This document shows positions 1 through 49,049 of a DNA stretch of 49,049 nucleotides, in pieces; positions within the stretch are counted from its first letter, which is position 1; the number at the start of each line of letters is the position of its first letter. The translations under genes and the position numbers were made by a program. The DNA is from Caldilineaceae bacterium (lineage in GTDB: Bacteria > Chloroflexota > Anaerolineae > Caldilineales > Caldilineaceae), in NCBI GenBank assembly GCA_020433455.1, contig JAGRCP010000020.1, positions 1 to 49,049 on the forward strand, read 5' to 3'. The notes beneath the pieces were generated by a model that was not told the origin of the DNA, ran no database searches, and saw only the letters and a program-made list of their open reading frames with translations.

Positions 1-1701
1 GCGAATACATGTAACGATTGTACGCGTCAACGCGCATCGGGTCCGGCACAAGCGTATCCGGCGAGATGAAGTGACCAATCTCCGGATCATAGTACCGCGC
101 GTTGTAGTAGTAGAGGCCGGACTCATCCTGCTTCTGGCCGGTGAAGCGATGATCGGTGACGACGGGGCCGGCATCGCGCTGCGCGCCGAATGGATAGTAC
201 TTCTGGTCGGTGAGAACCGACCCGGCGGCGCTGGTCTCCATTACCGTACTGCCCAGGTGGTTCCAGTGGAGGTAGCGGAGCGTAGAGCCTTCGCGCATGG
301 CCGCCCGTTGGCCGCCGAAGTAGTAGTACTTGCGGATGACAACGGTGGCGGCGGTTATGGCATCAGGCTGCTCTCCAGGCGTAACGCTCTCTGATTCCGG
401 AACGGCTTCGGCAGCAGCTTCAGCCGCGGGCGCGGCTTCCCCCGTGACATCGCTCCTGCTTACGGAGGGCAGGTAGATCTGTGCGCCGGCGGCTGCGTTT
501 GCGGCGTTCCCGGCAGCCTGGGCGTTATTCACGGCCGGCAGGTAGACGCTGCGTACTGCGGCGACATCTGCAGGCTGGGGCGTTGCCGTCGGCGTTGCGG
601 CGGGTGATGGCGTCGGGGACGCCATCGGTATTTCTGTCGGTGTCGCGCTGGGAACTTCCATTGCCGTTGCGGTGATGACGCCCGTTGTCGTCGCGCCGTT
701 TGTCGCCGTAACCGGCACGGTCCCATCGACGCTTTCCACGGCAGCGGATATTATGCCCGACAACGTGGTGACCTCCACTTCATAGTAGGGGTTGATGAAG
801 AAAGTTGTCGTGTTCCCGGCCACGACCTTGACCCGCCGGCCGTCCGGGTCATAACCGTAGCTTTCGGCCGCGCCCGCCCCATTTACGCTTTGCAGGCGGT
901 TCTCGTTGTTCCAGGCCAGGGTCTGGGTTCCGCTTCCCGTCCCGCGGCTGGTCATGTTGCCGTTTAGATCATAACTGTAGAGCTTGCTGCCGACCTTGCT
1001 GACGGCATGTTTGTGGCTGGTATTCCCATAGGTCGCGGTCGCGCCTTCAAAGGTCAACATGTTGCCGCTTGGCTCCCAGGTGTATGCCTTCGTGAAGGCG
1101 CCGGTTCCGGTTGGCCGCCGCGGTGAGGAATAATACCAAGATAGAGTTCTTGCTCTCTGACGGTTGCGTCCGGCATTGTCAAGCGTGCCTGCACCAATGT
1201 CGCGGCGGGCAGCCGTTCCCTGTCACCTGTCGCCTTCACAACAACTTTGGTTTGATAGGTTTCACCCGGACCCAACGCCGGAACGTCCCAATTGGTTGTC
1301 TGATTGCCCGTCGGTTCTAACCAAGTATCCGGCAAGGCCAATTCCAGTTGCGAGCCGACCGCAAGTCCCTCCTCACCGGCAAAGACGGACACAGTGAGTT
1401 GGGTGGCGCTGTTGGGTGTTAGAATGGTCTTGCGGGTGCTCAGGAGCATTTCTAATCCTGCTCCTGACTCCGGCTCCGGCTCTGGCTCTGGCGTGACGGG
1501 CGGTAACGTACCCGGCGCCTCAGGCTCGGGGGTGGGATCAACCTGCCGCGGCAAGTCGGCCCCCATGGCAGGGAGGGGCGCGGCCGGCAGGAGCGGCTGC
1601 ACAAGCAGGGCAAGGATCAACCAGGCAACAAGAATTCTGTTCTACGGAAGGCGGAATTGTCGGATACGGACGCAGGCGAGAAATCGATCGCTTGGGGGCA
1701 T
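1..1701 (-). pseudogene. RHS-repeat secreted protein, decayed (amber stop plus frameshift), runs off the window edge
   Basis: Read from position 1701 leftward, an ATG preceded by AAGGAG (1710-1715) opens a secreted N-terminus, but codon 20 is TAG (1642-1644). The frame then continues with a hydrophobic signal-like stretch, a Pro/Glu-rich linker and one Ig/CARDB-like domain to a stop near 1054. A second frame, open from about 1224 to position 1, holds RHS sequence: two YD-type repeats (YSYDLNGNM, LAWNNENRL), a Thr/Pro-rich insert containing VYLPAV and IYLPSV, and the RHS core hallmark ESGLYYYNARYYDPEIGHF near 40-115. Intact RHS proteins have many more repeats between signal and core, so the middle has probably been lost. 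RHS shells are known to encapsulate C-terminal toxins; any toxin here would lie beyond position 1. Confidence 0.8.
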
Positions 1702-1895
1702 TCTCGTAGCTCCTTATGCAGCAAATAAGTCAAACAGGCAAAATACGAGCATAAAAACGGTGTGCGCTTTACGCTTGGCGGAACCAAACGTTCAGGGACG
1801 CCAACCAGCGCAGGGCAAAATGCACGGATTCGAGTGAAGTAAATTGTGGAATCCAGCCGATAAGAGGTGGGGCGGGGGAGAAGCGGGACCATTGT

Positions 1896-1925
1896 ATTAT
1901 ACGCCTGTCTGGCCTACGCTGTCAA
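1896..1925 (-). promoter_or_regulatory. near-consensus housekeeping promoter upstream of the RHS gene
   Basis: On the minus strand TTGACA (1925-1920) is followed after 18 bases by TATAAT (1901-1896), a perfect -35/-10 pair with a slightly long spacer. It would start transcription near 1889 and give a leader of about 190 bases before the RHS ATG at 1701. It is one of the best sigma-70-type promoters in the window, although the gene it serves is broken. Confidence 0.7.
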
Positions 1926-2017
1926 TAGGTTTTTGCATTTTGCTCAAATTTTTTATTCCTAGCCTGAAATCCACTCAAGGCGCGTGCTTAAAAGCGCCTA
2001 TCCGGCCCGTTTTGTTG

Positions 2018-2023
2018 TATAAT
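2018..2023 (+). promoter_or_regulatory. possible -10 element for the glycosyltransferase block
   Basis: TATAAT lies 39 bases before the chosen ATG at 2063. No convincing -35 hexamer is found 16-18 bases upstream, so this is only a candidate for the promoter of the glycosyltransferase run; it would diverge from the RHS promoter. Confidence 0.4.
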
Positions 2024-2062
2024 CGGGCGATTATCGGTTCAACGCGACGGATTCTCTCACTT

Positions 2063-3613
2063 ATGCGTGTAAGCATTATCAATCTCAATTTGGTCGGCTA
2101 CGATGCCATCGGCCAAAACATTTTGCAGCAGGTGCGCTTTTTCCGCCGCAACGGCGATGACGTGCGCATCTTCACCCTGCACCCGCCCGAGCAGGCGGAC
2201 GCGGATGTGGCGGCGCTGACTTCGGTGGTTACCGTCACGGAGCTGATGGCTGGGCGCAATGCCCACTTCGCGCAAAGCGATCTCTATATCTATCATTTCC
2301 CGGGCTATTACCCTCTGCTGGACTCCATGCGCGTTCTGGATCGGGGCGTAGTCATCCTCAACTTCCACAACGTAACGCCGCCCGATTTGTGGCAGAGCAC
2401 GCCCGGCGATACCGTGGCGGCCGAATTGACCGCCAGCCTGGCGAGCATTCCCCGCCTGGCCGGTTTTGCCGATCTCATTGTGGCGGACAGCGACTATAAC
2501 GCGCAGCAGCTCATCCATGAACACGGCGTAGAAGAAGATCGCATACGCGTCCTGCCCCTGCCCGTGCCCCTGGACCGCTTTGGGCCTGGCCCGGCCGATC
2601 CGGCGCTGCTGGGTCGCTACGGCATGACCGGCAAGCAGGTCATCCTCTTTGTAGGGCGCATGGCCGGCAACAAGCGCGTCGATCTGCTAGTGGAAGCTCT
2701 ACCCCTGGTGCAGCGGCAGATTCCTGACGCCGCGCTTCTCCTGGCGGGCGACACGACGGGCAATGACTCATTTCGCAGCGTTGTGGCCGGGGCCAAGGCG
2801 CGCGCAGCCGAGTTGGGCGTGGCCGATGACGTACTTTTCACAGGGCGGGTGGATGACCTGGCGGCTCACTATCGTCTGGCTCGCGTCTACGCCACGGCCA
2901 GCCTGCATGAGGGATTCGGCGTACCGCTGCTGGAGGCCATGGCGTCGGGCGTGCCGGTGGTGGCCAGCGACGCAACCGCCCACCCCGCGCTGGTGGGCGA
3001 CGCGGGCCTCCTGGCCGCGCCGAACGACGCCGCGGCCCTGGCTGAGCAGATTATCCGCGTCCTCGACGATGACGGGCTGGCCGGCGAACTGGTCCAGGCC
3101 GGATTGGCCCGCGCGGCCGAATTCTCCCTGGATCGCTACTACTTTGGCTGGGCCGGAGTTGTCAATGAAGCCACCCAATGGCTGCCCGGCGACGCCTACC
3201 CCGCGCCCATCACCGTGGGCGGGCCCCGGACGACTAAGCGGCGTCAGACCATCGACGTGGAAATGATTGGCTCCCTCATCGATGACGACTTGCGCCAGCT
3301 TGAGGCTCGGGCCGACACCATGCAGCACGGCTATGTGGTGCGCTCCCAATTGCCGGTCGTCGGACCCTTTCTGGCCTGGTTCCGGCGCAACCTTACCTCC
3401 CATCTGCGCGAGCCCTATGTAGATCCGACGTTTGAGCGCCAGGAGCTTTTTAACTGGCAGACGGTGCAGACCCTCCAGCTGTTGGCCGCCCAAATCATGC
3501 GCAAGCAGGAGGCGAAGGACCTGGCCGCGGCGGAACGCATCACAGCGCTGGAGGAACAGGTGCAGGCGCTGCGTGATGAAGTTGCCGCCCTGGGCAGGGA
3601 GCAATCCGACTGA
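2063..3613 (+). CDS. GT4-family glycosyltransferase with conserved C-terminal extension (first of three paralogs)
   Basis: Predicted cytoplasmic retaining glycosyltransferase of 516 residues, probably adding a sugar from a nucleotide donor to a surface polysaccharide or lipid-linked glycan. The N-terminal Rossmann half is followed by a GT-B donor half with VGRMAGNKRVDLL and the EX7E motif HEGFGVPLLEAM (first Glu about residue 283). After the catalytic part, roughly residues 405-516 form an extension with VRSQLP, NLTSHLREPYVD and a terminal coiled coil that the next two genes share. The frame is open further upstream, but the ATG at 2063 begins the normal GT4 start MRVSIINLN and follows a possible -10 box. 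The stop overlaps the next start (ATGA). Substrate cannot be told. Confidence 0.85.
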   Translation: MRVSIINLNLVGYDAIGQNILQQVRFFRRNGDDVRIFTLHPPEQADADVAALTSVVTVTELMAGRNAHFAQSDLYIYHFPGYYPLLDSMRVLDRGVVILNFHNVTPPDLWQSTPGDTVAAELTASLASIPRLAGFADLIVADSDYNAQQLIHEHGVEEDRIRVLPLPVPLDRFGPGPADPALLGRYGMTGKQVILFVGRMAGNKRVDLLVEALPLVQRQIPDAALLLAGDTTGNDSFRSVVAGAKARAAELGVADDVLFTGRVDDLAAHYRLARVYATASLHEGFGVPLLEAMASGVPVVASDATAHPALVGDAGLLAAPNDAAALAEQIIRVLDDDGLAGELVQAGLARAAEFSLDRYYFGWAGVVNEATQWLPGDAYPAPITVGGPRTTKRRQTIDVEMIGSLIDDDLRQLEARADTMQHGYVVRSQLPVVGPFLAWFRRNLTSHLREPYVDPTFERQELFNWQTVQTLQLLAAQIMRKQEAKDLAAAERITALEEQVQALRDEVAALGREQSD

Positions 3614-5043
3614 TGACTATTGCCCAAATTTTGACGCCTGCCGTGGGCTTTGACGACGCGACGGGCGCGCACACCATTCAACTGTGGGACGCGCTTCAGC
3701 CGCGCTTCGAGCAGATTAACGTCTACACCTACTTTGCGCCGGGCAAGCTGCCGGGGCGCATCGGCCCTTTCGTCCATCAGGTGGATGACGAACATCGCTC
3801 CCAGGCTGACCTGACCATTGTCCAGTATCCGCTTTGGTATCCCCTGGCCGAGCGTATCCGCGACATGCGCGGGCGTAAGCTCTTTTGGTATCACGGCGTC
3901 ACCCCGCCCGAGCTTTGGAGCGAACGCCACGATCGGGAACTCCTGCGCAATTCCCAGATCCGCACCGCGCTGGCCTGGCATACGCATCTGGCCGCTGTGA
4001 CCAGCCCCTACACCGGCGAAGAGTTGGCCGCGCTCAGCGGTCTGCCCGACGATCGCCTGCGCGTCGTGCCTCTGGGATTGGACCCGCGGCGCATTGCCGC
4101 TGCGCCCGATTTTGTTGCGCTCCATGCGCTGCGCGATGACCTCGGCTTACAGGACCGGCGCGTCCTTCTCTTTATCGGGCGCATTGCGGGCAACAAGCGC
4201 ATCGATCTCCTGATTGATGCGCTGGCGGAACTGCGCCGGGCCCATGACGACTTTGCCGACGTAGCGCTCCTCGTCGTCGGCGACAGCAGCTACAACGCTG
4301 CGGCGCAGGAGCTTGACCGGCAGTTGCGCCAACGCGTCGAAGCGGAAGATCTTGTCGGGCAGGTTATCTTTACCGGTCGCGTGGCCGAGATTTCGCCTTA
4401 CCTGCATCTGGCCGACTGCGTTATCCTGCCCAGCGAACATGAAGGCTTTGGCCTGCCCGCGGTGGAAGCCATGGCCGCGGGCGTGCCGGTCATCACCGCT
4501 GCCGCGGGCGCGCTGCCCTGGGTGCTTCAGGCCGGGACGGAGACGCCGGCCGGGCTGATCTTTGCGCCGGGTGATGTGGGGGACCTGACGCGCCAGATTC
4601 GGCGCGTCCTGGGCGATGCCGGGCTGCGGGCCGATCTGATCCGCAACGGCCATGCCCGGGCCGTGGCCCTGAGTCAGGAGGCTTTTGCCGCCAACACCCT
4701 GCGCCTGGCGGATGAGGTCATGACCATGCCCGAGGCGGACACCACCTTCAACGCGCTGGTGAGCTGGACCCTCTACCCCCAGGCCGACACTATGCTGCGC
4801 AATTACCGCATACGCTCCAACGCGCCCTATTTTGCCCCCCGCATCGAGCAGGTGCGCCGCAACCTGACCAGCCATCTCAAGGAGCCGTACATCGATCAGG
4901 TTTTTGAACGTCAGGTGCGCTACAATCGCCTGCTGGCCACGGAAATCGAGTATCTCCATGCCGAGATGCGCCGGCTGGAGGCGCGCATGGACAAGCTCCA
5001 GGCCGGGTTCCGGATTGCGCAAGGCGAGGCGGATCATGGGTGA
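3613..5043 (+). CDS. GT4-family glycosyltransferase with conserved C-terminal extension (second paralog)
   Basis: A 476-residue GT-B glycosyltransferase similar to both neighbours. Visible are FWYHGVTPPELW in the acceptor half, IGRIAGNKRIDLL at the domain junction and HEGFGLPAVEAM (EX7E, first Glu about residue 277). The C-terminal ~100 residues repeat the family extension (YRIRSNAP, NLTSHLKEPYID, FERQ) and end in a heptad-like helix. It starts within the stop of the previous gene (ATGA) and its end overlaps the next start by 8 bases, so the three are probably translated together. The three paralogs may add successive related sugars; that is inference. Confidence 0.87.
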   Translation: MTIAQILTPAVGFDDATGAHTIQLWDALQPRFEQINVYTYFAPGKLPGRIGPFVHQVDDEHRSQADLTIVQYPLWYPLAERIRDMRGRKLFWYHGVTPPELWSERHDRELLRNSQIRTALAWHTHLAAVTSPYTGEELAALSGLPDDRLRVVPLGLDPRRIAAAPDFVALHALRDDLGLQDRRVLLFIGRIAGNKRIDLLIDALAELRRAHDDFADVALLVVGDSSYNAAAQELDRQLRQRVEAEDLVGQVIFTGRVAEISPYLHLADCVILPSEHEGFGLPAVEAMAAGVPVITAAAGALPWVLQAGTETPAGLIFAPGDVGDLTRQIRRVLGDAGLRADLIRNGHARAVALSQEAFAANTLRLADEVMTMPEADTTFNALVSWTLYPQADTMLRNYRIRSNAPYFAPRIEQVRRNLTSHLKEPYIDQVFERQVRYNRLLATEIEYLHAEMRRLEARMDKLQAGFRIAQGEADHG

Positions 5044-6421
5044 GCCTGCGCGTGTCCATCTCCTCATCGGCGACCTGCGTTTGGGTGATGCGGCCAGCGA
5101 GCATCTCTTTGTTCTGACGCGGGTACTGCTGGATGCGGGCTATGCGCCGGAAATTCTGGTCAATCATCGCCCCGGCCCTTTGCCCGACGATCTGCGCAGC
5201 CGCATTCATCATGTCCACCCCGGCGATTATACGCCCCAGGCCGATCTGACCATCGTCCAGTACCCCATCTGGTATCCCCTGGCCGACGCAATCGAGCGTG
5301 CGCCCGGCGCATCCATCTTTTGGTATCACGGCGTCACCGATCCCGCCCTGTGGCCGGATGCTGAGCGGGATCTCCTGCTGACCGCGGCTGCCCGCACTAA
5401 TCTGGCCTGGCACGCAACCCTGGCTGTCGCGACCAGCCCCTACACCGCGGCTGAGCTTCAGCGTTACGCCAATCTGCCCGCCGAGCGCATCCGCATCGTG
5501 CCTCTGAGCGTTGACGCGGCTTCGTTTCATCCCCTTGCCGTTGAGACCGACGCGCTGCGCCGGAGTCTGAACCTGACCGGCAAACGGGTCCTGCTCTATG
5601 TGGGGCGCGTCGTGGAGCACAAGCGCATTGACCTGATGCTGGAGGCGCTGGCCGCTCTGGATCGGTCCGACGTTCATCTGCTCATCGTGGGCGATAACGG
5701 GAGTACAGTCGCAGCCGGAGAGCTGACGGCGCGCCTCATGGAGGAGGCGGCGGCGTTGGGCGTGGCGCAGCAGATTACTTTTACCGGACGCGTGCCCCAT
5801 GTCGCGCCCTATTTCGCATTGGCCGACGTTTATCTCCAGACCAGCCGTCATGAGGGGTTTGGCGTTCCCCTGGTGGAGGCCATGGCCGCGGGCGCGCCCA
5901 TTGTTGCGGCGGCCGGCGGGGCTATGCCCTGGGTGCTCCAGGCGGATGAGGCAACGCCGGCCGGCCTCCTCTTTGCGCCCGACGACCCTGCCCAGCTTGT
6001 TGCGCAGCTTGCGCGTCTGCTTGATGATCCCGAATTGGCCGCCGGGCTGGTCGCACAAGGCCGGGTGCGGGTCGGGGACTTTTCGCCCCAGAATTTTGCC
6101 GCGCGCGCGCTAGCTGCGGTGGAAGAAGCGCTCACCCTCGAAGCCAATGCGGCGAATGCAGATCCGGTCATGCCTCGGGAGGCGCTTCTGGATGCGGCCG
6201 ACGTCGCCCTGCGTCACTATCAGGTCCGCTCCCAGGCGCCTCTGGTCGACCCCTTGATTGAATGGGCCCGGGTGAACAGCACTACCCACATCAAGGAGGC
6301 CTACTTTGACCGCATGGTCGAGCAGCAGGTCAACTACAATCGACGGCTGGCTCAGGAGATCGTTACCCTGCACGCGCGGGTGCGGGAGATGACCCGGCAG
6401 CTCGATGAGCGGGAGGCATAA
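5036..6421 (+). CDS. GT4-family glycosyltransferase with conserved C-terminal extension (third paralog)
   Basis: A 461-residue GT-B enzyme and the third tandem paralog. It has FWYHGVTDPALW, VGRVVEHKRIDLM and HEGFGVPLVEAM (EX7E near residue 273), then the extension with YQVRSQAP, NSTTHIKEAYFD and a terminal helix. The open frame extends left to 4904 inside the previous gene, but the ATG at 5036, overlapping the preceding stop by 8 bases, gives a start aligned with the second paralog. The extension is more divergent here than in the first two copies, so duplication is probably not recent. Confidence 0.85.
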   Translation: MGEPARVHLLIGDLRLGDAASEHLFVLTRVLLDAGYAPEILVNHRPGPLPDDLRSRIHHVHPGDYTPQADLTIVQYPIWYPLADAIERAPGASIFWYHGVTDPALWPDAERDLLLTAAARTNLAWHATLAVATSPYTAAELQRYANLPAERIRIVPLSVDAASFHPLAVETDALRRSLNLTGKRVLLYVGRVVEHKRIDLMLEALAALDRSDVHLLIVGDNGSTVAAGELTARLMEEAAALGVAQQITFTGRVPHVAPYFALADVYLQTSRHEGFGVPLVEAMAAGAPIVAAAGGAMPWVLQADEATPAGLLFAPDDPAQLVAQLARLLDDPELAAGLVAQGRVRVGDFSPQNFAARALAAVEEALTLEANAANADPVMPREALLDAADVALRHYQVRSQAPLVDPLIEWARVNSTTHIKEAYFDRMVEQQVNYNRRLAQEIVTLHARVREMTRQLDEREA

Positions 6422-6423
6422 GC

Positions 6424-7704
6424 GTGCGCATCCTCCACATCATCCAGCGCTATTGGCCTGCGCAGGGCGGAGCTGAGCGGCACATGGCCGAACTTTCCAC
6501 GCGTCTGGCGGCCGACGGCCATGACGTGACCGTCCTTACTACCGATGCCCTGGATATCGAACTCTTCTGGAATCCGACCAAGCGCCGGCTGGAGACGCTG
6601 CACGAGGAGCATGACGGCGTGGAGATCATCCGCCTGCCCCTGCATCATCTGCCCGTGGCCCAACTCGGCTATCCTGCTGTCCGTCGGCTGCTCTGGCTCA
6701 TGTCCAAAAGCCGGATCGCGCCTCTGCCCGTCATGGAACAGTTGGCCCGCTTCACGCCCTGGACGCCCGACTTGCGTCCCTGGCTGGCCTACAATGATGA
6801 GCCTTTTGATCTGGTTGCCGGCATGACCATCTGCTTTGAGCCCCTGCTTAGCGCGGGGCTGGACTTTGCCCGGCAGCGGGGCATCCCCTTTGTGGCCTAT
6901 CCGCTTACGCACCTGGGCGCGGGCGCTGCGCCGGGAGATGATGCGGTCAGCTCCTTTTATACCATGCGTCATCAAGTGGATCTGGTGGTCCGCAGCGACG
7001 GAGCCGTTTTGCAGACGCCCGCCGAGGCCGACTTTTACATTGCCCGGGGGCTGCCCGCGGAGCGGACGCGTATCGTCGGGCCGGGCGTGACGCCTGCCGA
7101 TGTGGCCGGCGGCGACGGCGCCCGCTTTCGCCGCGCCCACGCCATTGCCGGACCGCTGGTGACGGGGTTGGGAGCCATGTCCTACGATAAAGGTATGGAG
7201 ACGCTGGTCGAGGCCGTTGCGCAGCTTTGGGCCCAGGGTCGTCAGGTTGAGTTGGCGCTGGCCGGTGCGATTCTGGAGCCGTTTCAGTACTTTCTGGACC
7301 AATTGCCCCAGTCAGTGCGCAGCCGGGTGCGCGTGCTGGGCTCGATTGACGAAGCCGCCAAGCGGGACCTCCTGGCCGCGACGGACGTCTTGGCCCTGCC
7401 TTCCCGCACCGATTCCTTCGGCATTACGTACCTGGAAGCCTGGTGTTACGGCAAGCCGGTCATTGGCGCGGACGCATGGGGCATCCGCGACGTGATCACC
7501 CACGGCGAAGACGGCCTGCTGGTTCCCTTCGGCGATGCGGACGCGCTGGCCGTCGCCATCGCCCGCCTTCTGGATCATCCTGACCAGGCCGCGGCCATGG
7601 GGCAACGGGGCCGCGCCAACGTCCTGGCCCACCATACGTGGGCGCAGAAAGCGCAGAAGGTGGAAAAATTTTATGCGGAGTTGGTCGGCGAAAGGGGGAG
7701 CTAA
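6424..7704 (+). CDS. GT4-family glycosyltransferase
   Basis: A 426-residue GT-B glycosyltransferase beginning with GTG three bases after the previous stop: RILHIIQRYWPAQGGAERHM is the typical glycine-rich N-terminal loop. The donor half has MSYDKGMETLVEA and RTDSFGITYLEAW, where Asp replaces the first Glu of the usual EX7E motif. It lacks the C-terminal extension of the three genes before it, so it belongs to another GT4 subfamily. Its position makes it the fourth gene of the same transcription unit. Confidence 0.85.
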   Translation: MRILHIIQRYWPAQGGAERHMAELSTRLAADGHDVTVLTTDALDIELFWNPTKRRLETLHEEHDGVEIIRLPLHHLPVAQLGYPAVRRLLWLMSKSRIAPLPVMEQLARFTPWTPDLRPWLAYNDEPFDLVAGMTICFEPLLSAGLDFARQRGIPFVAYPLTHLGAGAAPGDDAVSSFYTMRHQVDLVVRSDGAVLQTPAEADFYIARGLPAERTRIVGPGVTPADVAGGDGARFRRAHAIAGPLVTGLGAMSYDKGMETLVEAVAQLWAQGRQVELALAGAILEPFQYFLDQLPQSVRSRVRVLGSIDEAAKRDLLAATDVLALPSRTDSFGITYLEAWCYGKPVIGADAWGIRDVITHGEDGLLVPFGDADALAVAIARLLDHPDQAAAMGQRGRANVLAHHTWAQKAQKVEKFYAELVGERGS

Positions 7705-7952
7705 AGATTGAAGATTGAAGATTGAAGATTGGGTTGTGCGCCGTTTAACAGTTAAAGGCTCTTTAGGAATTCATGTGGTCGGCATGGCAACCCAACCCGC
7801 ATAGGTCGGTGCATCCCTGCCCGGCCGGTCGCTGAATCGAATATGTCGGGCCGGAGGCGCCAACCTACCACGTGAGATCCTGTTGAGCCACAGTAAAGCG
7901 CCATGGAATACGTCCGCGCCGTTCACGCCAATCTTCAATCTTCAATCTTCAC
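7705..7952 (+). repeat. inverted pair of heptamer arrays (GATTGAA / AATCTTC) around a 178-base spacer
   Basis: Directly after the stop at 7704, the heptamer AGATTGA is repeated almost four times (7705-7731). Its exact reverse complement, three copies of CAATCTT plus C, occupies 7929-7950 just before the next gene. The two arms (7710-7731 and 7929-7950) match over 22 bases and could pair. The spacer has no recognisable gene. Related AATC words recur in several other gaps of the window. Confidence 0.8.
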
Positions 7953-7956
7953 CCTT

Positions 7957-9204
7957 ATGCGCATCCTTCACCTCATCCACCAATACCCGCCCGAGTTTGT
8001 GGGCGGATCGGAATTGCATACCCAACGGCTGGCGCGCAGGCAGGCCGCGGCCGGACATGAGGTCGCGGTCTTTACGCGCGTGCCCGGTTCGGGGATGACA
8101 ACGCGGGAGGACACAGGCGTGCGCATTTATGCGGCCGGACATGGGACAACGACGCCCACCCAGCGTTTCCTGGCTACGTGGGGCGATGGCGATCTGACCG
8201 CGGGCTTTGACCGGGCCCTGGAAGCGGTACAGCCTGACCTGATCCACATCCAGCACATGATGGGCCAGCCTTACGCCATTTTCCGGCGGATCCGCACCGC
8301 GCAGATTCCCGCGGTGATGACCCTGCACGATTTTTGGTGGGTTTGCGCCAATGCCCAACTGCTCACCAACTACAGTCGGGAAATTTGCGCCGGCCCCGCG
8401 CTCTGGCTCAACTGCGCGCGCTGCATGTTGGCCCGCGGCGAACAGGCCGCGGCCTGGGTTGCCTATCCGGCCCTGCCGCCGCTGCTGGGCGTGCGCAGCC
8501 GCATGCTGCGCGCGGTGATGGAGTATGCGGCTGCGCTGCTGGCGCCCTGCGCTTTTGTACGCGACTGGTATGCGGACCACGGCGCGCCGCCCGACCGCAC
8601 CCGGGTGCTGCCCCTGGGCATCGATGCGCCGCCTGAGGAGGCAGGGGATGCGCCGCCCGTGCGCCGGGCGAATGAGCCGCTGCGCGTTCTCTACGCTGGC
8701 GGGCTGGCGTGGCAGAAGGGGGTCCACATCCTGCTGGAAGCGGCCCGGAGCGTTACCGGTCCCCTGGCGGTAGAGATTGCCGGCGACCCCGCCGATTATC
8801 CGGCGTACGTTGCGGATCTGCGGGAATTGGCCGACGCCCGGGTCCATTTTCTGGGACGATTGGATCGGGCCGCGCTTTGGACCGCCATGCGCCGCGCCCA
8901 CCTCATCGCCGTACCCGCACTCTGGTATGAGACCTATTCCTTTCTCATTCGGGAAGCCTTTGCCGTGCAGCGGCCCGTTTTTGCGTCTAACCTGGGCGCG
9001 CCGGCTGACGCCGTCCGCCATGATGTGGACGGGCTGCTCCTGCCGCCCGGCGATGTGGAAGCGTGGCGCGCCGCGCTCCAGCGGGCAGTCGACGAGCCGG
9101 CTCTCCTCACGCGTCTGGGCGCGGCCGCTCGCCCCCCCATGACGCTGGAGGCCGAAAGTGAGCAAACCCTGGCAATCTACGCTGATGTGCTGCGTGCTGC
9201 GTAA
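7957..9204 (+). CDS. GT4-family glycosyltransferase with cysteine motif
   Basis: A 415-residue GT-B glycosyltransferase. N-terminal RILHLIHQYPPEFVGGSE carries the glycine-rich loop; the middle has a DFWWVC...C...C..C cysteine pattern (near residues 125-155) known in a GT4 subset of polysaccharide loci; the donor half has GGLAWQKGVHILLEA and ETYSFLIRE as EX7E. The frame is open from 7903, but the first 18 codons run through the AATCTTC repeat, and the ATG at 7957 aligns with the family start. No clear Shine-Dalgarno is present. The 250-base gap upstream suggests it may be transcribed separately from the first four enzymes. Confidence 0.83.
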   Translation: MRILHLIHQYPPEFVGGSELHTQRLARRQAAAGHEVAVFTRVPGSGMTTREDTGVRIYAAGHGTTTPTQRFLATWGDGDLTAGFDRALEAVQPDLIHIQHMMGQPYAIFRRIRTAQIPAVMTLHDFWWVCANAQLLTNYSREICAGPALWLNCARCMLARGEQAAAWVAYPALPPLLGVRSRMLRAVMEYAAALLAPCAFVRDWYADHGAPPDRTRVLPLGIDAPPEEAGDAPPVRRANEPLRVLYAGGLAWQKGVHILLEAARSVTGPLAVEIAGDPADYPAYVADLRELADARVHFLGRLDRAALWTAMRRAHLIAVPALWYETYSFLIREAFAVQRPVFASNLGAPADAVRHDVDGLLLPPGDVEAWRAALQRAVDEPALLTRLGAAARPPMTLEAESEQTLAIYADVLRAA

Positions 9205-9273
9205 CGAGTACTGCGTAATGTCGCCGTAACGGAATCATTCGCATAAGCTGCGCATTTCCCTACGCCGCAACCA

Positions 9274-9308
9274 GTTAACCAATCAACCATTCAACCAATC
9301 AACCATCC
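9274..9308 (+). repeat. AACCAATC-type microsatellite before the LysE-family gene
   Basis: Imperfect tandem words AACC, AATC, AACC and ATTC fill the bases just before the ATG at 9317. A very similar tract lies at 9973-10015 at the 5' end of the next gene. Confidence 0.65.
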
Positions 9309-9316
9309 ACCCGCCC

Positions 9317-9931
9317 ATGACTGCACTTCTCGCCGGATTGACCCTCGGCCTCAGCGCCGGCATTAGTCCCGGACCGCTCATGACCCTGGTGATGAGCACG
9401 ACGCTGGCGCGCGGGCTGCGGGCCGGTCTTCAGGTCGCGGCCGCGCCCCTTGTCAGCGACGCGCCGGTTATTTTGCTGACTCTGCTGGTCTTTACCGCGC
9501 TGCCGCCCTGGGCAGAGGCCGTCCTGACTGGGGTGGGCGGCCTCTTCGTGTTATTCTTGGGCGCGGAGACCCTGCGCGAGGCTCGCCATGCAACGCTGGC
9601 TGTTGCACCGCCGCCCGGCCGTCGCACCCAGGACCTCTGGCGCGGTGCGCTGGTCAACCTGCTCAGTCCCCATCCCTGGCTTTTCTGGCTGAGCGTAGGC
9701 GCGCCTCTTTTTGTATCGGCGTGGCGGGTTAGCCCCGCCAACGGCGCCGCCTTTCTGCTGGGCTTCTATCTGCTTCTCATCGGCAGCAAGGTGACTGTGG
9801 CCCTGGCCGTAGCCGGCGGTCGTCGCTATCTGACCGACGTCTGGTATCGTCGGCTTCTAACGGCCAGCGGCCTGCTGCTGGGCGTGCTGGGCCTGCTGCT
9901 GATCGTCCAGGCCGGGCGCATGATACTGTAA
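9317..9931 (+). CDS. LysE/RhtB-family translocator
   Basis: A 204-residue inner-membrane protein with about six hydrophobic segments. Its N-terminal GLTLGLSAGISPGPLMTL matches the G-x-x-PGP signature of the LysE/RhtB amino-acid exporter superfamily. Members export amino acids or similar small solutes using the proton gradient; the substrate here cannot be told. Length is normal for the family. The ATG directly follows the AACCAATC repeat with no visible ribosome-binding site. It lies between glycosyltransferase genes with no obvious functional tie to them. Confidence 0.85.
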   Translation: MTALLAGLTLGLSAGISPGPLMTLVMSTTLARGLRAGLQVAAAPLVSDAPVILLTLLVFTALPPWAEAVLTGVGGLFVLFLGAETLREARHATLAVAPPPGRRTQDLWRGALVNLLSPHPWLFWLSVGAPLFVSAWRVSPANGAAFLLGFYLLLIGSKVTVALAVAGGRRYLTDVWYRRLLTASGLLLGVLGLLLIVQAGRMIL

Positions 9932-9972
9932 ATTCAGTCCCGACCAACCCAACGAAAATCGTCGATTACCCC

Positions 9973-10446
9973 ATGACCCAATCAACCAATCAGCCAATCA
10001 ACCAATTCACCCATCACTACCCCACCAGCCCGCGCCTCAAGTTTATGGTGGCTGCGGGCGCGGTCCTCATGCTGCTCTGCGGCTGGGAGTTGGTGCGTTT
10101 TCAAGGCAGCTTGCGGAGTGATTTCAGTTGGGGCTTTCTGCTCTTTTTCGTGATTGCCCTGGCGGTGACGCTCTGGTATCTGCGCGAAATGTTGAGTCGG
10201 GTCAGCCTGACGGACGATGCAGTCGTGGTAGAGCCGCCTTTCGGCGCAACGCGTACGGTCGCCTTTCGTCAACTGGTCAGCGTGAGCGAAGCCGGTCGCA
10301 TGGGGGGACGCACCATCACCCTGATCTATTATCCCCTGCGCGCCGACGGCTTGGTGGATCATCATGGCGCGGCCGGTCTTATTCTGCCCGAGGTCGATGA
10401 TCATGACGGCCTATTGGCTGCGCTGGAGGCCCAGGTCGCGGCATGA
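9973..10446 (+). CDS. small membrane protein of unknown function
   Basis: A 157-residue protein not assigned to a family. It has two hydrophobic segments (roughly residues 25-42 and 52-70) followed by a soluble, beta-rich C-terminal part of about 85 residues resembling bacterial PH-like membrane proteins, for example MLSRVSLTDDAVVVEPPFGA. The first 16 codons read through a CAATCAAC-type repeat (TQSTNQPINQF), so this N-terminus may be repeat-derived; a start at ATG 10045 would give 133 residues and leave the repeat as leader. Its stop overlaps the next start (ATGA), suggesting coupling to the acetyltransferase gene. Confidence 0.6.
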   Translation: MTQSTNQPINQFTHHYPTSPRLKFMVAAGAVLMLLCGWELVRFQGSLRSDFSWGFLLFFVIALAVTLWYLREMLSRVSLTDDAVVVEPPFGATRTVAFRQLVSVSEAGRMGGRTITLIYYPLRADGLVDHHGAAGLILPEVDDHDGLLAALEAQVAA

Positions 10447-11378
10447 TGCCCTTTCAGCCCGAGATTACCGTGCGTGCGCTTCTGCCTACTGACGCATCGT
10501 CCCTGCGCGACGTGCTGAACGCCAATCTGCTGACGGTGCCTTACTCGGCTCCGTTTACGCTGGAGATGGTCGAGGAGCAGATTCTGCAGGAAGATCCGCC
10601 GACTGTTTATCCCGTTCGCTGGCAGCAGAATCGGATATTGGACGCGTGGCGGGCCGGGCAGCTTGTGGGCTTTGCGGATATCGCCGGCGGCCAGGACAGC
10701 GCCAGCGAGTTGCTGGCGGATTACGAGCCCATCGGCCTGCTGCGCTTCCTGGCCCTGCCGGCCGAGCCGACGCTGGTTGACGAAGCAGGCGAGAAGCTGC
10801 TGCGCGCGGCCGAAGGCGCGTGGCGCAGCGCGGGCATCGGCCGGGTTAAGGCTTTCCATCTCAGCACGGGCTATCCGTCGGTGCAGGCGGGTGCGGGACT
10901 CCTGGCCGGCGAAATGGCGGATCAATTCCGCCTTCTGACAGGTCACGATTATCAATTGATCGCACGCTATTATGCATTGCGACGCAGGCTGCAAAACCTG
11001 GTAGAGGAGGAAGCGCCCATGGCCGACCTCAGCCTCGTGCACCGGGGCGATAGCCGGGATCGACGCTACGAAATCTATCGCCGACGCGCCGAGCGCGTTG
11101 CCGAAGCGCGCATTGTGCGCGCCGCGTTGGATACCATGACGCCGCCGCGTCGCATCGCCCACCTCACCCACATTTGGGTAACGCCGGATTGGCGCCATCA
11201 TAACCTGGGCCGTTGGCTGCTGCGGCGCGTTCTCAACGATGCCACGCTGCAGGAGTACGATGAGGTAATTGCTTATGCGCCTGTGGAGCTGCATATCGCG
11301 CGCACCCTCCTCGTCCAGCAGGGCTTTGAGGAGCTGAACTATCGGGGCTACGTGCTGGAGAAGACCTTCCATGACTGA
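10443..11378 (+). CDS. GNAT-family N-acetyltransferase
   Basis: A 311-residue protein with a C-terminal GNAT fold. THIWVTPDWRHHNLGRWLL (about residues 240-260) fits motif A, the acetyl-CoA pyrophosphate-binding R/Q-x-x-G-x-G/A loop, followed by the motif B-like VELHIARTLLVQQGFEEL. The N-terminal half begins like another GNAT unit (ITVRALLPTDASSLRDVL) but shows no clear acetyl-CoA loop, so it may be a degenerate tandem domain. It overlaps its upstream neighbour by 4 bases and the downstream glycosyltransferase by 8, so it may modify an intermediate of that pathway. Acceptor unknown. Confidence 0.75.
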   Translation: MMPFQPEITVRALLPTDASSLRDVLNANLLTVPYSAPFTLEMVEEQILQEDPPTVYPVRWQQNRILDAWRAGQLVGFADIAGGQDSASELLADYEPIGLLRFLALPAEPTLVDEAGEKLLRAAEGAWRSAGIGRVKAFHLSTGYPSVQAGAGLLAGEMADQFRLLTGHDYQLIARYYALRRRLQNLVEEEAPMADLSLVHRGDSRDRRYEIYRRRAERVAEARIVRAALDTMTPPRRIAHLTHIWVTPDWRHHNLGRWLLRRVLNDATLQEYDEVIAYAPVELHIARTLLVQQGFEELNYRGYVLEKTFHD

Positions 11379-12552
11379 GCCGCACATCCTGTTTATTACC
11401 GGCGAATACCCGCCCATGGAAGGCGGCGTCGGCGCCTACACCCAGGAATTGGGCCGGGCCCTGACGGAACTGGGCGCACGCGTCAGCGTCCTGACCGGAC
11501 GGGACGCACGCCAGGCCGGGCAAGCGGGGCCAATGCACGTCTACCCTGCCGTGGAACGTTGGGGGCCGGCCGTTTGGCGGCGCGCGCCCGCGCTGGCGCG
11601 TGAGGCAGGCGCAGATTGGCTCCACGTTCAGTACCAAACCGCGGCCTACGCCATGAATCCGGCCATCAACTTTGCGCCGGACGTGTGGCGACGCACCGCG
11701 CCCGACCTCAACCTGGCCTGGACCTATCATGATCTGCTTGTGCCTTATCTCTTCCCCAAGGCCGGTGCAGGCATACGCAAGCGGGTAACCGTCCGACCGG
11801 CCCGGCGCGCTCAGGTCGTCGTGGCCACCAATCGGGGCGATGCCCTCCTTCTGGAGCAGTACGCGGGGGATCGGCTCCATCAGATTGCCATCGGCAGCAA
11901 TATCACCGGCGTAACGCTCGGTGAAGAGGAGCGGCGGCGCGTGCGCGCCCGCTATGGTTATGACGACGGGGATGTGGTGCTGGCCTACTTTGGCTTCCTG
12001 AATCGCAGCAAGGGCGGCGCCACCCTCATCCGCACCCTTGCGCGCCTGCATGCAGACCGGCCGGACGTCCGGCTGCTCATGATCGGCGAGCGGGTGGGCG
12101 CCAGCGACCCCACCAATTTTGCATATCTGCAGGAAGTCGAGACCCTCATTGACGCATTGGGCGTAGGTCCATTCGTCCGCTGGACCGGTCGTCTGGATGA
12201 TGCGGACGTCGCCGCGGCGCTCAATGCGTGCGACATCCTGCTCATGCCCTACGAGGACGGCGCGGCTTTGCGCCGGGGTACGCTCATGGCCGGTCTGGCC
12301 AACGGCTGCGCCATCGTAACCACTACGCCCCAATCGCCCCTGCCCGAACTGGCGGATGAGCGGGAACTCCTCTACTTCGCGCCCGGCAATGATCAGGCCG
12401 CGGCCCGGGTGATTACCCGCTTGCTCGATCTGCCCGCTCTGGCCCGGCGTCTGCGCACCAACGCCCGCGCCGCCGCCCGTCTCTTCGCCTGGGACCGAAT
12501 CGCACAGGAACATTTGGCCATGTATGCCGCCTGCCGCACGGATAACGCGTAA
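11371..12552 (+). CDS. GT4-family glycosyltransferase
   Basis: A 393-residue GT-B glycosyltransferase. N-terminal HILFITGEYPPMEGGVGAYT is the classical GT4 glycine-rich loop; the donor half contains FGFLNRSKGGATLIRTL and a weak EX7E region at LLMPYEDGAALRRGTLMAG. The gene starts 8 bases inside the acetyltransferase gene and ends before a repeat-filled gap, so it closes the coupled group that begins at 9973. Confidence 0.83.
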   Translation: MTEPHILFITGEYPPMEGGVGAYTQELGRALTELGARVSVLTGRDARQAGQAGPMHVYPAVERWGPAVWRRAPALAREAGADWLHVQYQTAAYAMNPAINFAPDVWRRTAPDLNLAWTYHDLLVPYLFPKAGAGIRKRVTVRPARRAQVVVATNRGDALLLEQYAGDRLHQIAIGSNITGVTLGEEERRRVRARYGYDDGDVVLAYFGFLNRSKGGATLIRTLARLHADRPDVRLLMIGERVGASDPTNFAYLQEVETLIDALGVGPFVRWTGRLDDADVAAALNACDILLMPYEDGAALRRGTLMAGLANGCAIVTTTPQSPLPELADERELLYFAPGNDQAAARVITRLLDLPALARRLRTNARAAARLFAWDRIAQEHLAMYAACRTDNA

Positions 12553-12596
12553 CGGGTGAATAGCTGAAGCGTGACGCACCGCGGCGCTATGCCCCC

Positions 12597-12728
12597 GCCA
12601 CTCCGCCCACTCCGCCCGCTTCGCTACTCCGCCCGCTTCGCTACTCCGCCCCTCCGCCACTCCGCCCCTCCGCCCCTCCGCCACCCCGCTCACTCCGCCG
12701 CCCCGCCCGCTTCGCCCCTCCGCCCCTC
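12597..12728 (+). repeat. degenerate CTCCGCC tandem array with TCGCTA variants
   Basis: About 130 bases are built almost wholly from the words CTCCGCC, ACTCCGCC and CCTCCGCC, interrupted by CGCTTCGCTA twice. The array fills the gap before the ATG at 12747. The units vary in length and are not separated by unique spacers, so it is a microsatellite-like tract and not a CRISPR array. Confidence 0.8.
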
Positions 12729-12746
12729 ATAGTGTAGGATGTTCCC

Positions 12747-15281
12747 ATGTCATCCGTTCCGTCGCCCTCTAACCGCAGCGCATCCGCCCGTCGTCTCCTG
12801 TGGCTGCTTATCGCCATCACCCTTGCGGGCGCGGCGTTGCGCCTCTGGCGGCTGGATCAACTGCCGCCCGGCCTCTACTTTGATGAGGCCTACAACGGGC
12901 TGGACGCGCGGGCTGTTGCCGCGGGGGAGCGCTTTCCCCTCTATTTCAGCGGCAACTACGGCCGCGAGCCTCTCTACATTTACCTGCAAGCCGCGCTGGT
13001 TGCGCTTCTGGGGCCGACGCCCTATGCGTTGCGCCTTACCTCGGCGCTGGTGGGCATTATCACGCTGCCGTTGACCTACTTTGCCGCGCGTGAAATATTG
13101 TCCGCACCTGGAGAGGAGGAGAGCGTGTGGCCCGCGCTCATCGCCGCGGCCGGAATCGCGTTCTCCTTTTGGCATCTGAGCTTGAGCCGCCTGGCCTTCC
13201 GCGTGATCCTGCTACCGGCCTTGAGTCTGCCGGCCATGGCTTATTTTTGGCGCGCCTGGCGGAGCGGCGCCCGGCGGGCCTACCTCATGGCCGGCGTTTG
13301 GTTTGGCCTGGCTCTCTATTCCTACCTGGCCGCACGGCTCTTGCCTTTCGTCGTCCTTCTCTTCCTGCTCATTGAGCTTATTCGTGACCTGATCACCCGC
13401 CCCAAAGATTGGCGCAGCCTCTGGCGTTCCCGGCTGATTGGCCTGGGGTGGCTGGCGGCCGCGGGCCTGATCGTCGTCCTGCCGCTGCTCACAGCCTTTG
13501 CGCGCGATCCGTCGCTGATTACTGCGCGCACGGGCGACGTCTCGATCTTTACCGCCCATCAGGCTGACATGCCCGGCACGCCCGGCGCGCGCTTTCTGGC
13601 CAATCTTTCCGCGGTGACCCGCAGCTTCTACACCACCGGCGATCTCAACTTGCGGCACAATCTGCCCGGCCGTCCGGTCCAGGATTGGCTGCTTGCCGCG
13701 CTCTTTACCGCGGGCTGGCTCACGGCGCTGGTGCGTCTGCGCGCGGCGCGGATGCGGCTTTTGCTGCTTTGGTTCGCCATCATGGCCCTGCCCGCGCTGC
13801 TCAGCACCAACGCGCCCCACTTCCTGCGCATGGCGGGCATGTTGCCGCCCCTGGCCCTTTTCTACGGCGTAGGGGCCCAGAGCCTGGCCCGCCTTGCCGC
13901 GCCCCGACTGCAACCGGCCCGCGTCGGCTTCGCATTGCTCCTCCTCCTGCCGGCGGTGAGCGGGGTCACGACTGGCCGGGACTATTTTCTCCGCTGGGCC
14001 GGGCAAGCCGACCTGGGCGAATCCTTTGATCTGGAGCAACAATTAGCCGCTCAGATAATTCCCCAACTCGCTGCGGAGGGCGGCTCGGCAATCACCACCA
14101 ATTATCTTTTCCCCTCGCCCCAGATGCGCTTTGCCGCGGGTGAATTGGCGATGGCGGATGCCGGGCCCGTCGCGGAGCCCGTGACCCTGGTGACGGAAGA
14201 AAATCCGGACCCCTTTCAGCCCCTCTATTTGCTTGCCGCAACTTCTTCGGGCCTGCGCGCAGTCTGGATTCAGGCCGGGCCGGACGATCGGCTCGACGCT
14301 ACGGCGCTCTCGGCGGAGAGTCCCCGCGCCTTCAACTGGCCGGGCGGCGACACGGATTGGCCCGGCCTGCTTGTCGGCGCGCCGGCCGAAGTCGCAAATC
14401 CCGCGCCGGCCGGGCCCCGTTACCCGCTGGACGTGACCTTCGCCAATGGCTTGCAGCTCCTGGGTTATGATATGACGCCCGACGGCTATTCGGCCCGGAC
14501 CGCGGACGCGACGTTCCAACTGGCCACGTATTGGCGCATTGCACCAAACGGTGCGCCGCCTGCTGCCGGGACATACGACCTCTTCGCCCATCTGCGTCTG
14601 GCCGACGGGCGGCTCATTCAGGAGAACGGCAACCTCAGCCGCAACTATCCTGTGGTCCTGTGGGAGCCGGGCCAGATCATCGCCGATCGCCGCGAGTTTA
14701 CTCTGCCCGGAGACGCCGCGCCGGGCAAGGCCCGCTTTGAAATCGGCCTCTTCAATCCGGCCGTGGCGGACGGCGCCGAACGCATCTCCATCCTGGACGG
14801 CACGGGCGCTGCCGCCGCGGATCGCGTCACCTTGGGCGCCGTAGCCGTCGATATGCTGCCTGAGCAGGCGCCCGTGGACGATCTGACACCCGCGCCCGCG
14901 CGTTTTGCTGAACACATCCTGCTGGCAGGCTGGTCCGTCCGGCGCGATCCCGTAGATGAGACCGGGGTTCAGGTCGATTTGGCCTGGCAGGCCCTGGATC
15001 GGGTGACCAGCGACTACACGGCTTTCGTCCATCTGCTGGACGAAACGGGCGCAATCGTCGCCCAGTTCGACCAGCCGCCGGGCGGCGCGGATAATCCGAC
15101 TACCAATTGGCTGCCCGGCGAGCGGGTGCGCACGACTTTCCCCTTGACGGGCGTACCGACCGGCAGCGATTATCGCCTGCGCATCGGCCTCTACGAACCG
15201 GTGAGCGGCCGCCAATTGCCCGTGGTCGGCGATGGGGCGGATGCGACCTTTGTCGTTATTCCCCTGGAGGCGCAACCGTGA
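12747..15281 (+). CDS. GT39/ArnT-like membrane glycosyltransferase with C-terminal beta-sandwich modules
   Basis: An 844-residue membrane protein. The N-terminal ~430 residues hold roughly ten hydrophobic helices and the early extracytoplasmic FDEAYNGLDAR acidic motif (DE near residues 46-47), as in the polyprenyl-phosphate-sugar-using GT-C fold of PMT and ArnT enzymes. After a linker, two similar beta-rich modules follow (about residues 555-690 and 710-840), each with GYDM/GWSV, AHLRLADG/VHLLDETG and a GLYEP/GLFNP-type ending. These would sit outside the membrane. It probably transfers a lipid-linked sugar to a surface acceptor; donor and acceptor are unknown. Its stop overlaps the GTG of the next gene. 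Confidence 0.75.
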   Translation: MSSVPSPSNRSASARRLLWLLIAITLAGAALRLWRLDQLPPGLYFDEAYNGLDARAVAAGERFPLYFSGNYGREPLYIYLQAALVALLGPTPYALRLTSALVGIITLPLTYFAAREILSAPGEEESVWPALIAAAGIAFSFWHLSLSRLAFRVILLPALSLPAMAYFWRAWRSGARRAYLMAGVWFGLALYSYLAARLLPFVVLLFLLIELIRDLITRPKDWRSLWRSRLIGLGWLAAAGLIVVLPLLTAFARDPSLITARTGDVSIFTAHQADMPGTPGARFLANLSAVTRSFYTTGDLNLRHNLPGRPVQDWLLAALFTAGWLTALVRLRAARMRLLLLWFAIMALPALLSTNAPHFLRMAGMLPPLALFYGVGAQSLARLAAPRLQPARVGFALLLLLPAVSGVTTGRDYFLRWAGQADLGESFDLEQQLAAQIIPQLAAEGGSAITTNYLFPSPQMRFAAGELAMADAGPVAEPVTLVTEENPDPFQPLYLLAATSSGLRAVWIQAGPDDRLDATALSAESPRAFNWPGGDTDWPGLLVGAPAEVANPAPAGPRYPLDVTFANGLQLLGYDMTPDGYSARTADATFQLATYWRIAPNGAPPAAGTYDLFAHLRLADGRLIQENGNLSRNYPVVLWEPGQIIADRREFTLPGDAAPGKARFEIGLFNPAVADGAERISILDGTGAAAADRVTLGAVAVDMLPEQAPVDDLTPAPARFAEHILLAGWSVRRDPVDETGVQVDLAWQALDRVTSDYTAFVHLLDETGAIVAQFDQPPGGADNPTTNWLPGERVRTTFPLTGVPTGSDYRLRIGLYEPVSGRQLPVVGDGADATFVVIPLEAQP

Positions 15282-18200
15282 GCCTGCGGCGCCGTTTTCG
15301 CCTTCTGCCTGAATGGGCTGCGCTGCTGATTTTGCTGCTTTTGGCCCTGCCTGCACTCCGGCCCCTCTGGCGGGTAGGGCTGCCGGCCACTGCGGACGGT
15401 ACGCTGCACCTCTTGCGCCTGACGCTGTTGGACGAACACGTGAGGGCAGGCGCGCTCTTTCCCCGCTGGATGCCCGATCTGGTGCTGGGGTACGGCTATC
15501 CGCTCTTCAACTTTTACGGTCCGGTCGCTTATTACGTCGCCGAGGCGCTCCATCTCCTGGGCCTGAGTCATACCCTTGCGCTCCCCGCCACCCTGGGGCT
15601 CTTCATCCTGATCGGCGGCTACGGCGCCTATCGGCTGGCCCGGGACATGTTTGGCGCGGCCGCGCCCGCGCTGCTGGCAGGCGTGGCCTATCTTTATACG
15701 CCCTATCTCCTCACCAACGTTTACATGCGCGGCGCACTGGCCGAAGCGGGTGCGCAGGCGCTCCTGCCCTGGATATTCTGGAGCTTTCGCCGGCTTAGCC
15801 ACGGGTCCCGACCCGCGATTTACGTCCTGCCTGCGGCCCTGAGCCTGGGCGGTCTGGCCGCCACCCACAACATCACCCTTCTCTGGCTGCCGGTGACCCT
15901 GTTGACTTACCTGGCGGTTCCGGCCCTTGCCGCACGTACCTGGCGCGTGCTCATCTGGCCGGCGGCCGGCGGTCTGGCCGCACTGGGCGTGAGCGCCTTT
16001 TTCTGGCTGCCCCTCATTCTGGAACGGGGCTCGCTCTCGGGCGTGGCTTTCGACATCGCGGCCGCGTACATGAGCGAAAACGCGTGGACGCTGGACAACT
16101 TTCTGGATTGGCACATTCCGTTTGATTACACCCTGAGCATCCCCTTTCAGCTCGGCGCGCTCCAACTGGGCCTGGCCCTGCTGGGCTTCGGGCGGCTCCT
16201 GTTGCGCCGGCGCATGGAGCAGCCAAACAGCGCGCAGACATCTCCCGCGCCCGTTTGGGAATGGTGGTACTGGCTTGCTGTGGCCCTGATCGGCATGGCG
16301 GGCATCAGCCGGCTGGCCCTGCCCCTGTGGATGAACAGCGAGCTGCTCCTCATTGCCCAATTCCCCTGGCGCCTGTTGAGCATCGTGAGCTTGCCTCTTG
16401 CCCTGATGACCGGCGGGTTGCTCTACCGTTTTCCCGGTTATGGATGGACCGGCGCCGGCGAATCCAACCCGCCAAAGGAGAGTTCCGGCAGTCGCACCGG
16501 GAGTTTGATCTACGGGCTGCTGACCGCTGCGCTGCTGGCTTTGATTGTCTTCACCCAGCGCCCTCAGAGCGATCGCCTGACGCCCTTTCTGCGTGCGGCG
16601 CGTGATGTAACCCCGGCGGAAGTCGCCCAGTTTGAGGCCGACACGCGTGCCTACGGCACCAGCTCCTCCAGCGAGTTCCTGCCCCGCTGGGCCGGACCGG
16701 GTCTCTTCGCGCCCCAAACCTCCCAATCTCCCAATCTCCCAATCTCCAATCTCCAATCTCCAATCTCCAATCTCACCCTCCTGCGCGCTTCCCCCTTCCG
16801 AGCCGTCTACCAGCTCAGCGCCGCCGAACCCGTCTCCCTCTCTTTCGCCGGATTTTACTTTCCCGGTTGGCGAGCCGCCGTCAACGACGCCGCGGCTCCG
16901 GCCTATCCGGAAGAGACGCGTGGCTTGTTGACCGTAGACGCGCCCTCCGGGGAATCGGAGATTACTCTGGCCTGGGAGGATACGAACGTGGAGCGGATCG
17001 CCAACCTGATCAGCTTGCTGACGCTGGCCGGGCTGACTCTTCTCATGCTTTGGGTCATGCGCGGGCGATCGCGCCGGGCCCTGTTCTGGACGCTGGTTCC
17101 CGCGGCTTTGTTGGGCTGGGGCGTGGCCGCGGCGCGTCCCCTGCCGCCTGCCCGGCCGGTACAGCAGCCGGACGCATCGCTTTTGCAAGACGGCATTACG
17201 CTTCTGGGTACGCAGGTTGAACAGGATGGCGGTTATCTCATCGTCCGCCCGACGTGGCTGGTAGCGGCCGGGTTGCCCGAGCTGCACATGGTCTGGACGC
17301 TGGTTGACGCTGCGGGCGCGGGTTACGCTTTGGGCGAATCCGCGCCCTTCTACAATACCCACGACACCCGGGCCTGGCTGCCCGGCATGGTCATGGATGA
17401 CGCCTATCGCCTGGCGCTGCCGCCTGCGCTTCCTTCGGGCGACTACACGCTGGAACTTGGCCTGGCTTCTGCCCAGAGCATGGGTATGACTGCGGTTGTG
17501 GCGTCCATTACGCTGGACGCCTCGCCGCCCGCCGATTCTGAACCTGCTCTGCCTCTGGACTGGCGCTTTGGCCCGGCCGCGCGGCTGAGCGGCGTTACGC
17601 TGACCGTTAACGGCCGGGCCGCCGATCTTTCTGCTGGTCCGCCGTTGGTGCAGCCGGGAGACCGCCTGGTCTACCGGCTGGATTGGTTGGCCGACGGGCC
17701 CGTCACCGAAAACTACCACGGTTTTCTTCATCTGCTGGACGTGAAGGAAGAGCCGATCCTGCAGGGCGATCAGTTGCCGGGGCCGGTCATCAGCCCGCCT
17801 CGCTTGTGGAATCAGTATCGGGCTGCGTCCGATTTCTATCGTTTCACCGTGCCGGAGGATGCGCCCAGCGGCCTTTATCGCGGGGCCGTGGGCCTATATG
17901 GCTTTACCGACGGCGTGCGCCTGCCCGTCACCGCGGGTGACGGCGTCCCCCTGGGCGATCGAGGATTGCTGCCGCCCGTCAAGCTGATCAATCCGCCCGA
18001 TTTTGCACCGGCAGTTGACGTGGGTGCGACCTTCGCCAACGTGGCTACGCTGGAAGGCTATACCCTCACGCCTGGGGCCGCCTCGGCGGATGTTGTCACC
18101 GTCGCGCCGGGCGAGACGTTCACCGTGACGCTGGGCTATCGGGCGACCGGCCCAACCGGCGCGGACCTTACCCAGTTTGTCCACCTCTATAATCCGGCGT

Positions 18201-18460
18201 TGGGCATGGCGGACCAGCGTGACGCCCGCCCCGGCGACGGCGGCAATCCCACCACGGCGTGGACGCGGGATGAGGTGATCGTGGAAGAAGTGCCGCTCAC
18301 CGTGGATCCGACCGCGCCGCCGGGCGAGTATGAGCTGCTGGTCGGCTTTTACGATCCGGCCAATAACGCGGCCCGGGCGCCCGCCGTCAATGCCGCGGGC
18401 GAATCGCTTCTCAACGATCAGGTTCCGCTTGCGCGCATTGCGGTTGAAGACAGGCGATAG
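15278..18460 (+). CDS. PTPS-related (PF10131-like) polytopic membrane protein with beta-sandwich modules
   Basis: From GTG 15278, which overlaps the preceding TGA, this is a 1060-residue protein. DGTLHLLRL, RWMPDLVLGYGYPLFNFYGPVAYY and many helices in the first ~430 residues match the membrane family named 6-pyruvoyl-tetrahydropterin synthase-related, considered GT-C-like. A soluble region, a further helix pair near 580-625 and three beta modules follow (FLHLLDVKE, FVHLYNPAL and others). An AATCTCC microsatellite is read in frame at 16721-16774 and yields NLPISNLQSPISNL. The frame is open upstream to 15107, but that stretch lies inside the previous gene. A role in surface glycosylation is inferred from context. 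Confidence 0.72.
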   Translation: MSLRRRFRLLPEWAALLILLLLALPALRPLWRVGLPATADGTLHLLRLTLLDEHVRAGALFPRWMPDLVLGYGYPLFNFYGPVAYYVAEALHLLGLSHTLALPATLGLFILIGGYGAYRLARDMFGAAAPALLAGVAYLYTPYLLTNVYMRGALAEAGAQALLPWIFWSFRRLSHGSRPAIYVLPAALSLGGLAATHNITLLWLPVTLLTYLAVPALAARTWRVLIWPAAGGLAALGVSAFFWLPLILERGSLSGVAFDIAAAYMSENAWTLDNFLDWHIPFDYTLSIPFQLGALQLGLALLGFGRLLLRRRMEQPNSAQTSPAPVWEWWYWLAVALIGMAGISRLALPLWMNSELLLIAQFPWRLLSIVSLPLALMTGGLLYRFPGYGWTGAGESNPPKESSGSRTGSLIYGLLTAALLALIVFTQRPQSDRLTPFLRAARDVTPAEVAQFEADTRAYGTSSSSEFLPRWAGPGLFAPQTSQSPNLPISNLQSPISNLTLLRASPFRAVYQLSAAEPVSLSFAGFYFPGWRAAVNDAAAPAYPEETRGLLTVDAPSGESEITLAWEDTNVERIANLISLLTLAGLTLLMLWVMRGRSRRALFWTLVPAALLGWGVAAARPLPPARPVQQPDASLLQDGITLLGTQVEQDGGYLIVRPTWLVAAGLPELHMVWTLVDAAGAGYALGESAPFYNTHDTRAWLPGMVMDDAYRLALPPALPSGDYTLELGLASAQSMGMTAVVASITLDASPPADSEPALPLDWRFGPAARLSGVTLTVNGRAADLSAGPPLVQPGDRLVYRLDWLADGPVTENYHGFLHLLDVKEEPILQGDQLPGPVISPPRLWNQYRAASDFYRFTVPEDAPSGLYRGAVGLYGFTDGVRLPVTAGDGVPLGDRGLLPPVKLINPPDFAPAVDVGATFANVATLEGYTLTPGAASADVVTVAPGETFTVTLGYRATGPTGADLTQFVHLYNPALGMADQRDARPGDGGNPTTAWTRDEVIVEEVPLTVDPTAPPGEYELLVGFYDPANNAARAPAVNAAGESLLNDQVPLARIAVEDRR
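16721..16774 (+). repeat. in-frame AATCTCC microsatellite within the PTPS-related gene
   Basis: Seven to eight copies of CCAATCT/CCCAATCT occur inside the coding frame without disrupting it. The same word family fills intergenic gaps elsewhere in the window. The peptide it encodes is a low-complexity loop between the membrane domain and the following beta-rich region. Confidence 0.8.
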
Positions 18461-18533
18461 AAAACAGACGGCGAAAGATCATCGATGAAAGCTAAGCGGT
18501 GAAGGACCGCCGATAATTGGAGAGATTGACTTT

Positions 18534-20879
18534 ATGCATTGGACCCGGCGTGATTGGATTGCCTTGGCCGGCGTAACGCTGCTGGGCGCAATTCTGCGAC
18601 TCTATCAATTGGGCGTGGCGCCGCCCGGCTTTCAATTTGACGAAGCCTTTAACGCGATTGACGCCGATTTGGTGCTGGCGGGCAATCGTCCCCTCTTCCT
18701 GCCGGCCAACGGCGGGCGCGAGGTGCTCTACACTTACTGGCAGGCCCTCATCGGCGCGGCGCTGGGCGTCAATGTTTATTCGCTGCGCCTGGCGTCCGCA
18801 CTGCTGGGCATTTTGGCTGTGGCCCTCACCTACGTTGTCCTGCGGCGCATGATCCGGCAGCACAGCTTTGCGGTTGCGCTCTTCACCAGCCTGGTCTTTG
18901 CCGTGCTCCTCTGGCCCATTCACTTCAGCCACTACGCCATTCGCATTAGCCTGATGCCGCTGCTCTTTCTGCTGACGTTCGGCTTCTTCTGGCTGGGCGG
19001 TCACGCTGAGACGCGCCGGGCCGGTCTGGTCGCCTATGCCATGGCCGGTTTCTTCCTGGGCCTGACGCCGTGGAGCAATCCCACCGGACGCCTGGCGCCC
19101 CTGGTCCTGCTGCTCTATGCGCTTTGGCTGCTCTGGCGCAAGCCCGAACAGCGCGGAGCGTGGAAGGACTTGTTGACCGGATTGGCCATTACGGGCGGCG
19201 TGGCCTTTTTGGTCTTTTTGCCCCTGGGTATAGAGTTTATCCGCCATCCCGACTGGTTTTTTGGCCATGCATCAGAAGTGTCTGTCTTTGCCGAACGGGT
19301 GAGCGGCGAGCAGCCCTGGCAGGCGCTGTTGCGTAATGTCCTGCGCGTGCTGGGCATGTTCTCCTTTACCGGCGACAGCGACGCCACCCACGGCCCCACC
19401 CAACGCCCGGTCTTCGATCCCCTGCTGTCTATTCCCTTTTACATCGGCCTGGCGCTTTGGTTTTGGCGTCTGCGTCGGGCGGATGACCCGGATTTTGACG
19501 CGCTCTCCCTGCTCCTGATCTGGACGCTGGTCATGCTCCTGCCGTCGGTGCTCAGCGAGCGGGCGCCCAATTACTCGCGCACGTTGCCCGCGTTGCCTGC
19601 ACTCCTCACTGCCGCGGGATTGGGCTTAACGTGGATTGCCTCCCGGCGCTGGGGGCAAGGTCGGGCCGGACCGCTGCTGGCGGCGCTCCTGGTCGCAGGC
19701 GGTGCGCTTTGGACCATCTACGATTATTTTGTGGTCTTTGCCCACGATCCGGATATTTACTACGTCTACGATGCCGACAAGCTGGACGCGCTGGATTATC
19801 TGCACGAGTTGACGGATGACAATCAGGTCTATCTTTCCCAGCTATGGGGCGACGCCCACGCCACGGTCTATTTCCTGCGCGGCCAATATGACATCGGTTC
19901 GGTGGAGACCAGTTCGGTGCTGGTCCTGCCGCCGCCGGGCAAGGGGCTGGTCTATGCCTTCCCCGCGGAGCAGGATGAGCGGGCCGAGCAGATCGCATCG
20001 CTCTGGCCCGACGCCACGCTGGAGCGGGTGAATGACGGCAACGAGCGGCCGCTGCTCAGCGTGACGACCGTGCCTGCAACCGACGCCGCAGGCTGGCCCG
20101 CACGCTTTACGCCCGCCATGGAGACGGAAGCCCGCTTTACCGAAGGCCCTACGCTGCTGGGCATGTCGCCTGAGGAGGACGGCCGTTTTGCGCTCTACTG
20201 GCGGGGCGATGAGGTGATGCTGCGGGACCTGACGGCCTTCGTTCACCTCATGGACGCGGACGGCCGGCGCGTGGGGCAGGTGGACAAACGCCCCGGTGAC
20301 GGCTCTTACGCCACGCCCGTCTGGCACGTGGGCGAGCGGGTTATCGACCTCTACACGCCCGACATCACCGATCTGTGCGCGGGCGGAGAGAGCGTGATGG
20401 TTACCGTGGGCTGGTATCAGCTTTTGGCCGATGGTCTGCGTATGACCCGGGCCGATGCGCCGGGCGATACCGCGGCGGCGGGCGAGCTGACGCTGCCCCT
20501 CCGCTCCTATCCTGTGGAGCGCTTCGCCATGGAGACGCCCCTTGCGGCCGGGTTGGATGACCTGACGCTGCTGGGATACACGCTGCGCGCCGAGACTGTT
20601 GCCCCGGGCGCGCCGCTGACGCTGGATCTGCTCTGGCAGGGGAACGGCTCCTCTCCGGTCACGGTAACCCTCGAACAGGACGGCGCAGCGTTCGTGCTGG
20701 GGGAGATCACGCCTGCAGCAAATGCAGATTGGCGTGAGGGCGAGGCGCTCTGCCGGCGGCTGCGTCTCACCGTGCCCCCGGAGGTTGCGCCGGGCCCGGC
20801 GACGCTTATCGTGGCGGCAAAGGGTGAGCAGGTTGTGTTGGAGGCGGTTGAGGTGGGGGGAGTGAAAGATAAAAAGTGA
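18534..20879 (+). CDS. GT39/ArnT-like membrane glycosyltransferase with C-terminal modules
   Basis: A 781-residue membrane protein related to the gene at 12747. It opens with DWIALAGVTLLGAILRLYQLG and an early acidic motif FDEAFNAIDADLV (DE near residues 38-39), followed by about ten helices to residue ~410. The remainder contains TAFVHLMDADGRRVGQVD and a further module beginning LTLLGYTL, the same beta-sandwich type as in the two preceding genes but shorter. ATG 18534 follows GGAGAG at a somewhat long distance. With the two upstream genes it makes a set of three membrane enzymes likely working on one extracytoplasmic glycan. Confidence 0.75.
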   Translation: MHWTRRDWIALAGVTLLGAILRLYQLGVAPPGFQFDEAFNAIDADLVLAGNRPLFLPANGGREVLYTYWQALIGAALGVNVYSLRLASALLGILAVALTYVVLRRMIRQHSFAVALFTSLVFAVLLWPIHFSHYAIRISLMPLLFLLTFGFFWLGGHAETRRAGLVAYAMAGFFLGLTPWSNPTGRLAPLVLLLYALWLLWRKPEQRGAWKDLLTGLAITGGVAFLVFLPLGIEFIRHPDWFFGHASEVSVFAERVSGEQPWQALLRNVLRVLGMFSFTGDSDATHGPTQRPVFDPLLSIPFYIGLALWFWRLRRADDPDFDALSLLLIWTLVMLLPSVLSERAPNYSRTLPALPALLTAAGLGLTWIASRRWGQGRAGPLLAALLVAGGALWTIYDYFVVFAHDPDIYYVYDADKLDALDYLHELTDDNQVYLSQLWGDAHATVYFLRGQYDIGSVETSSVLVLPPPGKGLVYAFPAEQDERAEQIASLWPDATLERVNDGNERPLLSVTTVPATDAAGWPARFTPAMETEARFTEGPTLLGMSPEEDGRFALYWRGDEVMLRDLTAFVHLMDADGRRVGQVDKRPGDGSYATPVWHVGERVIDLYTPDITDLCAGGESVMVTVGWYQLLADGLRMTRADAPGDTAAAGELTLPLRSYPVERFAMETPLAAGLDDLTLLGYTLRAETVAPGAPLTLDLLWQGNGSSPVTVTLEQDGAAFVLGEITPAANADWREGEALCRRLRLTVPPEVAPGPATLIVAAKGEQVVLEAVEVGGVKDKK

Positions 20880-21266
20880 GTCCGATCTCAAGCGGCTGAC
20901 AAAGGCGAGGTCGCCCGGCGTTCGAATCTGACAAGAGATTGAAATATCCATCCAACTCAAAGGAACCTTACTTGGCCAACGATACATTAAACGACGCACC
21001 AAATATAACCGTGGCCAACAGCAGTGAGATCGTTTCTTGACCAATCTGGTAGATTCCATACAATAAAGGGGTGTGTATCCTACGCTGTGGCTCGACCGCT
21101 TGCCTGGAACTCACAAACCACTGTGACCATGGCCGGGGCAGTGGACAAATGGAGAGTCAAGCAGATACCCGGAATCAAGCAGATGCCCTTGGTCACGTCA
21201 CCCTCCGCCAAACTGGCGAGGGTGTATTCTTTTGTCAGCCCACTTTCATTGGATCCGGCAGTACAG
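20880..21266. other. gene-free gap at the left border of the R-M island
   Basis: No gene is recognised in these 387 bases. The stretch is AT-richer than the glycan block to its left. It contains a candidate promoter at 21037-21064 and a leader of nearly 200 bases. The hsdM1 frame is open leftward to 21024, but that part does not look like a methyltransferase N-terminus. Confidence 0.6.
21037..21064 (+). promoter_or_regulatory. candidate promoter of the restriction-modification island
   Basis: TTGACC (21037-21042) and TACAAT (21059-21064) are separated by 16 bases and together match the sigma-70 consensus at ten of twelve positions. Transcription would begin near 21071 and run into hsdM1. Confidence 0.55.
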
Positions 21267-22772
21267 ATGCAGCCTTCACTGTTTTCAGAAGCCATTACCC
21301 TTCCTATACTTGAATCCCACCTATGGGAGGCCGCCAATATCCTGCGCGGCAGCCCGGTCGATCGCACCGACTGGAAGAGCTATATCCTGCCGCTGCTCTT
21401 CTTCAAACGCATCTGCGATGTCTGGGACGAGGAATATGCCGAAGCCGTCGAGACCTACGGCGAGGACTTCGACGATGAGCACCGTTTCCAAGTGCCGGTC
21501 GACTGCCACTGGAACGCCGTGCGAGAGACGCCGCTCAATGTGGGCAGTACCCTCAACAACGCCCTACACGGCATCGAGTCGGCCAACCAGCAGCACCTCT
21601 ACGGCGTCTTCGGCGACGCCCAGTGGACCAACAAGGATCGCCTGCCCGACGCCCTGCTCAAGGATCTGATCGAGCACTTCTCGTCGCTGCAACTGGGCAA
21701 CAGTCGTGTCTCCAGCGACATCATCGGCGACGCCTACGAATACCTGATCAAACAGTTTGCCGATGCCACCAACCGCAAGGCCGGCGAGTTCTACACGCCG
21801 CGCAGCGTGGTACGCCTCATGGTCGACATCCTCGATCCGCAGGAAGGCGAGACCGTCTACGATCCCGCCTGCGGCACCGGTGGTATGTTATTGGCCGCGG
21901 TCGAACATGTACGTGAAAAAGGCGGCGACCCGCGCACCTTCTTCGGCAAGCTCTACGGCCAGGAGAAGAACCTGACCACCGCTTCGGTAGCGCGCATGAA
22001 CCTACTCCTCCACGGCATTGAGGACTTCGAGATCGAACGGGCCGACACCCTACGCAATCCCATCTACACTGATCCAAGCACCGGCGGCCTGGCCACCTTT
22101 GACTGTGTCATCGCCAATCCGCCTTTTTCCCTCAAGCAGTGGGGGCGAGAAATCTGGGAGAACGATCCCTATGGCCGCGCCTTTGCCGGTCTACCCAGCG
22201 ACAACAGCGGCGACTTTGCCTGGGTGCAACACATGGTCACATCCATGACCGAGGTAACCGGCCACATGGCGGTTGTGTTGCCTCAGGGCGCGCTCTTCCG
22301 CGGCGGTGCCGAGGGCAAGATCCGGCGCAAACTGCTGGAGATGGATCTCATCGAGGCCGTCATCGGTCTCGCCCCCAATCTCTTCTACGGCACTGGTCTG
22401 GCCGCCTGCATTCTGATCCTCCGACGTCGCAAGGCTCCAACTCGGGCCAGCCAAGTCCTAATCGTCGACGCATCGACGCTCTTTCGCAAAGGCCGTGCCC
22501 AGAACTTCCTCGACCCCGAACATGGACAGACTATCTTCGGCTGGGTGCAGGAATTCGTCGACGTCGAGGATAGGGCACGCGTGGTCTCCGTTGACGAGAT
22601 CAAGGAAGAAGACTGGACGCTCAACATTTCGCGCTACGTGTTGCCGCCGATTGGCGAGGATATTCCGCCACTCAACGAGACGATTTCCGACTTCAAGCAG
22701 GCGCTATCAAACGTACGTGCAGCCGAGGAGAATCTGCGCCGTGTGCTGTATGAGGGAGGCTGGTTAGATTGA
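21267..22772 (+). CDS. hsdM: type I restriction-modification N6-adenine methyltransferase subunit (first HsdM)
   Basis: A 501-residue HsdM. The N-terminal helical domain (LESHLWEAANILRG, FKRICDVWDEEYAEA) is followed by the SAM-binding motif DPACGTGGM (about residues 199-207) and the catalytic NPPF (284-287). With HsdS it would methylate adenine at the recognition site and form the core of the restriction complex. ATG 21267 gives a normal length and start; no strong ribosome-binding site is seen and the frame is open further left, so the start is moderately sure. Its TGA overlaps the TTG of the next gene. A second, divergent HsdM follows, which is unusual. Confidence 0.88.
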   Translation: MQPSLFSEAITLPILESHLWEAANILRGSPVDRTDWKSYILPLLFFKRICDVWDEEYAEAVETYGEDFDDEHRFQVPVDCHWNAVRETPLNVGSTLNNALHGIESANQQHLYGVFGDAQWTNKDRLPDALLKDLIEHFSSLQLGNSRVSSDIIGDAYEYLIKQFADATNRKAGEFYTPRSVVRLMVDILDPQEGETVYDPACGTGGMLLAAVEHVREKGGDPRTFFGKLYGQEKNLTTASVARMNLLLHGIEDFEIERADTLRNPIYTDPSTGGLATFDCVIANPPFSLKQWGREIWENDPYGRAFAGLPSDNSGDFAWVQHMVTSMTEVTGHMAVVLPQGALFRGGAEGKIRRKLLEMDLIEAVIGLAPNLFYGTGLAACILILRRRKAPTRASQVLIVDASTLFRKGRAQNFLDPEHGQTIFGWVQEFVDVEDRARVVSVDEIKEEDWTLNISRYVLPPIGEDIPPLNETISDFKQALSNVRAAEENLRRVLYEGGWLD

Positions 22773-23854
22773 TCATACGCAAAGGCAGAACCAAGACAAT
22801 CCTTGAAGCCGCCCTTGATGCAGCACTCCTTGCAGTCGAGGTTTACAATAAACCGCGGACAACCTTCAGAAGTGAAGCCTATATCGTCTTGATGATTATT
22901 GCCTGGACTCGTCTATTTCACGCCTATTTCAATGCCACAATAGGCGATCGGTACTATTACCGAAAGAAGGGCAGCAGGCGTTTTGAACGAATTGACGGCG
23001 AGAAAAAAGCCTGGGAATTGGCGACATGCATCAAAGAATATGGGGAGTTGCCTGAGCCTGTGAAGAAGAATCTCGAATTCTTCATCGGCCTTCGAAATAG
23101 AATTGCCCATCGCCATATTGATAGAAAGGAAGTCGACATTCTTATTTTTGGGGAGTGTCAATCTTTGCTCTTCAATTTCGAAAACACCATCGTCTCATTC
23201 TTTGGCGAAGAATACGCCCTTCATGAATCGCTTGCGTATAGCCTTCAGTTCTCGCACCTCAGAAAGAAGCAACAACACTCAGCCAGTAAATCAGCGTTGT
23301 CAAAAGATGTTCAACATATTGCCAAGTACGTAGAGACCTACAGGTCATCGCTAGCCGATGACATATTCTCATCACAAGAATACAGCATCAAGTTGCTGCA
23401 AATCCCAAAGATATCAAACACAAATCGTTCTGACTTCGCCATCGAATTTGTGCGTTGGGATGATCTTGGTACTGAAGATCGAGAAGCCTATGACCAAATT
23501 GTCGCGATAATAAAGGACAAAAGGATTCTGGTGGAAGCTGCCAACGTTGACAAGCTGAAACCAAGTCTGGTTGTTGCCAAAGTGCTCGAGACCATTCCAG
23601 GCACTCGATTCTCAATGCACACTCATACGTCCATGCATAGGCTTTTCGGTATCCGACCGCCGAGCGCTGCGGACGATCCATTTGATACAAACCCTGTCTA
23701 TTGTCTATACGACGAACCCCATAATGACTATCTATATACACATGCATGGGTGGAATTCATTATTGTATTGCTTCAATCTGGTCGCGTTACCGTTGAATCC
23801 ATTCATGAGGCATACCGCCGCAATGAAGTATGGAACATTGGTGAATACGAATGA
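22769..23854 (+). CDS. DUF3644-like protein with a HEPN-type RNRIAH motif
   Basis: A 361-residue soluble protein. The N-terminal part (AALLAVEVYNKPRTTFRSEAYIV) resembles DUF3644 proteins, which are often seen beside restriction systems; this assignment is from memory. LRNRIAHRHI places Arg109-Asn-x3-His114, the Rx4H pattern of HEPN ribonucleases with the favoured polar residue after Arg. The remaining ~230 residues have no recognised domain and may sense a trigger. The start is TTG overlapping the hsdM1 stop, and the end overlaps hsdM2 (ATGA), so it is translationally tied to both methyltransferase genes. It is clearly AT-richer than they are, indicating inserted cargo. RNase function is inferred. 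Confidence 0.65.
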   Translation: MIIRKGRTKTILEAALDAALLAVEVYNKPRTTFRSEAYIVLMIIAWTRLFHAYFNATIGDRYYYRKKGSRRFERIDGEKKAWELATCIKEYGELPEPVKKNLEFFIGLRNRIAHRHIDRKEVDILIFGECQSLLFNFENTIVSFFGEEYALHESLAYSLQFSHLRKKQQHSASKSALSKDVQHIAKYVETYRSSLADDIFSSQEYSIKLLQIPKISNTNRSDFAIEFVRWDDLGTEDREAYDQIVAIIKDKRILVEAANVDKLKPSLVVAKVLETIPGTRFSMHTHTSMHRLFGIRPPSAADDPFDTNPVYCLYDEPHNDYLYTHAWVEFIIVLLQSGRVTVESIHEAYRRNEVWNIGEYE

Positions 23855-25404
23855 TCGGCTCTGAACCCGTGAACCGCCTTACCCAACAAGAACTCGAATC
23901 CTACCTCTGGGGCGCAGCCACCATCCTGCGCGGTCTCATCGATGCTGGCGACTACAAGCAGTACGTCTTCCCGCTGCTCTTCTACAAACGCCTCTCCGAT
24001 GTCTGGGACGAAGAGTATGCCGACGCCTTTGACGAGACCGATGACGAAGACTACGCGCTGGCCACGGCCAACGACCGTTTCATCATTCCCGACGGCGCGC
24101 ACTGGACCAATGTGCGCGAGACGCCCACCGACGTGGGCCGCGCCATCCAAAACGCCATGCGCGCCATCGAGGCCGCCAACCCCAACCGGCTGGACGGCAT
24201 CTTCGGCGATGCGCCCTGGACCAACAAGGAACGCCTGCCCGACGCCACGCTCAAGAATTTGCTGGAGCATGTCTCGAGCCAGTCGCTCTCGCTGGCCAAT
24301 GTGCCCGAGGACGAACTGGGCAACGGCTACGAGTTCCTGATCAAGAAGTTTGCGGACGACTCCGGCCACACGGCCCAGGAATTCTACACCAACCGCACCG
24401 TAGTCCATCTCATGGTGCAGATGCTGGCGCCGCATCCCGGCGAGAGCATCTACGACCCCACTTGCGGTACCGGCGGCATGTTGATCTCTGCCCTGGACGA
24501 GGTCAAGCGCAGCGGTGGTGAGCACCGTACGCTGCGCCTCTACGGCCAGGAACGCAACCACATGACCGCGGCCATCGCGCGCATGAACCTGGTGCTGCAT
24601 GGCGTGGAGGACTTTCAGATTGCTCGCGGTGACACGCTGGAGCGGCCCGCCTTTACCGACCGGGACAGCCTGGCCAAGTTTGACGTGGTGCTGGCCAATC
24701 CGCCCTATTCCATCAAGCAGTGGAACCGGGACGGCTGGCAGAGCGACCCGTGGGGACGCAGCTTTCTGGGCACGCCGCCCCAGGGACGGGCCGACTACGC
24801 CTTCTTCCAGCACATCCTGCGCAGCATGGACCCGGCGACCGGACGCTGCGCCATCCTCTTCCCGCATGGCGTGCTCTTCCGCAAGGAGGAGGCTGAGATG
24901 CGCCGCAAGCTGGTCGAGGCCGATTTGGTCGAATGTGTGTTGGGGTTGGGTCCAAATCTCTTCTACAACTCGCCTATGGAAGCGTGTGTGCTTATCTGCC
25001 GCAGCCACAAGCCGGAGGAACGTGCCGGCCAAGTGCTCTTCATCGATGCCGTTAGCGAGGTGACCCGCGAGCGCAGCGTCAGTTTCCTGCGCCCCGAACA
25101 CCAGCAACACATTTTGACTGTCTATCAAGCTTGGCAGGAAGAGCCCGGCTTTGCCCGCATTGCCGGGCAGGATGTCCTCGCCAAACAAGAGTACAGTCTC
25201 TCCATCCCACTCTACGTCAAGCGTTCGCTCAACGGCAACGGCAGTGAACCGGCAGCGCAGCGCAGCCTACCGGAACTCTGGGACGAATGGGAGCAGGAGG
25301 GTCGAGTTTTCTGGCTGGAGATGGGTGTGTTGGTGGAGATGCTGGATGAATTGGCGGATAGCGGTGGAAACGTCCCCGGCACGGCCCAGCGAAAGACCGG
25401 ATGA
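23851..25404 (+). CDS. hsdM: type I restriction-modification N6-adenine methyltransferase subunit (second HsdM)
   Basis: A 517-residue HsdM with N-terminal helical region LESYLWGAATILRG, FYKRLSDVWDEEYADA, SAM motif DPTCGTGGM (about residues 202-210) and catalytic NPPY (283-286). It is homologous to but clearly different from the first HsdM (motif variants ACG/TCG and NPPF/NPPY), so it is not a fresh duplicate. Both look catalytically complete. The ATG lies within the stop of the DUF3644-like gene. Whether it pairs with the same HsdS, forms a mixed M1-M2 complex, or is left from a second system is open. Confidence 0.88.
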   Translation: MIGSEPVNRLTQQELESYLWGAATILRGLIDAGDYKQYVFPLLFYKRLSDVWDEEYADAFDETDDEDYALATANDRFIIPDGAHWTNVRETPTDVGRAIQNAMRAIEAANPNRLDGIFGDAPWTNKERLPDATLKNLLEHVSSQSLSLANVPEDELGNGYEFLIKKFADDSGHTAQEFYTNRTVVHLMVQMLAPHPGESIYDPTCGTGGMLISALDEVKRSGGEHRTLRLYGQERNHMTAAIARMNLVLHGVEDFQIARGDTLERPAFTDRDSLAKFDVVLANPPYSIKQWNRDGWQSDPWGRSFLGTPPQGRADYAFFQHILRSMDPATGRCAILFPHGVLFRKEEAEMRRKLVEADLVECVLGLGPNLFYNSPMEACVLICRSHKPEERAGQVLFIDAVSEVTRERSVSFLRPEHQQHILTVYQAWQEEPGFARIAGQDVLAKQEYSLSIPLYVKRSLNGNGSEPAAQRSLPELWDEWEQEGRVFWLEMGVLVEMLDELADSGGNVPGTAQRKTG

Positions 25405-25558
25405 TCAATTTGTTGTGGACCCTGCCGGTGACGTGGATATCGTACGCTCAGTGCGACCTAAGCGACTTATCACTGGAGTGTATATCAAGCTATGCGCAGC
25501 ATACCCTACATATCATCAACGGTGACATAACCGGGCGAGACTATCGGCGGTCTCTTGA

Positions 25559-25708
25559 CGTAGCAGAGACATCACCCCGACAGAACTGGCCGTGCAAACG
25601 GGTCAACCGCTCAAGGCGATCGATTTGATGCTCAATAGTCAATCGGCTATCACAACCGAGACGGCAATAGTGTTGGAACGAGTATTTGGTGTGCCTATCA
25701 GGTATTGA
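25559..25708 (+). pseudogene. C-terminal fragment of a HigA/VapI-type HTH antitoxin
   Basis: The frame after the TGA at 25556-25558 reads DITPTELAVQTGQPLKAIDL, then AITTETAIVLERVFGVPIRY and TGA. This matches the helix-turn-helix and following helices of HigA/XRE antitoxins (the common ISPTELAERTG, ITPETALRLERVLGVP pattern). No in-frame start or N-terminal part exists, and the usual C-terminal half is missing. No HigB toxin is nearby. It is most likely a remnant of a toxin-antitoxin or related regulatory gene once carried here. Confidence 0.6.
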
Positions 25709-25715
25709 CTGCAGC

Positions 25716-25817
25716 ATGAGTCCGAATACCCAGCAAATCTTGCAAGGGATCATGTTGGAGTTGGTCAATTTGCGAGGAGGTTGCCAGATGGCCAAATTTG
25801 GTGACGTCGGCCTTTAA
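25716..25817 (+). CDS. 33-codon reading frame of unknown status
   Basis: ATG SPNTQQILQGIMLELVNLRG opens 7 bases after the antitoxin fragment and ends at TAA 25815-25817. It could be a small helical protein or the broken start of a longer gene. No strong ribosome-binding site is present and nothing similar is recognised. Confidence 0.2.
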   Translation: MSPNTQQILQGIMLELVNLRGGCQMAKFGDVGL

Positions 25818-25919
25818 GTAAAAGGCAGAATTGACCTCGAAACAAGTACAGCGTAGGCAAAATAGCCAGCTACAAGATATTTGACGGCAAAAGCGGATAC
25901 TTAACAAAGGTAGTTGCAA

Positions 25920-28106
25920 ATGGACAAAATAGCTCCAGACAGTTTTCCGTTAGTGTTTAGTCGATTGTGCCACATGGTGGTTCTTAGCCGGGATGAACAA
26001 GTTGAAGCTGTGATCGATGATGTTGTATTGACAGCAGTTATCACATCGAGTGGGCACGTAGTCGCAGATACAGAAGAAGCCAAGGAGGCGGTAGAAGGCT
26101 ATTTCGGTATAAGACTTGAAGATCGTGCCGTACAATCTTCCATTTCTAGACTCATTGAATCTGGACGCCTTTTAGCTCAGAAGAATCAAGGGTTTCTGGC
26201 TGCACCACATGTTTGCAGTGCAACGGAGACGAAGATCACTAATGCTTATGAACTTGAGGAACAGGTAAAGACTGAATGGCTAGATGAACTCGCAAGAGAG
26301 AACGAAGGTTGGAAAGCAGAATGGGGGGAGCAATTTTGGAATGCATTGAAGGCATATATGGCCAAAGCATTCATGGTACATGGCGCTGAAACTACCTTGC
26401 TGCTCAATCCTTCAGCATACAAAGAGGATGTGATCGAGTCAAAACTAAGTGGCTATCTCTCCGAAGCGGTTGCACAAGAATGTAGCCCTGCAATTGTTGA
26501 TGCTGCACTGCGGTCCATTTCGGAATTCTTTGTCCAAGATACTCCATCAAGAACAAAGTATCTCGCTCAATTGCTGGATGGCACATTCACGTTTTTCGCG
26601 TTGAACCTTGATGAGCAGACGTCAGAGTACCTACGTGGTGAAATGACTCCCTTGAAGCTCTTCCTTGACACGAATTTTCTGTACAGCTTGATCGGTCTGC
26701 GTTCAAACCAGTACGATGAATTTGCACAAGAATTGGTGGATACGATTCGAGATCATAATCTCCCATTTTCGTTGCACTTTCATTCAGTCACGTTGAGGGA
26801 GCTTGAAGATACGATCCAGTCTCATGCCACTAGGCTCCGATCCCACTCATGGCCACAGGGATTGAGCAGGGCAATAGTAGGAACGGCGGGGGATGAAATT
26901 AACGGTCTTGAGTATGCTTATCATCAACGAAATGCTCAATCACCCCTTAGTTTAGATGCATTTCTAGCACGGTTTGACAGTGTATACGATTTGCTCACAG
27001 ATGAACATCAGCTTGGTCTATACAATGACACTCAAGAAACCAACGCACAAAGAGAAAGCCGCCAAGAGCTTTGTGGTGCATACCAGGAGTATTTGAGCAA
27101 AGTACGCTACAAATCAAAGCCGTATCCCGCTATAAACCACGATATGAAGCTCGTGCAAACTGTACAGTATCTGCGCACAAATGGCAGTTCTATTTTGAAT
27201 GCCGACGCACTACTTGTCACATTAGATCGCTACCTCTGGCGCTTTGATTGGCAGGAACTAAGGGGCTTTAGCAGACTTGGTTTTACAGTATTGCCAACTC
27301 AGTTACTTCAGTTGCTGCGTCCGCTGATGCGTCATAATCCCGACTTTGACCGTCGATTCGTCGAAACTTTCTCCATTCCAGAATTTCGAACTGCAAGACA
27401 ATTTCCTTCAGTCACATCGAAGGTCATTGAGTATCTTTCTGCATTCGATGATATCTCTGAGCATACTGCAAGGCGGCTCTTGGCAAACACAGTTATGAAG
27501 GAGAGATTGCAGGAGGTGGTGGACAAAGATGACGAGTTCATTTCGATAATTGAACAGACTCTGTTGGATGACAACGAACGGCTTGCAATGGAGCGGGACC
27601 ATTCTCAACAAGAGACACGCCTAGCTAGAGAAGAGTCAGAATCCAAAGAGAATGCCCTTCGTGAAGCAGAAGCCAAAGCAAGACAGTCAGAGCTCAGAAT
27701 ACACGAAGTAAATCTGAAGCTCTCAGAAAAAGACGCTCAAAACCAGGCTAGCGCAGCAGAAGCTCAGAAAGCTATTGAGCAAATGAGCAGTCGAGTTCAG
27801 CAACTGGAAGAACAACTGGAGCAGCAAGACCTTGATAAGCTGAAGCGACGTGAGCGCCTAGTTCAGACGCTAAAATGGGTTCTTGGCATTCTAATTCTTC
27901 TCGCCGGATTCTTCGCAATTTTCGTGCTCCCACAGCGTCAGAATTGGGAATGGTTCCTCTCCCATCCGAGGAAACTGGGTCTACAGGTCGCTGCAACGGT
28001 CACCATCGTACTTCTTTCAGGCATTTTCGTATACCCTCAGCATCGAAAAAAACTAATCGTATCTGGATTGTTTGCGGTTCTACTAACAGCCATACAGATC
28101 ATTTGA
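25920..28106 (+). CDS. PIN-domain protein with coiled coil and C-terminal membrane anchor
   Basis: A 728-residue protein not matched to a named family. Residues 1-240 are mostly helical. LKLFLDTNFLY (Asp250) then begins a PIN-like ribonuclease domain, with Glu293/Glu296 in TLRELEDT, Asp408 in NHDMK and Asp436 in TLDRYLW as plausible metal ligands; the domain carries a long insertion. Residues ~548-643 form a charged coiled coil, followed by hydrophobic segments near 650-670, 688-706 and 712-728, so the nuclease end would face the cytoplasm from a membrane anchor. ATG 25920 is preferred over the upstream TTG. The stop overlaps hsdS (ATGA). Codon use is AT-richer than hsdM and hsdR. A defence RNase is likely but inferred. 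Confidence 0.7.
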   Translation: MDKIAPDSFPLVFSRLCHMVVLSRDEQVEAVIDDVVLTAVITSSGHVVADTEEAKEAVEGYFGIRLEDRAVQSSISRLIESGRLLAQKNQGFLAAPHVCSATETKITNAYELEEQVKTEWLDELARENEGWKAEWGEQFWNALKAYMAKAFMVHGAETTLLLNPSAYKEDVIESKLSGYLSEAVAQECSPAIVDAALRSISEFFVQDTPSRTKYLAQLLDGTFTFFALNLDEQTSEYLRGEMTPLKLFLDTNFLYSLIGLRSNQYDEFAQELVDTIRDHNLPFSLHFHSVTLRELEDTIQSHATRLRSHSWPQGLSRAIVGTAGDEINGLEYAYHQRNAQSPLSLDAFLARFDSVYDLLTDEHQLGLYNDTQETNAQRESRQELCGAYQEYLSKVRYKSKPYPAINHDMKLVQTVQYLRTNGSSILNADALLVTLDRYLWRFDWQELRGFSRLGFTVLPTQLLQLLRPLMRHNPDFDRRFVETFSIPEFRTARQFPSVTSKVIEYLSAFDDISEHTARRLLANTVMKERLQEVVDKDDEFISIIEQTLLDDNERLAMERDHSQQETRLAREESESKENALREAEAKARQSELRIHEVNLKLSEKDAQNQASAAEAQKAIEQMSSRVQQLEEQLEQQDLDKLKRRERLVQTLKWVLGILILLAGFFAIFVLPQRQNWEWFLSHPRKLGLQVAATVTIVLLSGIFVYPQHRKKLIVSGLFAVLLTAIQII

Positions 28107-29317
28107 TGATGATTCGCAACCCATTGGCTTCAAGCCACACGAGTACTGCGGAAATGAAAATAGCAAGAGAAACTTGGTCTCTTGTACGGTTCGGCGAAGT
28201 CGCCAAACTTAGCAAGACTCGCATCGCCGATCCCGTCGCTGAAGGCATCGAACACTACGTCGGCATCGAGCACATCGAGCCGGAAGACCTGCGCATCCGC
28301 AGTTGGGGCCTGGTAGCCGACGGCACCACCTTCACCAACTAGTTTGAGCCGGGCCAAGTGCTCTTTGTCAAGCGTCGAGCCTATCAGCGCAAGGTAGCTG
28401 TGGCTGACTTTGCCGGCGTCTGTTCCGGTGACATCTACGTGCTCGAATCCAAAGGTGCAGACGTACTGCTGCCTGAGCTTCTGCCATTCATTTGCCAGTC
28501 GGAGAGCTTCTTCGAGCATGCCGTCGGCACGTCGGCTGGATCGCTGTCGCCGCGCACCAACTGGAAGCAGCTGGCCAACTACGAATTTGCCCTGCCGCCG
28601 CTGGCGGAGCAACGGCGGATTGCGGAGGTGCTACTGGCTGCTGAACAAGTGCGAGTTCGAGCGCAACACGTTGAGTCCAAGGCATGGCGAACACGAATCG
28701 CTATGTATAAAGAGTTGACGCAGACGGGTGTGCACAGGACCGGGTTGAAAATTTCTCCACTGGGATTCACACCTACCCATTGGGAAGTATCTAGAGTTGC
28801 AGATGTGGTGGAGATTCACAATGATCTCCGGAAACCGATCAGTGCAGAGGAGCGTCAGCAGCAGCCTGGCCCGTACCCGTACTGGGGAGCCACAGGTGTA
28901 CTTGACTCAATAGACGAGTTTCGACTTGAAGGCACATATGCTTTGATCGGTGAAGATGGCGATCACTTCCTGAAGCAGTCAATTTGGTCCATGACTCATC
29001 TAGTATCAGGCCGCTTCAACGTCAACAACCATGCGCACGTCATAAAGGGAACAGAAAAGTGTTCCACAGAATGGTTCTTTCACTATTTTAGACATAGGGA
29101 TATTCGTCGTTGGCTTACGAAGCAAGGCTCAGGTAGGTTGAAGCTCAAAAAGGCAGATTTGGCCCAAATGCTAATTGCTGTTCCACCGCCTGAGGAACAA
29201 GCACATCTGGTCGACAATCTGAACACATTTGTCGATGGAAATATCTCAGTATCTGGTCATGCAGTTGAAAGCGCACAGTTACTCAAGGGCTTAATCCAGT
29301 GCTCCATCGGGAACTAA
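28106..29317 (+). pseudogene. hsdS: type I restriction specificity subunit, interrupted by an in-frame amber codon
   Basis: HsdS supplies two target-recognition domains that choose the DNA site. The frame starts at ATG 28106, overlapping the PIN gene stop, and reads WSLVRFGEVAKLSKTRIADP, then TAG at 28340-28342 inside the first recognition domain (FTN-stop-FEPGQVLFVKRRAYQRKV). The rest is intact: ALPPLAEQRRIAEVL in the first conserved helix region, then a second domain (THWEVSRVADVVEI, GPYPYWGATGV) and PPPEEQAHLVDNL. The first domain is GC-rich and the second clearly AT-richer, a mosaic typical of domain exchange. With TAG a normal stop here, only truncated products are expected, from 28106 or from an internal GTG such as 28358. 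A sequencing error remains possible. Confidence 0.82.
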
Positions 29318-29320
29318 CAG

Positions 29321-32305
29321 ATGTTCAATGAAGAAAACTCTGTCGAGGATTTCGTTCGTGATCTGCTCTGTGGACAGCAGAACACATCTGCTCGACAGTT
29401 GATCGAGACAACAGAACCATACATCACCCCAGGTCGGGCAAATCGCGGCATAGGCTGGAACCATGTACCGGCCATCGCACTGCCCCGCCAGGCCAATGAT
29501 GTCTTCATCGAACAGCATGTGCGCGACGCGCTCATCCGCCTCAACCCAAACATCGAAGCCGACCCCAACCGCGCCGACGAGGTAATCCACAAGCTGCGTG
29601 CCATCGTGCTGGCGGTGCGCAGTGAGGGTCTGATTCGCGCCAACGAACTCTTCACGAGCTGGCTGCGCAACGAGCAGTCCATGCCCTTTGGCCCCAACCA
29701 CGAGCACGTCACGATCAAGCTCATCGACTTTGAGAACCTGGACAACAACACCTACGTCCTGGCCACCCAGTACACCTTCCGCGCCGGGGCCGCCGAACGC
29801 CGGGCCGACGTAATGCTGCTGGTCAACGGCTTTCCCCTGGTCCTGGTCGAGGCCAAGACGCCAGTGCGCGATGCCATCAGTTGGGTGGACGGCGCGCTCC
29901 AGGTCCATGACGACTACGAGCGCTACGTACCCGAACTCTTCGCCTGCAACGTCTTCAGCGTGGCCACAGAGGGCAAGGAAATGCGCTACGGTTCCATCGG
30001 CGCGCCGGTGGACAAGTGGGGACCGTGGCGGCTCAATGAGGATGCAGCGCCCGCTTCGCTGGCCGATGTCGGTCGCCAGATTGAGTCGCTGTTGCGTCCC
30101 AACGTGCTCCTGGACATCCTGGCCAATTTCACGCTCTTTGCCACCGACAGCAAGAATCGCCGCCTCAAGATCGTTTGCCGCTATCAGCAGTACGAAGGGG
30201 CCAACCAGGTCGTGGCACGCGTGGTTGCAGGCCAGCCGCGCAAGGGCCTCATCTGGCACTTCCAAGGCTCCGGCAAATCGCTGCTCATGGTCTTTGCCGC
30301 GCAGAAGATGCGCTTGCAGCCGGCCCTGCGCAACCCCACCGTGCTCATCGTCGTCGACCGCGTCGACCTTGACGCCCAGATCAGCGCCACCTTCCACGCC
30401 TCCGACGTGCCCAATCTGGTCAAGGCCGAGACACGCGAGGAACTGGAACGCCTGCTGCGCCAGGACACGCGCAAGATCATCATCACGACCATCTTCAAGT
30501 TTGGCGAGGCCGAGGGTGTGCTCAACGACCGCGAGAATATCATTGTCCTGGTCGATGAAGCGCACCGCACCCAGGAGGGCGACCTCGGCATCAAGATGCG
30601 CGCCGCCCTGCCCAATGCCTTCCTTTTTGGCCTCACCGGCACGCCCATCAACCGCCGCGACCGCAACACCTTCTACGCCTTCGGGGCCGAGGAAGATCAC
30701 AGCGGCTACATGAGTCGCTACGGCTTTGAGGAATCGATCCGAGACGGCGCTACCCTGCCCCTCCACTTCGAGCCACGCCTCGTCGAACTCCACATTGATC
30801 ACGCGACCATCGACGAAGCCTATGCGCAACTGACCGGTAGCCTCACCGATCTGGATAAGGAGACTCTGGCTCGCGCCGCATCCAAGATGGCCGTGCTAGT
30901 CAAAGTGCCCGAACGCATCGAGGCAATCTGCGCGGACATTGCCGGTCATTTCCAGGAAAAAGTCGTGCCCAACGGCTTCAAAGGCATGGTCGTCACCTTC
31001 GATCAGGAGAGCTGCCTGCTCTACAAAGAGACCCTGGACCACCATCTGCCGCCGGAAGCCAGCGAGATTGTCATCTCCGTCTCCGGCAAAGAGCGGGAGG
31101 ATGCACGCTATCGCCCGCTCAAACGAGACCGGGACGCGGAGGAGAAGCTGCTGGACCGCTATCGCGATGCCAACGACCCGCTGCAACTGCTGGTGGTCAC
31201 GGCCAAGCTGCTTACCGGTTTTGACGCGCCCATCCTGCAGGCCATGTATCTGGACAAACCGCTTCGTGATCACACGCTGCTGCAAGCCATCACCCGCACC
31301 AACCGCACCTACGGCGACCGCAAGACCCACGGTCTCATCGTCGATTATCTGGGCGTCTTCGATGACGTGGCCAAGTCCCTGGAATTCGACGAAGAGGGCT
31401 TTCGTCAGGTGGTTTCAGGCATCGAGAATCTCAAGGTGCAGTTGCCGGACGCCATACAGAAGTGCCTGGCCTACTTCATGGGCGTTGACCGAACGGTCGG
31501 CGGCTACGAGGGTCTGATTGCTGCGCAGGAATGCCTGCCCAACAACGACCTGCGCGACGCGTTCGCGGTCGACTACAGCACGCTGGCCAATCTTTGGGAG
31601 GCGCTTTCCCCCGATCCCATGCTGCAGGAATACGAACAGGACTATCGCTGGCTTTCCCAAGTCTATGTCTCGGTCCAGCCAACTACCGGACAAGGGCAGC
31701 TCATTTGGCATGCACTCGGTGCCAAGACCATCGAGCTGATCCATGAAAACGTGCACGTCGAAGCCGTGCGCGACGACCTGGACGAGATCATCCTCGACGC
31801 CGAGTTGCTGGACGCGGTCCTGAATACGCCCGACCCCGACCGCAAGGCTAAGGAGATTCAGATCAAGGTGGCGGCCAGGCTGCGCGGTCACATGAACAAT
31901 CCCCGCTTTCGTGCCCTCTCGGAGCGATTAGAAGCGCTGAAGGAGCGGCATGAGCAAGGGCAACTGCATAGTCTGGAATTCTTGAAGGCGTTGCTGGAGC
32001 TGGCTACCGATGTGCTCCGTGCGGAAAGGGATACGCCGCCGGAAGAGGACGAGGACAGAGGGAAGGCGGCCCTCACCGAGCTATTTGAGGAAGTCCGCAC
32101 CGATGAGACGCCCATCGTCGTCGAGCGTGTCGTCAACGACATCGATGAGATTGTGCGCTATGTACGCTTTCCCGGCTGGCAGAACACGAGCGCCGGGGAA
32201 CGCGAGGTCCGCAAAGCGCTGCGCAAGACGTTGTTCAAATATCGACTTCATCAAGATACAGAACTGTTCGATAAGGCGTATGGATACGTCAGGCAGTATT
32301 ACTAG
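29321..32305 (+). CDS. hsdR: type I restriction endonuclease/translocase subunit
   Basis: A 994-residue HsdR, the motor and nuclease of type I restriction complexes. It has an N-terminal PD-(D/E)XK nuclease (Asp163, then Glu177-x-Lys179 in VEAKTP), Walker A GSGKS (316-320), Walker B/DEAH box (412-415), GLTGTP and the helicase motif VI-like ITRTNRTYGDR, then a helical C-terminal region that binds the methyltransferase core. All key residues are present and the length is normal. ATG 29321 follows the hsdS stop by 3 bases. As HsdS is broken, restriction would depend on suppression, reversion or another specificity subunit. Confidence 0.92.
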   Translation: MFNEENSVEDFVRDLLCGQQNTSARQLIETTEPYITPGRANRGIGWNHVPAIALPRQANDVFIEQHVRDALIRLNPNIEADPNRADEVIHKLRAIVLAVRSEGLIRANELFTSWLRNEQSMPFGPNHEHVTIKLIDFENLDNNTYVLATQYTFRAGAAERRADVMLLVNGFPLVLVEAKTPVRDAISWVDGALQVHDDYERYVPELFACNVFSVATEGKEMRYGSIGAPVDKWGPWRLNEDAAPASLADVGRQIESLLRPNVLLDILANFTLFATDSKNRRLKIVCRYQQYEGANQVVARVVAGQPRKGLIWHFQGSGKSLLMVFAAQKMRLQPALRNPTVLIVVDRVDLDAQISATFHASDVPNLVKAETREELERLLRQDTRKIIITTIFKFGEAEGVLNDRENIIVLVDEAHRTQEGDLGIKMRAALPNAFLFGLTGTPINRRDRNTFYAFGAEEDHSGYMSRYGFEESIRDGATLPLHFEPRLVELHIDHATIDEAYAQLTGSLTDLDKETLARAASKMAVLVKVPERIEAICADIAGHFQEKVVPNGFKGMVVTFDQESCLLYKETLDHHLPPEASEIVISVSGKEREDARYRPLKRDRDAEEKLLDRYRDANDPLQLLVVTAKLLTGFDAPILQAMYLDKPLRDHTLLQAITRTNRTYGDRKTHGLIVDYLGVFDDVAKSLEFDEEGFRQVVSGIENLKVQLPDAIQKCLAYFMGVDRTVGGYEGLIAAQECLPNNDLRDAFAVDYSTLANLWEALSPDPMLQEYEQDYRWLSQVYVSVQPTTGQGQLIWHALGAKTIELIHENVHVEAVRDDLDEIILDAELLDAVLNTPDPDRKAKEIQIKVAARLRGHMNNPRFRALSERLEALKERHEQGQLHSLEFLKALLELATDVLRAERDTPPEEDEDRGKAALTELFEEVRTDETPIVVERVVNDIDEIVRYVRFPGWQNTSAGEREVRKALRKTLFKYRLHQDTELFDKAYGYVRQYY

Positions 32306-32338
32306 AATTGTCACCACAACGAATCCTGACAAGCTACA

Positions 32339-32482
32339 ATGGCAAAATCATCAATTTACAACGCAGGTTTTTATTCTCAATACCTCTGGTCACTGCGGCG
32401 AGACCTCAGCGAGATTGCTGAGTTTGATCTACACGAGATCACGCGCTCCTTGGCATGCTTTCATCTCCCTGTGCACCTATAA
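32339..32482 (+). CDS. 47-codon reading frame after hsdR, doubtful
   Basis: ATG AKSSIYNAGFYSQYLWSLRRD runs to TAA 32480-32482. The start vaguely recalls the N-terminus of small SAM-dependent methyltransferases found in glycan loci, but no methyltransferase motif follows. It may be a gene remnant or chance. Confidence 0.2.
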   Translation: MAKSSIYNAGFYSQYLWSLRRDLSEIAEFDLHEITRSLACFHLPVHL

Positions 32483-32539
32483 TGGAAATAAAGCGCATTG
32501 TCGTTGCAATTGCCGCCCTCGCTGCCCAGGATCGGCTGC

Positions 32540-33706
32540 TCAGGATTCCAGCAGTCCGGCGTAGCACGCCTCCAGCCGGTCGGCCAGATCATGCCATTGA
32601 TAATTTTGGCTGAGGTGGGCGTAGGCCTGGGCAATGGCATGGCTGCGTGCGGCCCGATCCTCCAGGAAATTGACCGTGACGCGGGCGAACTCTTCGGGCG
32701 TAGCCTGCGCGTCCACTAGCCGGGCCGCGCCGCTTGCGCCGTACTGGGCCTGCTCGCCCACGGCCGAGGCGACCACCGGGACGCCGTTAAGCAGGATCGT
32801 GGCCAGGCGCACGCTGCACTTGGCCTGCTGAAGGGGAACCGGCGCGGCCGGAAAAACGGCCACGGTCGTCCGGTCATAGAGCGCGGCCAACTGATCCGGC
32901 TCTACAAAGCCCAGCCACGCCACGCCTTCGGTCCCGGCGTATTCCCCCATGACCAGCATGAGACGTTCATCCAGCCCCGGCTGCACAGGCTGCCCGGCAA
33001 CAATCAGGTGCGCAGCGGGCTCCATCTCCGCGACCGCGCGCCAGAATTTGGCCGTCCATTCGGGCTCGACTTCCACAAAGCGGCTAAAAAAGAGTACGGC
33101 CGGCGGTTGGGGATCGGCGCGCAAAGCGGGCGGCCGGGGCGGCAGCGTTACGCCGTTGGGCAGGTAAGTGACGGGCGTCTCCGGCGCATTCTCCTGCGCC
33201 CGCGCCTCCAGCCACCGACTGGCCGCGGTGATGGCGTCGGCGTGGCGGATGCCCCACTCTTCTTGTCGGGCCAGGAAGCGCGCGGTGACAGGGCCGTAGT
33301 CGTTGACGGCCGCCCATGCCTGCTCCCAATCGTCCAGATCCAGAACCAGGGGCGGGCGCCTGCGCCTGTGCCACAAGCGCCACTGGACCAGTCCGGCATG
33401 GGCCCGGGGCTTGACGATGTGGACGATGTCGGGCGCCAATGCGTCTATCCGCGTGATCATGCGCAGGACCGTGCCGGGGATGCCGCCGCGCAGGCTCACG
33501 TTCTCCAGCGTGACGCCTTCTTCCTGCCATGTGCGTCCCGCGTCGGCGGGCGTGTCCCACGGCGGGATGAGGATGTGGGCGCGATGACCCCGTCGGACCA
33601 ATTCCCGGGCCAGGGGCAAGGTGCGCGCCCAGACGGTCGTTTTTTGGCCCAGGCCAAAGGGCGCGACGAAGAGAATGTGTTGCGACGGCAAGCTTGGCTC
33701 GCTCAT
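32540..33706 (-). CDS. GT4-like glycosyltransferase
   Basis: A 388-residue GT-B-type protein: HILFVAPFGLGQKTTVWART at the N-terminus, DDWEQAW in the acceptor half, and a donor half with VLFFSRFVEVEPEWTAKFW, AAHLIVAGQPVQ and VPLQQAKCSVRLATILLNGVPVVAS in place of the usual EX7E, so it is a divergent subfamily. The frame is open to 33745, but ATG 33706 overlaps the stop of the upstream gene (ATGA), marking the true start. It lies opposite to the R-M island and may belong to the same glycan programme as the left block. Confidence 0.78.
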   Translation of the reverse strand: MSEPSLPSQHILFVAPFGLGQKTTVWARTLPLARELVRRGHRAHILIPPWDTPADAGRTWQEEGVTLENVSLRGGIPGTVLRMITRIDALAPDIVHIVKPRAHAGLVQWRLWHRRRRPPLVLDLDDWEQAWAAVNDYGPVTARFLARQEEWGIRHADAITAASRWLEARAQENAPETPVTYLPNGVTLPPRPPALRADPQPPAVLFFSRFVEVEPEWTAKFWRAVAEMEPAAHLIVAGQPVQPGLDERLMLVMGEYAGTEGVAWLGFVEPDQLAALYDRTTVAVFPAAPVPLQQAKCSVRLATILLNGVPVVASAVGEQAQYGASGAARLVDAQATPEEFARVTVNFLEDRAARSHAIAQAYAHLSQNYQWHDLADRLEACYAGLLES

Positions 33707-34194
33707 GATCGGGGCGTGTCGTCTGATGTGATTGCGGCGGGCCATTCGAAGATGCCCGCGCGTAGACGCGCCCAGGCTGCATCTTCCTGGGCCTGGGGAT
33801 AGCCCAGATCAAAGTGCGCAACGAGCTGGGGCGCGTACCAGCGGTAGATAACCGTGAGCGCTACGGCCTGGCCAATCCAACTTTCGCCCGCAGGCGACGG
33901 TGCGGTTAGCGTACGTTCCAGCGCAGCGCGCTGATTGGCGCTCAGATAGCGGTTCAGGTTGACGGTCTCGGGCGGGCGGCGAATGCCGTTGAGGGCCAGC
34001 ATGAGGTCGATAACGACGGCGCGCAGGTCGTGGAGCAGGTCTGCGGCCAGGAGACGTTCGTCCCGGTCGAGCAGGTCGGGCAAGCGCGCCAGGGTCGTCC
34101 AGAAGGCGGCAAGCTGCCCAGCGACGAACTCGGGTGCAGGCGCTTCGAGATCGTCGGGCCAGGCGGGCAGGGAGACGTCATGGGTGTGGGTCAT
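33703..34194 (-). CDS. hypothetical protein of unknown function
   Basis: A 163-residue, mainly helical soluble protein with no signal peptide or membrane segment. It has a Leu/Asp-rich centre (LLHDLRAVVIDLMLALNGI) and NRYLSANQRAALERTL, which recalls the helical region that follows some nucleotidyltransferase domains, but no catalytic motif is seen. Function is unassigned. It overlaps the glycosyltransferase downstream by 4 bases and is probably co-transcribed with it. Confidence 0.6.
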   Translation of the reverse strand: MTHTHDVSLPAWPDDLEAPAPEFVAGQLAAFWTTLARLPDLLDRDERLLAADLLHDLRAVVIDLMLALNGIRRPPETVNLNRYLSANQRAALERTLTAPSPAGESWIGQAVALTVIYRWYAPQLVAHFDLGYPQAQEDAAWARLRAGIFEWPAAITSDDTPRS

Positions 34195-34589
34195 GGCGCT
34201 GATTATAACATCGTCGGGCGGGTCGGGGCTATGTCGGCAGGGTACGTGAATGCCGACGAAATTGGCGCATGGCCTGTACGCCGAAGCTAAAGACGGGTAA
34301 GTTTCGGGTCTGGCCCAGGCGTAAGGGCAACGCCATCGGCATGGGCCGCGGATACTGACCGGTTCAACCGACGCAACATTGTTAATAAATTCACAATATT
34401 GATTACAAAACGCGCGATTGCCCTATTTTTGCCGGCAAATTATCTTGACATTCCCGAATTTGAGCCGCATAATATGCACGGATTCTCTGATCCTGGAGTT
34501 GTCCAGTCGATCTTCCCTCATCGTCTGAATTTCCCTGCATATTGACCTGAACAGAATACCCAACCAAAATTTATGAGGAGAACACCTAT
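34195..34589. other. AT-rich divergent intergenic region
   Basis: The 395 bases separate the minus-strand glycosyltransferase pair from the plus-strand protease gene. No coding frame is convincing. The right half is AT-rich and holds a strong promoter at 34445-34473, then a leader of about 110 bases ending in a GAGGAG ribosome-binding site before ATG 34590. Confidence 0.6.
34445..34473 (+). promoter_or_regulatory. strong promoter for the secreted protease gene
   Basis: TTGACA (34445-34450), 17 bases, then CATAAT (34468-34473): eleven of twelve consensus positions with the ideal spacer. It faces the protease gene. Transcription should begin near 34480. Confidence 0.7.
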
Positions 34590-35935
34590 GAATTTGAAGG
34601 TAGCCCCCCCCCCCCCATTTTCTGAGAAGCCGATCCAGGTATCTCTATCTCATTGCCATTGTTTTGGCATTGACGACCCTTCTCGCACCCGCCCCAATTT
34701 ACTCCCAGGCAGATGATGGAAGCATTCCCGCAGACGATCCCGCCATGCAGCACAAGGGGGATCCGGCGTGGGACGTAGTTGCCGCCTATGCGCAGGGTCT
34801 TAACGTTTCGTATGAAGAGGCTGAGGCCCGCTTTGGGCTACAGGACCAGTTTAGCGCCCTGACGGGAGAGTTGGAGGAAAAGGATCCGACCTACGGCGGC
34901 GCCTGGATAGAACATGAGCCCGAATTTGGCTTATACGTCCAGTTTGCCGCTTCCGATGGCGCGGCGCGGCTGAAAGCGTACGCGGAGAAGTACCCGTTCG
35001 TTGATCAGGTCCGTGTTTTGCAGTCTCGGTATAGCCTCAAGGAACTTATGGCTATGAAGGACGTTTTGACCAACAGTTTTGCAGCAGCCAACAAGTATCT
35101 GATTTATTCGACAGGGATTGGGGTAGACGAGAGAAGCATAAAAATCACTATCCGGGCGGGAGACCTGGCGGAAACCGAGCGTCTTCTGGCGACTGATTCG
35201 GATTTGGCGACGCTTCTAACAGATGCAGTAGGCGAGCGGGCGCCGGAACGGGTGTTGGATATTGTCCGCGTTGAATACGGCGAACCGGATGTACCGCTTA
35301 GCTACCCCAATTATTACGGCGGAGGCGGTCTTGGTGTTGCGTTGCCGTGTACGCCAGGACTTGCGCTGGTAGAGTACTCTACGGGGGAAAAGTATGTATC
35401 GTCCGCAGCACATTGCCTCCCCAACCTTTCTCTGAATGGCCATTCCCTCGGCCCGATAGTCCACGAGAGAGATTTTGGCCCTCCATATTATTCTGATGTA
35501 CGTGTCATGGATGCCGAAGCCACGGGTTGGAATATTACAAATAGAATTGCGTGTGGAAGCTCACTTTGTGAACGGATTAATGGTTATGCGTATCGTACGA
35601 ACTTGGATCTTGGTACCTATGTCGCGCATCGTGGGAGTATGAGCAATTTTGCAATCGCAGAGATATTAAACACGAACGTAACCGCGCTCGGTAGCTATAC
35701 AGGTTTCGTCCGTGCCGAATCGCCGAGTTGGTGGTGGCCGGGTAACAATCCTGCAGGATGTAAAGGGGATAGCGGGGGAGCTGTTTTTCAGGTTACGTCC
35801 TACCCCTATGCAGATGGTGTAGGGGTTGTTTCACTCGGCAATATACCCATCAATGAAGCTGAAACCTGCTTTAAACAGATTCTATTTCCGCCTCTGGACA
35901 AGTTCCCGAGCGGTTTCCGTCCGCTAACCCAATAG
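34590..35935 (+). CDS. secreted trypsin-like (S1) protease with prodomain; start out of frame across a C13 tract
   Basis: The body, open from about 34617 to 35935, encodes a signal peptide (YLYLIAIVLALTTLLAPAPIYSQ), a prodomain with YGGAWIEHEPEFGLYVQF, and an S1 domain with the triad His in SAAHC (35411), probable Asp in SDVRVMDA (35495) and Ser in CKGDSGG (35771). It should be exported and self-processed. The only good start, ATG 34590 after GAGGAG, reads MNLKVA into a run of 13 C (34604-34616) and is then in the wrong frame; 12 or 15 C would join it to the body. Starts on CTG or TTG inside the body are possible but lack a ribosome-binding site. Either the C tract switches the gene on and off or the base count is wrong. 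Confidence 0.82.
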
Positions 35936-35970
35936 TTGGTAGATTCTACAGCCGACATGGAGGATATACT

Positions 35971-36606
35971 ATGAACTCTATCTTCACATTTAACCTTGCA
36001 CAAGACAGGCTGCAATGGCGGCACGGCTTGATTATCGCGGTCCTTGCGTCGATGTTTCTGTTGCTTCCTGCCGTTATTCACGCGCAAGATTCAAACATAG
36101 AGAGTGAGTTTGGCCATTTGAGCGGTGAACTCTATGAAAATGAGCCTGCCTACGGCGGCGCCTGGGTACAACGCGAACCTGAATACGGCTTTTACGTCCA
36201 GTTTACCGTCCCCAATGGTGAAGAGATACTACAGGCGTATGCAGATCGCTATCCGTTCGTCAGCCAAATTCATGTTACTCAGTCCCAATATAGCTATAAG
36301 GGGCTTGAAGCCATATTGGATGTGTTCTGGGACTTTGGCATCAGGACCGATGATTGGAAATTGGTTCACTTAATGGGTATTGGGGTGTACGAGCAAAATA
36401 TAACAATTTTTATGTATTCGGAAAATCCTGTCGGGGCTAAACAAGCCATTGTGGATGATGAATATCTCTTTGTAGCGATGGCTGCAGCTGTAGATGAACC
36501 AGAGCCGGAACAGATTCTAAACGTTATTCAGTTTATATATGACGACTCTGTTCCCGTGCCCCTCGATGCATATCGTGTCCTGCTGCCCATTGCAATCGTC
36601 CAATAG
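35971..36606 (+). CDS. secreted stand-alone prodomain-like protein, homologous to the adjacent protease propeptide
   Basis: A 211-residue protein with signal peptide (LIIAVLASMFLLLPAVIHAQ) and no protease domain. Its mature part matches the propeptide of the neighbouring protease almost throughout: YGGAWVQREPEYGFYVQF against YGGAWIEHEPEFGLYVQF, then RYPFVSQIHVTQSQYSYKGL against KYPFVDQVRVLQSRYSLKEL, and EQILNVIQFIYDD against ERVLDIVRVEYGE. Prodomains of this type fold and inhibit their own protease; a separate copy could act in trans as inhibitor or chaperone. It starts 35 bases after the protease stop with a good GGAGG site and is followed by a terminator, so both genes form one unit. The trans role is inferred. 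Confidence 0.75.
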   Translation: MNSIFTFNLAQDRLQWRHGLIIAVLASMFLLLPAVIHAQDSNIESEFGHLSGELYENEPAYGGAWVQREPEYGFYVQFTVPNGEEILQAYADRYPFVSQIHVTQSQYSYKGLEAILDVFWDFGIRTDDWKLVHLMGIGVYEQNITIFMYSENPVGAKQAIVDDEYLFVAMAAAVDEPEPEQILNVIQFIYDDSVPVPLDAYRVLLPIAIVQ

Positions 36607-36619
36607 CGATTGGCCGTAT

Positions 36620-36680
36620 AGCCCTGTGAACTGGTTGCGGCTTGTCATGCCGGCAAAATCAGTTCACGGGGCTGTTGTTT
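36620..36680 (+). terminator. hairpin after the prodomain gene
   Basis: AGCCCTGTGAACTG (36620-36633) pairs with CAGTTCACGGGGCT (36660-36673), 14 pairs with one G-U, followed by GTTGTTT. It stands just after the stop at 36606 and probably ends the protease/prodomain transcript. Confidence 0.55.
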
Positions 36681-36721
36681 GATGCGATGTGATTTTGATC
36701 TCTGCAAGGGAGAAAATACGC

Positions 36722-36864
36722 ATGAACCTATTCCTTACGTCTGCCCTTTCCCGCGAGAGGTACTCTTGGCGCTATGGTTTCCTTCCGTTGCCCTGGCATT
36801 GCTGTTCTTCCTGATACCTTCAGCCCTTCACGCGCAAGACTCAGACATAGAAAGCGAATTTGGA
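36722..36864 (+). pseudogene. truncated and frameshifted third copy of the prodomain family
   Basis: ATG 36722 follows GGGAG and reads MNLFLTSALSRERYSWRYGF; the signal sequence then continues one frame over as VALALLFFLIPSALHAQ followed by DSDIESEFG. That order matches the start of the 211-residue gene (FTFNLAQDRLQWRHG, then PAVIHAQ and DSNIESEFG). Restoring the frame needs one added base near 36780. Similarity stops at 36864, and what follows runs into the convergent AI-2E-type gene. It is a remnant of a third tandem copy. Confidence 0.7.
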
Positions 36865-36904
36865 TGCCCATTTTTGTACAAAGTCGAGTTTACGCCATCG
36901 TGTA

Positions 36905-37954
36905 CTAGGGCACGTCTTCGCCATTCCCGGTGCCAATCGCCGCAGCCACCCAACGGGTTTCCCCATAATTTTCCAGCAGGATCGACTTGATCAGCGCTGT
37001 CAGCGGTACGCCGATAATTGAGCCGACCGGTCCCAGGATGGCGCCCCAGAAGAGCACGGCAAGTAAGGAAATAGCCGGCGAAAGCTTCAGCCCCTGGCCG
37101 TAAAAGCGCGGGGCGACCAGGTTCCCGATCAACCCGTTGATGAGCCAGTAGCCGAGAATGACCACAAGGACGCCCATGGCCCCATTCTGGGCAAAGGCCA
37201 GAATCAACGGCGGGAAAATTGAAACCCAGTACCCGATGTAGGGAATAAAGCCGAAAACGAACGACAGTACGCCCCAGAGGAACGCATGGGGAATGCCGAG
37301 CACCAGGAGAAAGAGCCAATCCAGCACGGCAATGATCAGGTTCAAGGCCGTCAGAATTAACATAAAGGTGGCAACGGACGAGGCCGCCTGACCCGTCGCC
37401 GCGAGGATGGGGCTGTCGGCGGGGATGATTTTGCTGACACGTGCGGCCAGATTGTCGGCGTCAGCGAGCAAGAAGAAGAAGATCAGCAAGGTAAACGCAC
37501 CATTGACCAAAAGCCCGGTCAGGTCCACGGCAAGTCCCGAGATGATTCCAAAAAGCCGGAGCGCGGCCGATTGCAAGGTCGAGACGAAAGCGGACGGATC
37601 GATCCCCCGCTGTGTCAGCATTGCGGCAATCTGGTCGCTGTTGGCCGATAGCTGCTCTTGATACGTCGGAATCTTCACCGCGGCCTGGGCCAGGGAAATG
37701 CCGATGAGCCCGACGAACAGAAGCACGACGCTCAGCACCAGCAGGCAAATAAGCATAACGGCCCAGCCGCGCTTGACCCCCCGCGCTTGCAGCCAACGCA
37801 ATAACGGGATGCAGAGCAGCGTCAGCAAACCGGCAAAGAGGACCATGTTTACCATTCTGGCGGCAATGTGCATGCCGGCCAGGATCAGCATGACCGCCGC
37901 TATGCCGACGACGAGGCGTAAAATCGAATTGCGCGGGTTATCAGATGACGCCAT
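36905..37954 (-). CDS. AI-2E/PerM-family membrane transporter
   Basis: A 349-residue inner-membrane protein with about eight hydrophobic segments, including VMLILAGMHIA near the start, a central soluble stretch (KIPTYQEQLSANSDQIAAML), then FGFIPYIGYWVSIFPPLILA and NGLIGNLVAPRFYGQGLKLSP, the conserved C-terminal block of the PF01594 family. Members include exporters of autoinducer-2 and sodium/proton antiporters, so the substrate is open. Length is normal. Its 3' end lies next to the broken prodomain copy on the other strand. Confidence 0.87.
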   Translation of the reverse strand: MASSDNPRNSILRLVVGIAAVMLILAGMHIAARMVNMVLFAGLLTLLCIPLLRWLQARGVKRGWAVMLICLLVLSVVLLFVGLIGISLAQAAVKIPTYQEQLSANSDQIAAMLTQRGIDPSAFVSTLQSAALRLFGIISGLAVDLTGLLVNGAFTLLIFFFLLADADNLAARVSKIIPADSPILAATGQAASSVATFMLILTALNLIIAVLDWLFLLVLGIPHAFLWGVLSFVFGFIPYIGYWVSIFPPLILAFAQNGAMGVLVVILGYWLINGLIGNLVAPRFYGQGLKLSPAISLLAVLFWGAILGPVGSIIGVPLTALIKSILLENYGETRWVAAAIGTGNGEDVP

Positions 37955-38095
37955 GAAACACCTTCAGATTCTGATGATTGGAAAATATCGCTACACGCGG
38001 CTAATCATATCATACCGCTCAAACGAATCGGGAAGCCCTTCAATTTTAGACAAAGCATACGGGCATTATCGTATGGGCAAGCGAGCGGGGCGGCA

Positions 38096-38142
38096 GCGGT
38101 TGAAACCGCAGCCTGCTACGGGAAACCGGCTTCAAGCCGGTT
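38096..38142 (+). repeat. twin palindromes (REP-like)
   Basis: GCGGTT-GA-AACCGC (38096-38109) is followed 14 bases later by AACCGGCTT-C-AAGCCGGTT (38124-38142). Paired short palindromes in intergenic DNA resemble bacterial REP/BIME elements, but only one copy is seen in this window. Confidence 0.45.
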
Positions 38143-38418
38143 CGTCCAGCGGAGATCAACGCGCTTCAGCCGCACTTGCCGGGCTTGGCAACGTAAGAGT
38201 CGGCAAGCGACAATTGTCACCCTGAGCGGGTCATCCCCGGTTCCTCGGACTTGACGGCTGATCAGCGAAGGGTCTGGGGACTTTGCGCTGCAGAATGTTG
38301 CTTTTGCCTGAATTCCGCCGCACTCCATGAATAGGCTATGATCTTTCCGGTAGCTTGCCGCGGTCGAGCCTATTCCTGAAACGCTACCGTAAGCGCGACA
38401 TGTTCGCCCGCGCGTGAG

Positions 38419-38447
38419 TTGCACCCGACTCGCCCCGCGCTTATTTT
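38419..38447 (+). promoter_or_regulatory. weak candidate promoter for nadE
   Basis: TTGCAC (38419-38424), 17 bases, TATTTT (38442-38447). Spacing is ideal but both boxes deviate from consensus. The leader to ATG 38564 would be about 110 bases. Confidence 0.3.
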
Positions 38448-38563
38448 ATAACGTCCCGTCGTGTGCTATGCTGCTTTCGTTTTTCGGCTTCTCTGAGCTG
38501 GGGACCAGACAGGATATGGAGCCGCATAATTGCTTTTGAACCTAAAAAACGAGGCGCGCTGAG

Positions 38564-40543
38564 ATGAATAAAACCGAATCCATGATGACCCGCTCCTCGC
38601 TGGGGCTCGTGCGCGTGGCCGCGATTTCGCCGGCCCTGCGCGTGGCCGATGTAACCGGCAACGTGGCGGCGATTGTGGCCGCGCTGGAGGAGGCCGCAAC
38701 TCAGGGCGTGCAGTTGGCTCTCTTCCCCGAACTCTGCCTGACGGGCTATTCATGCGGCGATCTCTTCATGCAGACGCGCCTGCATGAGGCCGCCGCGGTC
38801 GGCTTGGCCGAAATTGCGGCAGCAACCGCGCGCCTGGATCTGGTTGCCGTTGCGGGTCTGCCCGTGCCGGTGGATGGGCGCCTCTACAACTGCGCCGCGT
38901 TCCTGGCCGGCGGGCGTATCATCGGCGTCGTGCCCAAGATATTCCTGCCTAATTACAACGAATTCTACGAAGCGCGTTGGTTCCGTCCCGGCGACGAGAC
39001 GCAGGCTACCGCCATTGACCTGGCTGGGCAGATGGAGGTCCCCTTTGGCGTGGACCTCCTCTTTTCCGCGGCTAATTTTGCGCGTTGCACCGTGGGCATT
39101 GAAATCTGTGAAGACCTGTGGGCCGTCATACCCCCCAGCGGCGATATGGCCTTGAGTGGCGCGTCGCTGCTGCTCAACCTGTCAGCCGGCAATGAATTGT
39201 TGGCTAAGGCCGATTACCGCCGGGAACTGGTGAGCCAGCAGAGCGCGCGCTGCCTGGCCGCCTATCTCTACGCCGGAGCCGGTGCGGGCGAATCCACCAC
39301 AGACACGGTCTGGTCCGGCCATTCTCTCATCGCCGAAAACGGACGCATCCTGGCCGAGACGGAGCGTTTTCACTTCACCACGCAAATAGCCATAGCCGAC
39401 ATGGATCTCATGCAGCTGGAACACGAACGTCTCAACAACACGACCTTCGGCGCGCAGCAGCCGGAACGCGCTTTCCGGCGCATTTCCTTTACCCTGCCGC
39501 GTACCGATGAGGCCGCGCCGGCAGCGCTGCTCAATCGCCACATCCCGCGTACGCCCTTTGTGCCCGGCGATCCCCGGGCGCGGGCGCGCCATTGCCGCGA
39601 AATTTTCAGCATCCAGTCCCTGGGATTGGTCAATCGCCTCAAGCACATCGGCCTTACGCATGTAACCATCGGCGTCTCCGGCGGGCTGGATTCGACCCTG
39701 GCCTTGCTGGTCACGGTGAAGGCGTTTGATCTCTTGGGCCTGGATCGCGCAGGCATTGTAGCCGTCACCATGCCCGGCTTCGGCACGACCCAGCGCACCC
39801 GGGGCAATGCCGAAAAGCTGGCCGAACTGCTGGGCGTTACCCTGCGCATCATTCCTATTCACGCCGCGGTGAGACAGCATTTCCAGGACATCGGCCATGA
39901 CGAGAACGTCCACGACGTGACCTACGAGAACGCGCAGGCCCGGGAACGGACCCAGATTCTCATGGATTTGGGCAACCAGGTGGGCGGGCTCAACGTGGGG
40001 ACGGGCGATCTGTCGGAGCTGGCCCTGGGCTGGGCGACCTACAACGGGGATCACATGAGCATGTATCACGTGAATGCAGGCGTGCCCAAGACGCTGGTCC
40101 GCTATCTGGTGGAGTGGGCGGCGGAGAGCGAGTTCAGCGGCGCGGCCACCCAGGTGCTCATGGACATCAGCGCCACGCCCATCACGCCCGAATTGCTGCC
40201 CCTGGGGGAGGATGATGAGCTGGAGCAGAAGACCGAGGAGAGCATCGGCCCCTATGAGCTACATGACTTTTTCCTCTTTTACGCTATTCGCTACGCCTTC
40301 CCGCCGCGCAAGGTCTACTATCTGGCACGCCTGACCTTTGCCGGCGTCTACGATGCAGACGTCATCTTGCGCTGGCTGCGCACGTTTTACCGGCGCTTCT
40401 TCGCCAACCAGTTCAAGCGCTCGGCCATGCCCGACGGCCCCAAGGTCGGCTCGGTCGCGCTCTCGCCCCGCGCGGACTGGCGCATGCCCAGCGACGCGGT
40501 GAGCCGGGTTTGGCTGGATGAGGTAGAGGCGCTGTCGCTTTGA
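38564..40543 (+). CDS. nadE: glutamine-dependent NAD+ synthetase
   Basis: A 659-residue two-domain enzyme that amidates nicotinic acid adenine dinucleotide to NAD+, using ammonia released from glutamine. The N-terminal nitrilase-type glutaminase has the Glu-Lys-Cys triad: Glu56 in FPELCLTGY, Lys125 in [13 protein letters not shown], Cys182 in GIEICEDLW. The C-terminal ATP-pyrophosphatase synthetase has the P-loop SGGLDS (about 372-377) and [21 protein letters not shown]. Length and order are typical of the long bacterial form. The first ATG, 38564, is used; ATG 38582 or 38585 are possible. The stop lies 15 bases from the convergent exporter gene. Confidence 0.95.
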
Positions 40544-40558
40544 TTGTGTAACGCTTCG

Positions 40559-41497
40559 TCAGGGCCGTGATTGGGCCAGGAGATAGAGGGCCAGCCCGAT
40601 GATCGTGAGCGCGACGCCGGCCCAGCCCAGCAGGCCCGGCAGCAGCCCGCCCAGCAGGAGCACCTCGCCGGCCAGGGAAAAGAGCACTTCCATGGATTGG
40701 GTCGCGTCTACGGCTGCGATTTCATATGCGCTTTCGGCCCGCTGACGCGCGTAGAGGAAGAGGCCCGTGGCGATCAGGCCCGAGAGGAGCGCGACCAGCG
40801 CCGTGTTGAGCCACTGGCTCGGCGTGGGCGGCGGCGGTCGGGTAATGACGATGCAGAGCAGCCAGAAGGGCCCCGTGCCCAGCGTCAACAGCAGCACGCG
40901 AACGAGCGTATCGTCCAGCACGGGATCTGTGATGTGAGGAATGGCGCGGCGCGCGCCGCGCTTGGCCTCCCACACCATCTGATTGCCCACCGGGTAGGCA
41001 ATCGCCGCCGCCAGTACCGGCAATGCCCCCAGCAGTAGCGTCCGCCACGATGCGTCCGCCGCATGCTCGGCATTGACCAGTACGATGCCGCCAAAGATGA
41101 GCAGCGTGAAGAAGATGCCCTTGAGCGGCACCTTGCGCCCGAAGGCCCGCAGCACCAGCGGCGACACGAGGATGGTCGTCTGCCACGTGGTGGCCACCAC
41201 CCAACCGGGTGCGTATTCGGCTGCCAAGGTGATCCCGGCGTAGAAGACGCCAAAGCCGATGGTTCCCGCGACGAGCCAGAAGCGCCACGTGCGCCGCCCC
41301 AGCGCCAGCCCGGCGCGCAGCACGCGCATTCGCCCGCTCGCGGCCAGGACCACCATGATAAAGAGCGCCATAAACAAATAGCGCAAGCCGGCCGACCAGA
41401 CCCAGTGGCCGCCGGCCAGGCTCATGGCTCGGTTGAGGATGAAGGTGCTGCTGAAGAAGAGCGAGGCGGATACGCCGATGGTTAGGAGTTTGAGCAT
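40559..41497 (-). CDS. DMT-superfamily exporter (EmrE-like, PF13536 type)
   Basis: A 312-residue polytopic membrane protein with about ten hydrophobic segments. The N-terminus LTIGVSASLFFSSTFILNRAM and GGHWVWSAGLRYLFMALFI resemble the multidrug-resistance efflux branch of the drug/metabolite transporter superfamily. The frame is open to 41572, but MLKLLTIGVSA at 41497 is the family start; the 25 codons before it are not hydrophobic. The substrate is unknown. Confidence 0.8.
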   Translation of the reverse strand: MLKLLTIGVSASLFFSSTFILNRAMSLAGGHWVWSAGLRYLFMALFIMVVLAASGRMRVLRAGLALGRRTWRFWLVAGTIGFGVFYAGITLAAEYAPGWVVATTWQTTILVSPLVLRAFGRKVPLKGIFFTLLIFGGIVLVNAEHAADASWRTLLLGALPVLAAAIAYPVGNQMVWEAKRGARRAIPHITDPVLDDTLVRVLLLTLGTGPFWLLCIVITRPPPPTPSQWLNTALVALLSGLIATGLFLYARQRAESAYEIAAVDATQSMEVLFSLAGEVLLLGGLLPGLLGWAGVALTIIGLALYLLAQSRP

Positions 41498-41659
41498 AGC
41501 AGAACGGGCTGAAGATTCAAGATTGTGGATGGGCCAGGCCGGCACTGTTGAAGTAGAGACTATTATACCCAATCTTCACATCGGCGATTCAATTGATGAT
41601 TGAGCACCAGATTCTCTCTGGAAAACGTACCGAACCCTTCACCCCGAAAGGAAAATAGT

Positions 41660-41848
41660 ATGCTTGGCGAATTTCTACATAACCGGCTACGGAGATATCG
41701 TGTTCTGCCGGCGCTGGTCTGCACAGGCCTGGCCGTCACGCTTTCCCTACTTTCAACCGCGATCTATTCCCAAGATGCCCCCCCACGCGATGACATGATC
41801 TCCCCGCTGGAGACGCCGCAGCCCCTCAGTAGATTGGAGAAACGATAG
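41660..41848 (+). CDS. small secreted protein directly upstream of the serpin gene
   Basis: A 62-residue product with a basic N-region, a hydrophobic core (LPALVCTGLAVTLSLLSTAIYSQ) and a short Pro-rich mature part of about 25 residues. AAAGGA lies 8 bases before the ATG. The signal-peptide end IYSQ is the same as in the S1 protease. The stop is one base before the serpin ATG, so the two are coupled. It may be a tiny secreted peptide or the remnant of a longer prodomain-type protein. No family recognised. Confidence 0.5.
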   Translation: MLGEFLHNRLRRYRVLPALVCTGLAVTLSLLSTAIYSQDAPPRDDMISPLETPQPLSRLEKR

Positions 41849-41849
41849 G

Positions 41850-43176
41850 ATGAAACATCTGATCGGATGGCTGCTAATCGTCCTGCTCTTATCCGGTTGC
41901 AGCAGGCCGCAGGCGCCGGAATCCCCTCTGCCCGCCGCAACGCAGCCCGTACCGGAGGCAGTCGTACCGCCGTCCATCGAATCGGTGACGCCGCCGGTTG
42001 CCCGTGAGGCCGCCCCTGCAGTCGACGCCGAGGATTTGACCGAACTGACTGCGGGGCAACCAGGCCTTCGCCTTCGACTTCTACCATGCCCTGGACAAGG
42101 GTGATGAGAACCTGGTCTTCTCCCCCTACAGCATCACGAGCGCCTTCTCCATGGTCTACGCCGGGGCGCGCAACCGCACGGCCGGCCAGATGGCGGCGAC
42201 CCTCCACTATACCCTGCCCATCACTACCCACCACGCTGCCTTCAACGCGCTGGACCAGCGGCTCAATGCCCAGACTGCCAATGACGCTTTCCGGCTGGAG
42301 ACAACCAACGGCATGTGGCTCCAGCGCGGCTTCCCCTTCGAGCCGGCCTACTTGGAGACCGTAGCGGCCAACTATGACCTGTCGCTCTGGCTGGCCGACT
42401 TCATCGATCCCGAGCACCGGAACGAAGCGACCCGGTTCATCAACGAATGGACTGCTCAACAGACGTCCGGTCGCATACGGAAAATTCTCGGACCGGATAC
42501 GCTGCATGAACTCACAAGATTGGTACTGATCAATGCCATCTACTTCCAGGCCGATTGGCTTACCCCCTTTGATGAAGCGTTGACGGAAGTGCTGCCCTTC
42601 ACCCGTTTAGATGAAACGACAGTCGATATACCTCAGATACGACAGGTGCTCTATCTGAGTAATGCTACCGGCGAAAGATATCAAGCCGTTGCGCTTCCCT
42701 TTGACGGAGAGAGCCTGCGCATGATAGCGGTGCTACCTGAGCCTGACCATTTTTCGGAAATCGAGGCCCAGCTTTCACCTATGTTTGTCCGACAGATCCG
42801 CGATCAGTTGATCGTTGAGGATGTCTGGATACTACTGCCCAGGTTTCAGCTTAAGAGCAAGATTGAGCTGGTGGATTACTTAGCCGCACTGGGCATGTCC
42901 GATTTATTCGATCCGCCTGCGGCCGACTTATCAGGAACGTCAGGAAATGGACAGAGAGAGCTATATGTTGACGCATCCGTCCATCATGCCGTGATTGTCG
43001 TGAACGAAGCCGGAGCCGAAGCGGCAGCAGCGACAGCAGCGATGGACGCTGCCGTATCCGAACCTCTAAAGATCGAATTTAACCACCCATTCATCTACTG
43101 GATCGAGAAGATCGAAAGCGGCGAGATACTCTTCCTGGGTCGGGTGATGGACCCTTCGCAAGGGGCGGAGGAGTAA
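41850..43176 (+). pseudogene. serpin lipoprotein with a one-base frameshift
   Basis: The first frame encodes a lipoprotein signal (LLIVLLLSGCSRP) and a Pro-rich linker, then runs out of frame at GCGGGGC (42051-42057). With one G fewer the frame continues as AGNQAFAFDFYHALDKGDEN, FSPYSITSAFSMVYAGARNR and a complete serpin to 43176: MWLQRGFPFEPAYLE, LINAIYFQADW, the hinge NEAGAEAAAATAA and the C-terminal FNHPFIYWIEKIESGEILFLG. Restored, it has 441 residues. The Ala-rich hinge is of the inhibitory kind; by the 17-residue rule P1 would be Val and P1' Ser, suggesting an elastase-like target. Without a shift only fragments are made. A consensus error in the G run is possible. Confidence 0.85.
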
Positions 43177-43223
43177 ACGCATCAGGGAGACGATACATCC
43201 GGCCATGCAATCCGGTCGTTGGG

Positions 43224-43243
43224 CAACCACATCGTTGTGGTTG
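43224..43243 (+). terminator. short hairpin between serpin and tdh genes
   Basis: CAACCACA and TGTGGTTG form an 8-pair stem with a 4-base loop in the gap between two convergent genes. There is no T run on either side, so it is only a possible bidirectional terminator. Confidence 0.3.
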
Positions 43244-43316
43244 GTATTCCCTTCAGCAAGGGGACCTCTACGCGCTTCACGACGCGAACTGTCTTTGCCC
43301 AATCCCCATTTCCCGA

Positions 43317-44330
43317 TCACCGATATCGTTCCCTGATCCGCGGCGCCAAATACTCCTCAAATGCACGCCCCAGGTCATACGCCGGCTGCCACTGCCAGTC
43401 TATGCGCGCGGCCGAGTCGTCAATGTCTGCCGGCCAGGAATCAACGATGGACTGGCGTTTGAGATCGGGGGCGAAGGTAATCTCGGCATCGGGAAAGGCC
43501 CGGCGCACCCGGTCGGCGAACTGCTCGGCCGACAGGCTGAAGCTGGTGACGTTGTAGACCCGACGGCTGAGCGCTTCCTGGGGGGCGGCCGCCAACCCCA
43601 GCAGCGCGTGGACCGCATCGGGCATAACCATGAAAGGGATGCGCGTATCTTCCCGCACAAAACAGGGATAGGCTTCGCCTCTGGCCGCGGCGTGGAGCAT
43701 CTCCGGCCCATAGTCGCTGGTCCCGCCTGAAGGCAGCGTCGCGGCGCTGACCAGACCGGGAAAGCGCACGCCACGGAAGTCAATCGGCGTGGGTTGGGAA
43801 GCGGCCAGTTGCCGATAGTGGCGCGAGAAGTAGTTGCCCAGCATCTCGCAATAGAGCTTGTTGCAGCCGTACATGGTGCGGGGCTGATTCCATTCAAACT
43901 CCCGCACCCGTTGGTAGATGCGCTTGCTCTCCAGGTCGGGCATTCCGTACACCGCGATGGAGCTGGGGAAGATGAACTGGATGGATTCACCGCGCCATTG
44001 GGACTGCTCCGCGGCCAGGCGCAGCAGAGTGAGCGTGCCTTCTACGTTGACTCGGTGGGCCAGCTCCGGCGTAATTTCGGCCCGGGTAGAGAGAAGCGCC
44101 GCCAGGTGGAAGATAGCGTCAATTTCGTACTCGCTGACGATGCGGGTCAGCTCGTTCTCGTTGAGCAGATCGCTCACAATATGGTGATCCACCAGCGGCC
44201 GTACCTTTTCCGGCAGTTCGTGCAGATCAAAAGTGAGCAGATGATTGTTGCTGTCCGCGGCCAGGTTGCGGATCAGCTCGTAGCCGATCTCACCGCTGGC
44301 GCCGGTGATAAAGATAACTCGTTTGCGCAT
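43317..44330 (-). CDS. tdh: L-threonine 3-dehydrogenase, SDR/epimerase type
   Basis: A 337-residue NAD-dependent dehydrogenase of the extended short-chain family, oxidising L-threonine to 2-amino-3-ketobutyrate. It shows the NAD loop TGASGEIGYE (residues 9-18), Ser123/Ser124 in FPSSIAVYG and the YxxxK pair Tyr154/Lys158 in MYGCNKLYCE; DFRGVRFPGLVS and SGGTSDYGPEMLHAA are typical of the UDP-galactose-epimerase-like TDH group. The frame is open upstream to 44435, but ATG 44330 follows AGGAG at 5 bases. The partner kbl lies upstream on the same strand, which confirms the pathway. Confidence 0.88.
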   Translation of the reverse strand: MRKRVIFITGASGEIGYELIRNLAADSNNHLLTFDLHELPEKVRPLVDHHIVSDLLNENELTRIVSEYEIDAIFHLAALLSTRAEITPELAHRVNVEGTLTLLRLAAEQSQWRGESIQFIFPSSIAVYGMPDLESKRIYQRVREFEWNQPRTMYGCNKLYCEMLGNYFSRHYRQLAASQPTPIDFRGVRFPGLVSAATLPSGGTSDYGPEMLHAAARGEAYPCFVREDTRIPFMVMPDAVHALLGLAAAPQEALSRRVYNVTSFSLSAEQFADRVRRAFPDAEITFAPDLKRQSIVDSWPADIDDSAARIDWQWQPAYDLGRAFEEYLAPRIRERYR

Positions 44331-44583
44331 GGGAACTCCTGGAGAATAAATAAAGATTGAAGATTGGGGTGATAGGAGATTAAGGCCAGCGCAAGAATAT
44401 AAATATACGCAAATTCGTTCAATGGCTGCTGCCATACTGGATTACCACAAAGGGTGGTATTCACTGTGTACATTTATTACTTTTCGCTTGCCTAAGCGAT
44501 TGGGAGATTAAGAGATTGGGCCTGCATACAAGCAAATCTCTTAATCTCCCAATCGCCAATCTCCTATCTCATCATGCGCGTTT
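44331..44583 (-). repeat. kbl-tdh gap with AATC words and a 22-base perfect inverted repeat
   Basis: The gap holds AGATTGAAGATTGGGG next to tdh, and GCGATTGGGAGATTAAGAGA plus TT (44496-44517) facing its exact complement at 44535-44556 across a 17-base loop. The 22-pair stem could fold in the kbl-tdh transcript and affect tdh expression, but it has no T run like a terminator. It is built from the same AATC word family as the other arrays of the window. Confidence 0.75.
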
Positions 44584-45771
44584 TTAACCTTCAATTACCC
44601 CCATCTCTTTCCCGACTCTTTCAAAAACCGCCAGCGCCTCCTCTAAGTCACCCGCACTGTGCGCGGCGCTGTTCATGACGCGGATGCGGGCCTTGCCCAT
44701 GGGCACGGTGGGATAGGCGATGGCCATGGCAAAGACGCCCTCGTCGAAGAGGCGGCGGCTGAAGCGTTGGGCCAGCTCGGCCTCGCCCAGCATGACGGGC
44801 ACGATAGGCGTGACGCTGTGGCCGGTATCGAAGCCCGCGGCCTCCATGCCGGCCCGGAAAATTGCCGCATTCGACCAGAGGCGATCCACCAGTTCCGTAG
44901 ACTCGGTCAGCATCTCCACCGCCTCCATGCAGGCCGCCACGTCAGGCACGGTCATCGCGCTGGAGAAGAGGAAGGGCCGGCCGCGCTGGCGCAGCCATTC
45001 CACAATGGTGCGGTCACCCGCTACCAGACCGCCCACCACGCCGAAGGCTTTGCTCAGGGTGCCCACTTCGATCTGTACCCGCCCGTGGAGGCCGAAGTGG
45101 TCTACAATGCCCCGCCCGCCTTCGCCTACCACGCCTTCACCGTGCGCGTCATCGACCATGAGCAGGAGGCCGTATTCCTCGGCCACATCGCAGATAGCGT
45201 CCAGAGGCGCGAGGTCGCCGTCCATGCTGAAGACGCCGTCGGTAACGATGAGTCCTCGCCCATATGCGGGCGCGGCCGCGATTTGACGCCGCAGATCGTC
45301 CACGTCCGCGTGCGTATAGCGCACCGTTTGCGCCCGGCTCAGGCGACAGGAATCGATGATGGAGGCGTGGTTCAGCTCATCGGAAAAGATGAGGTCGCCC
45401 TTCCCCATGAGCGCGGGAATCGTGGCCAGATTGGCCGTAAAGCCGCTTTGGAAGGTGATGCAGTCGGCCGCGCGCTTGAACTCGGCCAGCTTGCGCTCCA
45501 ACTCCACGTGGAGGTCCATGGTCCCGGCAATGGTGCGCACCGCGCCGGGACCCACGCCCCGCGCGTCAATCGCGGCTTTGGCCGCGGCGCGGATGCGGGG
45601 ATGATTGGCCAGCCCCAGATAGTTGTTGGCGCAGAAGTTGAGCATCTCCCGTCCATCGATCACCACGCGCCCGTCCATGGGCGACTCGATGATGCGAATG
45701 TTGGCCAGCAAGCCCTGCTCCTGCAAAGCCGCCAGCTCGTCGGCAATCCACTTCGTTGTGGCGTCGGTCAT
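44584..45771 (-). CDS. kbl: 2-amino-3-ketobutyrate CoA ligase (glycine C-acetyltransferase)
   Basis: A 395-residue PLP enzyme of the alpha-oxoamine synthase family, cleaving 2-amino-3-ketobutyrate with CoA to glycine and acetyl-CoA. The Schiff-base lysine is Lys241 in GTLSKAFG; DDAHGEG (207-213) gives the Asp and His that hold the PLP ring, and LNHAS (133-137) is the other usual PLP-contact segment. NFCANNYLGL is the family N-terminal block. ATG 45771 has AGGAG at 8 bases. It precedes tdh on the same strand with a 253-base gap, together forming the threonine-to-glycine route. Confidence 0.93.
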   Translation of the reverse strand: MTDATTKWIADELAALQEQGLLANIRIIESPMDGRVVIDGREMLNFCANNYLGLANHPRIRAAAKAAIDARGVGPGAVRTIAGTMDLHVELERKLAEFKRAADCITFQSGFTANLATIPALMGKGDLIFSDELNHASIIDSCRLSRAQTVRYTHADVDDLRRQIAAAPAYGRGLIVTDGVFSMDGDLAPLDAICDVAEEYGLLLMVDDAHGEGVVGEGGRGIVDHFGLHGRVQIEVGTLSKAFGVVGGLVAGDRTIVEWLRQRGRPFLFSSAMTVPDVAACMEAVEMLTESTELVDRLWSNAAIFRAGMEAAGFDTGHSVTPIVPVMLGEAELAQRFSRRLFDEGVFAMAIAYPTVPMGKARIRVMNSAAHSAGDLEEALAVFERVGKEMGVIEG

Positions 45772-46127
45772 GAGGATCTCCTTGATTGGTCATCGTTGGA
45801 ATTATTCGGCGCGGCGAAATTGCGGGGTAGCGATACGCCAGGGAACGCATTACTCTGCAACCCCGCCGCTCCGCAACTCCGCCCCGATTGCCTGCATCAT
45901 ACCACGTTCGCCCCTTGCCCGCTTCCCGCGCGTTGCGGTGAACCTGTCCGTTTCGCACTTTGTCCGGCTTATGGGTACAATAGCTGTACCTGCCTTTCCG
46001 CTCTGCCGCCATTTTGTTATGGTTGCCGGCTGCCTGCTTGCCGTTCTGCACCGGCCGTGCTCAGGACAATGTTCCCTGGCCTATAGCGGTCAGGCCCCGT
46101 CATGGATTGCCAACGGAACCGCTCTAT

Positions 46128-47549
46128 ATGACCAAACCTGATTCATTTAACGCCACGATAAGCAACGTCCCCAAGTCCGACGCAAACCGTCCTGCTCCGC
46201 CCTATCGGGATGCGGACGGCCTTATTCCTACTGATGCGCCGGGCGAGCACGCCATCCTTGTGGGCGTGGAATTGGCCAACGAACCGGGCCTGCTTTCATT
46301 GGATGATTCCCTGCGCGAATTGGCGCTCCTGGCCGACACCGCGGGCCTGGACGTGCTGGATCAACTTACCCAGCGATTGGATACGCCCAATCCCGCTACT
46401 CTTATCGGCAAGGGCAAGCTGGAGGAGTTGGAGACGGCTGTGCTCGAAAGCGGGGCCAATGTCGTCATTTTCGATGAGGAATTATCGCCGCGCCAGCAGC
46501 GGGAGATTGAAAAGACGCTGGGCCAAGAGGTAAAGCTCATCGATCGCACCGCGCTCATTCTGGACATTTTTGCCCGCCACGCCCGCACCCGGGAAGGCGC
46601 TGTACAGGTGGAACTGGCCCAGTATGAATATCGCCTGCCGCGTCTGACCCGGGCCTGGACCCACCTTGCCCGTCAGGCGGGCGGTCGTGCCGGCGGCGCG
46701 GGCGGCGGCGTAGGCGTCCGCGGTCCCGGTGAAACCCAGCTTGAAGTAGATCGTCGGGAGATCAGTCGGCGCATTGCCTTTTTGAAGCGTCAGTTGGAAG
46801 ATATTCGCAAGCATCGGGATCACTATCGGCGCAAACGTCGTCAGGCCGCCATTCCCATTGTGGCGCTGGTCGGCTACACCAATGCGGGCAAGAGTACATT
46901 GCTCAACGCCCTGAGCAACGCCGACGTCATGGCCGCGGATCAGCTCTTTGCCACGCTGGATCCCACCACTCGCCGGGTAGAGTTGCCCGGCAGCGGCCAG
47001 GCTCTCTTTACCGATACGGTCGGCTTTATCCAAAAGCTGCCGACCAACCTTATTGCGGCATTTCGCGCCACGTTGGAAGAGATCACTGAGGCGGATCTCC
47101 TGGTTCACGTAGTAGACGTCTCTCACGTCAACGCTGATGAGCAGGTTGCCGCCGTGGAAGAGGTATTGGAAGAATTGGGCGCGGGTAGTCAACCCCTGGT
47201 AACGGCCCTCAACAAGATTGATCGTCTGAATCCCGATGACCCGGATGACGCCGCGCGGCTGCAGGCCGCCCTGACCAGCTATCCCAATCCCGCGGCTGTC
47301 AGCGCGCGTACGGGCCAGGGGCTGGATGATCTCCTGCGCATGATTGACCAGACGCTGCGCCGGCAGATGACGCCCATCGACGTGCTGATTCCCTATGCCC
47401 ACGGCGAATTGGTTGCCCAGATCCACGCTCACGGATATGTGGAGAGTGAAGAGCATCTGGCGACCGGCAGCCACATCATCGGTCGGGTCCCCATGGAAAT
47501 GTCGGGACGCTATGCAGACTATCGCTTTCAGGCGGGAGCGGATGGTTGA
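46128..47549 (+). CDS. hflX: ribosome-associated GTPase HflX
   Basis: A 474-residue GTPase that binds and splits stalled or stress-inactivated ribosomes. The N-terminal HflX domain includes NPATLIGKGKLEEL and NVVIFDEELSPRQQREIE, followed by GAVQVELAQYEYRLPRL, a Gly-rich linker, GPGETQLEVDRR and the G domain: G1 GYTNAGKS (about 249-256), G3 DTVGF, G4 NKID. The frame is open left to 46014, but ATG 46128 gives the better family start. A hairpin terminator follows at 47654. Confidence 0.93.
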   Translation: MTKPDSFNATISNVPKSDANRPAPPYRDADGLIPTDAPGEHAILVGVELANEPGLLSLDDSLRELALLADTAGLDVLDQLTQRLDTPNPATLIGKGKLEELETAVLESGANVVIFDEELSPRQQREIEKTLGQEVKLIDRTALILDIFARHARTREGAVQVELAQYEYRLPRLTRAWTHLARQAGGRAGGAGGGVGVRGPGETQLEVDRREISRRIAFLKRQLEDIRKHRDHYRRKRRQAAIPIVALVGYTNAGKSTLLNALSNADVMAADQLFATLDPTTRRVELPGSGQALFTDTVGFIQKLPTNLIAAFRATLEEITEADLLVHVVDVSHVNADEQVAAVEEVLEELGAGSQPLVTALNKIDRLNPDDPDDAARLQAALTSYPNPAAVSARTGQGLDDLLRMIDQTLRRQMTPIDVLIPYAHGELVAQIHAHGYVESEEHLATGSHIIGRVPMEMSGRYADYRFQAGADG

Positions 47550-47653
47550 CGCACCTTGTTCATGGGAAGTTGTCTGTGGGAAGCGCGGCTTGGAAAACCG
47601 TCGTAAAATGGGCGTAATATCACGTATCTTCGCCCTGCATTCATGGTATATTT

Positions 47654-47677
47654 GCGGGGAGTTTTCGCCCCGCTTTT
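47654..47677 (+). terminator. Rho-independent terminator after hflX
   Basis: GCGGGG (47654-47659) and CCCCGC (47668-47673) form a GC stem with an 8-base loop, followed by TTTT. It lies 105 bases after the hflX stop and 50 bases before the citrate synthase ATG, so the promoter of the latter must lie in or just beyond it, or transcription reads through. Confidence 0.65.
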
Positions 47678-47727
47678 AACCGCTTTATATATTTTTACCA
47701 TCCGTCATTCAAGGAGCGCATGTTGCT

Positions 47728-49014
47728 ATGACCAGTGAAACCATCACAATTACCGATAATCGTACCGGCCAGTCTTACGACCTGCCCATCACCTATGACA
47801 CAATCCGCGCGCTGGATCTGCGGCAAATCAAGGTGGACCCCGAGGAATTCGGGATGATGACCTATGATCCCGGTTACGGCAACACGGCGGCCTGTAAGTC
47901 CCGCATCACCTACATCGACGGCGACAAGGGCATCCTGCGCTATCGGGGCTATCCCATCGAGCAGTTGGCCGAACACAGCACTTTTTTGGAAACGGCTTAC
48001 CTGATTATCTACGGCGAGCTGCCTGATAAAGAGGCGCTGGATACCTGGACCCATCAGGTCAACCACCACACCTATGTGCATGAAAACATCGTTGACCTCA
48101 TGGAGTCTTTCCGCTACGATGCCCACCCCATGGGCATGTTGATCAGCAGCCTGGCCTTCATGTCAACTATGCATCCCGAAGCGCGCAACGTGGACGATCC
48201 CAAGGTGCGCGATAAGCAGATTTTGCGCATTCTGGGTAAGCTGCCCACCATTGCGGCCATCGGCTACCGCCATCGCATCGGCCGGCCCATCAACTACCCC
48301 AACAGCGACCTGAGCTACACGGCCAACTTCCTCTACATGCTGGACTATATGGGCCAGAGCATGTACGAAGTGCACCCGACCCTGGCCAGGGCGCTGGACG
48401 TGCTTTTGATTCTCCATGCCGACCATGAGCAGAATTGTTCCACCTCGGTCATGCGGGCCATCGGCTCGGCCCACGCCGACCCGTACAGCGCCATGGCCGG
48501 GGCCACCGCCGCGCTCTTTGGTCCGCGTCACGGCGGTGCGAATGAGGCTGTGCTGCGCATGCTCAACGAAATCGGCGATGAGTCGAACGTGGCTGCATAC
48601 GTGGAGAAGGTGAAGCAGGGCGACCAGCGCCTCATGGGCTTTGGCCACCGGGTGTACAAGAACTATGATCCCCGGGCCAGAATCATCAAGGACATCGCCC
48701 ACCAGGTCTTTGAGGTCACCGGCTCCAATCCCCTCATCGACATTGCCGTAGCCTTGGAAGAGGTGGCCACCAGCGACGAGTACTTCGTCGAGCGGAAGCT
48801 CTATCCCAACGTGGACTTCTACAGCGGCATCATCTACCAGGCCATGTCCTTCCCGCCGGATATGTTCACCGTGCTCTTCGCCATGGGACGCGCGCCCGGC
48901 TGGCTGGCTCAGTGGAACGAGCTGGTGGAAGATCCCGAACAGCGCATTGCCCGCCCGCGTCAGATTTATCTGGGCCCCGGCGAGCGCGACTATGTGCCCA
49001 TGGATCAGCGCTAG
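47728..49014 (+). CDS. gltA: citrate synthase
   Basis: A 428-residue type II citrate synthase condensing acetyl-CoA and oxaloacetate in the TCA cycle. Catalytic residues are His268 (GPRHGGANEA), His307 (GFGHRVYKNYDPRA) and Asp363 (NVDFYSG); His233 lies in the HADHEQNCST substrate-binding segment. The N-terminal beta domain seen in the hexameric Gram-negative enzymes appears present in short form. AAGGAG lies 11 bases before ATG 47728; the nearer ATG at 47721 stops after three codons. TAG is the natural stop. Confidence 0.95.
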   Translation: MTSETITITDNRTGQSYDLPITYDTIRALDLRQIKVDPEEFGMMTYDPGYGNTAACKSRITYIDGDKGILRYRGYPIEQLAEHSTFLETAYLIIYGELPDKEALDTWTHQVNHHTYVHENIVDLMESFRYDAHPMGMLISSLAFMSTMHPEARNVDDPKVRDKQILRILGKLPTIAAIGYRHRIGRPINYPNSDLSYTANFLYMLDYMGQSMYEVHPTLARALDVLLILHADHEQNCSTSVMRAIGSAHADPYSAMAGATAALFGPRHGGANEAVLRMLNEIGDESNVAAYVEKVKQGDQRLMGFGHRVYKNYDPRARIIKDIAHQVFEVTGSNPLIDIAVALEEVATSDEYFVERKLYPNVDFYSGIIYQAMSFPPDMFTVLFAMGRAPGWLAQWNELVEDPEQRIARPRQIYLGPGERDYVPMDQR

Positions 49015-49049
49015 CATCAAGCGGGAATGAGAAGAGAGAAACAAGAAAA

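Follow-up and report, generated by a model that had tools for sequence, protein, structure and literature searches.

A poly-C tract at the start of a secreted protease gene in a Caldilineaceae bacterium: a probable phase-variation switch

The stretch of DNA analysed here (the window; 49,049 nucleotides of contig JAGRCP010000020.1) belongs to the single draft assembly of a Caldilineaceae bacterium, which comprises 5.25 Mb in 172 contigs and is the one genome available for its species. All features described in the window lie on the forward (+) strand. A sigma-70-like promoter can be read from the sequence at 34445..34473 (TTGACA at 34445-34450, a 17-nt spacer and CATAAT at 34468-34473), and is followed by the ribosome-binding site GAGGAG (34575..34580) and, after a distance of 7 nt, by an ATG (34588..34590); a second ATG, at 34573, shares its frame. 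Thirteen bases separate the ATG at 34588 from a C13 homopolymer (34604..34616), the candidate frame switch, whereas other C/G runs in the window reach 7 at most. The initial annotation had placed a strong promoter, GAGGAG and ATG ahead of the tract, all of which are found; its count of 14 bases from ATG to tract is corrected to 13.

The tract sits between the ATG and a signal peptide, and its length would toggle the reading frame. With 13 C, the frame of the ATG yields MNLKVAPPPPFSEKPIQVSLSHCHCFGIDDPSRTRPNLLPGR and then a stop (42 codons), while with 11 or 14 C it meets a TGA 7 nt past the tract (ATT TTC TGA). Starting at the tract, the protease frame stays open through 35935 (423 codons), and on translation shows a TAG (34601..34603) that touches the 5′ side of the tract. 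Because of this TAG there is no upstream start in frame at 13 C, and the ATG is joined to the protease frame only at 12 C (or 9, 15 and so on), so that 9, 12 and 15 C would be ON lengths and 11, 13 and 14 C OFF lengths. The claim that C13 puts the start of a secreted protease out of frame is thus borne out, 12 C being needed, and to the 12 or 15 C named as joining start and signal peptide a length of 9 can be added.

The gene behind the tract encodes a predicted preproprotease of the alpha-lytic protease type. Its pro-region (34763..35278) is the only part in which the AlphaFold2 model is good, with pLDDT mostly ~60-90 across much of residues 50-220 against a mean of 53.9; Foldseek matches this part of the model to 2pro, 4pro and 3pro, the best being 2pro, the alpha-lytic protease pro region (E 3e-6). 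The probable chymotrypsin-like (S1) serine protease domain (35333..35932) is modelled at low confidence, and was recognized by searching the PDB with an alignment profile, which matched the Glu-specific protease 1hpg (E 3.5e-4) and alpha-lytic protease (E 1e-3). The trypsin domain of the initial annotation is probable from this match but falls below the Pfam Trypsin cut-off (E 0.057), and NCBIfam has no name for the protease. The catalytic triad, described as intact, is clear in its His (35411-35413) and Ser (35771-35773) motifs, while the probable Asp (35495-35497) is assigned from the alignment only. Preproproteases of the alpha-lytic and streptogrisin type have in common with this product a signal peptide, a pro-region of the same fold and, probably, a chymotrypsin-like domain with GDSGG; the product differs from them in its low sequence identity, in a start that lies under a C tract and in the extra, free-standing pro-region gene that adjoins it. 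Homologues in the family, from related genera, are ~30% identical and have ordinary starts that lack the tract.

The adjoining gene (35971..36606) has its own GGAGG-ATG and encodes a signal peptide and a free-standing pro-region, with no protease and no tract; it is 38% identical to the pro-region of the protease (E 4e-34). Pro-regions of alpha-lytic proteases are both foldases and tight inhibitors, which makes it a testable guess that a switched protease is accompanied by a constitutive inhibitor: the tract-less gene may supply an inhibitor or foldase at all times. Pro-regions unaccompanied by a protease are also seen in genome G002 (L068) and in Longilinea (L069). Further downstream is a remnant of a third copy (36723..36860), in which the sequence preserves the signal peptide and QDSDIESEFG, the rest being lost.

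A paralogous start region, 77% identical, is found elsewhere in this genome, on contig C61. It has a promoter (TTGACA-17-TATAAT) at the equivalent place, the same GAGGAG, ATG and signal peptide, and a C10 tract that likewise breaks the frame, which 8 or 11 C would restore; the assembly thus shows each protease copy at an OFF length. The two are paralogues and not strains, and differ in tract length (C13 and C10) as well as in the bases immediately 5′ of the tract. In the comparison of these two paralogues, the n-region and signal peptide HFLRSRSRYLYLIAIVLALTTLLAPAPIYSQA (34616..34711) are under purifying selection at the codon level. Over the 16 codons that lead from the tract up to TTG 34664 (34616-34663), dS is 0.78 and dN 0.03, with 6 synonymous differences and 1 non-synonymous (Fisher P 5e-4), and third positions account for 15 of the 22 differences in the first 120 nt (P 9e-4). 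TTG 34664 is the earliest ATG, GTG or TTG of the protease frame and falls within the signal peptide's hydrophobic core. Since the synonymous excess lies ahead of any such codon, the frame entered via the tract is translated and selected; as ordinary start codons are lacking in the stretch from tract to signal peptide, entry of ribosomes through the tract must have occurred for part of the population's history. The earlier suggestion that the gene is still under selection finds its support here and in the 423 open codons.

This selection signal right behind the tract is the strongest argument against two other readings of the locus. According to one, the tract is part of a 5′ leader and translation starts downstream of it, at CTG 34622 or TTG 34664, making its length irrelevant. 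Both copies do keep CTG 34622, a start at which would yield a complete signal peptide, but neither codon is preceded by a ribosome-binding site, the tract occupying that place; a start at TTG 34664 would truncate the signal peptide, and the codons CAT-TTT-CTG are conserved together with the upstream ribosome-binding site and ATG. We regard a late start as very improbable. According to the other, the gene is a decaying pseudogene, and the out-of-frame tract a random disabling indel in a dying family with truncated tandem copies and a broken second copy. The remnant at 36723-36860 fits such a history, as does the second copy itself, which has an apparent frameshift close to its 3′ end on contig C14, so that some copies do decay. 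Against this, the copy in the window retains its 423 open codons with the His and Ser motifs intact, the synonymous bias begins immediately behind the tract, and a random indel does not explain a run of 10-13 C at the same spot of both starts; decay is quite unlikely to be the explanation. The second copy is split over contigs C61 (end of L023) and C14 (start of L088), with the break at the palindrome ACGAGACcAAAGTCTCGT.

Long C/G runs are found at other places in this genome. Their numbers by exact length are 26 of length 8, 7 of 9, 6 of 10, 1 of 11, 1 of 12 and 2 of 13, such that 10 runs reach 10 or more where geometric extrapolation from the 8-mers predicts ~1.5-4.9 (P between 4e-6 and 0.03 according to the ratio chosen). 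The C13 tract is beyond chance. All ten long runs were read, and nine are placed where one base alters a reading frame or a promoter spacer. Two are the protease starts, C13 in the window and C10 on C61. A G12 on C116 (L029:3849-3860) sits precisely where a signal peptide ends and is out of frame in the assembly; the gene behind it encodes a giant protein of >2,500 residues with CBM9 and SpvB/YD-repeat-like parts. C10 runs lie within the coding sequence of a LuxR-type regulator on C115 (L028:3164-3173), out of frame, and in a secreted FG-GAP protein on C143, in frame. Poly-G is located between -35-like and -10-like elements upstream of related secreted proteins on C17 (G10), C172 (G10) and C6 (G13), a TTGACA-A5-G11 element stands at the contig end of C146, and the tenth run lies in an intergenic repeat on C172. 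Of two more paralogous promoters, the one on C161 contains G9 and the one on C108 an interrupted tract, GGAG7; the homologous promoter copies differ in their tracts (G9/G10/G10), again as paralogues and not strains. Within the secreted-protein family marked by ..FQSPLP.. (L026, L027, L083, L121 and L025), promoters share TTGCCAAACAC-G9/10-TATGCTACACT, one copy having an interrupted tract and the C6 copy a diverged promoter with G13.

These runs bear on two further explanations of the out-of-frame start. The first is an error of sequencing or assembly, whereby the true length would be 12 C and the gene always on. Homopolymers are error-prone, the assembly is a single draft, and there is a precedent in a published reference genome, where a G11 was mostly G12 in culture (PMC9187656); the assembled C count may be off by one. 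The independently assembled paralogue is, however, also out of frame (C10, needing 8 or 11), a slip of one base leaves in place a tract of 12-15 nt that is still mutable, and other tracts of 10 or more stand at switch positions, which makes a simple error unlikely. The second is recoding, in which a gene with a fixed 13 C would yield a constant small share of in-frame protein, either because ribosomes slip by +1 on CCC-C or because transcription slips on the C run. Long homopolymers allow slippage in general, and a +1 shift would restore the frame both here (13 C, needing 12) and on C115 (10, needing 9). The C10 on C61, however, needs -1 or +2 and the tract on C116 is a G run, so a single shift direction cannot serve all loci; nor can recoding explain the poly-G promoter spacers of the same genome, and we consider it very unlikely.

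Slipped-strand phase variation is probably what the C13 tract serves, as a translational switch caught in an OFF length. DNA polymerase would slip on the C run during replication, adding or removing C's. At 12 or 15 C, MNLKVAPPPPHFLRSRSRYLYL... would be translated as an exported preproenzyme of the alpha-lytic protease type, whereas other lengths, including 13, would give a dead-end peptide of 42 residues. ON and OFF cells would coexist, and the protease, if secreted and active as predicted, would turn shared or risky extracellular proteolysis into a stochastic trait, which may be the benefit. The basis of the proposal is the tract, the frames, the selection behind the tract, the tract length of the paralogue and the similar tracts in the genome and its relatives; at the level of sequence, then, the possible phase switch of the initial annotation is supported.

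Recurrence of both designs was examined in related genomes. The pattern TTGAC-N0-8-G10-N0-10-TANNNT was sought in 396 genomes of the class, with the reversed pattern as control, and poly-G promoter spacers were found at 29 distinct sites in 23 of them, compared with 3 for the control. At base 6 of the -35 element, which the pattern does not constrain, 21 of the 29 sites have an A, and 12 have a perfect TATAAT where only TANNNT was asked for; consensus at free bases indicates that the sites are real promoters. Among the downstream genes with a readable start, 14 of 17 encode a hydrophobic N-terminal segment against 14 of 65 background genes, by a crude hydropathy measure and with background from one genome. 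Elsewhere in the phylum such a spacer is present in 4 of 176 genomes, and so is not confined to the class; Longilinea arvoryzae lacks a poly-G promoter spacer.

The start design (ATG-Cn-signal peptide) is present in at least 7 other genomes from other genera (G357, G328, G321, G215, G094, G182/G233 and G114). Matches to GGAG-ATG-C10 were kept only if a signal peptide followed in one open frame; many class-wide matches proved to be chance or junk once read, and the reversed-pattern control was noisy (G107, G143). Genome G357 has ~20 related loci for large secreted proteins (L196-L219), with start-adjacent tracts of C7, C12, C13, C14, C17, C18 and C22, several with near-identical flanks; nearly all of those scored are out of frame, and two copies are identical across a 241-bp query. 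Raw poly-C counts across the family were rejected as evidence, given runs of up to C48 at messy contig ends in several genomes. G runs of up to 48 that end contigs in some family genomes (L090, L095, L097 and similar) are probably artefacts of sequencing or assembly.

We give about even credence to the view that this is a general strategy among Chloroflexota of the largely uncultured Anaerolineae type. Poly-C/G contingency loci would randomize the secreted repertoire through the two recurring designs, the ATG-Cn-signal peptide start and the poly-G promoter spacer, with some genomes holding families of ~20 loci, several tracts of which differ in length; in the species of the window, the neighbour of a switched protease would be a pro-region that is made at all times and may shield cells in the OFF state. 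The best-known examples of slipped-strand phase variation come from host-associated bacteria, where the usual explanation is immune pressure. If proteases, carbohydrate-binding proteins and further secreted products are switched in a probably free-living, uncultured lineage, a different selective force must be at work, for which phage, predators, competition and public goods are candidates, and annotation pipelines would misread such genes as pseudogenes.

The proposed mechanism is the classical one of slipped-strand phase variation, while its host and its scale are uncommon. The contingency loci of Neisseria, Campylobacter and Helicobacter (PMC5084427, PMC8355987, PMC2823697) similarly have poly-C/G of at least 10 close to the start, one length in three that is in frame, surface or secreted products and several loci per genome. 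The present case differs in its uncultured, probably environmental Chloroflexota host, in its alpha-lytic-type protease and in being a candidate switch, proposed from sequence. Pilus G-tracts of Bifidobacterium breve (PMC9187656) are likewise intragenic, and in this non-pathogen their length (G10/G11) joins or separates two surface-structure ORFs; in contrast to the present tract, they consist of G on the coding strand and lie in a sortase-pilus gene, and their length variation was measured in the population. In the Bordetella fim2/fim3/fimX promoters (PMC1891110) a C-stretch alters spacing and transcription, as the poly-G spacers on C17, C172, C161 and C6 may do, although the spacing that matters in Bordetella is to an activator site and here the tract is between -35-like and -10-like hexamers. 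In the collection of papers searched, we found no report of phase-variation switches in Chloroflexota/Chloroflexi, Anaerolineae or Roseiflexus, which is not proof of absence; a survey that includes Dehalococcoidetes (PMC2831843) does not contain 'Chloroflex' or 'Roseiflexus' in its text.

By eye, L142, one of the 3 of 17 products that lack a hydrophobic segment, resembles a response regulator, as does L146, which has a GTG start and was outside the 17 scored. LuxR-type regulators recur among tract-bearing genes, with the coding C10 of the present genome (G000, L028) and with poly-G promoters in G265 and G174 (L142, L146), and tracts in such regulators would make whole regulons phase-variable.
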